The translations under genes were made by a program, and so were the position numbers. The notes under the pieces are model-generated. The model ran no database searches and was not told the origin of the DNA. It saw only the letters and a list, made by a program, of their open reading frames with translations. A DNA stretch of 64,000 nt from Clostridia bacterium 41_269 (GTDB lineage: Bacteria > Bacillota > DTU086), in contig LGEZ01000002.1 in assembly GCA_001508005.1 (NCBI GenBank), forward strand, positions 1 to 64,000, written 5' to 3'. This document shows, one piece after another, positions 1 through 64,000 of this stretch (position 1 is the first letter of the stretch; each line of letters opens with the position of its first letter).

Positions 1-1
1 C

Positions 2-532
2 AGCATAGCCGTAAATGGTGTATGTCTTACGGTGGTGGAAATTTTGAATAGTGTTTTTAAAGTTGAGATAATGAAGGAAACTTTTGATAAAACTTCACTT
101 TCAGATTTGAGAATAGGGGATAAAGTTAATTTGGAGAGGGCAGTAAAGATTAACGGCCGTTTTGGGGGGCATTTTGTCAGCGGACATATAGACGGTGTTG
201 GAATTATTAGATCCTTTGATTACTGGGAAAATGCTAAAATTTTTGAGATAAGTGCGGATCCAGCCCTTTCTAGGTATATAGTTCCTAAAGGCTCCATTGC
301 AGTGGATGGAATAAGTCTTACAGTTGTAGATACTGAAGGAATTTTATTTACCGTTTCTATTATTCCCCATACCTTAAAAAATACTAATTTGGCTTTTAAA
401 AAAATTGGGGATAAGGTAAATTTGGAAGTTGATTTGATTGCTAAATATATAGAAAAGCTTTTGGAGCAAAAATTTAAAACACGGGAAGGAGTAACATATT
501 CTTTATTAGCAGAAAAGGGATTCTTAGATTAA
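2..532 (+). CDS. ribE: Riboflavin synthase alpha subunit, 5'-truncated by window edge
   Basis: Riboflavin synthase dismutates two 6,7-dimethyl-8-ribityllumazine molecules into riboflavin. The frame is open from base 2, so about 176 residues are visible and roughly 25-35 N-terminal residues lie outside the window. The protein is an internal duplication, and both lumazine-binding repeats show the family motif: [11 protein letters not shown] at the window edge and [11 protein letters not shown] about 95 residues later. An internal ATG at 74 or a TTG at 44 could be mistaken for a start, but the first motif precedes both. The stop overlaps the first possible ATG of ribBA (TAATG), which indicates translational coupling. 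It is the upstream gene of a ribE-ribBA-ribH operon; any ribD and FMN riboswitch would lie upstream, outside the window. Confidence 0.95.
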
Positions 533-546
533 TGGGGGTTTTGAAA

Positions 547-1755
547 ATGGAGAAAGAAATTTTTAATTCCATAGAAGAAGCTATTGAAGATATTAAAAAT
601 GGAAAAATGATTATAGTTGTGGATGATGAAGACCGGGAAAATGAAGGAGATTTAGTGATGGCTGCTGAAAAGGTGACCCCAGAGGCAGTAAATTTTATGG
701 CAAAATACGGCAGGGGTCTTATTTGTGTACCGCTTACTGAAGAGATTACTGAAAGACTCCAGCTTCATCCCATGGTTTATGATAGTACGGATCCCCATGG
801 AACAGCTTTTACTGTTTCTGTTGATTATAAAGGGGTAAAAACCGGCATTTCAGCTTATGAACGAGCAGAAACTATAAAAGCGCTTATTGATCCTTCTTCA
901 AAGCCGGAAGATTTCAGAAGACCCGGACATATTTTTCCTTTAAAGGCAAGGGAAGGAGGAGTTTTACGAAGGGCAGGGCATACCGAAGCTGCAGTGGATT
1001 TGGCAAGATTGGCAGGGCTGTGCCCTGCCGGCGTTATTTGTGAAATAATGAATGAAGATGGTACCATGGCAAGGGTGCCGGATTTGCTGAAATTTTCTGA
1101 GGTTCATGGGCTTAAGATAATAACTATTGCAGATCTAATACGTTTTAGAAGAAAAAATGAGCAGCTCATACGAAGGGTAGAGGTGGTTAATTTACCAACA
1201 AAATATGGAAAGTTTAAAGCATATGTTTATCAGGATATTGTAGAAGAAGAAGGACATATTGCCCTTGTGAAAGGGGAAATCAATGACGGAAAACCTGTTT
1301 TGGTAAGGGTTCATTCCCAATGTTTAACCGGTGACGTTTTTGGAAGCTTACGTTGTGATTGCGGTCAGCAGCTGAGCTCGGCTTTGAGAATGATTGAAGA
1401 AGAGGGAAGAGGAGTTCTTCTATACATGAGGCAGGAAGGAAGGGGAATTGGGCTAATAAACAAAATGAGAGCTTATAAGCTCCAAGAAGAAGGTATGGAT
1501 ACTGTGGAAGCTAATGAAAAATTGGGATTTAAGGCTGATTTAAGGGATTACGGCATTGGAGCTCAGATTTTGGCAGATTTAGGTGTAAAAGAAATCAGGC
1601 TTCTTACCAATAATCCTCGAAAAATTGCTGGACTGGAAGGGTATGGATTAAAGGTTGTGGAAAGGATTCCCATACAGGTATTTCCCAATGAGAATAATGA
1701 AAAATATTTAAGGACTAAAAAGACAAAGCTGGGCCATTATTTAGACAACATTTAA
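547..1755 (+). CDS. ribBA: Bifunctional DHBP synthase / GTP cyclohydrolase II
   Basis: This fusion enzyme makes both riboflavin precursors. The N-terminal half forms 3,4-dihydroxy-2-butanone 4-phosphate from ribulose 5-phosphate, and the C-terminal half opens GTP. The N-terminal domain (about residues 1-200) carries the acidic [10 protein letters not shown] motif. The C-terminal domain carries the zinc and catalytic segment [17 protein letters not shown] near residue 265 and the later RQEGRGIGL motif. About 402 residues is normal for the fusion. An ATG at 532 overlaps the ribE stop, but the ATG at 547 has GGGGG at a proper distance and gives the usual N-terminus, so I chose it. Both halves look catalytically complete. 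Confidence 0.95.
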
Positions 1756-1811
1756 TAGAAAAAGAAAAATTTAAAATTTAATTTGATTTTTAAAAAAAGG
1801 GGTGAATGATA

Positions 1812-2273
1812 TTGCCGAAGGTTTTTGAAGGGATGCTGGATGGTAGCGGACTTAAATTTGGAATAGTTGTAAGCAGATTTAACGAATTTATTACTAAAAG
1901 ACTGCTGGAAGGGGCTCTTGATGCCCTTAAACGTCATGGTACAGATCTTAATTCTGTTGATATAGTTTGGGTGCCGGGTTCATGGGAAATACCTATTGCT
2001 GCAAAAAAGCTTGCCCAGAAAGGTAATGATGCTGTAATTTGTTTAGGTGCGGTAATTAGAGGAGACACTCCACATTTTGAATATGTTGCAGGGGAAACCA
2101 GTAAAGGAATTGCAAAAATAGCCCTTGATTTAGGTGTGCCGGTGATAAATGGTTTAATAACAGCTGATACTTTGGAGCAGGCTATAGAAAGAGCCGGTAC
2201 TAAAGCGGGAAATAAGGGTTGGAGTGCGGCTTTATCTGCTATAGAAATGGCGAACTTGTTCAAAATGATTTAA
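1812..2273 (+). CDS. ribH: 6,7-dimethyl-8-ribityllumazine synthase
   Basis: Lumazine synthase condenses the pyrimidine intermediate with the butanone phosphate to give the substrate of RibE. The protein has the family signatures VSRFNEF, PGSWEIP and GDTPHFEYV; the last contains the catalytic His, residue 88 counted from the TTG start. The length of 153 residues is typical. An ATG at 1806 directly abuts the AGGGGTGA ribosome binding site and is too close. The in-frame TTG at 1812 has about 7 nt spacing, so TTG is the likely start. It is the last gene of the riboflavin operon and is followed by a strong terminator. Confidence 0.95.
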
Positions 2274-2309
2274 AATTGATTTAAGAATAGAAATTTAAAA
2301 AAATTAAAA

Positions 2310-2353
2310 ATAAATAGGATTTGGCTTGTTATCCAAATCCTATTTATTTTTTT
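2310..2353. terminator. Bidirectional intrinsic terminator between ribH and rpmB
   Basis: A 15-bp perfect inverted repeat (2310-2324 with 2333-2347) surrounds an 8-nt loop. It is followed by a T run on the + strand, and it is preceded by A-rich sequence that becomes a T-rich tract on the - strand. It can therefore end transcription of ribH and of the convergent rpmB. Confidence 0.9.
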
Positions 2354-2543
2354 ATAATGCTTTTTGAATTTTTCCAGAACGGATGCACCTTGTACAAACC
2401 AATGCTCTCCTTGGAGTTCCGTTTAACAGTATTTTTACTCTCTGCAGATTTGGAGCCCAAACCCGCTTGGTCTTTAAATTGGAATGGCTTACATTATGAC
2501 CAGTTTTTGGTCCTTTCCCACAGATTGCACATCTTCTGCCCAA
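2352..2543 (-). CDS. rpmB: 50S ribosomal protein L28 (zinc-binding form)
   Basis: L28 is a structural protein of the large ribosomal subunit. The 63-residue product begins [12 protein letters not shown] and has two cysteine pairs (C5/C8 and C50/C53), the zinc-binding C+ form of the protein. The start is a TTG behind a perfect GAGGAGGTG ribosome binding site; a longer reading from an upstream ATG would add ten non-homologous residues. The gene stands alone and converges with the riboflavin operon. In Bacillus rpmB is next to spoVM, but here spoVM is about 51 kb away. Confidence 0.95.
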
Positions 2544-2605
2544 TTTAAAACACCTCCTCATATAAAACAGCACTAGTGCTCATATGTTGGAATGTCAACA
2601 TCATC

Positions 2606-2634
2606 ATTGTAGCAGTCCCGTTTTAATTAGGCAA
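2606..2634 (-). promoter_or_regulatory. Sigma-A promoter of rpmB
   Basis: On the minus strand TTGCCT and TACAAT are separated by 17 bp, upstream of rpmB. The transcribed leader of about 55 nt contains a short hairpin (ATGTTG/CAACAT) and the palindrome AGCACTAGTGCT before the ribosome binding site. I cannot tell whether these are regulatory. Confidence 0.6.
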
Positions 2635-2750
2635 TAAATTGTATCCAGTGGGATAAAAATATTGTTATTATAAATTTTTTTGCTGCAAAGAATAAAAAAA
2701 GTCTGAAAAGATAAAATTTTTTAACAACAAGGAGTGAGGCTTTATAGTTA

Positions 2751-2868
2751 ATGATAAAAAAAACAAAAAAAGAAAATAATAGTAGATAATCAAAAGATTA
2801 GAGATATGGAAAAAATAAAATATGAAGTTTCTCAAGAAATGGGTTTGCAAAAGGATAGGAGCTGTTAA
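2751..2868 (+). pseudogene. Degenerate alpha/beta-type SASP gene remnant
   Basis: A ribosome binding site (AAGGAGTGAGG at 2729-2739) precedes ATG 2751, whose frame ends after 12 Lys-rich codons. In a shifted frame the following codons read IIVDNQKIRDMEKIKYEVSQ, then EMGL and a stop at 2866-2868. This resembles the SASP core VPEA..ALDQMKYEIA.E.G, including the KYEV segment that the intact neighbour at 2956 also has. The second half of a SASP, with the GG motif, is missing. I read it as a decayed or frameshifted duplicate of the neighbouring gene. The alternative is a short divergent SASP-like peptide starting at ATG 2806. Confidence 0.5.
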
Positions 2869-2897
2869 ATAGGCCAAATAGTTCTAGCCTTATCAAA

Positions 2898-2927
2898 GTA
2901 TAAATTAATAGGCTAGTGCTGATACTA
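2898..2927 (+). promoter_or_regulatory. Candidate sigma-G (forespore) promoter of SASP gene
   Basis: GTATA (2898-2902) fits the forespore sigma-G -35 consensus GYATR. GATACTA (2921-2927) fits six of seven positions of the -10 consensus CATNNTA, with 18 bp between them. It lies about 30 nt upstream of the SASP start, where a forespore promoter is expected. The region is AT-rich, so the match is suggestive only. Confidence 0.5.
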
Positions 2928-2955
2928 TGAATGCAGCAAAGGAGGTGAAAAATAA

Positions 2956-3186
2956 TTGGCTCAGGGACAAAGAAGAAATCAAATCTTAGTTCCTCAAGCA
3001 AGAGCTGCTATGGACCAATTTAAATATGAGGTTGCTGCTGAAATAGGGCTTAATGTTAAGCCTGGAGATTACTGGGGAGATATACCTGCAAGGCTGAACG
3101 GGGCTGTAGGAGGCCATATGGTTCGCAAGATGATCCAAGCTTATCAGGAACAATTGGCACAACAGCAGCTTACCCAACAGCAGTAA
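2956..3186 (+). CDS. Small acid-soluble spore protein, alpha/beta type
   Basis: Alpha/beta SASPs coat and protect spore DNA and are degraded to amino acids at germination. The 76-residue product has the two family signatures: the ALDQFKYE-like segment (here MDQFKYEVAAEIGL, about residues 19-33) and RLNGAVGGHMVRKMIQ (about residues 49-64). A Gln-rich tail is unusual but harmless. The start is TTG behind an AAAGGAGGTGA ribosome binding site. The YEVA segment is the type of site cut by the germination protease, whose gene (gpr) lies convergently just downstream. A candidate sigma-G promoter precedes the gene. Confidence 0.93.
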   Translation: MAQGQRRNQILVPQARAAMDQFKYEVAAEIGLNVKPGDYWGDIPARLNGAVGGHMVRKMIQAYQEQLAQQQLTQQQ

Positions 3187-3211
3187 ACTTTGTTTAATGT
3201 TAATTTTATTA

Positions 3212-3234
3212 GCGGGCAAAAGCCCGCGTTTTTT
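3212..3234 (+). terminator. Intrinsic terminator after SASP gene
   Basis: The hairpin GCGGGC-AAAA-GCCCGC is followed by GTTTTTT. Confidence 0.9.
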
Positions 3235-3266
3235 ATTCTAATTCTATTTTATTCTAATTCTATTTA

Positions 3267-4244
3267 TTATTGAAGATAAAGATGGGCATTTTCTTTTCCC
3301 ACTGCTTTATGAAGACTTTGATTAAGAGCTGTTGCAACACATAATGCTGCATTATCGATTAGTATATCAATTTCTTTTGGAGTAACACTTAAGTTTCCTC
3401 CAAAGGGTTCAAGAAGTTTTTCAGCAATATGGTGGAGCGTCTGCTCTTGGATCTGTCTTGAAAAACCTGGAACCTGTTGTTTTAAAGCATTAAATGCTTC
3501 GAAAATAATTATGGCTGCGTTTACTACTGTTGGAATTCCTATGGCTATTACAGGTATTCCTAAAGTATTTATATCTATTCCCATTCTTTGATTTCCTACT
3601 CCTGAACCGGGATTTATTCCTGTATCAGCAATTTGGATTGTGCTGCAGATCCTGTCAACATTGGTGGCTGCAAGGGCATCGATGGCAATTACACAAGCTG
3701 GTTTTATTTTTTCTACCGTTCCCTTTATAATTTCTGCCGTTTCTATTCCTGTAGTTCCCATAACACCAGGAGATAGTGCACTTACAGGTCTAAAACCAGG
3801 TCCTAGAGATTGGGGAAGGTATTTATGCAGATGTCTGGTTACCATAACATGAGATATTACCCTTGGGCCTAAGGCATCAGGTGTTGCAGACCAATTGCCC
3901 AATCCCACAAGCAAAATTTCGGCTTCATCGGATATATTGAGATTTTTTAATAATGTTTCTATTTTTAAAGCAAGTATTTCGCTGACTTTATCATGCAGCG
4001 GAGGATTATTTTCTCTTAGTCCTGGTGCATCAATGGTTATATATGTACCTGGGGCTTTTCCCATTAGTGCACCCACGGCTGGGTTCTCAATTATTATTGT
4101 AGTTACTTCTGCATTATCATATTTTTCTTTATTTTCAATTACACCTGGTATTTCAGTTTGGGCATCACCCCTAACAAGACTATGGGCTTCCACTGCTAAA
4201 TCTGTAACTATTCCGTATTTTTGTAGAATGTTTAAAATTTCCAT
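3267..4244 (-). CDS. gpr: GPR germination protease (family A25)
   Basis: GPR is the spore endopeptidase that starts SASP degradation during germination. The 325-residue protein has the family landmarks: the autoprocessing region TDLAVEAH at residues 14-21, and the two aspartates expected for this atypical aspartic protease, D123 in ATPDALGPRV and D189 in VIAIDAL. Their 66-residue spacing equals that of the Bacillus D127/D193 pair. It is made as a zymogen whose N-terminal 13-15 residues are removed. It lies convergent to a SASP gene, its substrate. The ATG start has AGGAGGG about 12 nt upstream. Sequence and length look intact. Confidence 0.95.
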   Translation of the reverse strand: MEILNILQKYGIVTDLAVEAHSLVRGDAQTEIPGVIENKEKYDNAEVTTIIIENPAVGALMGKAPGTYITIDAPGLRENNPPLHDKVSEILALKIETLLKNLNISDEAEILLVGLGNWSATPDALGPRVISHVMVTRHLHKYLPQSLGPGFRPVSALSPGVMGTTGIETAEIIKGTVEKIKPACVIAIDALAATNVDRICSTIQIADTGINPGSGVGNQRMGIDINTLGIPVIAIGIPTVVNAAIIIFEAFNALKQQVPGFSRQIQEQTLHHIAEKLLEPFGGNLSVTPKEIDILIDNAALCVATALNQSLHKAVGKENAHLYLQ

Positions 4245-4280
4245 ACTATGGTTAAGCCCTCCTAAGATTTTGTTTAAGAT

Positions 4281-4309
4281 TAAAATAACCAGGAAAAGAA
4301 AAAATATTC
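4281..4309 (-). promoter_or_regulatory. Possible sigma-G promoter of gpr
   Basis: On the minus strand GAATA and TATTTTA (6 of 7 positions of CATNNTA) are 17 bp apart, upstream of gpr. This fits forespore expression, which is known for gpr in Bacillus. The sequence is very AT-rich, so chance is a real possibility. Confidence 0.3.
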
Positions 4310-4362
4310 GGGTATGTTTAATATAATTTCAATTTATGATATTTTAAAAGTGGTGAGGTTTT

Positions 4363-5786
4363 ATGGAATTGATAAAAGTTGATAAAAACAAATATATGAT
4401 AAAAAAACATGGAAAAATGAAGTGCGATGTTGTTGTTTATGTAAATGATTATCTTTATAAACTTTTAATGGAAGAAAATGAGGCTGTCAATCAGCTGTAT
4501 AATGCTGCATGCCTGCCTGGGGTTTACAAACGGGTATTGGGTATGCCAGATATTCATACAGGCTTTGGTCTCCCTATAGGCGGAGTAATGGCAATGGATG
4601 GAGAAAATGGAGTGGTTTCTGCAGGTGCAGTGGGTATGGATATTAACTGCGGTGTACGCCTGCTCAGCACTAATATACATCGTTCTGAGGTTAATGAGAG
4701 TATATTAAAAGCTCTTTTAAAGGAGATTGAAAGCAAAGTTCCCCCAGGACTTGGGAAAAAAAGCAGAGATAAGAAATTTAGAAATGTAAATTTAGATCGA
4801 ATAGCGGAATTAGGGGCTCAAGAAATTGTAAGAACTTACGGCTTAGGAACTGAGGAAGATCTTCAAAATACCGAAGATTACGGAAGAATTCCAGGTGGAG
4901 ACCTGGATGCAGTTTCACCTCATGCTGTGGAAAGAGGCGATCAGATAGGCACCATTGGTTCAGGAAATCATTTCATTGAAATTGGATATATAAGCAGGGT
5001 TTATGATGAGTCCCTTGCGGATTTTTTTGGCTTAAAGGAAAAAAATATTACTGTGTTAATACATACCGGGAGCAGGGGTTTTGGACATCAAATCTGTACA
5101 GACTATACAAACATGATGCTTCGTAAAGCTGAAAGCATGAAGTTGCCCATTCCCAGTAAAGGTTTAGCTTATGTGCCCATAAAAACTGAACTGGGCAGGC
5201 AGTATCTTGCTGCCATGGCAGCCGCAGCAAATTTTGCTTTTGCCAACAGACAGATCATTACTGATTATGTTAGGAGTTCTTTTTCAAAAATCTTTAGGCG
5301 CTCATGGGAAAAATTGGGGTTAAAATTGGTTTATGATGTGGCTCATAATATTGCAAAATTTGAAGAATATGATGGCAAAAGCTTTTAATACATAGAAAAG
5401 GTGCTACGAGAGCTCTACCTGCCGGACATAAAGACAATCCTGAATATTACATTTCAACGGGACACCCTGCTATAATTCCCGGAACGATGGGTACTGCATC
5501 TTATGTAGTGGTAGGTACTGACAAAGCTTATGAGACTTTTTATTCTGTAAACCACGGGGCTGGAAGGGTCCTTTCAAGAAATAAAGCAAAGAAAACTATT
5601 AGTCAGCAGGAATTTAATGAAAGCTTAAAGGGTGTCATATGCCTTCAAAAATCAAAGAAAATTTTGGATGAAGTTCCTCTTGCATATAAAGATATTGAAC
5701 AAGTTGTTGGCACTCTTTGGGAAATAGGTATTACAAAGAAAGTAGCTAAATTAAAGCCTTTAGCAGTTCTAAAAGGAGAAGATTAA
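4363..5786 (+). pseudogene. rtcB: RNA ligase RtcB, interrupted by a one-base frameshift
   Basis: RtcB joins 2',3'-cyclic phosphate and 5'-hydroxyl RNA ends using GTP and manganese. The first frame (4363-5388) holds the conserved MDINCGVRLL (metal Cys 96), GSGNHFIEIG and HTGSRGFGHQ motifs and stops right after EEYDGKSF. The continuation, including IHRKGATRALPAGHKDNPE and the NHGAGRVLSR segment with the guanylylated His, lies in the -1 frame from about 5379 to 5786. Adding one A to the AAAA at 5377-5380 restores a 474-residue protein of normal RtcB length. No other damage is visible, so sequencing error or very recent mutation is likely. As it stands the first fragment lacks the guanylylation site. 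No RtcA or archease is adjacent. Confidence 0.9.
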
Positions 5787-5868
5787 ATAATTTGGCTAGA
5801 AGGAATATTATTGTTTTATGTAGAATGAGGACCCTGGAATTTCATCCATCTCATGAGGGGGCTTTTTC

Positions 5869-6033
5869 GTGGAGGTAAAGTGTGCTTTGTGCGGTCGGGT
5901 GGACGTAATAACAAAAATTCATAAGGATTATTTTAAAATTGCTCGACAGAAAGGTTCTTATATTTGTGAAATGTGCGAAAAAAGAGTGCGCTATCAGGCA
6001 GTTGAATGCAACAAGCCCAAAAAGCCCATGTAG
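5869..6033 (+). CDS. DUF2197 (YlaI-like) small zinc-finger protein
   Basis: A 54-residue protein starting at GTG behind GAGGGGGC. It has two CxxC pairs (CALC near residues 5-8 and CEMC near 37-40), predicting a single zinc site. The layout, with a basic stretch between the pairs, matches the YlaI/DUF2197 family of Firmicutes, whose function is unknown. It stands alone between rtcB and a terminator. Confidence 0.8.
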   Translation: MEVKCALCGRVDVITKIHKDYFKIARQKGSYICEMCEKRVRYQAVECNKPKKPM

Positions 6034-6038
6034 CAAAG

Positions 6039-6070
6039 AACCCACAGGTTATTTAAACCTGTGGGTTTTT
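6039..6070 (+). terminator. Intrinsic terminator after DUF2197 gene
   Basis: The 12-bp perfect stem AACCCACAGGTT/AACCTGTGGGTT has a 4-nt loop and is followed by TTTTT. Confidence 0.92.
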
Positions 6071-6165
6071 GCAGTTGCCGTTACCGGCAACCTGGGAGAG
6101 GAGAAACCGGAGGAAGAGCTCATGGGGGAGGGTTATTTGGGTAAATAACCTCAAAGCTCTTCTTG
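6071..6165 (+). other. Structured non-coding segment of unknown role
   Basis: Just after the terminator come two predicted helices. The first is GTTGCCG/CGGCAAC (6074-6080 with 6085-6091). The second is a two-layer hairpin with outer GAAGAGCT/AGCTCTTC (6113-6120 with 6155-6162) enclosing GGTTATTT/AAATAACC (6131-6138 with 6143-6150). A purine-rich 20-nt linker joins them. The strict complementarity and higher GC than the surroundings suggest a functional RNA or regulatory leader, but I recognise no known riboswitch class and see no coding potential. Confidence 0.4.
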
Positions 6166-6261
6166 TAATATTTTGTTGTGCATTAATATTTTGGACAGAA
6201 ATTTTTTAGAATATACTTTGGAAAGAAAAATTTTTTAATTTTTTTTTTAAATTATTTTTTA

Positions 6262-6270
6262 TGTTATAAT
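6262..6270 (+). promoter_or_regulatory. Extended -10 promoter of rsmD
   Basis: TGTTATAAT is a perfect extended -10 element, 20 nt upstream of the rsmD start, in a T-rich region without a clear -35 box. Confidence 0.5.
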
Positions 6271-6289
6271 TGCCTTTAAGGTGGCATCA

Positions 6290-6856
6290 ATGAGAATAAT
6301 AGGAGGTAAATACAAGGGGAGACGCCTTAAAACTCCCAAAGATAATAAAATTATTAGACCTACCTCTGATAGGGTTAAGGAGGCCATATTTAATATACTG
6401 GGGGAAAAAGTACAAAACAGCCGGGTGCTGGATTTATTCTGCGGCACAGGCAGCTTAGGTTTGGAAGCTCTCAGCAGAGGTGCTTCCCATGTTGTTTTTG
6501 TGGATAAAAGTTCTCTCTCATTAAAGCTCGTCAAATCAAATTTGGAGTTAATTGGAGAATGCGAAAAGGCCTTATTAATTAAAAGTGATGTTTTTAAAGC
6601 ATTTGGCAGATTGGCAGCAGAAAAAAAGGTTTTTGATGTTGTTTTTGTTGATCCACCTTATAAAGAGCGGTTTCACAAAGCTATATTGGAAGAACTTGCT
6701 TTAAAGGGGCTTATGGAAAAGGAAGGGGTTGTAGTATACGAAACTTCTAAAAAATATGAGTTTGCTGAACCTATTCCTTTATTTGTAATGACTAGATCTA
6801 AAGGGTATGGAGACACAAAGGTTTCTTTTTTCCTTTATGTGGGAGAGGAGGTTTGA
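6290..6856 (+). CDS. rsmD: 16S rRNA (guanine966-N2)-methyltransferase RsmD
   Basis: RsmD methylates G966 of 16S rRNA using SAM. The protein has the SAM-binding motif VLDLFCGTGSLGLEALSRGA (about residues 44-63) and the catalytic DPPY motif near residue 122. The start ATG at 6290 gives the family N-terminus MRIIGGKYKGRRL and has AAGGTGG 5 nt upstream; a GTG at 6281 lies inside that ribosome binding site. In many Clostridia rsmD is followed by coaD, but here the next gene is a coiled-coil protein 3 nt downstream, so the pair is co-transcribed. Confidence 0.95.
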   Translation: MRIIGGKYKGRRLKTPKDNKIIRPTSDRVKEAIFNILGEKVQNSRVLDLFCGTGSLGLEALSRGASHVVFVDKSSLSLKLVKSNLELIGECEKALLIKSDVFKAFGRLAAEKKVFDVVFVDPPYKERFHKAILEELALKGLMEKEGVVVYETSKKYEFAEPIPLFVMTRSKGYGDTKVSFFLYVGEEV

Positions 6857-6859
6857 AAT

Positions 6860-7312
6860 TTGGAAATTTTAAAAACTTTAGATGATCTGGAAAAACTAAT
6901 AGAAGAGAGCACTAGAATCCCAATAACTGGTAAGATTGTTTTGGATTCTGAAAATTTGCTGGATTATGTGGATAAAATAAGGGGATTGCTTCCTGAAGAA
7001 ATAAGGCAGGCCCAGTGGGTTGCAAAGGAAAGGGATCGCTTAATAAAGGAAGCTGAAGATGAGGCAAAGAGAATTATATCTGATGCTAAAGAAGAAATTA
7101 AAAAGCTTGCAGATGAAACAGAAATAGTTAAAGAAGCTAATGCCCGTGCAAAAAGTATTATTGAGGAGGCAAAAAAAGAAGCTGATGAAGTTATAAATGG
7201 TGCCAATGAGTATGCTGCAGAAATTTTAAGGAACTTAGAAAATACTTTAACAAAAGCTTTAAATGTTGTTAGAAAAGGAATTTCTCAGCTGAGTGAGGGA
7301 GAGCAGAAATAG
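6860..7312 (+). CDS. Coiled-coil protein of unknown function
   Basis: A 150-residue protein starting at TTG behind GGGAGAGGAGG, directly after rsmD. From about residue 50 to 125 it is an uninterrupted charged heptad pattern rich in Glu, Lys and Ala, predicted as a long coiled coil. It has no signal peptide or membrane segment. Similar small proteins in rsmD neighbourhoods of Clostridia are often labelled ATPase or V-type ATPase subunit H-like because of this coiled coil, but there is no nucleotide-binding motif and I assign no function. Position suggests co-expression with rsmD. Confidence 0.7.
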   Translation: MEILKTLDDLEKLIEESTRIPITGKIVLDSENLLDYVDKIRGLLPEEIRQAQWVAKERDRLIKEAEDEAKRIISDAKEEIKKLADETEIVKEANARAKSIIEEAKKEADEVINGANEYAAEILRNLENTLTKALNVVRKGISQLSEGEQK

Positions 7313-7329
7313 AGCATTTTTTATAGGAA

Positions 7330-8572
7330 TTACTGTTTAGATTTGGGGATTAATAGTTTCTTAATGCAGCATAAAGCCGCATATAATACAACAGCTAATG
7401 TACATAAAATTATCAGAGAGATAGAAACTAAGTTTAATATGAATATCCAGTTTTTATATAAAAGGACTGCTGTATTTCCTGCTTTTGGTAAGAAAGATGA
7501 CATGACGGGGCTGATGGGACCCAACAGCAGAATCGATATTAGTGGTGAAATTACAGCATGAAGTAAGCGTGCAACTATAAATGTGTTCATGCTGAGGTCG
7601 GTATCTTTAATTAAGCTTGCTACCTGAGCGTGAATGGATAAACCCTGCCATCCCAGCATTGCACTAGTGGCAATCAGCTGGACGGTTAAGGGGACTTGGC
7701 TTTCACTGGCAAGTTTTGCTCCCAATGTTATTTCAAAAATGCCCGTTGTTATGGAAGGAATCACTTCAGGATAATTTTTTATTGGGATAAATAGATGATG
7801 CAGAATTACAGAGATAATTTTCAAAATTCCAACCAATTTTAAAACTTCAACAAATACTGAAAAAAAGATAATAAACCCTCCGATAACCACAAGAGTTTGG
7901 ACGGATTTTTTTATAGAATCAGCTAAAAGAATTCCTACAGACCTGTTTTCTGCCGCTTGAGCTTCCAGTAAAGCTTTGAAAGCCTTTTTAAGCAGACATC
8001 CCCCGCCACGGGGTCTGTTTTTTTTCTGTATTTCATCCATTTTCCAGAAGCGGAATAAAAAACCTATAAAAAGATTAGCTGCATAGTGAGAAAAGGCTAT
8101 AATAATTCCCAGTGCAGGGTTATGATACATTCCCACGGCAACAGCCCCAAATATAAAAAGGGGGCTGCTGTTATTAGTAAATGCTATCAATCTTTGGGCT
8201 TCCGTTCGGGTGCAGAGGTTTTTTTTTTCGCAGTTCAACTGTTAGCAGGGTGCCTATGGGGGCTCCAGAAGTATAGCCCATTGCTACAACGAAAGCACCA
8301 TTTCCAGGGACATTAAATAGGGGTCTCATGATGGGTTCCAACAGTATACCCATAAAATGTACTGCTCCAAGTCCTAAAAGGAGTTCGGAAGTAATAAAAA
8401 AAGGGAAGAGAGCTGGAACCACAGTGGACCACCAAGCTTCTAAGCCCCTTAGAGAAGCCTGGAAAATTTCTTTGGGAAACAAGATCATGAAAAGGCACAT
8501 AAATGCGACAATGAAGGCTTTTATTATGGGAATGTAAACTCTGCGAAAATAAACCCTGTTTATTACTAACAC
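7330..8572 (-). pseudogene. ylbJ: Sporulation membrane protein YlbJ, frameshifted at an A10 tract
   Basis: YlbJ is a polytopic membrane protein of the nucleoside recognition (Gate) family needed for spore cortex formation in Bacillus. The N-terminal part (8572 down to about 8228, GTG start after AGGAGAGG) includes the family segment GYTSGAPIGTLL. The C-terminal part (from about 8222 to 7330) resumes with CTRTEAQRLIAFTNN and SPLFIFGAVAVGMYHNPALG. The two frames meet at a run of ten A on the coding strand (T10 at 8219-8228). Removing one A, or adding two, joins them into about 413 residues, the expected length. Both halves are well conserved, so this is a homopolymer artefact, a slippage-expressed gene or a fresh mutation. 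It converges with the rsmD operon. Confidence 0.85.
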
Positions 8573-8697
8573 GTTGATCCTCTCCTATTTTTTCTTTGAT
8601 ATATATACTCCTTTTGTTTAAAAAAATGCAGTTTTTAAATAAAAGTCATAAAAAAACGCGGGCAGGCTAAAGCTTCAGCTGAAAGACAGCATATTTA

Positions 8698-8726
8698 TTG
8701 AAAAAGTAAAGCACACTTAATATAAA
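8698..8726 (+). promoter_or_regulatory. Sigma-A promoter of ackA
   Basis: TTGAAA and TATAAA are separated by 17 bp. The predicted transcription start falls almost at the ribosome binding site (GGAGG, 8733-8737), so the leader would be very short. Confidence 0.55.
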
Positions 8727-8743
8727 AAATCCGGAGGATCACG

Positions 8744-9958
8744 ATGAAAATTTTAGTAACTAACTGTGGGAGTTCATCTTTGAAATGCAAGCTCTTTGAC
8801 ATGGAAAGTGGGAAAGTATTAGCTAAAAGTGTTGTAAATAAGATTGGAAATAAAGCGGCAGAAGTAAAGTTAATATTTTGGGAAAAAGAGGAATTTAGTG
8901 AAACAGCTGCTGTAGAAAGTCATGATAAAGCTTTAAAGTTAGTTATAAAAAGACTAACGGATAAAGAATGCAGTGTTTTAAGTTCTTTAGAAGAAATCGA
9001 TGCTGTGGGGCATAGAGTTGTCCATGGAGGAACTATTTTTAAGGGTCCTGCTTTGGTTAATAAAAGGGTTAAAAGAGCTATTGAAAAGCTGATAAAGCTT
9101 GCACCTCTCCATAACGGCCCGGCTTTAAAAGGTATAAAAGCCTGTGAAAAACTTTTGCCCGATGTTCCTCAAGTTGCTGTTTTTGATACTGCTTTTCATC
9201 AGACACTGCCCAGACATGCGTATCTTTACAGTATTCCTTATGAGTTTTATGAGAAGTATAAAATTAGAAAATTTGGATTCCACGGTATTTCCCATAAATA
9301 TGTTTCCATAAGAGCGTCAGAACTGCTTGGAAAACCCTTAAAGAAACTTAAACTTATTACATGTCATTTGGGGAATGGTGCCAGTGTTTGTGCTATAAAA
9401 GGGGGGAAATCTATAGATACCAGTATGGGTTTTACACCCCTTGAGGGATTAACCATGGGAACAAGGTGCGGTGATATTGATCCTGCAATAGTTGCCTTTA
9501 TTATGGAGAAGGAGCAGATGACAGTAGATGAGGTTGGGGATTTTTTAAACAGGAAATGCGGGGTTTTGGGACTCTCAGGGATAAGCAATGATTTTAGAGA
9601 TATAGAAAGAGAGGCTTTTAAAGGCAGTAAAAGAGCTGTTATAGCCCTTGAGGTTTTTATTTACGATGTTAAAAGATATATTGGTGCTTATGTGGGGATC
9701 TTAAATGGCATTGATGCCCTAATTTTTACGGCAGGATTGGGTGAAAACAGCCCCCTTGTAAGATCTCAAATATGCAAAAACTTATCATATTTAGGTTTGG
9801 AAATAGATCCCCATAAAAATTTTGAGCTGCGAGAAGGAGAAAGAATTATATCTAAAGAAAGTTCGAAGCCTATTATGGTTATACCGACGGATGAAGAATA
9901 TATGGTAGCTTTGGATACAAAGCAGGTTTTGAAACAGCCAGTCCGCAGCTTTGCTTGA
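8744..9958 (+). CDS. ackA: Acetate kinase
   Basis: Acetate kinase interconverts acetyl phosphate plus ADP and acetate plus ATP, a main energy-conserving step in fermentative and acetogenic anaerobes. The 404-residue protein has all family motifs: NCGSSSLKCKLFD at the N-terminus, VGHRVVHGG, the FDTAFHQTLP substrate loop, GFHGISHKYVS, HLGNGAS, GTRCGDIDP and FTAGLGENSP. The start ATG has a GGAGG ribosome binding site. No phosphotransacetylase gene is adjacent, so pta, if present, lies elsewhere. It has its own promoter and is followed without a terminator by the yceD promoter. Confidence 0.97.
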   Translation: MKILVTNCGSSSLKCKLFDMESGKVLAKSVVNKIGNKAAEVKLIFWEKEEFSETAAVESHDKALKLVIKRLTDKECSVLSSLEEIDAVGHRVVHGGTIFKGPALVNKRVKRAIEKLIKLAPLHNGPALKGIKACEKLLPDVPQVAVFDTAFHQTLPRHAYLYSIPYEFYEKYKIRKFGFHGISHKYVSIRASELLGKPLKKLKLITCHLGNGASVCAIKGGKSIDTSMGFTPLEGLTMGTRCGDIDPAIVAFIMEKEQMTVDEVGDFLNRKCGVLGLSGISNDFRDIEREAFKGSKRAVIALEVFIYDVKRYIGAYVGILNGIDALIFTAGLGENSPLVRSQICKNLSYLGLEIDPHKNFELREGERIISKESSKPIMVIPTDEEYMVALDTKQVLKQPVRSFA

Positions 9959-9984
9959 CACTGAGATGTTTCTTTCTGTATAAT
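9955..9984 (+). promoter_or_regulatory. Consensus sigma-A promoter of yceD-rpmF
   Basis: Perfect TTGACA and perfect TATAAT are 18 bp apart. The -35 box contains the TGA stop codon of ackA, so transcription of the ribosomal operon starts immediately after ackA. Confidence 0.85.
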
Positions 9985-10017
9985 GCATTTAGTGTTTTTT
10001 TTGAGGTGATGTAAAGA

Positions 10018-10542
10018 ATGGAACTCAACATTAAAAAAATTTCAGAAAAAAAAGGAGCTCACTTAAATTTTAATTTTTATGAAAAACTTTCACCTATGGT
10101 AATCGGTGGGGAAAAAATAGATTTTAATACACCAGCTTTTGTAGAAGGTACTGCGACTAATGTGGGCAGTGGGATTTTAGTAGAAGGAAGGTTGAATACA
10201 GAAATACTGGTTAACTGCAGCAGATGTTTAAAAACTGTTTGTGTGAAAATTGACACAGAATTTAAAGAAGAATATGTTAAGGAAAGTAAGCTGAATGAAC
10301 CGTCCTATCACGAACTGTATGAGCAGGGAGAGATACACATTTACAAAGAAAATAAGCTGGATATAATGAATGAAATTTTAGAAAATGTAATTTTAAATAT
10401 TCCTATGAAAGTCTTGTGTTCTGCAGAATGCAGGGGAATATGTTCCATCTGCGGCCGTGATCTTAACGTTGAACAATGCGACTGCAGAACTGAAAGTGTA
10501 GATCCAAGATTAGCAGCTCTTCAAAAATGGTTTGAGAAATAA
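10018..10542 (+). CDS. yceD: YceD / DUF177 family protein
   Basis: YceD (DUF177) proteins are almost always encoded directly before rpmF and are linked to 23S rRNA processing or accumulation; the biochemistry is unsettled. The 174-residue protein has a CSRC pair near residues 62-65 and a C-terminal Cys cluster (CSAECRGICSICG and CDC), suggesting metal binding. This Cys-rich pattern is common in Firmicute members. The ATG start follows GAGGTGAT. It forms an operon with rpmF behind a consensus promoter. Confidence 0.9.
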   Translation: MELNIKKISEKKGAHLNFNFYEKLSPMVIGGEKIDFNTPAFVEGTATNVGSGILVEGRLNTEILVNCSRCLKTVCVKIDTEFKEEYVKESKLNEPSYHELYEQGEIHIYKENKLDIMNEILENVILNIPMKVLCSAECRGICSICGRDLNVEQCDCRTESVDPRLAALQKWFEK

Positions 10543-10569
10543 AATAGGCTCGGGAAGGAGGGAGAAACT

Positions 10570-10749
10570 GTGGCTGTCCCTAAGAGGAGGCAATCTAAAG
10601 CTCGTACGAGAAAGAGAAAAGCTGTATGGCTCAATATTCCTAAGCCCCATGTTATTGAATGTCCCCAGTGTCATGAACCTAAACTACAGCACAGGGTTTG
10701 TCCTTCGTGCGGTTATTATAGAAATCGTGAAGTGATAGAAGTTGAATAA
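10570..10749 (+). CDS. rpmF: 50S ribosomal protein L32 (zinc-binding form)
   Basis: L32 is a large-subunit ribosomal protein. The 59-residue product starts at GTG with MAVPKRRQSKARTRKRKA and contains CPQC and CPSC pairs, the zinc-binding C+ variant. AAGGAGGG lies just upstream. A longer open frame overlaps it (10532-10735), but only this frame is homologous to L32. It is the second gene of the yceD-rpmF unit and is followed by a terminator. Confidence 0.96.
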   Translation: MAVPKRRQSKARTRKRKAVWLNIPKPHVIECPQCHEPKLQHRVCPSCGYYRNREVIEVE

Positions 10750-10765
10750 ATAGTAGAACCAAAGA

Positions 10766-10797
10766 GGTTGTTGGTACAGCTGCCAGCAGCCTTTTTT
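10766..10797 (+). terminator. Intrinsic terminator after rpmF
   Basis: The stem GGTTGTTGG/CCAGCAGCC (9 bp, two G-U pairs) has an 8-nt loop and is followed by TTTTTT. Confidence 0.88.
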
Positions 10798-10883
10798 GTT
10801 TTTATATTTCTTCTATTTGTTTATATTTGCCGCATACTGCAGAAAAATAGCGGTAATCTTTTTTTATTTTAGACAGCTTTTTC

Positions 10884-10913
10884 TTGCAACTGCAATTTAT
10901 TTTATATTATACT
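10884..10913 (+). promoter_or_regulatory. Candidate sigma-A promoter of fapR-fab operon
   Basis: TTGCAA (10884-10889) and TATACT (10908-10913) are 18 bp apart. The expected transcription start, near 10920, coincides with the left edge of the candidate FapR operator. Confidence 0.5.
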
Positions 10914-10919
10914 TTGTTT

Positions 10920-10936
10920 ATAATATCTGGTATTAA
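10920..10936 (+). promoter_or_regulatory. Candidate FapR operator
   Basis: The FapR consensus is a 17-bp palindrome, TTAGTACC-T-GGTACTAA. Here ATAATATC-T-GGTATTAA matches 12 of the 16 arm positions, and the right arm matches seven of eight. The position at the predicted transcription start, about 40 nt before fapR, fits the autoregulation known in Bacillus. It is read from consensus only. Confidence 0.45.
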
Positions 10937-10975
10937 TATGAGCTATTATAAAGTATTATAGAAAAGGTGGAAGTA

Positions 10976-11548
10976 ATGATGTCCCAAGGGCAATCATCGA
11001 AAAAAATTCGTCAGAAAAAACTCAAAGAATTTTTAAAGAAAAATCCATTTTTAACAGACGATGATTTGGCTGAAATTTTTGGGGTAAGTGTTCAGACCAT
11101 AAGGCTCGACAGGCTTGCCTTAGGGATTCCTGAAGTTAGGAAGCGAATTAAATCTGTTGCAGAGGAAGCTTTTGGGAAAGTTCGCTCCCTTGCTGAAGGG
11201 GAGCTGGTGGGCAGACTTTTGGATATTAAACTGGGGCAGTATGCTATATCTGCAATGGATATAACAAAGGAAATGGTATCAGAACATGGACATGTTAGGG
11301 GACATGTTCTTTATGCTCAAGCAAGCTCTCTGGCCATTGCAGTGATAGATTCAGAGATAGTTTTAACGGGAAGCGCACGGGTGAGATTTAAACGACCTGT
11401 TTTGTTGGGAGAGAGGGTTATAGCCACAGCAACAGTAAAAACCCGTAAAGGTGCCAGCTATCTTGTATCTGTTCACTCCAAAGTAAACAATGATTTAGTA
11501 TTTAAAGGCCATTTCATTATGTTTGCCCCTGAAAAAAAGAAGCAGTAA
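10976..11548 (+). CDS. fapR: Fatty acid biosynthesis repressor FapR
   Basis: FapR represses lipid synthesis genes and is released by malonyl-CoA or malonyl-ACP. The protein has an N-terminal DeoR-like helix-turn-helix (about residues 25-55, with LAEIFGVSVQTIRLDRLALG) and a C-terminal hot-dog-fold effector domain (about 85-190) with HGHVRGHVLYAQASSLAIA. About 190 residues is normal. Three starts are in frame (GTG 10967, ATG 10976, ATG 10979). The GTG lies in the AAGGTGG ribosome binding site, so one of the ATGs is used. It heads the fapR-plsX-fab operon, which it likely controls together with itself. Confidence 0.93.
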   Translation: MMSQGQSSKKIRQKKLKEFLKKNPFLTDDDLAEIFGVSVQTIRLDRLALGIPEVRKRIKSVAEEAFGKVRSLAEGELVGRLLDIKLGQYAISAMDITKEMVSEHGHVRGHVLYAQASSLAIAVIDSEIVLTGSARVRFKRPVLLGERVIATATVKTRKGASYLVSVHSKVNNDLVFKGHFIMFAPEKKKQ

Positions 11549-11560
11549 GGAGGAAAAAAA

Positions 11561-12586
11561 ATGAAAATAGCAATTGATGCCATGGGAGGGGATTACGCAC
11601 CGGAGGAAATCGTAAAAGGGGCTGTTGAAGCTGCTAAAGAATATGATGCTGAAATAATACTTGTGGGTAACAGCAGTCTAATTAAAGAGCATCTAGGGGA
11701 CAGGGAATTGAAAAATATAAGTATTGTGCACTGTGACCAGTATATAGCTATGGATGAAAAACCAGCTGTAGCTTTGCGCAAGAAAAAAGATGCTTCCATT
11801 GCTGTGGCTACAAGACTTGTAAAAGAAGGTAGAGCAGATGCTGTTATTTCAGCTGGTAGTACGGGAGCACAGATGGCTTCTTCTTTAATTACTCTGGGGC
11901 GCCTTAAAAATGTTCAGCGTCCAGCTATTGCAGCAATTTTACCTGGGTTAAAAGGTAATATCGTACTTTTAGATGCTGGAGCAAATACGGACTGCAGACC
12001 GGAGAATTTGGTGGAATTTGCTGTTATGGGCAGTGTTTATGCAGAAAAAGTGCTAGGTATTAGTAAGCCAAAAGTCGGACTTCTTAATATTGGAACGGAA
12101 CCCACAAAAGGGGATCTTTTAACCCGGGAAGCTTACCAATTACTCCAAAAAGTACCCATCAATTTTTATGGAAACATTGAAGCCAGAGACATTCTGACGG
12201 GAAATGTGGATGTGGTTGTATGTGACGGATTTGTAGGCAATTCTTTGTTAAAGTTTGGAGAGGGTATTGGAAAGATTTTTTATAGTCTGCTGCAGGATGC
12301 TGTTAAATCTTCTTTTCTCACAAAATTGGGAGGATTTTTGCTTCTTTCAAGTTTTAAAGAGATAAAGCGAAAACTTGATTGGCAGGAATACGGTGGAGCT
12401 CCTCTCCTTGGGATAAAAGGAATAAGCATTATCTGTCACGGAAGTTCTAAATCAACCGCAGTAAAAAATGCAGTTAGGGTTGCAATCAAATGTATAAAAG
12501 ATGATTTTGTTAAAGTTTTATCTGATTTTCTTGAGACAGGATATGTTTCCGATAAAGAGAAGGTGAAATTATGTCATCGGCATTGA
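11561..12586 (+). CDS. plsX: Phosphate acyltransferase PlsX
   Basis: PlsX makes acyl phosphate from acyl-ACP, the first step toward phosphatidic acid through PlsY. The 341-residue protein starts MKIAIDAMGGDYAPEEIVKGA, the PlsX hallmark, and contains GSTGAQMASSLITLGR and CDGFVGNSLLKFGEG. AAGGAGG precedes the ATG. Its 3' end overlaps the start of fabH by 16 bp, so the two are translationally coupled. Confidence 0.97.
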   Translation: MKIAIDAMGGDYAPEEIVKGAVEAAKEYDAEIILVGNSSLIKEHLGDRELKNISIVHCDQYIAMDEKPAVALRKKKDASIAVATRLVKEGRADAVISAGSTGAQMASSLITLGRLKNVQRPAIAAILPGLKGNIVLLDAGANTDCRPENLVEFAVMGSVYAEKVLGISKPKVGLLNIGTEPTKGDLLTREAYQLLQKVPINFYGNIEARDILTGNVDVVVCDGFVGNSLLKFGEGIGKIFYSLLQDAVKSSFLTKLGGFLLLSSFKEIKRKLDWQEYGGAPLLGIKGISIICHGSSKSTAVKNAVRVAIKCIKDDFVKVLSDFLETGYVSDKEKVKLCHRH

Positions 12587-13575
12587 GAACTAGACCTGTT
12601 GGAATACTTGGAACGGGAATTTGTTTACCTGAAAAAGTTCTGACAAATAAGGATCTAGAAAAAATGGTTGATACATCAGATGAATGGATAAGGACAAGAA
12701 CGGGTATAGTGGAAAGGCGCATAGCTGATCCTGATACTCCCACTTCTGTTTTAGCAGAAAAAGCAGCCAGAATGGCACTAAAAAACGCCCGTATTAAAGC
12801 GGAGGATATAGGATTAATAATTGTTGCCACTGTAACACCTGATATGATTTTTCCAGCTACTGCTTGTTTGGTTCAAAACAGATTGGGAGCGATCTCTGCT
12901 GCTGCCTTTGATTTAGAAGCTGGATGTTCTGGTTTTATTTACGGTTTGGTCAGCGGTGCACAGTTTGTAGCTTCAGGAGTTTATGATTATGTACTGGTAA
13001 TTGGTGCAGAAACCCTGAGCAGGATTGTAAACTGGGAAGATAGAAATACTTGCGTTTTATTTGGAGATGGAGCAGGAGCTGTAGTTATAGGCCCTGTTCC
13101 CAATGGATATGGGTTGTTGGGGATTGACCTTGGTTCAGACGGCAGTGGAGCAGATCTTCTAGATGTACCTGGTGGAGGTTCCCTTAACCCTGCTACTAAG
13201 TATACAGTGGAGAATAAAATGCATTTTTTGAGAATGAATGGAAATGAAGTTTTTAAATTTGCAGTCCGGATTATTGGGGATTCTTCTATCAGGGCTCTTA
13301 TGTCTGCTGGCCTTAAAAAGGAAGAAATTGATTTTTTGATACCCCATCAGGCAAATATAAGAATTATTCAAGCAGCTGTAAAAAGGCTTAAGCTTTCAAA
13401 TGATAAAGTTTATGTAAATCTTGACCGATATGGAAATACTTCTGCTGCTTCTGTACCCATTGCTCTCCATGAAGCATATGAGGAAGGTTTGATTAAAAAG
13501 GATAGCATTATAGTCCTTGTGGCTTTTGGTGCAGGATTAACATGGGGAGCAGCTGTCATTCGCTGGTATGAATAA
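12571..13575 (+). CDS. fabH: 3-oxoacyl-ACP synthase III (FabH)
   Basis: FabH starts fatty acid synthesis by condensing an acyl-CoA with malonyl-ACP. All parts of the Cys-His-Asn triad are visible: C119 in DLEAGCSGF, His in LIPHQANIRII (near 257) and Asn in YGNTSAASVP (near 287). The length of 334 residues is standard. A slightly long N-terminus (SSALRTRPVG before the usual start of the fold) is tied to the overlapping plsX stop. An alternative start further in has no better ribosome binding site. Confidence 0.96.
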   Translation: MSSALRTRPVGILGTGICLPEKVLTNKDLEKMVDTSDEWIRTRTGIVERRIADPDTPTSVLAEKAARMALKNARIKAEDIGLIIVATVTPDMIFPATACLVQNRLGAISAAAFDLEAGCSGFIYGLVSGAQFVASGVYDYVLVIGAETLSRIVNWEDRNTCVLFGDGAGAVVIGPVPNGYGLLGIDLGSDGSGADLLDVPGGGSLNPATKYTVENKMHFLRMNGNEVFKFAVRIIGDSSIRALMSAGLKKEEIDFLIPHQANIRIIQAAVKRLKLSNDKVYVNLDRYGNTSAASVPIALHEAYEEGLIKKDSIIVLVAFGAGLTWGAAVIRWYE

Positions 13576-13604
13576 ATATCTGTTTACAAAGTGGGGGTGA
13601 ATCT

Positions 13605-14549
13605 ATGATTGGGACAGAGCTCTGTTCATTATTGGGAATAAAATATCCTATTTTTCAGGGGGGCATGGCTTGGATAGCAACCGGCGAACTGGCTGCAGCG
13701 GTTTCCAATGCAGGAGGATTGGGAATTATTGGTGCGGGAAATGCTCCTCCTGAAGTTGTTAGGGAAGAAATAAAAAAAGTAAAAGATTCCACTGATAATC
13801 CTTTTGGAGTGAATGTATATTATATGTCCCCCCATGTAGACGAAATAATTTCTTTAGTGATCGAAGAAAAAGTACCTGTAATTACAACAGGAGGAGGGAA
13901 TCCTGGAAAACACGTAAGTGCCCTTAAAAATGCTGGAATTAAAGTTTTCCCAGTGGTTGCATCTGTTGCTTTGGCTAAGAGACTTGAAAAATTGGGTGTT
14001 GACGGTTTGATTGCTGAAGGCATGGAGTGCGGCGGGCATATTGGAGACGTAGCTACTATGCCCTTGGTTCCTCAAATAGTTAGGACAGTAAATCTCCCTG
14101 TAATTGCTGCAGGAGGTATTGCAACGGGAGAAGGGCTTGCGGCAGCACTTGCTTTGGGTGCAGTTGGGGTCCAAATGGGCACCAGGTTTATCTGTGCTTC
14201 GGAATGCACAGTACATAGAAACTATAAAGAAGCAGTGATAAAGGCAAAGGATAGGGATACGGTGGTGACAGGTTTTTCAGGTCATTATGTTAGGGTACTG
14301 AAAAATAAGCTGGCAAGGGAATTTAAAGAACTTGAGGCGCGGGGGGCATCCAAAGAAGAGTTTGAAGAGCTTGGTGCAGGCCGTCTAAAGAAAGCAGTTT
14401 TAGATGGAGATATTGAAAATGGTTCAGTAATGGCAGGGCAGATTGCTGCTTTGGTAAATGAAATAAAACCAGCAAAGGAGATCATTGAAGAAATAATTGC
14501 AGAGGCTAAAGAAGTTATATTGAGAATTTCAAGATATATAGAAAATTAG
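13605..14549 (+). CDS. fabK: Enoyl-ACP reductase II (FMN-dependent FabK)
   Basis: FabK is a flavin TIM-barrel enoyl-ACP reductase that performs the last step of each elongation cycle. The sequence has the nitronate monooxygenase-like barrel: FQGGMAWIA near the N-terminus, GVNVYYMSP, the Gly-rich GMECGGHIG (near residue 140), AAGGIATGEGLAAALALGA and GTRFICASE. Length is 314 residues. It lies between fabH and fabD, as in other Firmicutes that use FabK instead of FabI. GGGGGTGA precedes the ATG. No fabI is present in the window. Confidence 0.94.
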   Translation: MIGTELCSLLGIKYPIFQGGMAWIATGELAAAVSNAGGLGIIGAGNAPPEVVREEIKKVKDSTDNPFGVNVYYMSPHVDEIISLVIEEKVPVITTGGGNPGKHVSALKNAGIKVFPVVASVALAKRLEKLGVDGLIAEGMECGGHIGDVATMPLVPQIVRTVNLPVIAAGGIATGEGLAAALALGAVGVQMGTRFICASECTVHRNYKEAVIKAKDRDTVVTGFSGHYVRVLKNKLAREFKELEARGASKEEFEELGAGRLKKAVLDGDIENGSVMAGQIAALVNEIKPAKEIIEEIIAEAKEVILRISRYIEN

Positions 14550-14570
14550 AATGGGGGTACTGCTGGCATA

Positions 14571-15506
14571 ATGCGTAAAACAGCTTTTATTTTTCCAGGC
14601 CAGGGTTCCCAATATGTGGGAATGGGAAGGGAGCTGGCAGAAAATTTTAGTGCCGCAGCAGAAGTTTTTTCAAAAGCCGATAAAGTTCTTAAGAAAAGTA
14701 TTTCTTATTACTGTTTTGAAGGCCCTGAAGAAAAATTAAAAGATACTGTAATTACACAGCCTGCTGTCTTAACTGTAAGCATGGCAGTTTTTGAACTGCT
14801 TAAAGGAGAAGGTATAGAGCCGGATTATGTTGCTGGGCATAGTTTAGGGGAGTATACAGCTCTGGTTGCCTCAGGAGCTATGGATTTTGAAGATGCTTTA
14901 AAGTTGGTAGTTAAAAGGGCTCAATGGATGTCTGAGGCTGTGCCGGCTGGTGAAGGTGCCATGGCTGCAGTTATTGGTCTTGATGCGGAAAAAGTAGAAA
15001 AAATTTGTTCAGAAGCTAGTAATGAAGGTGTGGTAGAACCTGCTAACTATAACTGTCCCGGACAGATAGTAGTTTCCGGCCACACAAGGGCAGTTCATAA
15101 AGCTATGGAATTGGCTAAAGAAGCCGGAGCAAAACGTGCTGTGCTTCTGCCGGTGAGCGGCCCTTTTCACTCAAAGTTGATGAAGCCTGTGGAAGAAAAG
15201 TTAAAGAAAGCACTAGAGAATGTGGAGATTAGAAAACCTAAATATGAATTTTTAGCAAATGTTACGGCTTCATTTACAGCTTCACCTCAGGAAATAAAAA
15301 ACCTTCTTATTAAACAAGTCAGCAGTCCGGTTTTATGGCAGAAAATTATAGAGAATTTAATTAATATAAAAGTTAATGTATTTGTTGAAGTTGGTCCAGG
15401 AAAGGTGCTTAGCGGATTGGTTAAAAGAATAGATAGAAATGTTACTATTCTGAATGTAGAGGATGAGAAAAGCTTTTCTTCAGTAAGGGATTTTTTAAAG
15501 GAGTGA
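14571..15506 (+). CDS. fabD: Malonyl-CoA:ACP transacylase
   Basis: FabD moves malonyl from CoA to ACP. It starts with the family motif FPGQGSQYVGMG, has the nucleophile S91 in AGHSLGEYTAL and the catalytic His in SGPFHSKLM near residue 200. The length of 311 residues is standard. It lies 21 nt after fabK and 6 nt before fabG, clearly in the same operon. Confidence 0.96.
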   Translation: MRKTAFIFPGQGSQYVGMGRELAENFSAAAEVFSKADKVLKKSISYYCFEGPEEKLKDTVITQPAVLTVSMAVFELLKGEGIEPDYVAGHSLGEYTALVASGAMDFEDALKLVVKRAQWMSEAVPAGEGAMAAVIGLDAEKVEKICSEASNEGVVEPANYNCPGQIVVSGHTRAVHKAMELAKEAGAKRAVLLPVSGPFHSKLMKPVEEKLKKALENVEIRKPKYEFLANVTASFTASPQEIKNLLIKQVSSPVLWQKIIENLINIKVNVFVEVGPGKVLSGLVKRIDRNVTILNVEDEKSFSSVRDFLKE

Positions 15507-15512
15507 AAAAGA

Positions 15513-16259
15513 ATGCTGCTTGAGGGGAAAATTGCCCTTGTTACAGGGGCTTCAAGGGGAATTGGACGAGCTGTTGCTTTAAAATTAGCTGAACATGGAG
15601 CTAAGGTTGGCATAAATTACTATAGCAGTGAAGATTCAGCAGAAGAAGTCAAAAAAGAAATTGAGAGTATGGGAGGAGAAGCTGTTCTTTTACGGGCTGA
15701 TGTTTCAAATTACAATGAAGTAGAAGAAATGATTAAATCGATAACAGATAAATTTGGAGGTCTTAATATTCTTGTTAATAATGCGGGTATTACCAAAGAT
15801 AGTCTGCTCCTTCGCATGAAAATTGAGGACTGGAACAAAGTTTTAGAAATAAATTTAACAGGGGTGTTCAACTGTACAAAAGCAGCGCTTAAACCGCTGC
15901 TTAAGTCGGATTATTCTACCATAGTTAATATAACATCAGTCATTGGACAGATTGGCAATATCGGTCAGAGTAGTTATGCATCAGCAAAAGCAGGTGTCAT
16001 TGGGTTTACTAAAGCAGTAGCCCGGGAATTGGCTGCTAAAAACATAAGGGTGAATGCTGTGGCACCAGGTTTTATTGAAACTGATATGACAGCTGGACTT
16101 CCTGATAAATTTAAGGACCAGTTTAAAGAGCAGATACCTTTAAAGAGATTTGGAAGTCCTGAAGAGGTAGCTGAAGTGGTATTGTTTTTATCATCTCCTC
16201 GAGCAAGCTACATAACAGGACAGATAATCAACGTAGATGGTGGTTTAGTAATGTTGTAA
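15513..16259 (+). CDS. fabG: 3-oxoacyl-ACP reductase FabG
   Basis: FabG reduces beta-ketoacyl-ACP with NADPH. It is a short-chain dehydrogenase with TGASRGIGRAVA (cofactor loop), NNAGIT, catalytic Ser in NITSVIG, and SSYASAKAG holding the YxxxK pair near residues 154-158. It ends with the family-typical YITGQIINVDGGLVML. Length is 248 residues. AAGGAG lies upstream of the ATG. Confidence 0.96.
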   Translation: MLLEGKIALVTGASRGIGRAVALKLAEHGAKVGINYYSSEDSAEEVKKEIESMGGEAVLLRADVSNYNEVEEMIKSITDKFGGLNILVNNAGITKDSLLLRMKIEDWNKVLEINLTGVFNCTKAALKPLLKSDYSTIVNITSVIGQIGNIGQSSYASAKAGVIGFTKAVARELAAKNIRVNAVAPGFIETDMTAGLPDKFKDQFKEQIPLKRFGSPEEVAEVVLFLSSPRASYITGQIINVDGGLVML

Positions 16260-16294
16260 AATGTGAAAAGATAGGTATTATACTTAAAAGGGTA

Positions 16295-16303
16295 TGTTAT
16301 AAA
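16295..16303 (+). promoter_or_regulatory. Possible extended -10 element ahead of acpP
   Basis: TGTTATAAA in the 71-bp gap before acpP could drive extra expression of the abundant carrier protein. No clear -35 box is present. Confidence 0.3.
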
Positions 16304-16330
16304 ATATAAGAAATGAGAGGGGGTGAAAAG

Positions 16331-16567
16331 GTGGCTGTATTTGAAACAATTAAGCGCATTGTGTCTGACCAACTGGGAGTGGAGGAAGAAGAAATAACCG
16401 AAGCAACATCCTTTGAGGATTTAAATGCTGACTCCTTAGATATTGTAGAATTGATCATGGCATTAGAAGAAGAATTTGATATTGAAATTCCCGATGAGGA
16501 TGCGGAGAAGCTGACTACAGTGGGAGCAGCAGTTGAATATGTTAAGGCTAAAATCGGGGAAGAATAG
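16331..16567 (+). CDS. acpP: Acyl carrier protein
   Basis: ACP carries growing acyl chains on a phosphopantetheine arm. The 78-residue acidic protein has the attachment site DSLD with S35. The GTG at 16331 gives the usual N-terminus [16 protein letters not shown] and has AGAGGGGGTG upstream. An ATG at 16313 is in frame but lies inside the purine-rich ribosome binding region. It is followed by a modest hairpin terminator before fabF. Confidence 0.96.
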
Positions 16568-16618
16568 AAGTCATATTTTCCCTATCTACCTTCCCTTTAT
16601 TTCTGTATATTTTTAAAC

Positions 16619-16648
16619 ATCCCGTAGTACTTCCTACGGGATTTTCTT
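16619..16648 (+). terminator. Terminator or attenuator between acpP and fabF
   Basis: The 9-bp stem ATCCCGTAG/CTACGGGAT has a 6-nt loop and is followed by TTTCTT. The short imperfect T tract could allow partial read-through, giving more acpP than fabF transcript. Confidence 0.6.
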
Positions 16649-16683
16649 AATAGAAGCGGTATGCGGCGTAAGGGGGAAATTAT

Positions 16684-17943
16684 ATGAAGAAAAATAGGGT
16701 GGTCATAACTGGAATAGGAGTTATTTCTCCTGTGGGAACAGGGAAAGAGAAGTTTTGGGAAGCATTGATTGAAGGAAGAAGCGGTATATCAGAAATAACT
16801 CACTTTGATGTAAAGGATTACCCCACAAAAATTGCAGGAGAAGTAAAAGATTTCAACCCCTTTGATTATATCGACAAAAAAGATGTTAAAAGGATGGACC
16901 GCTTTGCTCAGTTTGCAGTGGCGGCTGGAAAAATGGCAGTGGAAGATGCAGGATTAAATCTTGAAAAACTTGATAAAGATAGGGTCGGGGTTATATTAGG
17001 TACAGGTATTGGTGGTACAGAAACCTTTGAACAGCAGCATGAAATACTGCTTAACAAAGGGCCAAACCGTGTGAGTCCTTTTTTCATACCTATGATGATT
17101 GGAAATATGGGAGCTGGACAAATTTCCATTCAGCTGGGCCTTAAAGGCCCAAATATTACTATTGTAAATGCCTGTGCTTCCGGTGCCAATGCAGTTGGAG
17201 AAGCATTTAAAGTTCTTCAGAGGGGAGATGCCGATGTCGTATTAAGCGGGGGATCAGAAGCTGCATTAACTCCCATGTCTCTTGCCGGCTTTTGTACTAT
17301 GAAAGCTATGACAACTTATAATGCTGAGCCCCAAAGAGCAAGCAGACCCTTTGATGCGAAAAGGGATGGTTTTGTGCTCAGTGAAGGGGCTGGTATAGTT
17401 GTTTTGGAGACCCTTGAGCATGCTGAAGCCAGAGGGGCAAGAATTTATGCAGAAGTAATTGGATACGGCTGTACAGCGGATGCGTATCATATTACTGCTC
17501 CTGCTCCTGATGGAGAAGGTGCAGTTAAGGCAATGCAAAGAGCCCTGGATGATGCAGGGATAGAACCAAAAGATGTAGATTACATTAATGCCCACGGTAC
17601 TTCAACCCAACTCAATGATAAGTATGAAACCTTGGCCATAAAAAGGGTATTTGGTGATCATGCATATTCATTGGCCGTAAGCTCAACTAAATCTATGATT
17701 GGACATTTGCTTGGAGCTGCGGGAGCAGTGGAAATTATAGTAACTGCCCTTACGGTTTTTGAAGGAATCATTACACCCACTATTAATTATGAAAATCCTG
17801 ATCCTGATTGTGATTTGGACTATGTTCCCAATAAAAGCCGGCGTGCAGTAGTTACTACCGCTTTATCCAACTCATTAGGATTTGGTGGACACAATGCAAC
17901 AGTTGTGGTGCGCAGATATGAAAATAATGGCGGTGATAAATGA
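16684..17943 (+). CDS. fabF: 3-oxoacyl-ACP synthase II (FabF)
   Basis: FabF elongates acyl-ACP by condensation with malonyl-ACP. The Cys-His-His set is visible: C164 in [10 protein letters not shown], His in [11 protein letters not shown] (near 304) and His in [13 protein letters not shown] (near 341). The length of 419 residues is slightly above the usual 410-415. GGGGGAAAT precedes the ATG. The stop overlaps the first ATG of rnc. Confidence 0.97.
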
Positions 17944-18653
17944 TGAAATCCTCCAATAGATCATTGGAATCCCTGCAGCAGAAAATAGGAATTAAGTTTG
18001 ATAATATAAATACTCTGTTAACTGCGCTGACTCATCCCACATATGTATTTGAGAAGAGAAATGTTCGTGAGCACAACCAAAGGCTTGAATTTTTAGGTGA
18101 TGCTGTTTTAGGAATGATTGTGGCGGAATTTCTTTACAAGAATTATCCTAATAAATCTGAAGGAGATCTAACAAAATTGAGAGCCAGTTTGGTTTGTGAA
18201 AGTTCCCTTGCAAAAAACGCCCGTAGAATAGATTTAGGTGACTATTTATTTATGGGTAAAGGAGAAGATATTTCCGGAGGAAGACAGCGCCAATCCATAC
18301 TTGCAGATAGTTATGAGGCGTTGGTAGGAGCAATTTATCTGGACAGAGGGCTCGATGCCGCTCGCAGTTTTGTGGTTAGGGATTTAAAAACTCTCCTTAA
18401 TGAAGGTGTTGAGAGTACTTTTAAAGATTATAAAACCCTTCTTCAAGAACTTGTGCAAAAAAAATATAATGAAAATGTTTCTTATTCCATACTAGAAGAA
18501 AGCGGTCCTGACCATGATAAAAATTTTGTGGCGGGAGTATTTTTTAAAGGGAAGCTTTTAACAAAAGGCAGCGGAAAAAGTAAAAAGGAAGCGGAACAGG
18601 AAGCAGCTAAATATGCATATAGCATCTTAATGGATAAAGATAATGTGAATTAA
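17940..18653 (+). CDS. rnc: Ribonuclease III
   Basis: RNase III cuts double-stranded RNA, including rRNA precursors. The N-terminal nuclease domain has the signature [14 protein letters not shown] with the catalytic acidic residues (near 45-52) and a later [16 protein letters not shown]-terminal double-stranded RNA-binding domain covers about residues 160-232 ([12 protein letters not shown] to [10 protein letters not shown]). Length is 237 residues. Its ATG overlaps the fabF stop. The rnc-smc-ftsY order is a Firmicute hallmark. Confidence 0.96.
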
Positions 18654-18678
18654 CTGCTCTTGAAAAGGGCGGTTTTTT
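18653..18678 (+). terminator. Intrinsic terminator after rnc
   Basis: ACTGCTC pairs with GGGCGGT (7 bp with two G-U pairs) and is followed by seven T. It separates rnc from smc. Confidence 0.7.
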
Positions 18679-18744
18679 TATTTGTCTAAATTTTTAAGAA
18701 AAACATGTTAAAATAGACTAAAAATACCTAGGGCAGGTGTCCCA

Positions 18745-21700
18745 ATGCTAATTACAAGAATAGAAGTACAAGGATTTAAATCTTTTTTTGGTAAGGAAAC
18801 AATGGAAATAAGCCCCGGTATAAATGTTATAGTTGGGCCCAATGGCAGCGGCAAAAGCAATCTTATTGATGCTTTTAATTGGGTTTTAGGGGAACAGAGT
18901 ATTAAAGCCCTGAGAGGAGAACGATATGAAGATGTAATTTTTGCAGGATCAAGCAGTAGGAAACCCGTGGGTATGGCTCAGGTTTCCCTTTTTATAGATA
19001 ATTCCGACGGCTTTCTACCCTTGGATTATAGTGAAATAATGATTACTCGAAGACTTTACCGTTCAGGTGAAAGCCAGTTTTTTATAAATAAGGTTCCCTG
19101 CAGGCTTCGAGATATAAGGGAACTTTTTATGGGTACGGGCTCGGGAAAAAATGCTGTAACAGTTATTAATCAGGGGCAGGTGGACCAGGTATTAAATGCT
19201 AAACCCCATCAGAGAAGGGAGATTTTAGAAGAAGCATTGGGTATCTCTAAGCACCTTATTAAGCTTAGGGACACTAGGGAATATCTTGTAGAGATAAAAA
19301 ACAATATGGATCAGTTGGAGATTTTTTTTGAAAATATGGAAAAAAGCATGGTTTATCTTAAAAAAGAGGCTGAAAAAGCTTTTGAATATATGAAATTGAG
19401 GGGAAAATTGGAATATATTAATGCAGCTATTGCAGCCTGGGAAATAAAAAAATTGGTTAGGGAAATTTACAGCTGCAGCAGGGATATAGAGGCAATTAGC
19501 CTTTTTAAGGAAAAACTCACTCTCCAAAGGGATATATTTGAAAGGCTTTTATCCCATAGTGCAGCATACAAAAAGAGGATTACCTTGTTAAAGGAAAAAA
19601 TTACCGATAGGATCCATAATGTCAGATTGGATAAGGAAAAGCTTACTCTTCGAGTAGAAGATTTAGAAAGAATGTTGGAAGAGCTAAAAGGGAGATATTC
19701 AATAATTTCAAAAAATTTGGAGGCTTTAAACAGAGAGAAAAACACTATTACAGAAAAAATCTATGTTTGTGAAAAAGAAAAAATAAAAATCCAGGAAAAT
19801 ACAGCAGACATTCGGAAAAAACTTGAAAACTGCAGCAGTGAGGTTCAGCGGATTGATGAGGAAATTAATGGTCTTGAAAGCAAAATCACCAAGATACACA
19901 GCGGTATTTTAACTGTATTGGAAAGGGCTTCAAAAATAAAAAATGAATTGGTTTCCGAAGAAAAAGAGCATCAGAGTTTAAAAAATGAACGGCAGAGAAA
20001 TTTAGATAGAATAAATTATTTAGATAAAAAGATAGAAAATTTGCGGGGGAAAATAAATTCCCTTTCCCGTGCCATACAGGAATTAATATTAAAGAAAAAG
20101 CAGCTGAGGAGCTTCGAAGATAGATGTTTCCAAAAGCTTAAAAATCTTGAGCTGCAGATAAAGGAAATAAATGATGACCTTAAAAAAACTGAGGAGGAAC
20201 TTCAACATGTAAGTTCTAAGCGAAAAACTTTGGAGAGGATGGTAAATAATTATGAAGGATATAAAAAAGAAGTTGTTCAGCTGCTGAGGAGTAAAAAAAA
20301 TTTTTTAAAGGGCTTTTATGGTGTCGTGGGTGATCTAATTAAAGTCCCCACACCATATCGGGAGGCTTTGGAGGTATGTCTTGGTTCTAGGATTAATAAT
20401 GTGGTGGTGGAAAGTGCTGATGATGCCAAGAGAGCAATTGAATATCTGAGAGAAAAGTCTGGGGGAAGGATAACCTTTTTGCCTCTTGACACCATTGTAG
20501 GTTCAAAAATTTCTCCCAAAGTATTGGAAAAACTTCCTCACGAGGCCTTAATAGCTGCTGATATAGTGGAAGTAGAGGAAAATCTAAAACCTGCTGTTGA
20601 GTATTTATTAGGGAAAATATTGGTAGTAAATAATCTTGATGAAGCATTAAGTGTTGCGAAGGCAGTTAAATTTCGATATACCGTTGTTACAAAAAGTGGA
20701 GATATAATACATCCCGGCGGTGCCCTTACTGGGGGAAGTAGAAAAGTAACTGCACCGGGCATTCTTGGACGTAAGGAAGATCTTTATGGTCTCTTAGAGA
20801 AGGAAAAAATGCTTAGGGGGAAAAAAACAAAGCTGTCTGAAGAAAAAGAAAAACTGGAACATCAGTATAAAAATGAAAGGGAGAAGTATGAAGAGATAAC
20901 TTTAGAGCTGAAAAATATAAGCCTCCACTTAAAGGAAGAACAAATAACCATGGAGTATGTAAAAAATCAAATTAAAGATGCGGAAAGGGAAAAACTTATT
21001 TTGACTAAAGAAATTGAGCAGATAGGTGCAGAGATCAAACACTTAGAAGAAAAAATCCAATTTCTAAAAAATAAGCCGAAAAGAAAAGAAGCAACAGTCC
21101 TAAAGCTGAAGGAGAAAGCACAAAGCTATGAAGAAAAAGTCCTGCGGCTGAAAAAATTAAGGGATGAGCTAAATGGATTGTTGAATTCATACAAAAATTC
21201 CTTATCTGAGGCTGAGCAAAGAAAGTTAAGTTTGGAAAAGGAATTGGAATTTTTAAAAACCTATAAAAGACAAAAAGAAGAGGAATTTTATAGTAAAAAG
21301 GAAGAATTAAAAAATTTGAGCAGGCAGATAGAAGACTTAGAGAAAAATATTTTTAACCTTCAGTACGAAGTTAAACGCTACAAAGAAAAGGAAAAAATTT
21401 TATTGAATAGGTTGGATTCAGTTAATGGGAAATTAAAAATTTTATCCCAAAAGGAATCCAAGTACTGTGATGTTGTAAATAAAATAAACAAAAAATTGGA
21501 AAAATTAATGCTTATTGAGAGAAAATTGGAAAACAGAAGGTTATCTTTGGAGCTTACTTTTGAAAATTTAGATAAGAAACTTAGTAATGTTGATCATGCA
21601 GCATTGGAAAAATTTTTAAGGGGGATAACCGGGGTTAATAAGAAAACCTTTGAAGTGCAGCGGGAATTAAAAAATAAAATACTGCGTCTGGAACCGGTAA

Positions 21701-22293
21701 ATCTTTCAACAATGGAAGAGTATGATATGTATTTATCAGAAAGAAAAAAGATAAAATCGCAGTTGGATGATTTACAGAATGCTTATGAACATTTGAAATA
21801 CATTGAGAAAACGCTGACCAAAAAGATAGAAAAAATTTATATTGATTTTTTTGAAAGGATAAAGAAAAGATTCAATGAGGTTTATTGTGATTTATTTGAA
21901 GGTGGCTCAGCTGAACTAGCTATTACAGAAGATGGAGATAGTCCTTTAAATTCAGGAATAGAAATTACTGTCAGTCCTCCTGGGAAAAAAACAAAAAACC
22001 TATCCCTTTTATCAGGAGGGGAAAGGGCTTTAACAGCACTGGCATTTCTTTTTGCCATTTTAAAAGAAAGAAAAAGTCCTTTTTGTATTTTAGACGAAGT
22101 GGATACTTCCCTTGATGATGTTAATGTCCAGAGATTTGCGCGTTATTTGATAGAATGTTCTTCTTCTACTCAGTTTATTGTTGTTTCCCACAGGCAGGGA
22201 ACAATGGAAATAGCTGATACCCTTTACGGCGTAACAATGCCTGAACAGGGGATTTCAAAAATTATGTCCTTGAAGCTGCGCGATGCAGGATAA
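18745..22293 (+). CDS. smc: Chromosome segregation protein SMC
   Basis: SMC forms the condensin-like complex with ScpA and ScpB that organises and segregates chromosomes. The 1182-residue protein has the N-terminal Walker A GPNGSGKSN (about residues 32-40), two long coiled coils (about 170-500 and 680-1000), a hinge domain (about 505-670) and a C-terminal head with the ABC signature LSGGERALTALAFL and Walker B FCILDEVDTSLDD. Length and domain order are normal. A weak extended -10 element (TGTTAAAAT, 18706-18714) precedes it, and ftsY follows after 14 nt. scpA and scpB are not in the window. Confidence 0.97.
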   Translation: MLITRIEVQGFKSFFGKETMEISPGINVIVGPNGSGKSNLIDAFNWVLGEQSIKALRGERYEDVIFAGSSSRKPVGMAQVSLFIDNSDGFLPLDYSEIMITRRLYRSGESQFFINKVPCRLRDIRELFMGTGSGKNAVTVINQGQVDQVLNAKPHQRREILEEALGISKHLIKLRDTREYLVEIKNNMDQLEIFFENMEKSMVYLKKEAEKAFEYMKLRGKLEYINAAIAAWEIKKLVREIYSCSRDIEAISLFKEKLTLQRDIFERLLSHSAAYKKRITLLKEKITDRIHNVRLDKEKLTLRVEDLERMLEELKGRYSIISKNLEALNREKNTITEKIYVCEKEKIKIQENTADIRKKLENCSSEVQRIDEEINGLESKITKIHSGILTVLERASKIKNELVSEEKEHQSLKNERQRNLDRINYLDKKIENLRGKINSLSRAIQELILKKKQLRSFEDRCFQKLKNLELQIKEINDDLKKTEEELQHVSSKRKTLERMVNNYEGYKKEVVQLLRSKKNFLKGFYGVVGDLIKVPTPYREALEVCLGSRINNVVVESADDAKRAIEYLREKSGGRITFLPLDTIVGSKISPKVLEKLPHEALIAADIVEVEENLKPAVEYLLGKILVVNNLDEALSVAKAVKFRYTVVTKSGDIIHPGGALTGGSRKVTAPGILGRKEDLYGLLEKEKMLRGKKTKLSEEKEKLEHQYKNEREKYEEITLELKNISLHLKEEQITMEYVKNQIKDAEREKLILTKEIEQIGAEIKHLEEKIQFLKNKPKRKEATVLKLKEKAQSYEEKVLRLKKLRDELNGLLNSYKNSLSEAEQRKLSLEKELEFLKTYKRQKEEEFYSKKEELKNLSRQIEDLEKNIFNLQYEVKRYKEKEKILLNRLDSVNGKLKILSQKESKYCDVVNKINKKLEKLMLIERKLENRRLSLELTFENLDKKLSNVDHAALEKFLRGITGVNKKTFEVQRELKNKILRLEPVNLSTMEEYDMYLSERKKIKSQLDDLQNAYEHLKYIEKTLTKKIEKIYIDFFERIKKRFNEVYCDLFEGGSAELAITEDGDSPLNSGIEITVSPPGKKTKNLSLLSGGERALTALAFLFAILKERKSPFCILDEVDTSLDDVNVQRFARYLIECSSSTQFIVVSHRQGTMEIADTLYGVTMPEQGISKIMSLKLRDAG

Positions 22294-22307
22294 GAGGAGG
22301 GAGTATC

Positions 22308-23237
22308 ATGCCTGAAATTATTGGGAAGCTGAAAAATAGGCTTTCTAAAACAAGAGATGCATTATTTGGCGGCCTTAAGTCTTTGGTTGGGGGAAGAAAA
22401 TTAGATGAGGAATTATTTGAAGAAATTGAAGATGTATTAATACAGGGAGACTTGGGAATAAACACTGTGCTTGAATTAATGGAATTCGTAAGAAAAGAAG
22501 TTAAGGCCAAAGGTATTAATAACAGTGATGAGGTATTATCGCTCATTAAACAAAAAATAGAAGATATATTAAAGGAAAACTGTGAGCCCCTTAAGTTGAT
22601 ATCAGGGCAGCTGAATGTAATTATGGTTGTAGGAGTTAATGGTGTTGGTAAGACTACTTCCATTGCAAAACTGGCTAATAAATTTAAAAAAGACGGGAAA
22701 AGGGTTCTTTTGGGAGCTGCAGATACTTTTAGAGCAGCTGCCATTGAACAGCTGGAAGAGTGGGCGGGGCGCCTTGGTATCGAAGTGATAAAACAACAGG
22801 AGGGTTCAGACCCTGCAGCCGTAGCCTTTGATGCTCTTAAAGCTGCCCAATCCAGAAAGGCAGATGTTTTGATAATTGATACTGCTGGACGCCTGCAGAC
22901 TAAGAAAAATTTAATGGAGGAAATTAAAAAAATTAAAAGAGTTATCAGCAGAGAAATGTCCGGTGCTCCCCATGAGGTACTTTTGGTGCTGGATGCTACC
23001 ACAGGGCAAAATGCGATTTCTCAGGCTAAATTGTTTAACGAGGCTCTAGAACTTACAGGAATAATTCTTACGAAGCTTGATGGTACAGCCAAAGGTGGAA
23101 TTATTGTGCCCATTGTTAATGAACTGGGTATACCTGTCAAATTTATTGGAGTAGGAGAAGGCATTGAGGACCTTTATGAGTTTGATCCAGCTAAATTCAG
23201 TGAAGCACTTTTTGATGCAGAAGGGGGTATGAATTAA
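22308..23237 (+). CDS. ftsY: Signal recognition particle receptor FtsY
   Basis: FtsY is the membrane-associated GTPase receptor of the SRP. The N domain (about residues 1-95) is followed by the G domain with P-loop GVNGVGKTTSIAKLA, ADTFRAAAIEQL, DTAGRLQ and TKLDGTAKGG. Length is 309 residues, without the long acidic A domain of proteobacteria, as usual in Firmicutes. AGGAGGG precedes the ATG. Its stop overlaps the mtnP start (TAATGA-type), so mtnP is probably coupled to it. Confidence 0.97.
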   Translation: MPEIIGKLKNRLSKTRDALFGGLKSLVGGRKLDEELFEEIEDVLIQGDLGINTVLELMEFVRKEVKAKGINNSDEVLSLIKQKIEDILKENCEPLKLISGQLNVIMVVGVNGVGKTTSIAKLANKFKKDGKRVLLGAADTFRAAAIEQLEEWAGRLGIEVIKQQEGSDPAAVAFDALKAAQSRKADVLIIDTAGRLQTKKNLMEEIKKIKRVISREMSGAPHEVLLVLDATTGQNAISQAKLFNEALELTGIILTKLDGTAKGGIIVPIVNELGIPVKFIGVGEGIEDLYEFDPAKFSEALFDAEGGMN

Positions 23238-24037
23238 TGAATGCGGATATTGGAATCATTGGAGGTACAGGACTGTACAATGCTGATATGCTGGAAAATA
23301 TAAAGGAATACACGATTAACACAGTGTATGGTGATGCTGTGGTCCTAGTAGGCTGTTTTGCTGGAAAATCCATTGCATTTCTACCCAGACATGGAAAAAA
23401 GCATACGGTTCCACCGCACCTCATTAATTACAGAGCAAATATAACGGCTCTTCAGGAAATAGGAGTAAAGCATATAATTGCAACGGCCTCTGTTGGTTCT
23501 TTAAATATGAATATGAAGCCAGGGGATTTTGTTATTATTGATCAATTTATTGACTTTACAAAATTTCGACCCCTAACTTTTTACGATGGTGGGGAAAATG
23601 GGGTAGTTCATACTGATATGACGGAACCTTACTGCCCACGGCTTAGAAAAATCCTAATTGATCTTTCTGCAGATATTGATACTGATGTTCATCCTAAAGG
23701 AGTATATGTTTGTACGGAGGGTCCACGATTTGAAACCCCTGCGGAAATAAAAATGTTTCAGAAACTTGGAGGAGACGTAGTAGGAATGACAAATGTTCCT
23801 GAAGTGGTGCTGGCAAGGGAAAAGGGAATCTGCTATGCAGCTGTTGCTGTGGTTACCAATTACGCAGCGGGCATTTCTTCTGCACCTTTAACCCATGAAG
23901 AAGTTGTACAGGCTATGAACAGGAATCTGAATATAGTTAGGGATTTGATTTTTAAAGCTGCGGAAAAAATTTTTAACTCCCATTATAATGATAACAGCTG
24001 CGGATGCCGAAGCATCCCAGGTCCCGTATCCAATTAA
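23237..24037 (+). CDS. mtnP: 5'-methylthioadenosine phosphorylase
   Basis: The enzyme phosphorolyses methylthioadenosine, a by-product of polyamine and SAM radical chemistry, to adenine and methylthioribose 1-phosphate. It belongs to the PNP/MTAP family: IGIIGGTGLYN (residues 6-16), FLPRHGKKHTVPPHLINYRANI, TEGPRFETPAEI and GMTNVPEVVLAREKGICYA. Length is 266 residues with a Cys-rich tail. It opens a three-gene methylthioadenosine salvage set (mtnP, mtnA, mtaD). Some family members also accept inosine or adenosine, so exact specificity is inferred from context. Confidence 0.9.
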   Translation: MNADIGIIGGTGLYNADMLENIKEYTINTVYGDAVVLVGCFAGKSIAFLPRHGKKHTVPPHLINYRANITALQEIGVKHIIATASVGSLNMNMKPGDFVIIDQFIDFTKFRPLTFYDGGENGVVHTDMTEPYCPRLRKILIDLSADIDTDVHPKGVYVCTEGPRFETPAEIKMFQKLGGDVVGMTNVPEVVLAREKGICYAAVAVVTNYAAGISSAPLTHEEVVQAMNRNLNIVRDLIFKAAEKIFNSHYNDNSCGCRSIPGPVSN

Positions 24038-24058
24038 GAATTTTTGGAGGTATTAGTT

Positions 24059-25111
24059 ATGCAGTCAATTTTATGGAAAGATACCTATCTTGAATTAATT
24101 GACCAAACTAAACTTCCTAACAGCGTTGAATATGTTCAATGTCGAACATATAAAGATGTTGGCGAAGCCATAAAAACTATGAAAGTAAGAGGAGCACCAG
24201 CTATTGGTGCTGCTGCAGCTTTTGGAATTGTGTTGGGCAGTTATGAGGTGAAAGATGCTTCCCCAGAAAAAATAATAAACCATCTTAAAAAAGTAGGAGA
24301 TGAGCTTGTTTTTACCCGACCTACTGCCGTAAATCTTAAATGGGCTGTATCTAGAATGCTTGACAGAGCAGAAAAAGCTCTTTACTCGAAATCTGATATT
24401 ATAAAAGAGCTGGTCAATGAGGCAGTATCCATATACGAAGAAGACTTGAAGATTAATAAGGCCATTGGTAAGCATGGTGAGAAAGTTGTACCTGATGAAG
24501 CAGTAATTCTTACCCACTGCAATGCAGGCTCTTTAGCCACGGTGGGATACGGTACTGCTCTTGGAGTAATAAGGGCAGCAAAAGAAGCAGGCAAGAAAGT
24601 TTCGGTTGTTGCCTGTGAAGCCAGACCAAATTTTCAGGGTGCGAGATTGACCACATGGGAATTGCTGAGAGATGGATTTGATGTCAAACTTATTGTAGAT
24701 TCTGCTACTGGATACATTATGAAGAAAGGTTTAATTGATTTAGTTGTTGTGGGAGCAGACAGAATAGCCTCCAATGGTGATACAGCCAACAAAATTGGGA
24801 CTTATTCTTTGGCTGTTCTGGCGAAACATCATGGAATTCCTTTTTATGTAGCTGCTCCTTCTTCTACCTTTGATTTAGATTTAAAAGATGGTACGCAAAT
24901 TCCTGTAGAAGAAAGGGATCCCGAGGAAGTGCGGGTAATTGGTAGCACCCGTATTGCTCCGGAAGAGGTGGAAGTTATTAATTATGTTTTTGATATAACT
25001 CCGGGAAGTTTAATAACGGGAATTATTACAGAATATGGAATAATCGAAAGGGAAAAGGTCTGTGAGGCGGGAAGCTGGCTTAAAAAAATGAAATCGGAGG
25101 TAGAACAATGA
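24059..25111 (+). CDS. mtnA: Methylthioribose-1-phosphate isomerase
   Basis: MtnA converts methylthioribose 1-phosphate into methylthioribulose 1-phosphate. It is related to eIF2B subunits. Visible motifs are VRGAPAIGAAAAFG (near residue 50), the catalytic Cys in HCNAGSLATVGYGTALG (near 160) and the catalytic Asp in VGADRIASNGDTANKIGTY (near 240). The ATG at 24059 has GGAGG upstream; an in-frame TTG at 24044 overlaps that ribosome binding site region. Length is 350 residues. Together with mtnP it forms the start of a methionine salvage or MTA detoxification route. Confidence 0.94.
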   Translation: MQSILWKDTYLELIDQTKLPNSVEYVQCRTYKDVGEAIKTMKVRGAPAIGAAAAFGIVLGSYEVKDASPEKIINHLKKVGDELVFTRPTAVNLKWAVSRMLDRAEKALYSKSDIIKELVNEAVSIYEEDLKINKAIGKHGEKVVPDEAVILTHCNAGSLATVGYGTALGVIRAAKEAGKKVSVVACEARPNFQGARLTTWELLRDGFDVKLIVDSATGYIMKKGLIDLVVVGADRIASNGDTANKIGTYSLAVLAKHHGIPFYVAAPSSTFDLDLKDGTQIPVEERDPEEVRVIGSTRIAPEEVEVINYVFDITPGSLITGIITEYGIIEREKVCEAGSWLKKMKSEVEQ

Positions 25112-26394
25112 GTATCTTGATAAAAAATGCAGCCATTTTGTCCCTTGATAATGAAGGGAAATTTAGTTGGCTTGAGGGAGATATTTTTATAAAAGGAGAT
25201 ATTATTGAAAAAATCGGAAGAAAATTGGATGTTAAAGCTGATGTAGTTATTGATGGAAAAGATAAAGCTGCTATCCCCGGTTTTGTTAATGCCCATACCC
25301 ATGCAGCTATGACCCTTTTTAGGGGTTATGCCGATGATTTGCCCCTCGATATCTGGCTTAATAAAAAAATATGGCCTGTAGAAGCTAAATTAACTCCTGA
25401 GGATGTTTACTGGGGTGTGAAACTTGCTATTTTAGAGATGATCAAGGGCGGCATAACAGCCTATGGAGATATGTATTTTTTTATGGATGAAGAAGCGGAA
25501 GCTGTAAAGGAAGCTGGGATTAGAGCCAGTTTATCAGTGGGTCTTATTGCAGTATCCGGTGATCCTTCTATAAAATTAAAAGAAGCCGAGGATTTTGTAG
25601 CTCGATGGAATGGAGAAGCTGAGGGCAGAATTACTGTGATGTTTGGTCCCCACGCTCCATATACCTGCCCCCCGGATTTTTTGAAGGAAGTGGTGAGTGC
25701 TGCAGAACAGTACGGTGTTGGTATACATACCCATTTGGCTGAGACAAAAAAGGAAGTTGAAGATATGTATAAACTTTACGGTAAATCTCCTGTGAAAGTA
25801 TATGAGGAAGCGGGCGTTTTAAATCTCCATGTGTTGGCTGCTCATTGCGTGCATTTAACTTCTGATGATATAGAGATTCTTAAAAATAATGAAGTATTCG
25901 TTGTTCACAATCCCCAGAGCAATTTAAAGCTGGGAAGCGGCGTAGCTCCAGTTCCAGAAATGCTTAAAAAAGGCATTTCAGTTGCATTGGGAACTGATGG
26001 TGCAGCGAGTAATAATAATCTTGACATATTTGAGGAAATGCGTACTGCTGCTCTACTGCATAAAGGTATTAACTGTGATCCCACTTTGGTAACTGCATCA
26101 GAAGCCGTAAAAATGGCCACTCTATGGGGTGCAGAGGCTCTAGGACTTAAGAATGTCGGCAGAATAGAGCCGGGGAAAAAGGCTGATATAGTGCTGCTGG
26201 ACTTTAATGCTCCCCATCTGCAGCCTAAAATTGATAATCTTGCTCAAATTGTTTATTCTGCAGGGTCAGCTGATGTAAATACAGTTATAATTGATGGGAA
26301 AATTGTAATGAAAGATCGTGAAGTGCTGACCTTGGATGAAGAAAGAATTTTCAAAGAGGTGCAGAAAAGGGTAAAGCGGCTGATTTCTAATTAG
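25108..26394 (+). CDS. mtaD: 5-methylthioadenosine/S-adenosylhomocysteine deaminase
   Basis: MtaD is an amidohydrolase that deaminates methylthioadenosine or S-adenosylhomocysteine to the inosine analogues. Zinc and catalytic motifs are present: VNAHTHAAMTLFRG (near residue 60), IHTHLAET (near 205), AAHCVHL and GTDGAASNNNLDIFEEM. Length is 428 residues. Its ATG overlaps the mtnA stop. With MtnP in the same cluster the cell can route MTA either by phosphorolysis or by deamination. AhcY, encoded at 48 kb, is a further outlet for S-adenosylhomocysteine. Confidence 0.92.
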   Translation: MSILIKNAAILSLDNEGKFSWLEGDIFIKGDIIEKIGRKLDVKADVVIDGKDKAAIPGFVNAHTHAAMTLFRGYADDLPLDIWLNKKIWPVEAKLTPEDVYWGVKLAILEMIKGGITAYGDMYFFMDEEAEAVKEAGIRASLSVGLIAVSGDPSIKLKEAEDFVARWNGEAEGRITVMFGPHAPYTCPPDFLKEVVSAAEQYGVGIHTHLAETKKEVEDMYKLYGKSPVKVYEEAGVLNLHVLAAHCVHLTSDDIEILKNNEVFVVHNPQSNLKLGSGVAPVPEMLKKGISVALGTDGAASNNNLDIFEEMRTAALLHKGINCDPTLVTASEAVKMATLWGAEALGLKNVGRIEPGKKADIVLLDFNAPHLQPKIDNLAQIVYSAGSADVNTVIIDGKIVMKDREVLTLDEERIFKEVQKRVKRLISN

Positions 26395-26396
26395 AC

Positions 26397-26425
26397 TTGA
26401 CACCGGCTTATATTTGCAATACAAT
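26397..26425 (+). promoter_or_regulatory. Sigma-A promoter of ylxM-ffh operon
   Basis: TTGACA and TACAAT are separated by 17 bp, starting 2 nt after the mtaD stop codon. Confidence 0.8.
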
Positions 26426-26461
26426 ACTAAGGCGTTAAGTAAATAGGTTTAACAGTGGTGA

Positions 26462-26827
26462 ATGCTTGTGCTGGAAAAGACTGATAGGATAAATATTCTT
26501 TTTGATATTTATGGATGTCTTTTGACGGAACGTCAGAGAGAACTGATTATGATGTATTATTTTGAAGATTTGTCCCTCGCAGAAATAGCAGAAGAATTGG
26601 GTATCAGCAGACAGGCAGTTTTTTTTGGACTTAAGCGTTCTGAAGAATTATTGGAGAAGTATGAAAGCAGCTTGGGTCTGCTTAAGAAATTAAACAATTA
26701 CGAAGAACAGATAAATAGAGTGATAGACCTGTTAAAGGATTATCGTGCCACTGGTGAAGAGGATAAGTTAAACAGTGCCATTGTTTCCCTTGAAAAAATA
26801 TCTAATTATTGGCAGTTTATAAATTAA
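26462..26827 (+). CDS. ylxM: YlxM-like helix-turn-helix protein
   Basis: YlxM is a small DNA-binding-like protein encoded before ffh in Firmicutes and proposed to modulate SRP function. The 121-residue protein carries a sigma-70 region 4-like helix-turn-helix (about residues 15-65): LTERQRELIMMYYFEDLSLA followed by EIAEELGISRQAVFFGLKR. The rest is helical and charged. The ATG follows AGTGGTGA. It heads the operon with ffh behind a strong promoter. Confidence 0.9.
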   Translation: MLVLEKTDRINILFDIYGCLLTERQRELIMMYYFEDLSLAEIAEELGISRQAVFFGLKRSEELLEKYESSLGLLKKLNNYEEQINRVIDLLKDYRATGEEDKLNSAIVSLEKISNYWQFIN

Positions 26828-26876
26828 ATATTAACGGGCTCTGCAGGTAATCCCTTTTTAACGAGGAGGAAATTTA

Positions 26877-28229
26877 ATGCCGATTTTATCAAATCTTTCT
26901 GAAAAAATACAGCAGGTTTTTAAAAAGCTTAAGGGCAAAGGGAAATTAACAGAAAAGGATATTGAAGCAGCATTAAGGGAAATAAGGCTTGCTCTATTGG
27001 AAGCAGATGTTAACTATAAAGTTGTTAAAGAGTTTATCAGTAAGATCAAAAATAAGGCAATGGGGCATGAGGTTTTAGAAAGTTTAACCCCTGCCCAACA
27101 GGTAATAAAAATTGTAAATGATGAATTAACTGAACTGATGGGCGGCAGCCAGAGCAAAATAGAGCTGGCGGATTCTCCCCCCACTGTAATAATGCTGGTG
27201 GGTCTTCAGGGTTCTGGTAAAACAACAACTGCAGGAAAGCTTGCCCTACACATGAAAAAATCAGGGTACAGGCCTATACTGGTTGCTGCTGACGTTTACC
27301 GTCCAGCTGCGGTAAAACAGCTTCATGTAGTTGGAGAAAAGAGTGGTGTACCAGTATTTGATATGGGAACTGAGGTAAGTCCTGTGGAAATTGCCCAAAA
27401 AGGAATAAAACATGCAAAAGCGTCGGGTTTTGATATTGTTTTAATTGATACTGCTGGAAGACTTCATATAGATAAAGAATTAATGGATGAGCTGGTAAGG
27501 ATCAAGGATGCTGTTTTGCCAAATGAAATACTATTGGTAGTTGATGCCATGACGGGACAAGATGCTGTAAATGTTGCTGAGGCTTTTTATAGAGAACTTA
27601 ACATTACCGGTGTAATACTTTCAAAATTAGATGGTGATGCTCGGGGTGGGGCTGCTCTGTCCGTGAAAGCTGTTACGGGCTGTCCCATAAAATACGTAGG
27701 GGTTGGAGAAAAACTTGATGCTCTGGAGCCTTTTCATCCTGAAAGAATGGCCTCAAGAATTTTGGGTATGGGGGATGTTTTAACCCTTATAGAAAAAGCC
27801 CAGCAGGCTTTTGATCAGGATAAGGCGAAAGAATTGGAAAGAAAAATAAAACAGCGTTCCTTTGATTTAGAAGATTTTTTAGAACAGCTGAAAGAGTTTA
27901 GGAATATGGGCCCCTTGGAAGAGATATTTGAAATGATACCAGGGATGAATAAATTTAAAAATCTTCAGCTTGATGAAAAGGAGCTAATAAAAGCTGAAGC
28001 TATAATACAATCAATGACAAAAGAAGAGCGAGCAAACCCCGAAATAATAAATTCCAGCCGAAAAAGAAGAATAGCTATGGGGAGCGGGACAACTGTACAG
28101 GATGTTAACAGGCTCCTTAAACAGTTTTCCCAAGTCCAAATGATGATAAATAGAATGGGTGCTTTTTCAGGAAAGAAAAAAGGAAGAAAAATGAAACTGC
28201 CCAATTGGGGTTTTCCACCCTTTATTTAA
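26877..28229 (+). CDS. ffh: Signal recognition particle protein Ffh
   Basis: Ffh binds signal sequences and 4.5S/6S RNA and delivers ribosomes to FtsY. The NG domain has [15 protein letters not shown] (near residue 107), [18 protein letters not shown] and [10 protein letters not shown]. The Met-rich M domain (about 300-450) ends in the RNA-binding segment [20 protein letters not shown]. Length is 450 residues. AACGAGGAGG precedes the ATG. Confidence 0.97.
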
Positions 28230-28265
28230 TAAATTTTAATGATTAAATTACAGGAGGTGAAAAAA

Positions 28266-28538
28266 TTGGCAACCAAAATCAGATTAAAAAGAATGGGCAG
28301 CAAAAAAAGGCCTTATTATCGCATTGTAGTGGCTGACAGCCGTTCTCCACGGGATGGCAAGTTTATTGAGCAGATAGGCTCATATGATCCCATACACGGG
28401 CTGGAAAAAACAAAGATTGATGAGGAAAAAGCGATTGAATGGCTGAAAAAAGGTGCCCAGCCTACGGATACTGTAAAAAGTTTGTTTGAGAAGATGGGTA
28501 TTTGGGAAAAGATTAAGGAGCAGAAAGAAGCTCAGTAA
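28266..28538 (+). CDS. rpsP: 30S ribosomal protein S16
   Basis: S16 is a small-subunit assembly protein. The TTG at 28266 behind a perfect AGGAGGTGA gives the standard N-terminus [20 protein letters not shown] and a 90-residue protein. An ATG at 28239 is in frame but lies upstream of the ribosome binding site. The ffh-rpsP-khpA-rimM-trmD-rplS order is conserved in Firmicutes. Confidence 0.97.
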
Positions 28539-28568
28539 CTCCCTTTGGAAGGTAGAGGAGGTAAAGCT

Positions 28569-28799
28569 ATGAAAGAACTGGTTGAGACCTTAGCCCGTGC
28601 ACTGGTGGATAATCCAGATAAGGTTGTGGTAAATGAAGTGGAGGGAGAAAAGTCTGTTATTTTAGAGCTTAAGGTGGCAGACGAAGATATGGGTAAGGTT
28701 ATTGGTAAGCAGGGAAGGATAGCAAAAGCAATTAGGACGCTGGTAAGAGCTGCTGCTGCTAGGGAAGGCAAAAGGGTGGTTGTCGAAATACTACAGTAA
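28569..28799 (+). CDS. khpA: KH-domain RNA-binding protein KhpA
   Basis: KhpA (YlqC) is a small KH-domain RNA chaperone that works with KhpB in Gram-positive bacteria. The 76-residue protein holds a single KH domain with the [17 protein letters not shown] motif, where the GKQG loop is the RNA-binding GxxG. The ATG at 28569 follows GAGGAGGT. Confidence 0.95.
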
Positions 28800-28815
28800 T
28801 GCCAGGGGTGATTCT

Positions 28816-29349
28816 GTGAATCCCAAAAAAGTGATCCCGGAAAAAATAGCAGTTGCAAAAGTAATAAACACCCATGGCATTAAAGGGGAAGTTAAGGCAG
28901 TACCCCTTTCTGACTTTAAAGATAGATATCAGCAGCTGAAGGAGGTTTTTATTAAGGAAAAAAACGAATACAGCCCTTTGAATTTGGAGAAAGTCCGGTG
29001 GCATAAGGGAAACTTGCTTTTGAAATTTAAAGAAATAAGCAGTATTAATGAAGCTGAACTTTTAAAAGGAAATTATATATTTATTAACCGCAGTGATGCT
29101 GTGGAGCTTCCTAAAGATACTTATTACATTTTTGAAATAGTGGGATTGGAAGTATATGATGCAGAAAATAATGTTAAACTTGGAATAGTAACTGAAGTTC
29201 TTCAAACAGGAGCTAATGATGTGTACATTATAAAAGATTCTTCTGGCAGAGAACTTCTTGTACCGGCATTAAAAAAAGTGGTTGTGAAAGTTGATTTGGA
29301 AAAGAATAGAATGCTGGTTAAGCTGCCGGAAGGTTTGCTGGATCAATGA
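28816..29349 (+). CDS. rimM: 16S rRNA processing protein RimM
   Basis: RimM assists maturation of the 30S head and binds S19. The N-terminal RimM domain begins [18 protein letters not shown], and the C-terminal PRC barrel contains [21 protein letters not shown]. The GTG at 28816 after AGGGGTGAT gives 177 residues, the usual length; an upstream ATG at 28780 lies inside khpA. The stop overlaps the trmD region. Confidence 0.95.
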
Positions 29350-29363
29350 TGAGGGAGAATATT

Positions 29364-30107
29364 ATGCAGATAGATATCATAACTCTTTTTCCCGAGATGT
29401 TTGAGAATTTTTTAAAAACGAGTATTTTAAAACGAGCTCAGGATGAAAATAAAGTAAAAGTTAGAACAGTTAATCTGCGTGATTATTCCACGGATAAGCA
29501 TAGATCCGTTGATGAGCCGCCATATGGTGGGGGCGGAGGAATGGTAATTGGTCCCCAACCGTTTTTTCATGCAGTGGATGCTTTAAAACAAGATGGGAGT
29601 AAAGTTGTGCTGCTTTCACCCCAGGGGAGGTTGTTTACCCAGCGAGTTGCGGAAGAATTGGCTCAGATGAATCACATAATCCTACTCTGCGGCCATTATG
29701 AAGGAATTGACGAGAGGGTTAGACAAAATTTAGCCAATGATGATATATCCATTGGAGATTATGTTCTGACCGGGGGTGAAACAGCGGCAATGGTGGTAGT
29801 TGATGCTGTGGTAAGATTAATCCCCGGTGTTCTTGGCAATGAACTTTCAGCTAGTGAAGAATCATTTAGTATGGGGCTTCTTGAATACCCTCAATATACA
29901 AGGCCGAGGGAGTACAGCGGTTTAAAGGTACCTGAAGTTTTGTTATCTGGTAATCATGAGAAAATAAGGCGTTGGAGGAGAAAAGAGGCCTTACGAAGGA
30001 CTTTAAAGTTAAGAGCTGATTTGTTTGAGAGTTTTAGTTTTACAGAAGAGGATCTGGCACTTATTAGGGAAGTGGTAAAAGAAGAACTGGAATCTTTAAA
30101 ATATTGA
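29364..30107 (+). CDS. trmD: tRNA (guanine37-N1)-methyltransferase TrmD
   Basis: TrmD methylates G37 of tRNAs to prevent frameshifting. It is a SPOUT knot protein with [17 protein letters not shown] (near residue 50), [11 protein letters not shown] and the knot segment [20 protein letters not shown]. The ATG at 29364 has GAGGGAGA upstream and gives the normal start [13 protein letters not shown]. An ATG at 29346 overlapping the rimM stop would add six residues. Length is 247. Confidence 0.96.
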
Positions 30108-30127
30108 TCTGAAGGGAGGTACTTGTT

Positions 30128-30469
30128 GTGGATCTGATAAAAATAGTTGAACAGGAATATATGAAAAAGGAAATTCCTGATTTTCGTGTAGGGGATACTG
30201 TTAGAGTTGATTTCAAAGTTATAGAAGGAAATAGAGAGAGAATACAGCCCTTTGAAGGGATAGTAATTAAAAGGCAGGGAAGTGGTGTTAGGGAAACATT
30301 TACCGTTAGAAGGATTTCCTATGGTGTTGCTGTGGAAAGAACCTTTCCCCTTCATTCCCCATGTGTTGCTGATATAAAAGTAATTAGAAGGGGTAAAGTA
30401 AGAAGAGCCAAGCTTTATTATCTGCGGCAGCGTACAGGAAAAGCTGCGAAGGTAAAAAGCCTAACCTAA
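30128..30469 (+). CDS. rplS: 50S ribosomal protein L19
   Basis: L19 lies at the 30S-50S interface. The 113-residue protein starts at GTG after GAAGGGAGGT and has the family segments [30 protein letters not shown] and [11 protein letters not shown]. It is followed at once by a strong terminator that ends the ffh operon. Confidence 0.97.
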
Positions 30470-30492
30470 GCCAGGTAAAACCTGGCTTTTTT
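30468..30492 (+). terminator. Intrinsic terminator after rplS
   Basis: The perfect 8-bp stem AAGCCAGG/CCTGGCTT has a 5-nt loop and is followed by a T run. The stem overlaps the rplS stop codon. Confidence 0.93.
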
Positions 30493-30572
30493 GTTTTTCT
30501 TATATAGGAATTTATAATTTTGATGTTGAAGTTTTTTTAAAAACGTATAAAAAAACGGAGGAGATTATCTGC

Positions 30573-31217
30573 TTGCTTGAGTATGAAAGGGCGCTCTGGA
30601 ATAAAGGATATACGCTGATAGCAGGAATAGATGAGGCTGGCCGAGGCTCTCTTGCTGGGTCAGTTGTGGCTGCTGCAGTCATTTTACCTGTGGGGCTTAT
30701 TATTGATGGAATTAAAGATTCAAAAGAGCTGTCTCCTAAGCAGAGGGAAGAACTTTATTTACAAATACTGAATAAAAGCATTGCAGTGGCTGTGGGTGTG
30801 GTTAACGAAAGAGAAATTGAAAAAATTAATATAAAACAGGCTTCAAGATTAGCTATGAAAAAAGCTGTAAATTCCCTTCGAATTTATCCTCAGTATCTGC
30901 TTATTGATGCTGAGGTCATTGACTTAAACCTTCCTCAGCTCAAGATAGTTAAAGGGGATAAGTTAAGTCAAAGCATAGCCGCTGCTTCAATTGTGGCAAA
31001 GGTCACACGGGATAGAATGTGCTGTCAATGGGATTCTATGTATCCTCAGTATGGATTCAAAAGACATAAAGGCTACTGCACAAAAGAACACTGTCAAGCT
31101 TTACGAGTTTATGGTGCTTCGCCGCTGCACAGAAAAAATTTTGTAAAAAATGTTTTGCAGCAAGGACAGGAAAGGTTTGAACAGATTAGCTTATTTTTTG
31201 GAGTGAATAAAAAATGA
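30573..31217 (+). CDS. rnhB: Ribonuclease HII
   Basis: RNase HII removes ribonucleotides and RNA from DNA hybrids. The acidic active site is visible in AGIDEAGRGSLAGSVVAAAV (D and E near residues 19-20), LLIDAEVI (near 108) and AAASIVAKVTRDRM (near 140). Length is 214 residues. The start is TTG after GGAGGAG. Its 3' end overlaps yraN by 4 bp. Confidence 0.95.
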   Translation: MLEYERALWNKGYTLIAGIDEAGRGSLAGSVVAAAVILPVGLIIDGIKDSKELSPKQREELYLQILNKSIAVAVGVVNEREIEKINIKQASRLAMKKAVNSLRIYPQYLLIDAEVIDLNLPQLKIVKGDKLSQSIAAASIVAKVTRDRMCCQWDSMYPQYGFKRHKGYCTKEHCQALRVYGASPLHRKNFVKNVLQQGQERFEQISLFFGVNKK

Positions 31218-31576
31218 GAGAAGGTAAAAAGAAATTAGGCGAAATCGGAGAGAAAGCTGTGGCTAATTTTCTGAAAAGTAAAGGATATAAAGTTATTGAA
31301 AATAATTACCGAACGAGATATGGTGAAATAGATATTATTGCTTTGAAGGATGGTATTTTAGCTTTCGTAGAGGTTAAGACAAGAACAACCCCAAAATGCG
31401 GAATACCAGAGGAAGCGGTGGATTACAGAAAACAGAAGAAAATCCGCGGTATGGCAGTGGAGTTTTTAGCCAATTCAAAAATTTGCTATAAAGCTCTTCG
31501 TTTTGATGTGGCAGCTGTAAAAGCTTCTAAAGACGGTTCTATTGAAAATATAAAAATTTACGAAGGGGCTTTTTGA
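31214..31576 (+). CDS. yraN: UPF0102 (YraN) nuclease-fold protein
   Basis: YraN proteins have a PD-(D/E)XK nuclease-like fold related to Holliday junction resolvases; the cellular role is not settled. The 120-residue protein has the signature YGEIDIIALKDGILAFVEVKTR, which holds the acidic and Lys residues of the fold. It is coupled to rnhB by a 4-bp overlap, as in many bacteria. Confidence 0.93.
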   Translation: MREGKKKLGEIGEKAVANFLKSKGYKVIENNYRTRYGEIDIIALKDGILAFVEVKTRTTPKCGIPEEAVDYRKQKKIRGMAVEFLANSKICYKALRFDVAAVKASKDGSIENIKIYEGAF

Positions 31577-31599
31577 TGCAAAAGCCCCTTTAAAATTTT
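31563..31599. terminator. Hairpin terminator overlapping yraN stop
   Basis: The perfect 11-bp stem AAGGGGCTTTT/AAAAGCCCCTT has a 6-nt loop that includes the yraN stop codon, and is followed by an imperfect T tract. It may also serve the convergent gene downstream. Confidence 0.75.
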
Positions 31600-31616
31600 A
31601 AAGCAGCTTGAACTAA

Positions 31617-32927
31617 TTAAACTAAGGAATTTATTACCAATCCCGTAATTAATTTGGGATAAAAGTATGTAGATTTTTGAGGCATTTTTTCGCCGCTTTT
31701 AGCAACGGCAATAACTTCATCTATTTTGGTTGGATTGACTAAAAGTGCGGCCTGACAGATGCCTCTCTGCACATCCAGTATTGCTTCAACTTCATCCCGA
31801 ACATACTTTAAAAAGTTTCCTTCCTTCCTTTCTTTTTCTCCTATACCTAATAATTTTTCCAGAATCATTTTTTGAAGTACTGTTACATCGAGAGAATTCC
31901 ATGCTTGGGATTTGCTGGGATCAGCCGGCTGTTCATTGCTTTTATGAATATTTATAAAGTGAACATATTTTCCTCCAAGGTATATCCCAAATCTATGAAA
32001 TTGATCACTGTTTGCTGCCAATGCTTTTCTTATTTTTTCCGCTGCTGCTGGTAAAGTGTTTTCATTATCAAGTTCATCAAAAAGTATAGATTCTGTTTCG
32101 TAATGCTTTTTTAAACTGTTCAAAAATTTATCCGTTTCAAATTCTTTTAGGTTTTTTAAAAGTCTGTGGGTTGGGAAAATAACAAGGCCTGAATCATAAA
32201 TATTTACAAGGGTCATCATCACGTAGCCCGCATTTTCTGTATTCATTTCTCTGCTGAATTGGAGAGCTGTTTCATATCTATGATGACCATCTGCGATGAA
32301 GATTTGTTTATCCTTTAAAAGGGATTGGAATTTTTGTGTTATACCAGAATCGCTAATTGCCCATATTTTATGACTCTGCCCGTTTTCATCAATAAATTCA
32401 ATATCAGGTTGAATGGTATTTAGCTTCTGAAAAATTTCTTCTTCATTCTTTTCTTTATCAATGTAAAGCCCAAAAATAGGGCTGAAATTTGCACGGCATT
32501 GGCGCATTAGGTTTAAACGATCTTCTTTTGCTTTGGGAAGGGTTTCCTCATGGGGAAGAATTATATTTTTGCTGTATTCTTCTAACTTAACTGCACAAAA
32601 AAAACCTCTTCTTTTGTACTGCCTACCTCCACAACTGAATCCCTGTTCATAAAAATATATAGAAGGTTCTTTATCTCTTATTAAAATATCTTCTTCCAAC
32701 CATCTATCGTAAAATTCTTTGGCTCGCGTGTACCGATTGTTTTCTGGTGTATCAGTGGGACTGGTTTTTCCTAACTCAAGCCTAATTATGTTATAGGGAT
32801 GCCGGTTATAATATTTTTCTTGAGCTTGTTCATCTATTACATCATAGGGCGGAGTTACTACATCTTCTAAATTTTTTATTTTTTTAGTATTGTACCTAAT
32901 GCCTTTAAAAGGTTTTATTTCTGCCAT
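31617..32927 (-). CDS. DUF1015 family protein
   Basis: A 436-residue cytoplasmic protein of the DUF1015 family, widespread in Clostridia and often found near serine biosynthesis genes. Its activity is unknown. Family segments are KPFKGIRYNTKKI and VVTPPYDVIDEQAQ at the N-terminus, and IFIADGHHRYETALQFSRE near residue 220, a likely functional loop with two His. No membrane segment or signal is seen. It converges on yraN and diverges from the riboswitch-controlled operon. The start ATG is followed by the family-typical AEIKPFKG. Confidence 0.88.
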   Translation of the reverse strand: MAEIKPFKGIRYNTKKIKNLEDVVTPPYDVIDEQAQEKYYNRHPYNIIRLELGKTSPTDTPENNRYTRAKEFYDRWLEEDILIRDKEPSIYFYEQGFSCGGRQYKRRGFFCAVKLEEYSKNIILPHEETLPKAKEDRLNLMRQCRANFSPIFGLYIDKEKNEEEIFQKLNTIQPDIEFIDENGQSHKIWAISDSGITQKFQSLLKDKQIFIADGHHRYETALQFSREMNTENAGYVMMTLVNIYDSGLVIFPTHRLLKNLKEFETDKFLNSLKKHYETESILFDELDNENTLPAAAEKIRKALAANSDQFHRFGIYLGGKYVHFINIHKSNEQPADPSKSQAWNSLDVTVLQKMILEKLLGIGEKERKEGNFLKYVRDEVEAILDVQRGICQAALLVNPTKIDEVIAVAKSGEKMPQKSTYFYPKLITGLVINSLV

Positions 32928-33173
32928 AAGACAAATCCCCCAATTTTTTTCTCAAATTGTACACTACAATTTAGGGCTTTTCAAGATAGAAACAGTAATC
33001 AGGTTTATCTAAAAGTCCAAAAACAAACAGCGAAATCAAAAATCAATCTGACATGTATAAAATTGGAGAATCTAGAAGGAAAAAAATTAATTTTTGTCTA
33101 ATTCTGGCTATCATCAGAATTTTTATTGTTTTAATTTTACAAAAAATGTTTTTATAAATGTTTGAAAAATTTT
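32928..33173. other. Intergenic AT-rich region with no recognised feature
   Basis: This gap separates the DUF1015 gene from the riboswitch. It must hold the promoters of both. I see AT-rich sequence with several weak -10-like hexamers (for example TATAAA at 33153-33158) but no convincing paired -35 box and no coding potential. Confidence 0.4.
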
Positions 33174-33282
33174 AACGCGATAAAGGCTAACCATCCGAAA
33201 GGGTGGGCGCAAAGCCATGGGTCTAAAGCCCTTAAATGGGTATGACTGCCAGGCTGCCGTTGGGTAAGGCTTTCTTAGCGTT
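33174..33282 (+). promoter_or_regulatory. c-di-GMP-I (GEMM-I) riboswitch
   Basis: The sequence follows the GEMM-I consensus closely: a P1 helix (AACGC 33174-33178 with GCGTT 33278-33282); GGCTAACCATC then the GNRA tetraloop CGAAAG and GGGTGGGCGCAAAGCC in the first domain; then GGGTCTAA (tetraloop receptor strand), ATGACTGCC and AGGCTGCCG in the second. These are the elements that bind the two guanines of c-di-GMP. It lies about 130 nt ahead of a five-gene partner-switching operon. A possible expression platform is the 3' P1 strand GCGT pairing with ACGC at 33313-33316, next to the hairpin at 33318. Whether it is an ON or OFF switch cannot be read with confidence. Confidence 0.9.
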
Positions 33283-33317
33283 TTATTCGTTATATTGGTT
33301 TTTTATCTTTTTACGCG

Positions 33318-33344
33318 GCAGCTAGGCAGCTGCTTAAATTATTT
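33318..33344 (+). terminator. Possible expression-platform hairpin of the riboswitch
   Basis: GCAGCT-AGGC-AGCTGC forms a 6-bp hairpin followed by a weak T/A-rich tract. Its upstream flank (ACGC) is complementary to the 3' strand of riboswitch P1, so ligand binding could control its formation. Confidence 0.35.
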
Positions 33345-33408
33345 TATACGGCATTTTCAGTATTTATGATGTCGAATAGAACAGTGGTAATGTGAAAGGT
33401 GGTGAAAA

Positions 33409-34647
33409 ATGAACAGGTGTCAAGAATGTGCTCAGAAGGAACCTGAACAAAAGTGTTGGGAATGCGATTATTTTGTTCAACCTGGTCCCCTTCGTAAAGT
33501 TCCTTCTCCTCCAATAAAAGTATTTTTGGAAGACGAAAAAGGCAAAAAATATCCAGCCAAAATTTTGGTTTTGAATACTACTGAGTTTGGAATTGAGACA
33601 GAGGCCCCTCCTGCTGGGCGGTATATAATTAAACTTCAAGGCCACTTGTGGGTAGAAGTAGCAGGGGTTCCTTTAAAAGGGAAAAATAAAGTTCACATTT
33701 TTGATATTCTTCGTGTTCATAGGAAACAGAATGATTCTACACGTCTTAATAAAGAAGAATTTCATCTGCTTACTGGAAGTGCAGGAGAACTAATACAGGA
33801 ATTTTCCCGTTATTTACCAGAGCATATACGGAATCCATTAAAAGAAAAGCTGTTGGCCGAAGTAGAAAAGTCTGAATTATTAAATGCTTTGAAAGTAGGA
33901 AGGGTAATGAAATATGAGAAAGGTCGTTTTCGCCACCTTTCTGGTAAGAATGATTTGGACATGCCTATGGAAGAAGCTGAAAAGCTTATGAGAAGGGCTC
34001 TTCGTGAGGCAGCTTACAGAAGAGAAGTAATAGTTAGTGCCGATGGAAAGAAAGTTTTTGACTTACACGGTGTTCCTTTTGATTATAAAAGTGGTGGACT
34101 GTTGGCCTTTGATGTTACAGAAGTGATTGAGAAAGAGAGAAAGATGTATCAGCAGGAATTGCAGGCCTATAGAGATGCCATATCAGCAGTAACTGGGGAG
34201 AGACTGCAGCTTTTAAGCAAGGATATGATAGAAAAAGTAATAGCTGAGGGTTCAGAGCTGATTAGAGGAGAAGTTTGGCAGGCCCATGATATCCCAGAAG
34301 CTCGTCGAAGAGTTCGTGAAATTTTGCCAAATCTTGATAATCATAAGCGTCATATGATTGAGCTTTGTTTATCTGAGGCAATAACCAATGCTTTAAAACA
34401 TGCAGGAGGAGGCTACTGGCATCTTAGGCGGTTGAAGGAGATTTTAAGAGTTATTGTTCAAGATAACGGATCTGGTATTAAAACAAGTGAATTAGCTCGA
34501 GCAACATTAATGCAGCATTATTCAACAAAAAATTCATTAGGTTGTGGGTTTACCTTAATGCTTTACTATGCAGACAAAATATACCTAGCTACTGGGACTT
34601 CTGGAACTACATTGGTATTGGATTTTAATCTTTCCTCGGATTGCTAA
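33409..34647 (+). CDS. Sensor protein with C-terminal RsbW-like anti-sigma kinase domain
   Basis: The 412-residue protein has three parts. Residues 3-19 form a Cys-rich knuckle (CQEC, then CWEC). A beta-rich region (about 35-110) resembles PilZ-like domains without a clear c-di-GMP motif. A middle helical/PAS-like segment lies at about 130-260. The C-terminal HATPase domain (about 290-410) has the N-box ELCLSEAITNALKHAGGG, the G1 box VQDNGSGI and the GCGFTLM G2 box, as in RsbW/SpoIIAB serine kinases. It probably phosphorylates the STAS proteins encoded next. It has no membrane segment, so signals are likely cytoplasmic. GAAAGGTGGTGA precedes the ATG. It is the first gene after the c-di-GMP riboswitch. 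Confidence 0.75.
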   Translation: MNRCQECAQKEPEQKCWECDYFVQPGPLRKVPSPPIKVFLEDEKGKKYPAKILVLNTTEFGIETEAPPAGRYIIKLQGHLWVEVAGVPLKGKNKVHIFDILRVHRKQNDSTRLNKEEFHLLTGSAGELIQEFSRYLPEHIRNPLKEKLLAEVEKSELLNALKVGRVMKYEKGRFRHLSGKNDLDMPMEEAEKLMRRALREAAYRREVIVSADGKKVFDLHGVPFDYKSGGLLAFDVTEVIEKERKMYQQELQAYRDAISAVTGERLQLLSKDMIEKVIAEGSELIRGEVWQAHDIPEARRRVREILPNLDNHKRHMIELCLSEAITNALKHAGGGYWHLRRLKEILRVIVQDNGSGIKTSELARATLMQHYSTKNSLGCGFTLMLYYADKIYLATGTSGTTLVLDFNLSSDC

Positions 34648-34688
34648 AATGAATAAAATGAATAAATGTTCAAAGAAGGTGAGGAAAA

Positions 34689-34991
34689 ATGCTTAAATTG
34701 GATATGTGCACCGTTGAGGGAAGATGCTGTGTCGCTTTAACCGGTGAGCTGGATTTAGAAACAGCAGCACAGTTGAAGAAAGTGGTTGAAAAAGCAGATG
34801 GAGAAATACTTGAAATTGATTTATCTCAGGTTTCTTTTGTGGATTCTACGGGTTTAAAATGTTTATTAGACATTAATAATCTATGGAATCAACGTGGTGG
34901 CAGAATTATTATACTAAACCCCAAACCTGAAGTTGCAGAGGTAATGGAGCTCATAGGTCTTAATAAACTGCTAGATATGAGTAATAAGTAG
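34689..34991 (+). CDS. STAS-domain anti-sigma factor antagonist
   Basis: A 100-residue single STAS domain of the SpoIIAA/RsbV type. The segment IDLSQVSFVDSTGLKCLLD places the phospho-acceptor Ser near residue 57. It should be the substrate of the upstream HATPase kinase and of the downstream PP2C phosphatase. AAGGTGAGG precedes the ATG. A second STAS gene lies two genes downstream. Confidence 0.9.
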   Translation: MLKLDMCTVEGRCCVALTGELDLETAAQLKKVVEKADGEILEIDLSQVSFVDSTGLKCLLDINNLWNQRGGRIIILNPKPEVAEVMELIGLNKLLDMSNK

Positions 34992-35013
34992 GAAAGAAAA
35001 AGCGGGTGAGATA

Positions 35014-35703
35014 ATGTTTAGCTGTAATGGGAAAAGCATAAAGGTTGGGAAATTGGAAGTATGTGGCAGCAGCATACCTGCAGGGAAGGTGGGAGGGGAT
35101 TTTTTTGAATTTATTACCCAAAATGAAAAAGCTGTTTTTGCTGCCATAGGTGATGTAATGGGAAAAGGATTTCGAGCGGCCTATTTAATGGAGACAATAC
35201 GACAACAAATGCTTAGAGAAATGTATCAGTTACTAAGGCCCATAGAAGTGGTTAAGCGGTTAAATAGAATTGGTGGAAATGAGCTAAGACGGCATGGAGC
35301 TTTCGTAACCCTTTTTATAATTTGCTGTGATGCGGAAACTGGATGTATGAAATGCGTTAATGCAGGTCATCATCCTCCTATTCTTTTAACTGGTGGGGAA
35401 GTCAAAGTTTTGAAAAGTCGTGGAGTTGCTTTGGGTTTGTTAGATGATTACGTTGGTTCAGGTGAGGAAGAAATTTATCTTTCTTCTGGAGATGCATTAG
35501 TAATGTATACAGACGGACTTGTGGAGGCCTGTGGCCCCGGGGATGAGAGGTATGGGCTTGAGCGGTTGAAAAAAATAGTTAGTATTCAGCAGAATTTTAG
35601 TGCAGAAAAACTAAGAAATTGCATTTTAGCTGATCTTGAGAAATTTACTTTTGGATATTCCCAAAGGGACGATATTACTCTGGTTGTTGTGAAGGCCCTT
35701 TAG
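35014..35703 (+). CDS. PP2C-type (SpoIIE/RsbU family) serine phosphatase
   Basis: A 229-residue stand-alone phosphatase domain with the metal-binding acids in GKVGGDFFEF (near 26-35), FAAIGDVMGKGFRAAYLM, VMYTDGLVEACG and QRDDITLVVV. It lacks any sensor domain, so its activity may be set by interaction or by expression level. It is expected to dephosphorylate the adjacent STAS proteins, opposing the kinase. GCGGGTGAG precedes the ATG. Confidence 0.9.
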   Translation: MFSCNGKSIKVGKLEVCGSSIPAGKVGGDFFEFITQNEKAVFAAIGDVMGKGFRAAYLMETIRQQMLREMYQLLRPIEVVKRLNRIGGNELRRHGAFVTLFIICCDAETGCMKCVNAGHHPPILLTGGEVKVLKSRGVALGLLDDYVGSGEEEIYLSSGDALVMYTDGLVEACGPGDERYGLERLKKIVSIQQNFSAEKLRNCILADLEKFTFGYSQRDDITLVVVKAL

Positions 35704-35719
35704 AAAGTGAGTGAGTGAT

Positions 35720-36037
35720 ATGGAGATTAGGCTTCAACAAAAAGATGGAGTGGCAATTATAAAAGTTTTAGGAGAATTGGATTACAGCAATGTAGAAGAA
35801 CTGCAATTTGAAATACAGCGCTGTAAAGAAAAAGTAATTGAAATAGATCTTCAAGAACTTCAATTTATGGATTCTTCAGGTTCGGGTATGCTTTTAAATC
35901 AAGCTAGAAAACTTCATGAACAGGGTCGTATATTAAGAATTGTTCGTATTCCTGATCACATAAAAGAAGGCTTAGAAATAATAGGTTTTTTTAAAGTTTT
36001 AGAGGTTTTAGAGAGTAAATCAAATAGCAGGGAGTGA
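35720..36037 (+). CDS. STAS-domain protein (second antagonist)
   Basis: A second STAS protein of about 105 residues with IDLQELQFMDSSGSGMLLNQ; the phosphorylatable Ser follows the Asp near residue 57. It differs from the first STAS protein, so the module has two potential outputs. The start may be ATG 35720 or the in-frame GTG 35711; neither ribosome binding site is strong. It ends overlapping the region where fapA begins, so the two are probably coupled. Confidence 0.88.
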   Translation: MEIRLQQKDGVAIIKVLGELDYSNVEELQFEIQRCKEKVIEIDLQELQFMDSSGSGMLLNQARKLHEQGRILRIVRIPDHIKEGLEIIGFFKVLEVLESKSNSRE

Positions 36038-36042
36038 TTTTA

Positions 36043-37901
36043 GTGGAGACAGTAGGGAACATGGGTGCATATTTTTTCTCATCTACCCAAGATAATGGCA
36101 TTTTATTTAGTAGAAATTCAGTTGGTCCATATGCTTATGTAAAACAGGGTCAGCTTTTTGTCCAACATCCTGCAGAAGGTCCCTATCCTATTGTGGTTCC
36201 TTGCCCTGGAACAAAGCTAATTGTAAATGACAAAGAATGTAAAGAACCTACGCCGGTAACTGTAAATGATAAAGTTCGGATAGAAGTAGCCGAAGATGAA
36301 TGCAGGGAAGGAAGTTGGTCTGTGTTTGTTTCATCAGATGAGATATTTGTAGAGCTGCAGATGCGACCTACTGTTTTGATTCGCAGAGAACTTATGGATC
36401 TTCCCCCTGCGAGGATACTCCATTTGAAAGTTAATGAGCGTGAAGAATATATTCCTCCTTTTACATTAGATGAACTGCTCCAAGAACTATCTCGTTTGGG
36501 GATTAATTATGGAATTGACTGGGAAGCCTGTTCTCGTGCTGCTGCATCTTGTAAAGAAGAGAAAATAATTATTGCACGAGGTGTTCCTGCAAAGCCGGGA
36601 AAAGATGCTAGGGTAGAACTTCGTTTTTCTAACGATTCTAAAATTCCTGTACCTATAGGAAAAGATGAAATAGTAGTAGATTTTCGAGAGCGTTTTATTT
36701 TTACTCCTGTAGAACCTGGTGATGTTTTGGCTGTAAAACATCCAGCAGAGCCGGGTATTCCGGGAACTAGTGTTAAAGGGAATTTGATTATGCCACCTTC
36801 CCCTCGGGACTACTGTCTTACTGCTGGTGAAGGTGCAATTGTTACGCAGGATGGTAAACAGGTTGTTGCTGTTCGTTCTGGACGGCCGGTTGCAGTTTTT
36901 GGGTCCTATATGGTTAAAATAAGTGTACTGCCTGAAATGGTGCATGATAGTGATGTTAATCTAGCCTCAGGAAATATTGTTTTTAAAGGAGATATTTTAA
37001 TTTCGGGAAATGTATTGGAAGGAATGTTAGTGGAAGCAGGAGGAAATGTTAGGATAGGTGGATATGTTTCCCATGCAAAAGTAAGAGCTAATGGTTCTAT
37101 TTGGATTAAGGGTAATGTTTTATCTTCTGTTGTAGTTGCTGGAGGAAATAATGCAATTGCTCAGGAAATACAGCCATACATTAAAACATTAGCATCAGGC
37201 TTACGGGAAATGGTTGCAGCAATAAAGCAGTTGTTGAAACATCCAGCGTTTAAAAAGATGACCTTAAATTTGGTATTGGTCCATTAGTTAAACTGTTAAT
37301 GGAAAGCAGGTTTAGTTGTATTTCCACTGCTACATCTAATTTAAAAATATTGCTTAAAAATCTAAATCTTTGCTTTTTAATCGATATGATAAAAGATTTT
37401 AGAGAATTTGTAGAAACGGTACAGAGAACGTTGGTTTGTTTTCCTTTAACTATACGCAGATTAGAAGAAGTAGAACTGTTGGCTAGAAGAGCTGGTGAAT
37501 GGGAGCAGATTTTTTTGTCACTGCCGACGGGTGAAAGTGATTTAGTTGTATCCAGTGTTCTTAATTCGAATGTTGTTGCTACTGGAGACGTAAAAGTAAT
37601 AGGGAGCGGTTGTTTTAATTCCTGGATTCATGCAGGTAAAGAAGTTGCTATAAACGGTGTTTTTCGTGGTGGTGAAATAAAGGCTGGAGGAAATGTATAT
37701 GTTAAAGAAATGGGCTCTAAGTGTGGGGCTGCAACAAAAATTATAACAATTTCCAAAGCACGAGTTACCGTGGGACATGTTTTTGAGAATTCTACTGTAG
37801 TTATAGGAGGGAAAGCTTATAAATTTGATAGGGAAGATGAAAACATTTGTCTCTATCTTGATAAAAAGGAAAATCTAAATATTACAAGAGCTTCAGTATA
37901 A
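36043..37901 (+). pseudogene. FapA/DUF342 polymer-forming protein, one-base frameshift
   Basis: FapA (DUF342) proteins have an N-terminal domain and a right-handed beta-helix like bactofilins and act in envelope, flagellar or signalling functions that are poorly known. The first frame (GTG 36043 after GGAGTGAT, to 37287) contains RGVPAKPGKDARVEL, VEPGDVLAVKHPAEPGIPGT and helix repeats such as VNLASGNIVFKGDILISGNV. The second (to 37901) continues with DLKFGIGPLVKLLMESRF and more repeats (VVSSVLNSNVVATGDVKVIG, GGEIKAGGNVYVKEMG). Adding one A to the A5 run at 37252-37256 joins them into 619 residues, normal for the family. It is the last gene of the riboswitch operon. Confidence 0.85.
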
Positions 37902-37952
37902 CAGACAGAATTTTTCAATGAGCAGTTATAAATTTTGTAATATTTGATGATT

Positions 37953-37975
37953 CCTCGAATAGATTATATTCGGGG
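37953..37975 (+). other. Hairpin adjoining a ribosome binding site
   Basis: CCTCGAAT (37953-37960) pairs with ATTCGGGG (37968-37975) across a 7-nt loop. The 3' arm runs into the GGGGTGG ribosome binding site of the next gene, so folding could limit its translation. Confidence 0.4.
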
Positions 37976-37982
37976 TGGTTTT

Positions 37983-38771
37983 ATGGACAAAACGTTGGAA
38001 CAGCGTGTCTTATTTCTTGTGGACGAATTTATAAAGACGCTAATTGATTTGTACGAAGCTGATCCAGAAGTGGGAGAAAAGCTGTCCATAAAAGCAGAGG
38101 ATATTTTCATTGAATTAGCAGAAGAAGCGTTGAAGCTGCTTCAGGGTAGAAATGAATATCTTGAGGCAATGCTTAAACAGCTGGTTGCGCAGAAGCTGCC
38201 GTCTGATATGATTATGAAGAGTTTTGAAGGATTTGAAGAAAAAATGCAGAGCCTAATTAGAAAAGGTTTGATTAAGTTTCAAGAGCGCCATTTAGAAAAA
38301 CTGCAGCGAGAATTTGAGAATTTTGAGAGTACTGCTGAAAAAGAAAGGGAAAGTGTTTATATAAACAGTCAAGAAGCTTTTGAATTCACCGAAGAAAAAG
38401 AGAGTGAAGAAGAGTATCATTATTATCCGATTAATGATGAATGTCCTCATGATGTAAAGAATTCCATGGAAGACTTTTTAAGAAAGCTGTTTCCTAAGGA
38501 GGAATTGATAAAAGATTTTAAAATTGGTAATATAATTTTTGAATACTATATTCCTGATTTAGATTTAGCTTTCGAGAAGAGTTCTAAGGTTAGAAAGGGC
38601 TGTAATAATTTCTTAGAAATGTGCTGTTATAAGAATGGCATTCTTCTTTTAAAAATAGATCCTAATAAAGTTGAAAATTTAAAAAGGATGAAAAGAAAAA
38701 TTAAACTGCTGATGGCTCAAAAAAATTTTTTAGATAAAAGGATTTTTGAATTAACAAAAGAATATATTTAA
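37983..38771 (+). CDS. Hypothetical protein, helical and acidic
   Basis: A 262-residue protein I do not recognise. About residues 1-130 are helical with coiled-coil character. Residues 135-170 are strongly acidic (EEKESEEEYHY). The C-terminal 95 residues look like a compact alpha/beta domain (IIFEYYIPDLDLAFEKSSKV), followed by a basic helix. It has no signal or membrane segment. The ATG at 37983 follows GGGGTGG; an in-frame ATG at 37944 lacks a ribosome binding site and lies before the hairpin. It sits between the c-di-GMP operon and the T-box and may be the distal gene of the former. Confidence 0.7.
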   Translation: MDKTLEQRVLFLVDEFIKTLIDLYEADPEVGEKLSIKAEDIFIELAEEALKLLQGRNEYLEAMLKQLVAQKLPSDMIMKSFEGFEEKMQSLIRKGLIKFQERHLEKLQREFENFESTAEKERESVYINSQEAFEFTEEKESEEEYHYYPINDECPHDVKNSMEDFLRKLFPKEELIKDFKIGNIIFEYYIPDLDLAFEKSSKVRKGCNNFLEMCCYKNGILLLKIDPNKVENLKRMKRKIKLLMAQKNFLDKRIFELTKEYI

Positions 38772-38821
38772 AGCCGACATAAATTATTAAGTTATGTTTT
38801 TTTAATTAAGTTAATGAAAAG

Positions 38822-39065
38822 TCAAAAGCTGTGAAGGGGCAAAGCTGTAACTGTTTTTTACAGAGAGCCGTTATATGCTGAGAAACGGTAAAAACAGTTA
38901 CTGCGAGCCACCCTGGAGCTGCTGGTGAATTAAGCCATGCCGGATGACTCCGTTATTAGGTCTTGTTTGAGAGGTGGACTGTCCTTAAATTTAAATATAA
39001 AGGGGCAGTCAACTAGGGTGGTACCGCGAGAAAATTCTCGTCCCTTGGGGCGGGAATTTTTATTT
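38822..39065 (+). promoter_or_regulatory. T-box leader, probable alanine specifier
   Basis: The T-box sequence AGGGTGGTACCGCG is at 39015-39028, followed by a 14-bp terminator stem (39031-39061) and a T run. Stem I shows GTAACTGTTTTT/AAAAACAGTTAC (38847-38858 with 38890-38901), the AGAGAG motif and the distal CCGTT/AACGG hairpin with GCTGAGA. The trinucleotide before the usual ACC is GCC (38907-38909), an alanine codon. The antiterminator bulge TGGT pairs with ACCA, fitting the A73 discriminator of tRNA-Ala and not the G73 of tRNA-Ser. Uncharged tRNA-Ala should allow read-through into alaR-alaT. Confidence 0.9.
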
Positions 39066-39086
39066 TAATAGGCTGGAGGTGCTGCT

Positions 39087-39569
39087 ATGCGTAAAGAGAT
39101 TTTAGAACTATTGGAAACAGACAGCAAACTAACCCCTTATCAAATTGCAACGATGCTTGGAATAGATAAATCTAAAGTTGAAAAAGAAATAGAGGCAATG
39201 GAAGAGGAAGGGATTATTCTTCAATACAGCACGCTGATTAATTGGGAAAAAGCAGGTGTTGAGCAGGTTTCTGCCTTAATAGATGTAAAAGTGACACCCC
39301 AAAGAGGAGTTGGCTTTGATGATATTGCAGAAAGAATATATCGCTTTCCTGAAGTTCGCTCTGTGATGCTTATGTCGGGCAGCTATGATCTTTCAGTAGA
39401 AGTTACTGGAAGAAATATAAAAGAAGTTGCCCAATTTGTATCTCAAAAATTGGCAACTTTGGAGCACGTTCAAAGCACCATGACTCATTTTGTTTTAAAA
39501 AGATATAAACAGCAGGGTGTTATTCTTGAGAATAAAGAAAAAGACCGCCGGCAGGTGATTAGTCCATGA
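39087..39569 (+). CDS. alaR: Lrp/AsnC-family regulator (AlaR-like)
   Basis: A 160-residue feast/famine regulator with an N-terminal winged helix-turn-helix (about residues 1-60, with LTPYQIATMLGIDKSKVEKE) and a C-terminal amino-acid-binding RAM domain (about 65-145, with VMLMSGSYDLSVEVTGRNI). It is followed with a 4-bp overlap by an aminotransferase gene, the same pairing as alaR-alaT (yugG-yugH) in Bacillus. The T-box upstream with a GCC specifier supports an alanine role. The gene name is inferred from context and family. Confidence 0.85.
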   Translation: MRKEILELLETDSKLTPYQIATMLGIDKSKVEKEIEAMEEEGIILQYSTLINWEKAGVEQVSALIDVKVTPQRGVGFDDIAERIYRFPEVRSVMLMSGSYDLSVEVTGRNIKEVAQFVSQKLATLEHVQSTMTHFVLKRYKQQGVILENKEKDRRQVISP

Positions 39570-40774
39570 AGTTAAAAAAGGGTGATAGGATTTCTCCTCT
39601 TGTAAAGAATTTGCCGCCTTCTGGAATTAGAAAATTTTTTGATCTCGTTGCCAACACAAAGGGTGTAATTTCTTTAGGTGTTGGGGAGCCGGATTTTGTT
39701 ACACCCTGGCATATTAGAGAAGCCTGCTTCTATTCTTTGGAACAGGGTTATACAATGTATACATCTAATTGGGGAATGCCGGAACTCAGGAAAGAAATTT
39801 CCAACTTTTTATATAAGCGTTATAACTTGGAATACAATCCCGATAATGAAATCATTGTTACCGTTGGAGCAAGTGAAGCTGTTGATTTAGCCCTTAGAAC
39901 AATTATTACTCCAGGAGATGAAGTATTAATACCAGAACCCAGTTATGTTTCCTATAAACCCTGTGCAGTATTGGCTGGTGCCAAACCTGTTGTTGTGCAA
40001 ACATCTTATAAAGATGAGTTTAAATTGAAAGAAGAAGAATTAAATAAAAAAATAAATTCTAAGACAAAGGCTCTAGTATTATGTTATCCGAATAATCCCA
40101 CTGGGGCTATAATGGAAAAAAAGGATTTAGAAGGAATTGCTAGAACTGCTGTGAAAAATGACTTGATTGTGATTTCTGATGAGATATACAGCGAATTAAC
40201 TTATAATGGTAACCATGTTTCCATTGCTTCTTTTCCTAGAATGAGAGATAGGACCATAGTAATAAATGGCTTTTCAAAGGCTTGGGCAATGACAGGATGG
40301 AGGATAGGCTTTGCTGCAGGGCCGAGGGATATTATTGAGGCAATGGTGAAAATACACCAGTACACCATTTTATGTGCTCCAGTAATGAGCCAAATGGCTG
40401 CACTTGAGGCTTTGAGGAACGGCGGTGAAGAAGTTGAAAAAATGGTGAAGCAGTACAATCAAAGAAGACGTTTTGTGGTTAGCAAACTCAGAGAAATGGG
40501 TCTGGAATGTTTTGAACCAAAAGGGGCGTTTTATGTATTTCCTTCCATAAAGATCACTGGAATGACTTCAGAAAGCTTTGCTGAGGAACTGCTTAAGCAG
40601 GAAAAAGTTGCAGTGGTTCCAGGTACGGCTTTTGGGGAATCAGGAGAAGGGCATATACGCATTTCCTATGCGGCATCGCTTAAAAACCTTACTAAAGCAT
40701 TAGATAGAATGGCATATTTTATAGAAAATTTAACCAAAAATAAAATGGTAATGGATAAAGTGATGGAGAGCTGA
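39566..40774 (+). CDS. alaT: PLP aminotransferase, probable alanine transaminase
   Basis: A 402-residue class I/II aminotransferase of fold type I. Visible motifs are LGVGEPDFVTPWHI (near 37), NPTGAIM, the DEIYSELTYNG aspartate (near 212) and the PLP lysine in INGFSKAWAMTGWRIGFAAGP (near 236). Linkage to an Lrp-type regulator and an alanine-type T-box points to alanine synthesis from pyruvate. Aspartate or other substrates cannot be excluded from sequence alone. Confidence 0.88.
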   Translation: MKLKKGDRISPLVKNLPPSGIRKFFDLVANTKGVISLGVGEPDFVTPWHIREACFYSLEQGYTMYTSNWGMPELRKEISNFLYKRYNLEYNPDNEIIVTVGASEAVDLALRTIITPGDEVLIPEPSYVSYKPCAVLAGAKPVVVQTSYKDEFKLKEEELNKKINSKTKALVLCYPNNPTGAIMEKKDLEGIARTAVKNDLIVISDEIYSELTYNGNHVSIASFPRMRDRTIVINGFSKAWAMTGWRIGFAAGPRDIIEAMVKIHQYTILCAPVMSQMAALEALRNGGEEVEKMVKQYNQRRRFVVSKLREMGLECFEPKGAFYVFPSIKITGMTSESFAEELLKQEKVAVVPGTAFGESGEGHIRISYAASLKNLTKALDRMAYFIENLTKNKMVMDKVMES

Positions 40775-40787
40775 TGCAAATATTTAG

Positions 40788-41615
40788 TTACTGCTCCGCT
40801 GCTATTTTTTTTACAAGAACATTTATTTCTAGAACATAAAGATTGGTCATATGCTCAACTGCATTTTTTACAGCTTCTTTGACTTCTTGTATCAATTTAG
40901 GAATATAATATCCATAATTAACTGATAAAAGAAAACTGATATTTATACCTTCTGCTGTGGTTCTAGTTCGGATCTGGTATATTTTATCTACTCCTTCTAC
41001 GCTGCAGGCAGCAATGGATATAATCTGATTAATTGCTGCGCTTGCAATAAAAAAACTTCCGTAAAAATTAAAGGTAGGTTGCACTATTGTTTGGTCTACC
41101 ATAAAATGTCTTTGTTTTTTACTTTCAGCTCTTCTTTTAAAAATCGTAGGTAAAGGTTCTATTAACAGTCCTGAAAATCGCGGTTTCACCTCTACTGTTG
41201 GGGCGGGAATTACATGCTTACCATGTTTTTGACGGATTCTTCTTGCGGCTTTAATTTCTTCTTCAGTTGCAATTTCATTTATGTATATGATCTCCGAAGG
41301 CTCAGGAAGTTCCAACCTTTGACATATTTTATTGACCATTCTTTTTGAAGTACCTAATATTAAGATTTTTTGGGGGTTAATTTCCCTTATCTTTCTTTTC
41401 ACTTCTTCTGCGTGTTTTTCATCGGTGAAAAATGCTGTTTTCATTGCACCTATTTTTGTTGGCTGCCTTTTGGAAGAAATTCCTGCGATTATGTGATTGT
41501 CTTTAATTAACAGCCCATCATCTATGATCAAGGGTATAGACTTTTCATGGGATACCAGCAGTGCCCGATGGCTTTTTCCACTTCCGGGCGGGCCCACTAA
41601 AGCTATGGTTTTCAT
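40788..41615 (-). CDS. P-loop NTPase fused to Asp23/Gls24 domain
   Basis: A 275-residue two-domain protein. The N-terminal half begins MKTIALVGPPGSGKSHRAL, a Walker A motif at residues 8-15, and continues as a small nucleotide-binding fold. The C-terminal 100 residues match the Asp23 (DUF322/YloU) family: ASAAINQIISIAACSVEGVD, then INISFLLSVNYGYYIPKLIQ and VKNAVEHMTNLYVLEINVLV. Asp23 proteins are envelope-stress associated in Gram-positive bacteria. The fusion suggests nucleotide-gated action at the membrane, but the function is unknown. It is divergent from dnaD. Confidence 0.8.
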   Translation of the reverse strand: MKTIALVGPPGSGKSHRALLVSHEKSIPLIIDDGLLIKDNHIIAGISSKRQPTKIGAMKTAFFTDEKHAEEVKRKIREINPQKILILGTSKRMVNKICQRLELPEPSEIIYINEIATEEEIKAARRIRQKHGKHVIPAPTVEVKPRFSGLLIEPLPTIFKRRAESKKQRHFMVDQTIVQPTFNFYGSFFIASAAINQIISIAACSVEGVDKIYQIRTRTTAEGINISFLLSVNYGYYIPKLIQEVKEAVKNAVEHMTNLYVLEINVLVKKIAAEQ

Positions 41616-41767
41616 ATCTATACCTCCAAAGTATTCGGCTCTTAAATATTATAAACTTTTTGCTCATTTAAAAAAATACTGCAGGAAAATATTCGAAAAT
41701 TGTCCAAATGTGTAATTAAGTAAATAAATAAGACCACAGTAAACATTGCGAAAGGAGCTTGGTTAAA

Positions 41768-42556
41768 ATGCAGCCAAGCAGAAGCAGTTTTTCCACATTA
41801 TTTGCTTTGGAATTAGTGAATGAGGGAGGCATTTGGCTCCCTAAAATTTTAATGCAGAATTATATTAAAATGGGACTTACTGATAAGGAAATGCTTTTGA
41901 TAATACACTTGCTAATATTGAAATCAGACAAAATTGATATGATAAAGCCTGAAGATATTTCCCGTTTCATGGAAATAGATGAACAAGAAGTAGAGTTTTT
42001 AATTGATTCCCTTGCTCAGAAAGGAATAATTGATGTTGATATGGGTGTAGATGCACAAACAGGAAAAAAAATAATGCAGCTTTCATTAGAGGGCCTGTAT
42101 GATAAACTTCTTGAGATATGGGGATGTAATAAGGCTGTTGAGTATGAGAAAAAGAAAAGTGTTGGGCATATTGATATGGAAAAAGAGGATAGCTATTTGG
42201 ATTTGAATAAGAGCTATGAAGGATCAAAAGCTGCCGCGAGATTGTATCGCTGTTTTGAAAAAGAATTTGGAAGGCCCCTTTCACCTATAGAAAGCAGCCA
42301 AATTTTAGAATGGCTTTATGGTGAGGGATATTCAGAGGAGCTAATATTAGAGGCTTTAAAAAGGGCGGTACTTAGAGGGATAATTAATTTTAAATATATT
42401 GATTCCATCTTAAAAGGTTGGGCAAAGAACAATCTAAGGACTTCACGGGAAGTTTCAGCATATGAAGAAAATTTCTCTCAGAGTCAGCAAAAAAAGAATT
42501 TAAATAAAAATGCATCTAAACTCAAAAGAAAGTATGAAGATATCTATATGACCTGA
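41768..42556 (+). CDS. dnaD: DnaD-type replication initiation protein
   Basis: DnaD proteins help load the replicative helicase in Firmicutes. The 262-residue protein has an N-terminal winged-helix DnaD-like domain (about residues 15-105) and a C-terminal DnaD DDBH2 domain (about 155-235) with RCFEKEFGRPLSPIESSQIL and the characteristic YIDSILKGWAKNN. The ATG at 41768 has AAAGGAG 10 nt upstream; a TTG at 41759 is too close. The next gene encodes the partner ATPase, a common pair in Clostridia. Confidence 0.9.
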   Translation: MQPSRSSFSTLFALELVNEGGIWLPKILMQNYIKMGLTDKEMLLIIHLLILKSDKIDMIKPEDISRFMEIDEQEVEFLIDSLAQKGIIDVDMGVDAQTGKKIMQLSLEGLYDKLLEIWGCNKAVEYEKKKSVGHIDMEKEDSYLDLNKSYEGSKAAARLYRCFEKEFGRPLSPIESSQILEWLYGEGYSEELILEALKRAVLRGIINFKYIDSILKGWAKNNLRTSREVSAYEENFSQSQQKKNLNKNASKLKRKYEDIYMT

Positions 42557-42576
42557 AATTCTGGGAGGCGCTTATA

Positions 42577-43305
42577 ATGATAAAGTGCACCAACTGTGAC
42601 GGAAGCGGTATAGTAATCAAGGGAAATGTTGCATATAAATGCAGCTGTACCAAGCAAAGAGTTATAGAGATGAAATATAAAGAATCTCGTCTGCCGGCAA
42701 AACTTCAGCAGCATACCTTTGATAAATTTGAGCTCAGATATTATCCAGAAGATGAATATCCAGATAAAAACAAAGCTGCCACTTATAGGGAAATAGCAAT
42801 TAATACTCTTGAAGCTGCTAAAAATTTTGCTAAAAGAAATTCTGTCAAAGCTGAGGGAAAAGGTCTGTTCTTCTGTGGGAACGTAGGAAGTGGAAAAACT
42901 TTTTTATCCAGTGCCATTGCTAACTATTTATTAAGTAAAGGTCAAAGGGTGCTTTTTTTAGTTGTGCCGGACTTATTGGATGAAATAAAAGCTTCGTATA
43001 ATAAAGAGCCAGAAACTTCGGAAATAGAGCTGCTGCAGCATGCTAGAAATATTCCAGTACTTATTTTGGACGATTTAGGAGCGCATAATTATACAGATTG
43101 GACAAGAAATAAAATCTATTCCATTTTGAATAGCCGCTTAAACAATGAACTACCCACGGTAATAAACAGTAATTTAACCCTCGAAGAAATTGAGGAGCAA
43201 TTAGGAGAGAGGATAACGTCAAGGATTGTGGAGCTCTGTGATATATATAGGCTATTGGTTCCTAAAGATATAAGACATTTAAAAAACTTAGAAAGAAGAG
43301 TATAA
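42577..43305 (+). CDS. dnaC: DnaC/DnaI-like helicase loader ATPase
   Basis: A 242-residue AAA+ ATPase of the DnaC/IstB family. It has an N-terminal zinc knuckle (CTNC, then CSC near residues 4-24), Walker A FFCGNVGSGKTFLSSAIA (near 93), Walker B VLILDDLGAHNYTDW (near 149), sensor region INSNLTLEEI and an Arg-rich motif ERITSRIVEL. It probably loads the replicative helicase together with the DnaD protein encoded upstream. GGGAGG precedes the ATG. An IstB transposase helper is excluded because no IstA or terminal repeats are nearby. Confidence 0.92.
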   Translation: MIKCTNCDGSGIVIKGNVAYKCSCTKQRVIEMKYKESRLPAKLQQHTFDKFELRYYPEDEYPDKNKAATYREIAINTLEAAKNFAKRNSVKAEGKGLFFCGNVGSGKTFLSSAIANYLLSKGQRVLFLVVPDLLDEIKASYNKEPETSEIELLQHARNIPVLILDDLGAHNYTDWTRNKIYSILNSRLNNELPTVINSNLTLEEIEEQLGERITSRIVELCDIYRLLVPKDIRHLKNLERRV

Positions 43306-43317
43306 AGTTTATTTTTT

Positions 43318-43364
43318 AAGAGCTTCATTTGTTAGGCAATGGTATGCTTAAGAAGCTCTTTTTT
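43318..43364 (+). terminator. Intrinsic terminator after dnaC
   Basis: The 9-bp stem AAGAGCTTC/GAAGCTCTT with a 25-nt loop is followed by TTTTTT. Confidence 0.85.
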
Positions 43365-43379
43365 GATCCCTTTTTAAAA

Positions 43380-43403
43380 ATTACAATTGTTTTAAATTGT
43401 AAT
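43380..43403 (+). promoter_or_regulatory. Palindromic operator upstream of the permease gene
   Basis: ATTACAATT-GTTTTA-AATTGTAAT is a perfect 9-bp inverted repeat with a 6-bp spacer. TATAAT follows at 43406-43411, so the repeat covers the -35 region, a classical repressor position. The matching regulator is not evident in the window. Confidence 0.55.
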
Positions 43404-43431
43404 ATTATAATATATAAGGGGTAGAAATATT

Positions 43432-44871
43432 ATGAATGGAAAAAGCTTGCTTTATAATATAAGGTTCAATAAAAAATTTAAAAATGCTGTTTGCTTGATA
43501 ACCGCGGTAATTTTATGGACTTTGATTTTGTTTTTTTTACATAAAATTGAATGGAAAGTTAGAGTTACCACTGCAACCATTGCAGCTGCAGTTTTTCTTT
43601 GGATTTTTTCAGAGCTTTCTTTAGCTTTAGTATCGTTTATGGCAGTTACTATTTTAATAATTACAAAAGCAATAACTCTAAATCTTGGATTAAGTGGTTT
43701 TGCCACAGGTTCACTGTTTCTAATTCTGGCAGGATTGATGATGGCACAAGCAATAAATAATACTGAATTTGCTCAGAGGACTGCCTATTTTGTTTTAAGC
43801 AGATTTGGGGGAACTCCTGGAGGTGCTTTGATAGGCATCTTTTTAATTTTACTTATTTTATCTTTTTTTGTTCCCTCTGCTGCTGTAAGGATAACTTTAC
43901 TGCTTCCAACTGTTAAAGTGATAATAGATAGGGCAGGAGAAAACTGCAATAGGAGAAATTTAACGTGTTTATTAATAATAGGCCTTGCCTTTGGAGCAAC
44001 CATAACGGGTTAAGGAGTTCTACCTGCTGCACTGGCTAATGTAATGACAACGGATCTTATATACGATATAACCGGGAAGCGCATTACTTATGTTAAATGG
44101 TTTCTATATACCTTTCCTGTTAGTTTGGTTCTGCTTCCAATACTTTGGTTTGTGCTTATTCGAGTTTTTCCTACTGAAATGAAAGAATTTCCTGGAGGAG
44201 CAGAAGAATTTAGAAAAAGATTAACTGAAATGGAATCCTTTTTAGTTAATGAGAAGAAATGCCTTGCCATTTTGGGATTAGCCATGTTTTTATGGGTTAC
44301 TGAGGGTATTCATGGTCTGCACAGTGCTGTGCCTGCTATGGTCGCTGTAATATTGTTCTGCATACCTGGAATAGGTTTTATGGATTTTGGGGAAATGCTT
44401 TCCATTGACTGGAGTACTATATTTCTAGTTGGTTTTACTCTTTCTCTTGGTGCTGCTTTAAATGAAACGGGCACAGCAAATTTTTTAGCAGGCCAAATAT
44501 TTAATAATTATTCATTAAAAATACTAACCCTTTCTCCTGCTCTAACAGTACTTTTGGTGTCTACGTTTACTCAAATTGTACATATTTTCCTTGGAAATGT
44601 TACAACCCTTATAGTTACGTTGATTCCTCTGATTTCGCAGATAGCCTTTAAACTGAATATTGATCCTGTTATGCTTGGATTGGTAACTGGAATTACAGGA
44701 TTATATGGCTTTTTGCTGCCTGTGGAAACAATATCTAATATGGTTGTTTACGGGACTGGTCTTCTAAAACCTTATGATATGATAAAACCTGGTATTTTTA
44801 TTACGCTGTTCAGTATAATTGTTCTTTCCCTTGCTGCTTATCTTTGGTGGCCGCTAGTAGGTTTAATTTAA
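43432..44871 (+). pseudogene. SLC13/DASS-type anion permease with in-frame TAA stop
   Basis: The sequence encodes a 479-codon polytopic membrane protein of the divalent anion/sodium symporter superfamily, likely importing C4-dicarboxylates, sulfate or similar anions. About 11-12 hydrophobic segments are visible. The first half ends LAFGATITG, then TAA (44011-44013), and the same frame continues GVLPAALANVMTTDLI. This is the conserved Gly-rich substrate loop (family pattern anigG.g...G.p.N), so the stop lies in a functional hotspot. Otherwise the frame is open from 43432 to 44871. A point mutation (for example GAA or CAA to TAA), a sequencing error or read-through are the options. Confidence 0.8.
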
Positions 44872-44889
44872 TTTTTGAGAGGTCTTATT

Positions 44890-46146
44890 ATGAATAAAAA
44901 TATGAGTTTTTACTTAATAGAACAAGTTTTTCCCAGTACTTCTTGTTTGTTAAATTTAAAAAAGCATATTATTGCTGAAATGGAGCAAAAAGGTTTTCTA
45001 AATAAAATAAAATCTGGAATGAAAATTGGATTGGTTGTGGGCAGTAGAAATATAACAAAAATTAATGAAATTATCACTATATTGGTAGAATTGATTAAAA
45101 GACAAAGAGCAAAACCCGTTGTGATTTGTGCAATGGGCAGTCATGGGGGAGGTACAGTTGAAGGTCAGCTGGAAGTCTTGAAAAAGCTGGGAATAACTTC
45201 CTCATCTGTAGGTGCACCTATTTTAGCATCTTTAGATTCCCACTGTTTAGGTAATGTTCAAGGCCAACCGGTATATGTCAATTCCCTTGCCTTTGAATGT
45301 GATTTTCTGATTCCCATTAATAGAATAAAACCCCATACTTCTTTTAAAGGAAAAGTTGAAAGCGGTTTAACGAAAATGCTTGTGGTTGGCTTAGGAGGTC
45401 CCAATGGTGCTGAGGTTTTCCATGGCTTAAGATACGAGCAAATGCCGCAAATGCTTATTGAAATGGGCAAGTTAATTGTTGAAAAACTTCCTATTTTGTG
45501 CGGAATAGGTATCGTAGAGAATGCTTACAAACAAATTGATACACTTGTTATTTGTTCCAAAAGGGATTTTATAAAATATGATATGCTTCTGCTGGAAAAA
45601 GCAAGAAAGCTGTACCCTTCCCTGCCCTTTGAATATCTTGATGTTTTGGTAGTGGAACAAATGGGTAAATGTTTCAGCGGGACCGGTATGGATACAAATG
45701 TAATTGGAAGGTATGGTATTCGAGGGGTTAAGGATGGAAAACCAAAGATTGAATGTCTTGTAGTTCTCGACCTAGCAGAAATGTCTGCTGGAAATGCAAA
45801 TGGGATAGGTTTAGCTGATATAACTACTATGAAGCTAATAAGTAAAATTGATTATCAGATTACCTTAAAAAATGTTCTAACAACAACTTTTTTAGATAGA
45901 ATAAAGCTTCCGGCGGCTTTTGAAAATGATTTGAAAGCCATTGAGGCATCTTTAAAAGTTGTGAAAAAACCACATGAACAAATATGCTTAGCTTTTATAA
46001 AAAACACCCAAGACATTTATAGGTTTTTTGTTACTGCCCCTTTAGTAAAGGAAATTTTGGATAAAAAAAATTTAAAAGTATTAGATGGTCCCTTTCATAT
46101 GGTATTTAATGAAAAAGGAGATTTTTTAAATTTCCAAAAAGTATAA
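44890..46146 (+). CDS. LarA-like (DUF2088) lactate racemase domain protein
   Basis: A 418-residue protein related to the N-terminal domain of the nickel-pincer enzyme LarA. Visible family segments are GSRNITKINEIITILVELI, AMGSHGGGTVEGQLEVLKKLGI, NRIKPHTSFKGKVESGLTKM and EQMGKCFSGTGMDTNVIGR. LarA homologues include racemases and epimerases of hydroxy acids, and many are uncharacterised. No larB, larC or larE maturation gene is nearby. Adjacency to an organic-anion permease suggests a hydroxy-acid substrate, an inference. The ATG 44890 follows GAGAGG; an in-frame TTG at 44875 is less likely. Confidence 0.78.
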   Translation: MNKNMSFYLIEQVFPSTSCLLNLKKHIIAEMEQKGFLNKIKSGMKIGLVVGSRNITKINEIITILVELIKRQRAKPVVICAMGSHGGGTVEGQLEVLKKLGITSSSVGAPILASLDSHCLGNVQGQPVYVNSLAFECDFLIPINRIKPHTSFKGKVESGLTKMLVVGLGGPNGAEVFHGLRYEQMPQMLIEMGKLIVEKLPILCGIGIVENAYKQIDTLVICSKRDFIKYDMLLLEKARKLYPSLPFEYLDVLVVEQMGKCFSGTGMDTNVIGRYGIRGVKDGKPKIECLVVLDLAEMSAGNANGIGLADITTMKLISKIDYQITLKNVLTTTFLDRIKLPAAFENDLKAIEASLKVVKKPHEQICLAFIKNTQDIYRFFVTAPLVKEILDKKNLKVLDGPFHMVFNEKGDFLNFQKV

Positions 46147-46166
46147 AAGCAAGGGGATTATTTTTT

Positions 46167-46382
46167 ATGGAAATTTTTAGAACAATCCATTATGCTTGGT
46201 GCAATTGGTGCAAAATGAACGTAGTTATGACATGTTTTTTAGTAGAAAATAAAAGCAGAAAAAGTGTTCACGAGGAACCTATACACTGTCCAAAGTGCAG
46301 GGAGTTTTTGGGTAGGGTTAATGTTGACAGAGGATTTGAAATTTTATGTATTTTTTATGATTATTTGGGAAAGATGGGGTAA
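46167..46382 (+). CDS. Small Cys-rich hypothetical protein
   Basis: A 71-residue protein starting at ATG after AAGGGG. A CNWC pair near residue 12 and a CPKC pair near residue 41 suggest one zinc site. I do not recognise a family. It follows the LarA-like gene by 20 nt and is probably co-transcribed; it converges on the tRNA gene. Confidence 0.6.
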   Translation: MEIFRTIHYAWCNWCKMNVVMTCFLVENKSRKSVHEEPIHCPKCREFLGRVNVDRGFEILCIFYDYLGKMG

Positions 46383-46453
46383 CGGTAGTGAAAATTAAGT
46401 AATTGTTTGGGCATTAAAAAACTTTCTGATGCACTTACACTAAAATCAGCCAT

Positions 46454-46493
46454 AAAAAATGCCTCCCCAGAGACATCGTAATCAATGGGGAGG
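46454..46493 (-). terminator. Terminator of tRNA-Arg (minus strand)
   Basis: CCTCCCC and GGGGAGG form a 7-bp stem, followed on the minus strand by CATTTTTT. Confidence 0.85.
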
Positions 46494-46526
46494 GTCAGGC
46501 AGTAAAAACTGTTGGGTCTCAAGCTC

Positions 46527-46603
46527 TGGCGCGCCCGGCAGGACTTGAACCTGCGACCACCGGACTCGGACTCCGTTACTCTATCCACCTGAGCTACGGG
46601 CGC
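46527..46603 (-). tRNA. tRNA-Arg (anticodon CCG)
   Basis: The 77-nt gene folds as a standard tRNA. Acceptor stem GCGCCCG pairs with CGGGCGC, followed by discriminator G and an encoded CCA. The D arm is GCTC...GAGT, and the T arm is GCAGG/CCTGC with TTCAAGT. The anticodon loop GTCCGAG gives CCG, which reads the Arg codon CGG. The 27-43 pair is an A-G mismatch and position 32 is G, both slightly unusual. It has its own consensus promoter and terminator. Confidence 0.93.
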
Positions 46604-46618
46604 ACACTATTCAAGGTT

Positions 46619-46647
46619 ATTATATAGCACTGAAACTTCTGCGTCAA
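46619..46647 (-). promoter_or_regulatory. Sigma-A promoter of tRNA-Arg
   Basis: On the minus strand TTGACG and perfect TATAAT are 17 bp apart, with the -10 box about 15 nt upstream of the mature tRNA 5' end. Confidence 0.85.
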
Positions 46648-46796
46648 ACAAATGCTTTAGTTCAATAATTTTAAACTAATTTAATATTTTATTTAAAAAA
46701 TAATTTACATTGTCTTAATTGTTTTTTCGTTTTATTTATGATACTCTAATTTTAGAAATACAGTATACAAAAAACAAAAAATAGGAGGTTCTTTGA

Positions 46797-46928
46797 TTGG
46801 ATTACCTGGTGACGTGGATTGAAGGTGAAGAGGTAGTTTATTTTATCGTTGATGAAAAAGATTTATGTCGCCTAGGGGGGAAAAAGGATAAGAACTGCAT
46901 AATAACACAGATAAAAGGAACTCATTGA
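46797..46928 (+). CDS. Short hypothetical protein, 43 residues
   Basis: A TTG start follows a perfect AGGAGGT with 7-nt spacing. The product begins MDYLVTWIEGEEVVYFIVDE and has a Lys-rich middle and two Cys. It has no membrane segment. A strong terminator lies 75 nt downstream, so it is a complete small transcription unit. I do not recognise it. The good ribosome binding site and acidic start argue for real translation; a non-coding RNA is the alternative. Confidence 0.55.
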   Translation: MDYLVTWIEGEEVVYFIVDEKDLCRLGGKKDKNCIITQIKGTH

Positions 46929-47002
46929 TAATTTATAATGATAATTTCTGCCATGCTTAATTTTTTTCAAAAAATGCAGTTATATTTGCAAAGATCATTC
47001 TG

Positions 47003-47030
47003 GCACCGGTGTGTATTCCGGTGCTTTTTT
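47003..47030 (+). terminator. Intrinsic terminator after the 43-residue gene
   Basis: The perfect 7-bp stem GCACCGG/CCGGTGC has an 8-nt loop and is followed by TTTTTT. Confidence 0.92.
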
Positions 47031-47112
47031 ATTTATTTTCCTTGCGCAGATGGGAAAAATTAGATATGATCAGCTGGAAATCACAGATTAAAAGATGGAT
47101 GGTGTTTTGGCT

Positions 47113-48123
47113 ATGAGAGTATCAGATATAGGGGAGTTTGGTTTAATTGATTTAATTAAAAATGATACGTTGTACAACCCCAGCGACGTTGTTGTGGGCA
47201 TTGGTGATGATACCGCAGTTTTAAAGCATCCCCCTGAGAAATTGTTGTTAGCCACTACGGACATGATGATTGAAAATGTTCATTTCGTTGTAATGCCGGA
47301 CAATGGAGAGCAGATAGGATATCGAGCAATGGCTGCTAATGTCAGTGATATTGCTTCCATGGGAGGCTTTCCTACCCATGCTATGATTTCTATCGGTGTG
47401 AGACCTGAAATGGAAGCTTCATATATTGAACAGGTATATAACGGCTTAAAAAAATGTTCAAAATTATATGGTGTTAATATAGTTGGCGGTGACACTGTAT
47501 CTTCTCCTCAAAATTTAGTAATAAATGTGGCTCTTTTGGGTGTAGTTGAGCAGGAAAATTATTTGCTTCGTTCTGGAGCTAAGCCGGGAGATATAATATT
47601 GGTAACGGGATATCTTGGTGATTCAAGAGCAGGTTTGGAGCTTATAACAAATAGAGTTAAAGTTTCCAAGAAAACGGAGGAATATCTCCTTAAAAGGCAT
47701 TATTATCCTACACCCAGAGTAAAGGAGATAAGAGCGGCTTTAAAAGCTGCACCAATAAATTCAGCCGATGATATTAGTGATGGCTTAGGTAACGAAATAC
47801 ACGAAATTGCTTCTGCTAGTAATGTGGGAGCTGTAATTTGGTTTGATTCATTACCCATTTCTGATGCTGTAAAAGAGGTAGCAGATTTAACGAAAAAAGA
47901 TTTATTGGATTATGTTTTGTTTGGAGGCGAAGATTTTGAAATTGTTATGACTGCAGACCCAGAAAATGCTGAACTCATTGCTAAGGTAATTAAAGATGAG
48001 ACAGGTACTGAAGCAACAATTATTGGTAAAATTGTTGATAGATCAGAGGGAATTTTGCTGTTTAGAGATAATCAGTATAAAAAGATTGAGAAGAAAGGAT
48101 ATATCCATTTTAAACAAAAATAG
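47113..48123 (+). CDS. thiL: Thiamine-monophosphate kinase
   Basis: ThiL phosphorylates thiamine monophosphate to the active pyrophosphate. It belongs to the PurM/ThiL ATP-grasp-like family: IGEFGLIDLI at the N-terminus, GIGDDTAVL (near 32), TTDMMIENVHF, AANVSDIASMGG and DISDGLGNEIHEIA. The ATG at 47113 gives the family start; an ATG at 47095 would add six residues. Length is 336. It is followed by ahcY after 16 nt. No other thiamine gene is nearby. Confidence 0.92.
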   Translation: MRVSDIGEFGLIDLIKNDTLYNPSDVVVGIGDDTAVLKHPPEKLLLATTDMMIENVHFVVMPDNGEQIGYRAMAANVSDIASMGGFPTHAMISIGVRPEMEASYIEQVYNGLKKCSKLYGVNIVGGDTVSSPQNLVINVALLGVVEQENYLLRSGAKPGDIILVTGYLGDSRAGLELITNRVKVSKKTEEYLLKRHYYPTPRVKEIRAALKAAPINSADDISDGLGNEIHEIASASNVGAVIWFDSLPISDAVKEVADLTKKDLLDYVLFGGEDFEIVMTADPENAELIAKVIKDETGTEATIIGKIVDRSEGILLFRDNQYKKIEKKGYIHFKQK

Positions 48124-48139
48124 CTGGGAGGTTTATGAA

Positions 48140-49390
48140 TTGTCTTCTGCCTTTTCCTATCATATAAAGGATATATCTTTAGCTCCTGAAGGAGAGAAGA
48201 AAATAGAGTGGGTAAAAGCTCATATGCCTGTTTTAAACAGACTGAAAAAAATATTTGAAGATGATAAGCCCCTTAAGGGATATACTGTGGCTATGTGCCT
48301 TCACCTTGAAGCAAAAACAGCTTTTCTGGCACGGGTTATACATTCTTGGGGTGCCAAAGTTGTTATGTGTGCAAGCAATCCCCTTTCCACTCAAGATGAT
48401 GTGGTTGCAGCTCTCGTAAAAAAAGGAATAAGCGTTTTTGCTATTCGAGGGAGCAGTGAACAGGATTACATAAATTATCTCCACATGGTGCTGGATCAGG
48501 AGCCCGATCTTTTAATTGATGATGGTGGAGATTTGACTGCACTGCTGCATGGGGATAGGCTTGAACAGGCTGAACGAATTATAGGCGGCTGTGAGGAGAC
48601 AACCACCGGGATTAGAAGGCTTTGTGCATTGGAAAAGGAAGGTTTGCTGAAGTTTCCTATGATTGCCGTTAATAATGCCCAATGTAAGTATCTGTTTGAC
48701 AATAGATATGGAACAGGACAATCTGTTTGGGATGCTATTAACAGTGTAACCAATCTTATTGTAGCTGGAAAAACTGTTGTGGTAATTGGATATGGATGGT
48801 GTGGTAAAGGCGTTGCTTTAAGAGCAAAGGGGCTTGGAGCTAGAGTAATTGTCTGCGAAGTTGATCCCATAAGAGCCAATGAAGCATTGATGGATGGTTA
48901 TGAGGTGATGAAGCTTTCAGATGCAGCACCCAAGGGAGATTATTTTATTACGGTTACAGGCAATATTGGAGTAATTAGAGAAGAGCATTATAAAAAAATG
49001 AAGAATGGTGCCATTTTAGCAAATGCAGGGCACTTTGATGTAGAAATTGATAAAAATGATCTTGATAAAATATCGGTTTCTAAGCGAATTGTTAAGGAAG
49101 GCATTGAAGAATACACTTTGGCTAATGGAAATAAAATTTATCTTTTAGGAGAAGGAAGGCTTGTTAATCTAGCATGTGGAAACGGGCATCCTGCAGAAAT
49201 AATGGATATGAGCTTTGCACTTCAGGCTATGTCCATAAAGTTTCTTGTGGAAAATAAAAAAATAGGCCCAGGAGTTCATCCAGTGCCTTATGAAATAGAT
49301 AGGGAAGTTGCAAAAATAAGGCTACAGGCTTTGGGCATTGAAATAGATACCATGGACAGAAAACAGAAGGATTATATGGAAAGCTGGTAA
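48140..49390 (+). CDS. ahcY: Adenosylhomocysteinase
   Basis: AhcY hydrolyses S-adenosylhomocysteine to homocysteine and adenosine using bound NAD. Visible are the substrate region CLHLEAKTAFLARVIHSWGA, DDGGDLTALLH, the NAD fold TVVVIGYGWCGKGVALRAKG, NAGHFDVEID and the C-terminal HPVPYEIDREVAKIRL. The TTG start at 48140 has GGGAGG 8 nt upstream; the frame is open further upstream only because it overlaps thiL. Length is 416 residues, the form without the long insertion of eukaryotic enzymes. Confidence 0.95.
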   Translation: MSSAFSYHIKDISLAPEGEKKIEWVKAHMPVLNRLKKIFEDDKPLKGYTVAMCLHLEAKTAFLARVIHSWGAKVVMCASNPLSTQDDVVAALVKKGISVFAIRGSSEQDYINYLHMVLDQEPDLLIDDGGDLTALLHGDRLEQAERIIGGCEETTTGIRRLCALEKEGLLKFPMIAVNNAQCKYLFDNRYGTGQSVWDAINSVTNLIVAGKTVVVIGYGWCGKGVALRAKGLGARVIVCEVDPIRANEALMDGYEVMKLSDAAPKGDYFITVTGNIGVIREEHYKKMKNGAILANAGHFDVEIDKNDLDKISVSKRIVKEGIEEYTLANGNKIYLLGEGRLVNLACGNGHPAEIMDMSFALQAMSIKFLVENKKIGPGVHPVPYEIDREVAKIRLQALGIEIDTMDRKQKDYMESW

Positions 49391-49417
49391 TAATGAACCC
49401 TAGGAGGTAGATTTTTA

Positions 49418-50968
49418 GTGTCAAATGATGAAAAAATCCTAGAGTTAAGGAATAAATTGGAAAAAGCAAAGCTTGGTGGAGGAGAAAAGCGCATTTCAAA
49501 ACAGCATGAATCTGGGAAAAAAACTGCAAGGGAACGAATTGAAATGCTTTTGGATCCTGGAAGCTTTACGGAGCTGGGTACTTTTGTGGAACACCGCTGT
49601 CATGATTTTGGAATGGAAAAAAATAAATTCCTTGGAGATGGAGTTATTACAGGATATGGCACCATTAATGGACGCAGAGTATGTATTTTTGCACAGGATT
49701 TTACTGTTTTTGGAGGAAGTTTGGGAGAAATGCACGCAAAAAAAATATGCAGTATTATGGATTTAGCTTTAAAGACTGGCGTTCCAATTATTGGAATAAA
49801 TGATTCTGGAGGAGCTCGAATACAAGAGGGAATAGATTCTTTAAACGGCTATGGGGAAATTTTTAGAAGAAATACAATGGCTTCAGGAGTAATACCTCAA
49901 ATTGCTGTTATTATGGGTCCCTGTGCAGGGGGAGCTGTTTATTCTCCAGGTTTAATGGATTTTATTTTTATGGTTGAAAAAACCAGTCAAATGTTTATTA
50001 CTGGGCCTCAGGTTATAAAAGCTGCTACAGGGGAAGAAATCAGCTATGAAGAATTAGGTGGAGCTGTTGTTCACAGCCGCGAAAGTGGTGTTGCTCATTT
50101 TAGAGCCGAAAATGAGCAGAGGTGTTTTGAGCTTTTAAAAACCCTTTTAACATATCTTCCGGATAATAATTCAAGCTTCCCAGAGACCATAGAATACAGT
50201 GATAATAAAAAGCTCATTTTAGAAGATTTAAACAAAATTATACCTTCAGATCCAAATAGAAGTTATGATGTTAAAGAGATTATTAAAGCTGTTGTAGATG
50301 ACAAAACTTTTTTTGAGATTCAGAGTGAATATGCTGCAAACATAGTAATTGGATTTGCCCGTATTAACGGTAAAGTTGTAGGTATAGTTGCAAATCAACC
50401 AAGGAAGCTTGCAGGCTGTTTGGACATCGACAGTGCAGATAAAAGTGCAAGATTTGTAAGATTTTGTGATGCCTTTAATATTCCCCTTTTAACTTTTGTT
50501 GACACTCCTGGATTTCTACCAGGAACACGGCAGGAACATGGGGGAATCATTAGACATGGAGCAAAGCTTTTATATGCTTACTCCGAAGCTACTGTACCGA
50601 AAATTACAGTTGTATTAAGGAAAGCATACGGCGGTGCTTATTTAGCTATGTGTTCTAAATCTTTAGGTGCAGATCAGGTTTTTGCTTGGCCTACAGCGGA
50701 AATAGCCGTTATGGGGCCAGAAGGTGCTGCAAACATTATTTTCAGAAAAGAAATTTCTGAAGCAGAGGACCCTGAAAGCGTAAGAAAGGAAAAAATAAAC
50801 CAGTATAGAGAAATTTTTGCCAATCCTTACATTGCTGCAGCAAGGGGTTATGTTGATCAAGTTATAGAACCCCAATATACCAGAAAAGTTATTATAAAAG
50901 CTCTTGAATCTCTTGCAACAAAAAAAGAATCAAGGCCTTCTAAAAAGCATGGAAATATTCCATTATAA
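49418..50968 (+). CDS. Acyl-CoA carboxyltransferase (MmdA/PccB type)
   Basis: A 516-residue carboxyltransferase of the propionyl-CoA carboxylase beta or methylmalonyl-CoA decarboxylase alpha type. It has N-terminal and C-terminal crotonase-fold halves with GGSLGEMHAKKI, GINDSGGARIQEG, GPCAGGAVYSPG and, in the second half, VDTPGFLPGTRQEHGGIIRHGAK and KAYGGAYLAMCSK. The start is GTG after AGGAGG. No biotin carrier or membrane subunits are adjacent, so decarboxylase versus carboxylase cannot be decided. The following fumarase and malic enzyme genes suggest the methylmalonyl-CoA/C4 route. Confidence 0.9.
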   Translation: MSNDEKILELRNKLEKAKLGGGEKRISKQHESGKKTARERIEMLLDPGSFTELGTFVEHRCHDFGMEKNKFLGDGVITGYGTINGRRVCIFAQDFTVFGGSLGEMHAKKICSIMDLALKTGVPIIGINDSGGARIQEGIDSLNGYGEIFRRNTMASGVIPQIAVIMGPCAGGAVYSPGLMDFIFMVEKTSQMFITGPQVIKAATGEEISYEELGGAVVHSRESGVAHFRAENEQRCFELLKTLLTYLPDNNSSFPETIEYSDNKKLILEDLNKIIPSDPNRSYDVKEIIKAVVDDKTFFEIQSEYAANIVIGFARINGKVVGIVANQPRKLAGCLDIDSADKSARFVRFCDAFNIPLLTFVDTPGFLPGTRQEHGGIIRHGAKLLYAYSEATVPKITVVLRKAYGGAYLAMCSKSLGADQVFAWPTAEIAVMGPEGAANIIFRKEISEAEDPESVRKEKINQYREIFANPYIAAARGYVDQVIEPQYTRKVIIKALESLATKKESRPSKKHGNIPL

Positions 50969-50989
50969 TTGGGGGTTAATGGATTAACT

Positions 50990-51832
50990 ATGCGTGAAGT
51001 ACATTGGGAAAGAATTTCTAAAGCGGTTGCAGAGCTTTTTAAAAAAATAAATTATTATTTGAATGAGGATGTTTATAATGCTTTAAAAAAAAGTTTAGAG
51101 ATTGAGGAATCACCTGTGGGGAAAAGGGTTCTTTGTCAGCTTTTGGAAAATGCAGAAATAGCAGCAGAAGAAAGGATTCCTTTATGTCAAGACACTGGAA
51201 TTGCTGTTGTCTTTATCAGTTTAGGTCAGGAAGTTATCATAAAAGGGAAAAATTTGGAGGATGCTGTTAATATTGGAGTTGCCGAGGGCTACAGTGAAGG
51301 ATATTTAAGAAAATCAGTGGTAAGGGATCCTATAAAAAGAATAAATACAGGTAATAACACACCAGCGATAATTCATACGGAAATTATACCCGGTGATAAA
51401 ATCAAGATAACAGTATCTGCCAAAGGTGGAGGCAGTGAAAATATGAGTGCGATGTCCATGCTTTCTCCTGCGGCAGGCAGTGAAGGGATAATTGATTTTG
51501 TACTGGAAACAGTTAAAAGAGCCGGGCCAAATCCTTGCCCACCAATTATTGTTGGGGTCGGTGTTGGAGGTAATTTTGAGCTTGCTCCTCTGCTTGCAAA
51601 AAAGGCTTTATTGAGACCCCTTAATGAGAAAAATGAAGATGAATTTTGGAGAAATATGGAAGATATTCTTCTGCAGAAAATAAACAGCTTGGGAATAGGA
51701 CCCCAAGGTTTTGGAGGCCGCATTACTGCATTAAAAGTATCGATAGAAACTTTCCCATGCCATATTGCAAGCCTTCCCGTTGCAGTAAATATTGATTGCC
51801 ACTGTCATCGACATTGGACCATTGAAATATGA
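50990..51832 (+). CDS. fumA: Fumarate hydratase class I, alpha subunit
   Basis: The alpha subunit of the two-subunit iron-sulfur fumarase holds the 4Fe-4S cluster. Conserved segments are PLCQDTGIAVVFISLGQ (Cys near residue 60), GGGSENMSAMSML, PNPCPPIIVGVGVGG and the C-terminal HIASLPVAVNIDCHCHR. Length is 280 residues. The ATG at 50990 is used because a TTG at 50969, directly after the previous stop, has no ribosome binding site. It could also be a tartrate dehydratase subunit, but the neighbouring malic enzyme favours fumarase. Confidence 0.9.
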   Translation: MREVHWERISKAVAELFKKINYYLNEDVYNALKKSLEIEESPVGKRVLCQLLENAEIAAEERIPLCQDTGIAVVFISLGQEVIIKGKNLEDAVNIGVAEGYSEGYLRKSVVRDPIKRINTGNNTPAIIHTEIIPGDKIKITVSAKGGGSENMSAMSMLSPAAGSEGIIDFVLETVKRAGPNPCPPIIVGVGVGGNFELAPLLAKKALLRPLNEKNEDEFWRNMEDILLQKINSLGIGPQGFGGRITALKVSIETFPCHIASLPVAVNIDCHCHRHWTIEI

Positions 51833-51849
51833 TTTTTTAAGGCGGTGTT

Positions 51850-52407
51850 TTGAATGGGGTAAAAAGGCTGTCTGCGCCACTAAATGAAAAACAGCTTTTA
51901 AATCTAAGAGCTGGTGATGAGGTGAGTATATATGGCGTAATCTACACAGCCCGGGATGCTGCCCATAAAAGAATTTATGAAATTATAAAAAATGGAGACA
52001 AAATGCCCTTTGATCCTGAGGGGCAAATCATCTATTATGTCGGTCCCACTCCACCTCGTCCTGGTAGAGTTATTGGTTCAGCTGGCCCAACTACCAGCTG
52101 CAGAATGGACAAGTATACTCCCCTTCTTCTTGAAAAGGGTATAAAAGCTGTTATAGGTAAAGGAAAGAGATCAGAGGAGATTAAAAAGTCATTTATTGAA
52201 AATGGGGCAGTTTATTTAGTTGCCTTGGGTGGAGCCGGTGCTCTTCTCAGCAGACACATAGTAAGGGCAGAAGTAATTGCCTTTGAAGATTTAGGACCGG
52301 AAGCAATATACAAAATGGAAGTGGAAGGCTTTCCTGCTTTTGTGTGTTATGATCTATACGGCAGAGATCTTTTTGAAGAAGGGATAAAAAAATATAGAAA
52401 GGAATGA
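51850..52407 (+). CDS. fumB: Fumarate hydratase class I, beta subunit
   Basis: The beta subunit completes the class I fumarase. Family motifs are VSIYGVIYTARDAAHKRI (near 25), YYVGPTPPRPGRVIGSAGPT, TSCRMDKYTPLLLEKG and ALGGAGALLSRHIV. Length is 185 residues, starting at TTG after AAGGCGGTG. It ends with a 4-bp overlap onto the malic enzyme gene, so the three genes are co-translated. Confidence 0.92.
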   Translation: MNGVKRLSAPLNEKQLLNLRAGDEVSIYGVIYTARDAAHKRIYEIIKNGDKMPFDPEGQIIYYVGPTPPRPGRVIGSAGPTTSCRMDKYTPLLLEKGIKAVIGKGKRSEEIKKSFIENGAVYLVALGGAGALLSRHIVRAEVIAFEDLGPEAIYKMEVEGFPAFVCYDLYGRDLFEEGIKKYRKE

Positions 52408-53615
52408 AGAAAATGTCGCTTAGGGAAAGAGCATTAAAGCTTCATAGGGAAAAAAAGGGGAAAATAGCGGTAAAAAGTAAAATAGAGTTAAAAACTATGG
52501 AAGATCTTACTTTGGCATATACACCTGGGGTTGCTGAACCCTGCAAAGAAATTTTCAATGATCCTGAGAAAGTTTATGAGTATACTGGAAAGGGAAATGC
52601 AGTGGCAGTTGTAACCAATGGAAGTGCGGTTTTAGGCTTAGGAGATATTGGACCTAAAGCTTCTCTCCCTGTTATGGAAGGTAAGTGTGTTTTATTTAAA
52701 ACCCTTGCAGATATTGATGCATACCCGATACTGCTTGATTCAAAGGATGTTGAAGAAATAATAAATACAATTAAAATCATTTCTCCTGGTTTCGGAGGAA
52801 TAAATCTAGAAGACATTAAAGCTCCTTTATGTTTTGAAATTGAAGAAAAGCTAAAATCCCAGTTGGATATACCGGTTTTTCATGATGATCAACATGGAAC
52901 AGCTATTGTTGTTTTAGCTGCTCTAACAAATGGCCTGAAAGTTGTTGGTAAAGAGCTGCAGGATTGCAAGATAGTTATAAATGGTGCTGGAGCAGCAGGT
53001 TTGGCTGTTGCAAAGCTGCTTTTAAATCTCAATGTTAAAGATATTAAAGTATGTGATTTGGAAGGTGTGCTTTATCCAGGCAGTCCCCAATGTACTTATC
53101 CTTTGAGAGAAGAAATAGCAATAAAAACAAATCCAAGGGGGCAAAAAGGAAGTTTAAAAGAAGTGATAGAAGGGGCTGATATTTTTATAGGACTTTCAGG
53201 GCCCAATGTTCTTAATGCGGAAATGGTGTCTTCTATGGCAAAAGATCCCATAATTATGGCATTGGCGAATCCAGTTCCTGAAATAATGCCTGAAGAAGCC
53301 ATAAAGGGTGGAGCAAAAGTGGTTTTTACAGGACGTTCCGATTTTCCTAATCAGGTAAATAATGTTTCTGCCTTTCCAGGAGTTTTTCGTGGTGCCTTAG
53401 ATGTAAAAGCAAAGGAAATAAATGAAAAAATGAAAATAGCTGCTGCTTATGCACTGGCGGAGCTGGTTTCTCCTAATGAATTGAGGGAAGATTTTGCTGT
53501 AGCAAGTGTCCTTGATCCTAGGGTTGTTCCATCAGTAGCAAAAGCAGTGGCAAAGGCAGCAGTTGAAACAAATGTAGCTCGTTTAGATATAGATCCTGAA
53601 AGCTTATATAAATAA
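52404..53615 (+). CDS. NAD(P)-dependent malic enzyme
   Basis: Malic enzyme oxidatively decarboxylates malate to pyruvate. The 403-residue short form has TLAYTPGVAEPCKEI (near 35), GSAVLGLGDIGPKASLPVME with the catalytic Lys, VFHDDQHGTAIVVLAAL and the Rossmann motif NGAGAAGLAVAKLL. Together with fumarase it converts fumarate to pyruvate, or the reverse. Cofactor preference cannot be read safely. An ATG at 52413 is an alternative start. Confidence 0.94.
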   Translation: MKKMSLRERALKLHREKKGKIAVKSKIELKTMEDLTLAYTPGVAEPCKEIFNDPEKVYEYTGKGNAVAVVTNGSAVLGLGDIGPKASLPVMEGKCVLFKTLADIDAYPILLDSKDVEEIINTIKIISPGFGGINLEDIKAPLCFEIEEKLKSQLDIPVFHDDQHGTAIVVLAALTNGLKVVGKELQDCKIVINGAGAAGLAVAKLLLNLNVKDIKVCDLEGVLYPGSPQCTYPLREEIAIKTNPRGQKGSLKEVIEGADIFIGLSGPNVLNAEMVSSMAKDPIIMALANPVPEIMPEEAIKGGAKVVFTGRSDFPNQVNNVSAFPGVFRGALDVKAKEINEKMKIAAAYALAELVSPNELREDFAVASVLDPRVVPSVAKAVAKAAVETNVARLDIDPESLYK

Positions 53616-53731
53616 ATTTGAAAAGATGATAAAGTGAAATATTACCAAAAATCTTATTTGGGAGCAAAATCACCCCGTGTATAAAAATTAATAGAATAGT
53701 ATGTAGGTATTAATTTCAAAGGGGTGAAAGT

Positions 53732-53800
53732 ATGCGTATATATTTTATTAGATTACCTGGGGTGATAAAAAACCTGCTCCGTAAAATATTAAAGCAGTAA
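53732..53800 (+). CDS. spoVM: SpoVM-like 22-residue spore coat scaffold peptide
   Basis: SpoVM is a tiny amphipathic peptide that senses forespore membrane curvature and anchors the coat scaffold protein SpoIVA. The 22-codon frame reads MRIYFIRLPGVIKNLLRKIL plus KQ. It shares the SpoVM pattern: basic residue at position 2, I..I.LP in positions 3-9 including the functionally key Pro (P9), and an amphipathic helix with alternating Leu/Ile and Arg/Lys. AAAGGGGTGAAAG gives a strong ribosome binding site, and a terminator follows at once, so it is its own transcription unit. It is four residues shorter than the Bacillus peptide. Confidence 0.82.
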   Translation: MRIYFIRLPGVIKNLLRKILKQ

Positions 53801-53832
53801 AAGAGGGAGTAAATAAACTCTCTCTTTTTTAT
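53801..53832 (+). terminator. Intrinsic terminator after spoVM
   Basis: AAGAGGGAGT and ACTCTCTCTT form a 10-bp stem with one G-U pair and a 6-nt loop, followed by a T run. Confidence 0.88.
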
Positions 53833-53902
53833 TTTTTGACATAATTAGAAGTTTATGAACCTAAAATTAGTTAAGGGGGTATTAACAAGGAGGAGTATTA
53901 TC

Positions 53903-54730
53903 TTGAAAGGGAAAAGCTATTGCATATTAGGACTTTTCATCGCTTTATGTTTAGGTATTTTGGGTCTGTTCCATTTTTTAAATACAGATATTAATTACAA
54001 AAATGTACAGTCCGGCAATGTAAAAGGAGAAAGCTCTATTATTGAAGTTAAAATTGATACTCCCTTTGATACTGTTTTCCATTTTTATAAAGCTGTGGAA
54101 GGTAATAATTGGGAGCTTGCAAGGGTGCTGGTAACACCGTCATTGTGGGAATACTTGCAAGGAACCGGTTTTGATAAAAAGTGGGAAAATATAAAAAGGA
54201 AAGATCCCAGCTTAAGGTTTATGCTGTTTATTGTTAGAAATCATTTTTTTGATGAGGAAAAAGGAGAAGGTTGGATGATGGGAAGGGCGGATTGGTCGTC
54301 TGATATGGGGAAGGACTATGATTTTAACAGTACCGTTTTCTTAAAAAAAATTGGTGAAACATGGAAGATAACTAAAATAATGAGCGTTTCATCAATTGAA
54401 ACAGTGGATAATTTTTATAAGGCTATTAACGAGGGCAACTTTTTACGAATGCAGGAGCTGCTTACACGTAGGTATTGGATAAAACTTAAAAGCTCAGGTG
54501 TTATAGACGCATTGCAAAGGGAACAATTTGCATTTAGAAAGGGAGTTTATGTAGTTTTTTATGCTGATGACTTTGTTGAGAAAAAAAATGAAGCGTGGGT
54601 TAAGGGTGATGTGATTTGGAAACCATTAACAAAACAAGAAAAAGAAATACATGTTAATATTCATCTTATTAAAGAAAATAATGTATGGAAAATTGATAAA
54701 ATTGTTGGGCATTGGAATGAGGAAAAATAA
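53903..54730 (+). CDS. Membrane-anchored protein with tandem NTF2-like domains
   Basis: A 275-residue protein starting at TTG behind AAGGAGG; a longer reading from ATG 53855 has no ribosome binding site. One N-terminal membrane segment (about residues 4-26, CILGLFIALCLGILGLF) is followed by two similar extracytoplasmic repeats (about 55-150 and 155-270). Each starts with a variant of DTVFHFYKAVEGNNWELARVL (DNFYKAINEGNFLRMQELL in the second) and ends with a KIGETWKI-type strand, the pattern of NTF2-like lipoprotein-type domains. Its role is unknown. It follows spoVM after a terminator. Confidence 0.75.
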   Translation: MKGKSYCILGLFIALCLGILGLFHFLNTDINYKNVQSGNVKGESSIIEVKIDTPFDTVFHFYKAVEGNNWELARVLVTPSLWEYLQGTGFDKKWENIKRKDPSLRFMLFIVRNHFFDEEKGEGWMMGRADWSSDMGKDYDFNSTVFLKKIGETWKITKIMSVSSIETVDNFYKAINEGNFLRMQELLTRRYWIKLKSSGVIDALQREQFAFRKGVYVVFYADDFVEKKNEAWVKGDVIWKPLTKQEKEIHVNIHLIKENNVWKIDKIVGHWNEEK

Positions 54731-54738
54731 AAATTTTT

Positions 54739-55101
54739 TTATTTTAATGAAACTCCAATTATTCCTCCTAAACCTCCTGAAATTATGCATACTGCAATTT
54801 TTTTAATCGTATTTACTAAGGTTAATTGTTCAGGATGTAGGAAAGAAAATGCAGTAATTAAAACAAAAAAGGAAAGGCCCACAATCATTCCGCTTAAAAG
54901 CCCTCTAGAACCAACAGTACTTGCCCCTATTAATCCTCCTATAAATGTACTAATTACTACCACTGCAAGAGCTGTTATTGGCAAATACAATTCGGAAATT
55001 GAAGTAAAATGGAAAATTAGTGATATAATTATTGAGAGAGTAAATGCAGTAACAATAGCCGCAGGCAAACCTAATAATACTTTTCTAAAATTACTATTCA
55101 T
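54739..55101 (-). CDS. TIGR04086-type small membrane protein
   Basis: A 120-residue protein with four hydrophobic segments, alternating with short loops (for example LPITALAVVVISTFIGGLIG and the C-terminal IISGGLGGIIGVSL). The pattern fits the TIGR04086/YrzE family of Firmicute membrane proteins of unknown function. The ATG at 55101 has AAGGAAGTGG upstream; a GTG at 55110 lies in the ribosome binding site. It converges tail to tail with the NTF2-like protein gene, 8 nt apart. Confidence 0.8.
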   Translation of the reverse strand: MNSNFRKVLLGLPAAIVTAFTLSIIISLIFHFTSISELYLPITALAVVVISTFIGGLIGASTVGSRGLLSGMIVGLSFFVLITAFSFLHPEQLTLVNTIKKIAVCIISGGLGGIIGVSLK

Positions 55102-55313
55102 AAAAACCACTTCCTTGTAGAAATTCTAATAAAATTTATGCTTATTGCTGTGGATTATTACTGTTCAAAGCAGTTTAAAAAGTTCCAGTAAGTTTATAAT
55201 TTCAAAATTTTTTAGAATTTTTCTAAATCATTAAAGGGTTGCTGCGTTGATATTAAAACAATAAAATTAAGTTGAAGGTACAAAAGACTAGGAGAAATTA
55301 GGGAGGTGTTATC
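55102..55313. other. Divergent intergenic region without recognised signals
   Basis: About 210 bp between divergent genes. It is AT-rich, and I see no convincing promoter pair or hairpin apart from the ribosome binding sites at both ends (GGGAGGTG before the + strand gene). Confidence 0.4.
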
Positions 55314-56348
55314 TTGCCTCCAAAAATTGGCTTTCCCATGACACTTACATATTTCATGCATTTTCCACTTTGGAAAATTTTTTTTACTGAGCTGGGTTTT
55401 GAGTTTGTGACTTCGCAGCCCACAAATAAATTAATACTAAATAATGGTATCAAAGAAGCTGTTACTGATGCGTGCATTCCTATAAAATTATTCCACGGAC
55501 ATGTTATGGCATTAAAAAGCAAAGTAGATTACATTTTTATACCTCGCATGGTGAATATTGATAAAGAAAAACATATAACATTCTGCCCTAAATTTTTAGG
55601 ACTACCTGACATGATTAGGGCTTCCATTTCCAACCTTCCGCCGATACTGGAAATAAGTTTGGATAAAAAAAATAAGGGAAAGCTCTTTTTATATAAAGCC
55701 TGCAGACTTTTAGGAAGGCAGCTTGGAAAACCTTTTAATAAGGTTTTAAAAGCTTATTTAAAAGCAGTAAAGTTTCAAAAAAAATTTGAAAATTTTTTAG
55801 TTTCTAAAAAAATCACTCCCATTGAAGCTTTTGATTACCTTTTTAAAGATAAAAATAGGGTAAATAATACCAAATATAATAGAAAACAAACAGATAGAGA
55901 AATAAATAAAGCTACCAGTTTAGAAAATAATCTGAATATAGCTGTGGTTGGTTACCCGTATCAAATTTATGATTCTTATATTAGTGCTGATATCATTAAT
56001 TTTCTTAAAAAGAACAATGTTCGTGTTTGGACTATGGAAATGGTTCCATATTCAATACTGAAACGGTATTCCAACCGACTTTCAAAAAAACTTTTTTGGC
56101 ACTTCAGTAATAAAGTGGTTTGGGCGAGCTATCATTACATTGATCAGCCTTATATAGATGGTTTGATCCATGTTTCGGCTTTTGGCTGCGGACCGGATGC
56201 TATGGTAGGTAAGCTTGTTGAGTTGGAATGTAAGTATAGAAATTTTCCATTTTTAAATATAACCGTTGATGAGCATACAGGTGATGCCGGTATAAAAACC
56301 CGTATAGAAGCATTTATTGATATGTTGAGATATCGGAGGACAGCTTGA
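55314..56348 (+). CDS. DUF2229 / acyl-CoA dehydratase-related protein, first copy
   Basis: A 344-residue protein of the DUF2229 family, related to the D component of 2-hydroxyacyl-CoA dehydratases (HgdB/BcrC fold). Cys-containing motifs VTDACIPIKLFHGHV (near 50) and SAFGCGPDAMVG (near 285) and the C-terminal NITVDEHTGDAGIKTRIEAF are typical. These proteins are usually found with an HgdC-type activase and are suspected substrates of its ATP-driven electron transfer. The start is TTG after GGGAGGTG. It forms an operon with the next two genes by overlapping stops and starts. Confidence 0.85.
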   Translation: MPPKIGFPMTLTYFMHFPLWKIFFTELGFEFVTSQPTNKLILNNGIKEAVTDACIPIKLFHGHVMALKSKVDYIFIPRMVNIDKEKHITFCPKFLGLPDMIRASISNLPPILEISLDKKNKGKLFLYKACRLLGRQLGKPFNKVLKAYLKAVKFQKKFENFLVSKKITPIEAFDYLFKDKNRVNNTKYNRKQTDREINKATSLENNLNIAVVGYPYQIYDSYISADIINFLKKNNVRVWTMEMVPYSILKRYSNRLSKKLFWHFSNKVVWASYHYIDQPYIDGLIHVSAFGCGPDAMVGKLVELECKYRNFPFLNITVDEHTGDAGIKTRIEAFIDMLRYRRTA

Positions 56349-57448
56349 TGAAAGTTTCTTTTCCTCATATGGGAATTTCATATATTGGTTTTAAGCATCT
56401 GCTGGAAGAATTAGGCTATGAAGTCATTGTACCTCCAAATCCTACCAATAAGACGTTAACATATGGGGTAAAATATGCCCCTGAATTTGCCTGCATGCCT
56501 TTTAAGATACTTTTAGGGAGTTATATAGAAGTTTTGGAAAAAGGAGCAGAAATTTTGGTTTCATCTGGTGGAATAGGTCCGTGCAGAGCAGGTCTTTATG
56601 GCCTTGTGCATGAAAAAATTCTTAAGGATCTTGGTTATGATTTTGTTATGATAATTTTGGATCCTCCTTTCCATAATATTAGAGATTTTACAAGGAGGGT
56701 ATTGGCATTAAAGCAAAAAGGCATTCGTTGGAATAGATTTCTTTATGAAGTAAAAAATGCGTGGCTGAAATTAAAGCTTCTAGATAAATTAGAACAAACT
56801 GCAAACGAAATCAGGGCAAGGGAATTGAAAAAGGGTCAAACTACAGAAGTTTTCAGTGAAGCTCTTAAAATGATTGATGAAGCGAGGAGCCGTAAAGAAA
56901 TTTTAATGGTACAAAAAGAAGCTATAGATATACTTAAATCAGTTCCCCAAGATTATACAAAACAACCTCTTAAAGTGGGAATAATTGGAGAAATTTATGT
57001 TGTGCTTGAGCCCTATGTAAATTTTGATATTGAGCGATTTTTGGGTGAAATGGGTGTATATGTAAATCGGTCAATTTATTTGACTGATTATGTACGGTAT
57101 ACAGTGTGGGATAAGAAAGGCGAAGCCCATATCAAAAAAGCTGCAGAACCGTATTTGAAGCAAATGATTAGGGGACATGGAATTCAAAGTGTAGGAGAAA
57201 CAGTTCTTTATGCACTTAATGGGTATGATGGAGTAATTCAGTTGGCTCCCTTTACATGCATACCGGAAATTGTGGCGAAAAGCATTATAGGGAAGGTAAG
57301 TAAAGATCTAGACATTCCTGTTTTAACAATTAATATAGATGAGCAGACCGGACAGGCAGGGGTTCAGACACGTTTAGAGGCATTTATTGATTTGTTAAAA
57401 CAAAGAAAATATTTAGGGGAGCAAGAAGGGAAAAGGAAGATTGTATGA
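56348..57448 (+). CDS. DUF2229 / acyl-CoA dehydratase-related protein, second copy
   Basis: A 366-residue relative of the previous gene product. It keeps the Cys motifs PEFACMPFKILLGSYIEVLE (near 50), SSGGIGPCRAGLYGL (near 80) and LAPFTCIPEIVAKSI (near 295), and ends with TINIDEQTGQAGVQTRLEAF. Several Cys suggest a 4Fe-4S cluster. Its ATG overlaps the stop of the upstream gene, and its own stop overlaps the activase start, so a three-subunit complex is plausible. Confidence 0.87.
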   Translation: MKVSFPHMGISYIGFKHLLEELGYEVIVPPNPTNKTLTYGVKYAPEFACMPFKILLGSYIEVLEKGAEILVSSGGIGPCRAGLYGLVHEKILKDLGYDFVMIILDPPFHNIRDFTRRVLALKQKGIRWNRFLYEVKNAWLKLKLLDKLEQTANEIRARELKKGQTTEVFSEALKMIDEARSRKEILMVQKEAIDILKSVPQDYTKQPLKVGIIGEIYVVLEPYVNFDIERFLGEMGVYVNRSIYLTDYVRYTVWDKKGEAHIKKAAEPYLKQMIRGHGIQSVGETVLYALNGYDGVIQLAPFTCIPEIVAKSIIGKVSKDLDIPVLTINIDEQTGQAGVQTRLEAFIDLLKQRKYLGEQEGKRKIV

Positions 57449-58428
57449 AGACATACCTTGGGATTGATGTGGGTTCAGTAAGTACGGATTTGGTTTTAAT
57501 AGATGAGAATAATAATGTATTATCAAAGGTTTATATAAGGACCAGCGGGCAGCCCATAAAAGCTGTGCAAAAGGGGCTAAAGCTTCTTGCTGAAAGCGTT
57601 GATCTTGACTGCATAGAAGTTGCTGGTGTAGGAACTACTGGAAGTGCCCGTTATTTAAGTGCTGTTATTGTAGGTGCAGATGTAATAAAAAATGAAATAA
57701 CAGCACATGCTGTTGCAGCATCAGCTTTAGTTCCAGATGTTAAAACAATTATTGAAATAGGAGGACAAGATTCAAAACTTATTATTTTAAGAAATGGGAT
57801 TGTAGTGGATTTTGCTATGAATACTATTTGTGCTGCAGGTACAGGCTCTTTTCTTGATCAGCAGGCTGCCCGACTTAATATTCCCATTGAAGAGTTTGGT
57901 TCGTATGCGCTTCGATCAAAAAACCCCGTTAGAATTGCGGGCAGATGTTCCGTTTTTGCAGAAACAGATATGATACATAAGCAGCAGATGGGGCATAAAA
58001 TAGAAGACCTAATAGCGGGTTTGTGTAATGCTTTGGTAAGAAACTATCTTAATAATGTAGGAAAGGGTAAGGAAATTTTACCTCCTGTTGTTTTTCAAGG
58101 GGGAGTTGCGGCTAATATTGGGATAAAAAAGGCTTTTGAAGAAGAGTTAGGGATGGAAATTATTGTACCTGAACACCATGCAATAATGGGTGCAATTGGA
58201 GCGGCAATAATTGCGAAAAATGAATGTCGAACCGGTAAAACTAATTTTAAGGGCTTTTCTGTTAGTGATTTGAGTTTTTCAGTTTCAAGCTTTGAATGTA
58301 AGGATTGTCCTAATTTATGTGAAGTTATTAACATAGTGATGGAAAATGTCCTTTTATGCAGATGGGGCGGCAGGTGTGGAAAATGGGAAAATATGGAGCA
58401 CGAGATGCAAAAAGTTCAAAAACTTTGA
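57445..58428 (+). CDS. HgdC/BadF-type CoA dehydratase activase ATPase
   Basis: A 327-residue ASKHA-fold ATPase that drives low-potential electrons into dehydratase or reductase partners. It begins YLGIDVGSVSTDLVLID (phosphate loop), then EIGGQDSKL, the cluster-binding Cys in NTICAAGTGSFLDQQA (near 130) and GRCSVFAETDMIHKQQ (near 172), and GGVAANIGIKKAF. A C-terminal extension with CKDCPNLCEV and CRWGGRCG adds extra Cys not found in simple HgdC proteins. The neighbours are the DUF2229 pair. Confidence 0.9.
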   Translation: MKTYLGIDVGSVSTDLVLIDENNNVLSKVYIRTSGQPIKAVQKGLKLLAESVDLDCIEVAGVGTTGSARYLSAVIVGADVIKNEITAHAVAASALVPDVKTIIEIGGQDSKLIILRNGIVVDFAMNTICAAGTGSFLDQQAARLNIPIEEFGSYALRSKNPVRIAGRCSVFAETDMIHKQQMGHKIEDLIAGLCNALVRNYLNNVGKGKEILPPVVFQGGVAANIGIKKAFEEELGMEIIVPEHHAIMGAIGAAIIAKNECRTGKTNFKGFSVSDLSFSVSSFECKDCPNLCEVINIVMENVLLCRWGGRCGKWENMEHEMQKVQKL

Positions 58429-58483
58429 TAAAGAAAAATTAAGGTTTAAGTGTAAAATAAGACTTGAAAGGTGATGTTAAATA

Positions 58484-58915
58484 TTGGTAATGAATTTTGA
58501 TGCGATTTGCAGCAAGCTAAAAAATGAAAATTATAAAATTACTCCCCAAAGGGAGATTATTATTCATATATTGCTGAATAACGAGGATAAACATTTAAGC
58601 GCTGAAGAAATATATGATATGGCAAAAAAAATAAATCCTGATGTAGGAATGACTACTATATATCGTACTTTAGATTTATTAGTGGAATTAGGAGTTTTAC
58701 AAAAATTAGAATTTGGTGATGGTAGAACGCGCTATGAATTAAATAATGAAGACATGCATCACCATCATCATTTAATATGCCTCAAATGCGGAGAGGTTCA
58801 GGAGTTTGAACAAGATTTATTAGAAGCATTAGAAGAAAAAATATTAGAAAAAAAAGATTTTTTAATAGTTGATCATAAGCTTAAATTTTACGGCATATGC
58901 AGAAAATGCAGATAA
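58484..58915 (+). CDS. Fur-family metal-dependent regulator (PerR/Fur type)
   Basis: A 143-residue transcription regulator with winged helix-turn-helix (about 10-85, KITPQREIIIHILL and VGMTTIYRTLDLLVELGVL), a His run at the metal site (MHHHHHLICLKCGEV) and a second C-x-x-C (ICRKCR) at the C-terminus, forming the structural zinc site. PerR and Fur cannot be separated reliably by eye. The TTG at 58484 lies 8 nt after AAAGGTGAT, while the in-frame ATG at 58490 is farther, so TTG is preferred. Confidence 0.88.
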   Translation: MVMNFDAICSKLKNENYKITPQREIIIHILLNNEDKHLSAEEIYDMAKKINPDVGMTTIYRTLDLLVELGVLQKLEFGDGRTRYELNNEDMHHHHHLICLKCGEVQEFEQDLLEALEEKILEKKDFLIVDHKLKFYGICRKCR

Positions 58916-58927
58916 TTTTTTAACTCT

Positions 58928-58958
58928 AACCCGTATTCTTTTGGAATACGGGTTTTTT
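58928..58958 (+). terminator. Intrinsic terminator after the Fur-family gene
   Basis: The 11-bp stem AACCCGTATTC/GAATACGGGTT has a 5-nt loop and is followed by TTTTTT. Confidence 0.92.
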
Positions 58959-59039
58959 GTAGATAATTGTTGGAAAAAATTTGAAGGATCTGCATTTCAG
59001 CAAAAGAATTTATATCTCAAAAAAAAGAGGTGTTTTATT

Positions 59040-59738
59040 ATGAAAAGCAATCAGTTTGTTTTTTCATTGAATTCTTTTGAAACTAACAATTTTATGGATT
59101 GTATAAAAAGAAAAATAAAATGTATTTTTGTTAAGTATTATTTCAAAAGGGGACTTCTGATGAAGGATAAGGGGGATCTTTTTGGTGCTTTGTATTTTTT
59201 TAAGCAGGTAATTAAAATAGATCCCAGAAATATAAATGCGTTAAATAATCTCGGGGTATGCTGTGCTGAAATGGGAATGTATAAAGAATCCTTAAATTAT
59301 TTGGGTAGAGCCTGTGCGATAAAATTCGATGTAGATATAATAATTAATATGATAGTTAGTTCAGTAAAAGCAGGCAAAAAATCAGTTGCCAATTACTGTT
59401 GTAATAAACTTGAAAAACATATAAATAAACTGGATGCCTGTACTTTGTTTAATTTAGCAGAGTTAATGGTTCACGGAAAAAATTATGAAAGAGCGTTATA
59501 TTACTATGACCTTTGCATAAAACGCGATCAAACCTTTAAAATAAAAGCAACTCATAAAAAAGGAATTTGTTATGTTAAGCTGGGCAGAATTAATGATGCT
59601 CAAACCTGTGTCGAAATCCTTTTTAATGAAGAACAAGGGAAAAAATTGGGATGGGAGCTTAAAGGATTTATTTTTGATCATCTGAACTTTTATGCAGAAG
59701 CGGTGGATTGTTATAATAAAGCATATGGATTTGAATAA
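59040..59738 (+). CDS. Tetratricopeptide-repeat protein
   Basis: A 232-residue protein with about five TPR units between residues 30 and 230 ([40 protein letters not shown] and [18 protein letters not shown] are clear examples). It has no signal peptide. The ATG at 59040 follows AGAGGTG; the frame is open further upstream across the terminator of the preceding gene, which is not coding. TPR proteins mediate protein contacts; the partner is unknown. It ends 67 nt before folE. Confidence 0.8.
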
Positions 59739-59805
59739 AAAGGAAACCGAAGATTTTTATCGAAGCATATTTTTATTTAAATATATTTTGGAGGTAAAAG
59801 AAAAG

Positions 59806-60369
59806 TTGGATGTAAAGAAAATAGAAGAAGGCGTTAAATTAATTTTACAGGGTTTGGGAACTGAGGTGGAAATAGGACAGGAAGTTATGGAAAATACTCC
59901 TAAAAGAGTAGCACAAATGTATGCAGAAATTTTTGGAGGACTTAAGGAAAAACCAGAGGAACTTTTAGAAGTTTTTACAGAAGAACATGAAGAAATGGTT
60001 TTAATCAAAGATATACCTCTATATTCCATGTGTGAGCATCATCTCCTTCCATTTTATGGATTAGCCCATGTTGCTTATATTCCTTCCAAGCATAAGGTTA
60101 CAGGGCTGAGCAAATTAGCGCGGGTTGTAGACAGTTTTTGTAAAAGGCCGCAAATTCAAGAAAGATTAACGAGGCAGATAGCTGATACTATTATGAAAGT
60201 TTTGACGCCTCAAGGGGTTTTAGTGGTTATTGAAGCTGAACATATGTGCATGACAATGAGGGGCATTAAAAAACCAGGTTCAAAGACAGTAACTTCTGCA
60301 GTTAGGGGAATTTTCAGAACTAACCCAGCTACGAGAGCAGAAGCCTTTTCATTAATCAATTCCAGATAA
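59806..60369 (+). CDS. folE: GTP cyclohydrolase I (FolE)
   Basis: FolE converts GTP to dihydroneopterin triphosphate for folate synthesis. Zinc and active site residues are in [14 protein letters not shown] (near 75) and [12 protein letters not shown] (near 147), with [22 protein letters not shown] between. The TTG at 59806 after GGAGGT gives 187 residues and the usual start [10 protein letters not shown]. The frame is open further upstream, but that part overlaps the TPR gene. Confidence 0.95.
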
Positions 60370-60447
60370 ATTTTTATAAAATAAAATTAGTCTAGGATTA
60401 GAAATTAAAAAGAAGCGGAATTTGTTTTTTAGTAGGGAGAGTGCTTT

Positions 60448-60972
60448 ATGAGACAATTTGGCAAAGCGATTAAAGAAGTTGTTACCACAGTACTTTTAGC
60501 TTTTATATTAGCATTATTAATTAGAAATTATATTGTTGATGCTAGAGTTATACCATCAGGTTCTATGCTGCCTACTATACAGCAGAGTGACAGGATTTTG
60601 GTAAATAAACTGGCATATAGTTTCAAAGAGCCTCAAAGAGGAGATATCATTGTTTTTGAAGCTCCAGTAAATGTTGGAGATAACCAGGATTTCATTAAAA
60701 GAGTTATTGCACTTCCTGGAGAAACAGTGGAAATAAAAAATGGCAAGGTTTTTATAAATGGTAAACCCCTTGAGGAAGATTATATTTTAGAGGCTCCTAA
60801 TTATAATTTTGGTCCTGTTAAAGTTCCTGAAGGATGCTTATTTGTTTTAGGCGATAACCGTAATTCCAGCTATGACAGCCATCTTTGGAATGTCTGGCTG
60901 AGAATTGATAAAGTAAAAGGAAAGGCTTTTTTGCGTTATTGGCCTCCAAATAGAATAGGATTTATTGATTAG
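60448..60972 (+). CDS. lepB: Signal peptidase I
   Basis: A 174-residue type I signal peptidase. One N-terminal membrane anchor (about residues 10-27) is followed by the catalytic Ser39 in RVIPSGSMLPTI and Lys84 in DFIKRVIALPGE, then the GDNRNSSYDSHLW box. Short single-anchor form, typical of Firmicutes. GGGAGAG precedes the ATG. It stands between folE and surE. Confidence 0.95.
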   Translation: MRQFGKAIKEVVTTVLLAFILALLIRNYIVDARVIPSGSMLPTIQQSDRILVNKLAYSFKEPQRGDIIVFEAPVNVGDNQDFIKRVIALPGETVEIKNGKVFINGKPLEEDYILEAPNYNFGPVKVPEGCLFVLGDNRNSSYDSHLWNVWLRIDKVKGKAFLRYWPPNRIGFID

Positions 60973-61032
60973 ATAAACTTAAATTTTTATTAGTTAGTTA
61001 TTTTATAATCAAGATATTTTTGGGGGTAAAAG

Positions 61033-61797
61033 ATGAAAATATTAATTACCAATGATGATGGAATTCAAGCGCAGGGGTTAATCACTTTATATAAATACCT
61101 TTCAGAATTTGGAACAGTTAATGTTGTTGCTCCTGAAAGGGAAAGAAGTGCTATTGGTCATGGAATTACCATGCATAAACCTTTGAGGGTTTATGAGTAT
61201 CCCATTGGAGATACAAAAAAAACTGGATATGCAGTATCAGGAACACCAGCTGACTGTGTGAAACTTGCCCTTGAGGCTCTTTTACCTGAACCCCCTGACA
61301 TTATAATCTCAGGTATAAATTGGGGAGCTAATTTGGGAACTGATGTACTTTATTCAGGAACGGTTTCTGCGGCTATAGAAGGAACAATAAATGGTATAAA
61401 ATCAATGGCAGTTTCTTTAGATGATAGAAGAAAAATTCCTGATTTTAGTGTTGCAGCGAAATTTGTTAATGAATTTTTAAAGATATACATCAAGCATGAT
61501 ATGCCATCTGATACTCTGCTTAATATAAATATTCCAGATGTTCCTTGGAATGAAATAAAAGGTGTAAAAATAACAAAATTGGGAAGAAGAAGGTATATAG
61601 ATACGGTTGAGAGGAGAAAAGATCCTAGAGGAAGAGAATACTTCTGGCTTGCGGGCCGGGTAAATGATCATGATATGGACCCAGAAACCGATACTTATGC
61701 TATCAAAGAAAACTATATCAGTATTTGTCCAGTACATTTTGATCTAACTAATTATGAAGCTATTAAAGAAATAAAAACCTGGTGCATTATAAAATAA
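61033..61797 (+). CDS. surE: 5'-nucleotidase SurE
   Basis: SurE is a metal-dependent nucleoside 5'-monophosphatase linked to stationary-phase survival. The metal site NDDGIQAQG is at residues 7-15, APERERSAIGHGIT follows near 37, and SGINWGANLGTDVLYSGTVSAA near 95 completes the active site. Length is 254 residues. TTTTTGGGGG precedes the ATG. Its 3' end overlaps the convergent spoVB-like gene by 11 bp. Confidence 0.95.
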   Translation: MKILITNDDGIQAQGLITLYKYLSEFGTVNVVAPERERSAIGHGITMHKPLRVYEYPIGDTKKTGYAVSGTPADCVKLALEALLPEPPDIIISGINWGANLGTDVLYSGTVSAAIEGTINGIKSMAVSLDDRRKIPDFSVAAKFVNEFLKIYIKHDMPSDTLLNINIPDVPWNEIKGVKITKLGRRRYIDTVERRKDPRGREYFWLAGRVNDHDMDPETDTYAIKENYISICPVHFDLTNYEAIKEIKTWCIIK

Positions 61798-63370
61798 ATA
61801 ATTTAATTATAAAAGATCCTAAACCAGGAATTTTTGATATATCTTCCCTTGTAATCATACCGGAGAGGAATAAATATACCACATATATGCTGAATCCCAA
61901 TGTAGCGGAGATGGTTATTGCAAAAATGCTGCTGCTGGTTAGGTTCCAAATCAATATATAAATTATATATGTTGATATTCCCATCACTGCAAAACCCAAC
62001 ATGGGTAATATGCAGAGGTTATAAAAGCTAAAAGTGATTTTTAGATAACTGCAGATAGAAATAACATTTAATAATGCTGTTGTTATCCAACCTATATTCA
62101 TAGAAACAGCTGCTCCAATTATTCCATATATTGGTTGTGAAGTTAGATAATATGAAAATAGTAAAGTTAATGCTGTTCCCAATAAAGAGTTATACAAGTA
62201 AGTTTTCACTTTACCGAGACCCTGTAAAATACCACTTGTTGTCTGTCCAATATATAAAAAGATACTTCCCACAGCCATTACTTTCAGCAGTTTTCCTGCT
62301 TGAGGAATGCCAAAAGTTATGCTGCACACTTCTGCAGGAAATAGAAGGAAAAGAAGAGCTGCTGGAAAACCTGCGATCAAAGTAGTTTGTATGGCTTTAT
62401 AGCATCTATCCTGCAACAATCTGTGGTTTTTAAGAGCTGCTGCTTCAGATATTGCCGGTAAAAGAGTTGTTGCTAAAGAAAAGGTAAAAATAGATGGCAT
62501 GCTGAGTAGTACCATTGCTATTCCGGAAAATTGGCCGTAAAGTTCTGCTGATTGTCTGAAGGTAAAACCAGCTTCCTGAAGCTTTTGAGGTATTAGTATA
62601 GCTAATAAAGCGGCTAAAATGCTGTTTGATAGTCTAGTAATGATGATAGGAATGGAAAAAGAAAAAATTTTTTTTAATATTGTTAGAGTGCTAATTTTTA
62701 TGCTGTTTACGATATTATTACTTTGTTCTTTAGGGCCCTTTGTATATACATATACCATCATTAAAAAAATCAGGCCGGTAAATTCACCAATAACACTTCC
62801 TGCGGCAAGACCAGCTGCCCCAAATTCTATTCCATAAATAAGAAATTTTTTTGCAAAATATATACCACTTAAAACACGTACGATTTGTTCTAAAATTTGA
62901 CTTAAAGCAGGAGGCAGCATGTGCATAAGCCCATGAAAATATCCTCTAAACGCAGAAGAAATGGAAATAATGAAGATTGCAGGAATTAAAGTAATTAAGC
63001 ACCAATAAACTCTGGGATCTGAAAAAGCAGTTCTCACTAAAAAAGGAGTAAGTAAAAAAAGCAGTATAGTAAATATTAAGCCAGTAATTAAAAGGAATAC
63101 CAGAGCTACATAAAAAATTTTTTTGGCTTGTTTGTAATTGCCCAATGTGACTTGTTCTGAAACCAATTTTGATATAGCAGGAGGGATACCTGCAGTAGTA
63201 ATTACTAATGCCAATGTGTAAATTGGAAAAACCATTTCGAATAAACCGATGCCCTCTGGTCCCACAGTTCTTACAAAAAAAATACGATACATAAATCCTA
63301 AAATTCTATTTATGAAACCCGCAAATATTAAAATTACTGCACTTCTGACAAGGGATAGTTTGGGATGCAA
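61787..63370 (-). CDS. spoVB: SpoVB-like polysaccharide/lipid flippase (MVF family)
   Basis: A protein of about 527 residues with some 14 hydrophobic helices and charged short loops, of the MurJ/SpoVB/Wzx branch of the MOP superfamily. SpoVB acts in spore cortex synthesis; other branch members flip lipid-linked sugars. The N-terminus SAVILIFAGFINRILGFMYR followed by IFFVRTVGPEGIGLFEMVFP and TAGIPPAISKLVSE is typical of SpoVB-type proteins. The start is probably TTG at 63370 behind GGTGGAGG; a GTG at 63388 is the alternative. SpoVB versus a paralogue (YkvU/YabM type) cannot be settled here. Confidence 0.85.
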   Translation of the reverse strand: MHPKLSLVRSAVILIFAGFINRILGFMYRIFFVRTVGPEGIGLFEMVFPIYTLALVITTAGIPPAISKLVSEQVTLGNYKQAKKIFYVALVFLLITGLIFTILLFLLTPFLVRTAFSDPRVYWCLITLIPAIFIISISSAFRGYFHGLMHMLPPALSQILEQIVRVLSGIYFAKKFLIYGIEFGAAGLAAGSVIGEFTGLIFLMMVYVYTKGPKEQSNNIVNSIKISTLTILKKIFSFSIPIIITRLSNSILAALLAILIPQKLQEAGFTFRQSAELYGQFSGIAMVLLSMPSIFTFSLATTLLPAISEAAALKNHRLLQDRCYKAIQTTLIAGFPAALLFLLFPAEVCSITFGIPQAGKLLKVMAVGSIFLYIGQTTSGILQGLGKVKTYLYNSLLGTALTLLFSYYLTSQPIYGIIGAAVSMNIGWITTALLNVISICSYLKITFSFYNLCILPMLGFAVMGISTYIIYILIWNLTSSSIFAITISATLGFSIYVVYLFLSGMITREDISKIPGLGSFIIKLFIL

Positions 63371-63689
63371 GTTAAAAACAACCTCCACCCATGTACACTT
63401 ATGAAATTTTATGCATTTTTGCCATGATTTATAGCTAAGTTTTTTTACTTTTTGTAAAAAAGGAATTAAAGCAAATTAAAGCATATTTGCAAGATTAATG
63501 GGTATTAATAACAAGGAAGAATTTACAAGTATGAAAAGATTTTTGTTATGATAAAAAATAATCTTTTAACTTAAAAGGATTTTGTTGACACAGCAACTAA
63601 TAGTATATTGGATGCTCATTTTTTACAATTAATGTTCTAAAAGTTTAATGAAAACCAAGTGTAATATTAATAGTTAAAGGAGGAGACTT
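63371..63689. other. Divergent intergenic region between spoVB and EF-G-like gene
   Basis: About 320 bp, AT-rich. On the + strand TTGTTG (63582-63587) and TATATT (63604-63609) at 16 bp spacing form a possible sigma-A promoter for the downstream GTPase. A perfect TTGACA (63585-63590) lacks a correctly spaced -10 box. No coding potential or strong hairpin was found. Confidence 0.35.
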
Positions 63690-64000
63690 ATGAAAGTTTA
63701 TAATACCGAGCAGATAAGAAATATAGCTCTTGTTTCCCATGGAGGAGCTGGTAAAACAACTCTTACAGAGGCCATGCTTTATAATACGGGAGTAATTACC
63801 CGTATGGGTAGAGTAGAAGATGGAAATACCGTATCTGATTATGATCCTGAGGAAATTAAGAGGCAGGTATCAATTAATCTTTCCCTTGTCCCTTTAGAAT
63901 GGAAAAATTGTAAGATAAATATTATTGATACACCAGGTTTTGCGGATTTTTCATCTGAGGTTAAAAGTGCAATAAGGGTGGCTGATGGTGTGGCGGTATT
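63690..64000 (+). CDS. EF-G-like translational GTPase, 3'-truncated by window edge
   Basis: Only the first 103 codons are visible. They show a translational GTPase G domain: P-loop VSHGGAGKTTLTEAML (residues 16-31), a switch I region VSDYDPEEIKRQVSINLSLV and switch II IDTPGFADF. The short P-loop (SHGGAGKTTL) and the unusual switch I place it nearer the EF-G II/FusA2 or EF-G-like families than the canonical FusA. AAAGGAGGAG precedes the ATG. The rest lies beyond the window. Confidence 0.88.
   Translation, partial: MKVYNTEQIRNIALVSHGGAGKTTLTEAMLYNTGVITRMGRVEDGNTVSDYDPEEIKRQVSINLSLVPLEWKNCKINIIDTPGFADFSSEVKSAIRVADGVAV

Follow-up and report, generated by a model that had tools for sequence, protein, structure and literature searches.

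A conserved operon of partner-switching and FapA genes behind a predicted c-di-GMP-I riboswitch in Clostridia

In Clostridia bacterium 41_269, a c-di-GMP-I (GEMM-I) riboswitch aptamer lies ahead of genes for a protein kinase, two STAS proteins, a phosphatase and a FapA (DUF342) protein. This locus raises the question of whether the second messenger controls a complete partner-switching circuit and, if so, on what this circuit acts. It is addressed here within a window of 64,000 nucleotides (contig LGEZ01000002.1, positions 1 to 64,000), in which the following features can be read from the sequence itself.

33176..33262, + strand: c-di-GMP-I riboswitch aptamer with the canonical A47 (CGCAAAGCC), from Rfam covariance scores and alignment
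33252..33262, + strand: aptamer 3' strand, doubling as the 5' arm of an antiterminator (predicted pairing, relatives)
33309..33324, + strand: antiterminator 3' arm, overlapping the terminator 5' arm (predicted pairing, relatives)
33317..33334, + strand: intrinsic terminator of the expression platform, tail TAAATTATTTTA (-9.4 kcal/mol)
33409..34647, + strand: 412 aa GHKL (SpoIIAB/RsbW-like) protein kinase, from Pfam, fold and sequence matches
34689..34991, + strand: STAS protein 1 (STAS E 5.9e-17), whose phosphorylatable Ser lies in DSTG
35014..35703, + strand: SpoIIE/PP2C-type phosphatase (E 4.3e-40)
35711..36037, + strand: STAS protein 2 (STAS E 1.2e-15), whose phosphorylatable Ser lies in DSSG
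36034..37901, + strand: FapA (DUF342) gene in the form of two ORFs, 36034-37287 and 37299-37901 (FapA_N and FapA matches)
37944..38771, + strand: 275 aa ORF of no family, found only in the congener (58% identity), operon membership uncertain

The GEMM-I aptamer that an earlier note, made from the sequence alone, had placed ahead of this gene set exceeds the gathering cut-off of both Rfam covariance models, with 71.4 bits against 35 for the general c-di-GMP-I model (RF01051) and 65.4 bits against 59 for c-di-GMP-I-GGC (RF03167). It is one of three c-di-GMP-I aptamers in the 1.67 Mb genome, the other two preceding flgB-flgC-fliE-fliF-fliG and a chemoreceptor gene. As the GGC variant is the first-named model of the Rfam clan for this aptamer and for those of many relatives, another cyclic dinucleotide, cGAMP or other, might be considered as the ligand. 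Such a ligand is however very improbable, given the score of the general model, an A in the A47 column of all 20 aligned aptamers, as in canonical c-di-GMP-I, and the retention of the G that is replaced by A in cGAMP aptamers. The 'GGC' in the name of RF03167 is, in our reading, the G at the position equivalent to A47; this G belongs to the consensus of that model (CGCGAAGCC) and is absent from the window, where the A at position 47 speaks against the ligand of the GGC variant. In the alignment, the ligand-contact nucleotides G20, A47 and C92 are all present, with the numbering mapped from the Vc2 aptamer and not from a structure. The ligand is presumably c-di-GMP.

The sole terminator between the aptamer and the genes is that of the riboswitch's own expression platform, which is predicted to fold as a terminator/antiterminator pair coupled to the aptamer: both structures share one arm, and the 5' arm of the antiterminator is the aptamer 3' strand. 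Among the relatives, the terminator pairing is kept in 97.4% of the cells compared, against 25-60% in slid controls, and the antiterminator pairing in 90.9%, against 25-55%. The computed energy gap between the two ligand-free states is mostly of a few kcal/mol, with a range of -7.2 to +10.4. Because a conserved terminator is opposed by an antiterminator built with the aptamer's own 3' strand, c-di-GMP should very probably switch the operon off. At high c-di-GMP, the liganded aptamer would hold its 3' strand, the antiterminator would not form, and the terminator would silence the operon. At low c-di-GMP, the operon would be made, and the flagellar operon that has its own c-di-GMP-I riboswitch presumably would be too. 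The OFF direction was predicted only in this follow-up and does not appear in the earlier note. No promoter stands out in the sequence ahead of the aptamer.

Downstream of the platform, the genes for the kinase, the first STAS protein, the SpoIIE-type phosphatase, the second STAS protein and FapA follow each other on the + strand with gaps of 41, 22, 7 and -4 nt. With this tight spacing, they very likely form one operon under c-di-GMP control, in line with the earlier note, whose domain assignments for the four partner-switching genes are likewise borne out by profile matches. The membership of the 275 aa ORF is uncertain because of a hairpin with a T-rich tail at 37953-37975.

The two STAS proteins are single domains of about 100 aa, in which the Ser of DSTG and DSSG is invariant. 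The phosphatase displays the motifs GGDFF, GDVMGKG, YTDG and DD, and its metal-binding Asp residues (D29, D47, D167, D219 and D220) are invariant. The kinase carries HATPase_c_2 (E 3e-8) and HATPase_c (1.1e-6) Pfam domains, found in 26/26 homologues, without any match to HisKA, and its catalytic Glu, Asn and Asp are conserved in the homologue alignment. By sequence and fold, its ATPase domain (294-404) is closest to SpoIIAB and RsbW; a Foldseek search with the whole model gave mainly GHKL and PAS-kinase matches among the top 50. This domain is preceded by an N-terminal 4-Cys cluster, a predicted six-stranded beta domain (36-104) and a middle domain. The Cys knuckle pointed out previously is real, with C4, C7, C16 and C19 each invariant or almost invariant across 26 homologues. 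Residues of about 30-110 may be a candidate PilZ domain: to the eye this looks likely, the six predicted strands would fit and NTTEFG aligns with DLSASG, but the region has neither an RxxxR motif nor a PilZ Pfam match, and its comparison by hhalign with PilZ domains from related genomes is not significant (E 0.025, probability about 1%). The operon thus appears to encode a complete Ser-type partner-switching circuit, with a kinase, two STAS substrates and a phosphatase, and a specialised FapA. The kinase may sense a cue through its Cys-cluster/beta N-terminus, and kinase and phosphatase together would set the phosphorylation of both STAS proteins. The branched output that the earlier note proposed for two STAS proteins and one kinase is hypothetical.

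FapA/DUF342 proteins are widespread. Here, FapA_N (E 2.2e-36; 125.3 bits) and the FapA beta-solenoid (8.7e-23 and 1e-7; 81.7 bits) are above their cut-offs of 27 and 31. FapA was correctly placed in the operon by the earlier note; its two ORFs are one frameshifted gene. The change, which the earlier note does not mention, lies in an A5 run at 37252-37256, within TTTAAAAAGATGACC. Where the congener, with a continuous ORF of 619 aa, has KRDDLKGGIGPLIRLLLESKF, the window has KDDLKFGIGPLVKLLMESRF in its other frame. A programmed -1 frameshift (slippery A AAT TTG) is rejected, as the relatives have one continuous ORF of about 615 aa, intact in L034/L074 and others, and the alignment puts the change in the A5 run. 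The 'bactofilin-like' character given in the earlier note amounts to a weak Pfam resemblance (E 0.041), on which a bactofilin identity is rejected. In the tree, the FapA of this module and the FapA found beside sigD form separate clades, with a support of 100/100 (L116 and L117 belonging to the sigD-linked clade), and the latter is also shorter in G037 and G039 (about 475 aa). A flagellar role of the module FapA is therefore not assured.

The riboswitch heads the same five-gene order in 23/26 close relatives (Moorella, Desulfofundulus, Desulfoscipio, Desulfallas and others) for which enough upstream DNA is available, so that the arrangement, kept across genera, goes beyond chance. Many heat-loving anaerobic bacteria share it. 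The conservation across Clostridia is supported, and most homologous operons carry the riboswitch, in some cases (L077, L085) as a tandem. Three close relatives lack it (L083, L035 and L036), and a search for the pattern GAAAG...GCAAAGC reveals no hidden copy in them; the module can therefore do without the riboswitch. The operon of many relatives begins with a gene for an HD-GYP protein. A Spo0E-like tail is often present and exceeds the Pfam cut-off in six of these operon-leading proteins; in L097 and L084, HD-GYP is fused to the kinase. These genes, also absent from the earlier note, suggest a feedback on c-di-GMP in the relatives, in which the HD-GYP enzyme would lower c-di-GMP further (positive feedback). 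The operon has no HD-GYP gene in the window or in the congener.

This missing HD-GYP gene, the FapA frameshift of this assembly and a terminator that is weak (-9.4 kcal/mol, against mostly -12 to -20 in the relatives) and has a poor U tail could indicate a decaying or chance arrangement, which in this organism would have lost its regulation or function. This is quite improbable, since the kinase, STAS and PP2C proteins are intact with every catalytic residue and the congener has both an unbroken FapA and a strong terminator (-16.9); besides, one-base changes in A runs are a frequent assembly error. The HD-GYP proteins of the relatives lend themselves to another explanation, in which a c-di-GMP/sporulation feedback is the main job and the partner switch controls the activity of an HD-GYP/Spo0E effector, much as SiaABC reportedly controls the cyclase SiaD in Pseudomonas. 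Their leading position, their Spo0E-like tails and their fusions to the kinase speak for it; it is nevertheless unlikely, as the window and the congener are without such an operon gene (although other HD-GYP genes occur elsewhere in G000) and as it leaves the constant FapA partner unexplained.

A conventional switch, with the kinase serving as anti-sigma factor to an unlinked sigma factor (e.g. SigD/sigma-28 or an ECF), the STAS proteins as anti-anti-sigma factors and FapA merely as a co-regulated passenger, deserves more weight, while still being rather unlikely. An unlinked sigma factor is a possible target because the kinase domain is nearest to anti-sigma kinases and because sigma-70 region 2 is matched at ten other places in the genome, once next to a PilZ gene of the flagellar region; furthermore, HsbA of Pseudomonas, an anti-anti-sigma factor, ties c-di-GMP to motility (PMC5085249). 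However, as already noticed for the window, a tblastn search with nine sigma proteins from this genome as queries finds no sigma factor gene inside the module, in the window or in the relatives; the nearest exception is an ECF-like match in L081, which lies 0.6 kb downstream of FapA. In contrast, FapA accompanies the kinase in every full-length homologous locus with enough flank, including those with another gene order (L038-L041, L092-L094, L096). FapA as the client of the partner switch has a little less than an even chance. A precedent comes from Vibrio, where EIIA-Glc, likewise a regulator gated by phosphorylation, is bound by FapA only when dephosphorylated (PMC6877527). The dephosphorylated STAS protein would then most likely bind and gate FapA instead of an anti-sigma factor, a coupling that we infer. 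A still more tentative proposal is that the output is the state of a FapA-type polymer and not transcription, with HD-GYP and, among spore formers, also Spo0E-like feedback in the relatives; the system would then be a self-contained post-translational switch for entering or leaving the motile state. Taken as a whole, we consider it reasonably probable that the module is a partner switch repressed by c-di-GMP, that it belongs to the motile programme of low c-di-GMP, and that FapA is its probable target.

This module resembles several known systems without being identical to any of them. Like other c-di-GMP-I riboswitches, it combines a high RF01051 score, A47, a terminator-type OFF platform and, in some relatives, tandem aptamers, but its target is a complete partner-switching operon with FapA. 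It shares with SpoIIAB-SpoIIAA-SpoIIE and RsbW-RsbV-RsbU a GHKL kinase without HisKA, DS(S/T)G STAS proteins and a SpoIIE-type phosphatase, whereas its operon lacks a sigma factor, includes two STAS proteins, a linked FapA and riboswitch control, and encodes a kinase with additional Cys-cluster, beta and middle domains. STAS proteins, a GHKL kinase and a phosphatase are also found in the stressosome (RsbR-RsbS-RsbT), but here there is no RsbR-type protein (sensor and STAS), both STAS being single-domain. In SiaABCD and HsbR-HsbA-HsbD of P. aeruginosa, partner switching is likewise tied to c-di-GMP and to the choice between motility and biofilm; there, however, the switch acts on a cyclase, whereas here c-di-GMP would act on the expression of the switch, and the linked c-di-GMP genes, in the relatives, encode HD-GYP enzymes. 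The FapA protein has the FapA_N and beta-solenoid domains of flagellar assembly protein A, but differs from the sigD-linked FapA in clade, in its greater length and in its linkage to partner-switch genes. In the literature searched, which covered few subscription journals, no report was found that describes this arrangement or such a riboswitch target, or that associates a c-di-GMP riboswitch with FapA in this way, or with an anti-sigma factor antagonist and HD-GYP.

If this reading is true, RNA control by a second messenger and phospho-protein partner switching would be joined in one conserved operon. FapA/DUF342 would gain a candidate regulator, and there would be a direct approach to the question of structural proteins as targets of partner switches. 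Furthermore, the HD-GYP-Spo0E proteins encoded by the operons of relatives suggest that c-di-GMP may be linked to the sporulation decision in these anaerobes.

The genome holding the window (assembly of 1.67 Mb in 30 contigs, 95.5% complete) carries three c-di-GMP-I aptamers. One of them precedes five genes of the same strand that encode, in this order, a kinase (412 aa), a STAS protein, a SpoIIE-type phosphatase, a second STAS protein and FapA, separated from kinase through FapA by 41, 22, 7 and -4 nt. The GEMM-I aptamer and the co-oriented, tightly spaced set described in the earlier note are thus both borne out, the aptamer being over threshold in two Rfam models. According to simple arithmetic (three aptamers in this genome, relatives left out), the probability that an aptamer falls by chance within 250 nt upstream on the correct strand is about 2 in 10,000.

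Elements of the window leader:
33176-33262, + strand, c-di-GMP-I aptamer
33252-33262, + strand, aptamer 3' strand that pairs in the antiterminator, complementary to the terminator 5' arm
33317-33334, + strand, terminator hairpin and T-rich tail, 3' of the aptamer

A kinase-profile scan (one genome per species) gave 27 loci; a separate scan of 399 genomes from the phylum showed kinase relatives in 43. As the synteny comparison proposed earlier reveals, most of the close clade has the same five-gene order (Desulfofundulus, Desulfoscipio, Desulfallas, Moorella, Thermanaeromonas, Thermosediminibacter and Peptococcaceae), two loci, L090 and L091, deviating from it. After removal of duplicates, 26 loci of the close clade extend far enough upstream to be judged; the riboswitch heads the module in 23 of them and is absent upstream in the other three (L083, L035 and L036).

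Riboswitch-led loci (23):
window, L074-L078, L080, L081, L084-L090, L037, L146, L153-L157, L159

Farther from the close clade, kinase, STAS and FapA still occur together but in other orders, and a riboswitch also lies upstream in Frackibacter (L096) and L168. This recurrence indicates that the arrangement has been kept; as it is inherited, the relatives do not count as independent draws. Two operons are preceded by tandem c-di-GMP-I riboswitches, L077 (9536-9642, 9767-9852) and L085 (996-1083, 1232-1316), a known device giving a sharper response. In L037 (4960-6229, genome G016), the kinase gene is broken near residue 366 by IS3-like transposase-like ORFs.

The top-ranked Rfam model for the window aptamer is the GGC variant. 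This assignment was rejected, since the position where that model has G (A47 in Vc2) is A in the window and all 19 other aligned aptamers; the numbering follows the Vc2 structure. As the G that is A in cGAMP sensors is also retained in this alignment, we class the aptamer with the ordinary c-di-GMP-I type.

The terminator 5' arm can pair with either of two strands, the terminator 3' arm or the aptamer 3' strand. Across 13 orthologous leaders, pairing holds in 97.4% of the terminator cells and in 90.9% of the antiterminator cells; with the partner slid, it reaches 60% at most. In each helix, two pairs are changed on both sides. Since the antiterminator strand contains P1 and ligand-binding nucleotides, a ligand-bound aptamer would retain 33252-33262 and exclude the antiterminator, turning the operon off; the riboswitch is predicted to be of the OFF type. 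Without ligand, the computed energies of the terminator and antiterminator states mostly differ by no more than a few kcal/mol (range -7.2 to +10.4). The window terminator is weak (-9.4 kcal/mol versus mostly -12 to -20 in other leaders), so that basal read-through may be high. Further downstream lies a T-box leader (38822-39048, 114.9 bits), whose candidate specifier could be GCC (Ala); the genes behind it encode an AsnC/Lrp-type regulator and an aminotransferase rather than a tRNA synthetase.

The kinase ATPase domain matches SpoIIAB (profile E 2e-10) and RsbW in sequence and fold, with invariant N-box Glu323/Asn327 and Asp352, and no His-kinase phosphoacceptor domain was found. The four cysteines of the previously noticed knuckle are near-invariant. 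At the N-terminus, structure prediction gives a six-stranded beta domain at good confidence; its match to PilZ is not significant. Both STAS proteins retain the serine and the phosphatase its metal-binding aspartates. The last two ORFs of the set prove to be one FapA gene, split in this assembly by a one-base frameshift, either an assembly error or genuine, at an A5 run (37252-37256): the family sequence resumes in the other frame, and FapA is encoded by one uninterrupted ORF of about 600 aa in the congener (L034/L074) as well as in the well-flanked close relatives.

Many relatives carry an HD-GYP gene between riboswitch and kinase; the operons of the window and congener have none. Six operon-leading HD-GYP proteins bear a Spo0E-like tail over the Pfam cut-off, and a c-di-GMP riboswitch leads all of these genes except that of L035.

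HD-GYP genes with Spo0E-like tail:
L035, 3340-4053
L078, 3405-4118
L080, 9244-9993
L084, 9248-9982
L086, 9197-9955
L087, 9199-9957

Through these fusions, c-di-GMP may be connected directly to Spo0A. At L097, where no riboswitch was found, a REC-PAS-HD-GYP protein is fused to the HATPase kinase domain (8684-10585, 634 aa) and followed by STAS, PP2C, STAS and FapA. L084 also has a second partner-switch cluster (14856-20041), encoding a STAS protein, an HD-GYP-HATPase fusion (16224-18350), a STAS protein and PP2C; a cluster of L091 (riboswitch 5546-5628) looks similar.

Riboswitch leading the second L084 cluster:
14856-14941, c-di-GMP-I riboswitch

As the earlier note claimed, the module includes no sigma factor gene. 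FapA is tentatively preferred as the client of the dephosphorylated STAS; an unlinked sigma factor is rather unlikely, and an HD-GYP enzyme as client is more doubtful still. In Vibrio, FapA binds EIIA-Glc only in its dephosphorylated form (PMC6877527). Comparison of the relatives' flanks revealed no common gene downstream of FapA, the last gene of the operon.

FapA has been reported adjoining sigma-28 among flagellar genes (PMC11607428). The two other aptamers of the genome head a flgB-flgC-fliE-fliF-fliG operon and a chemoreceptor gene, so that, judging by sequence, the module shares its riboswitch class with motility genes. In the tree, the module FapA forms a clade separate from the FapA directly after sigD in genomes G037 and G039; it is thus a specialised paralogue, whose role need not be flagellar.
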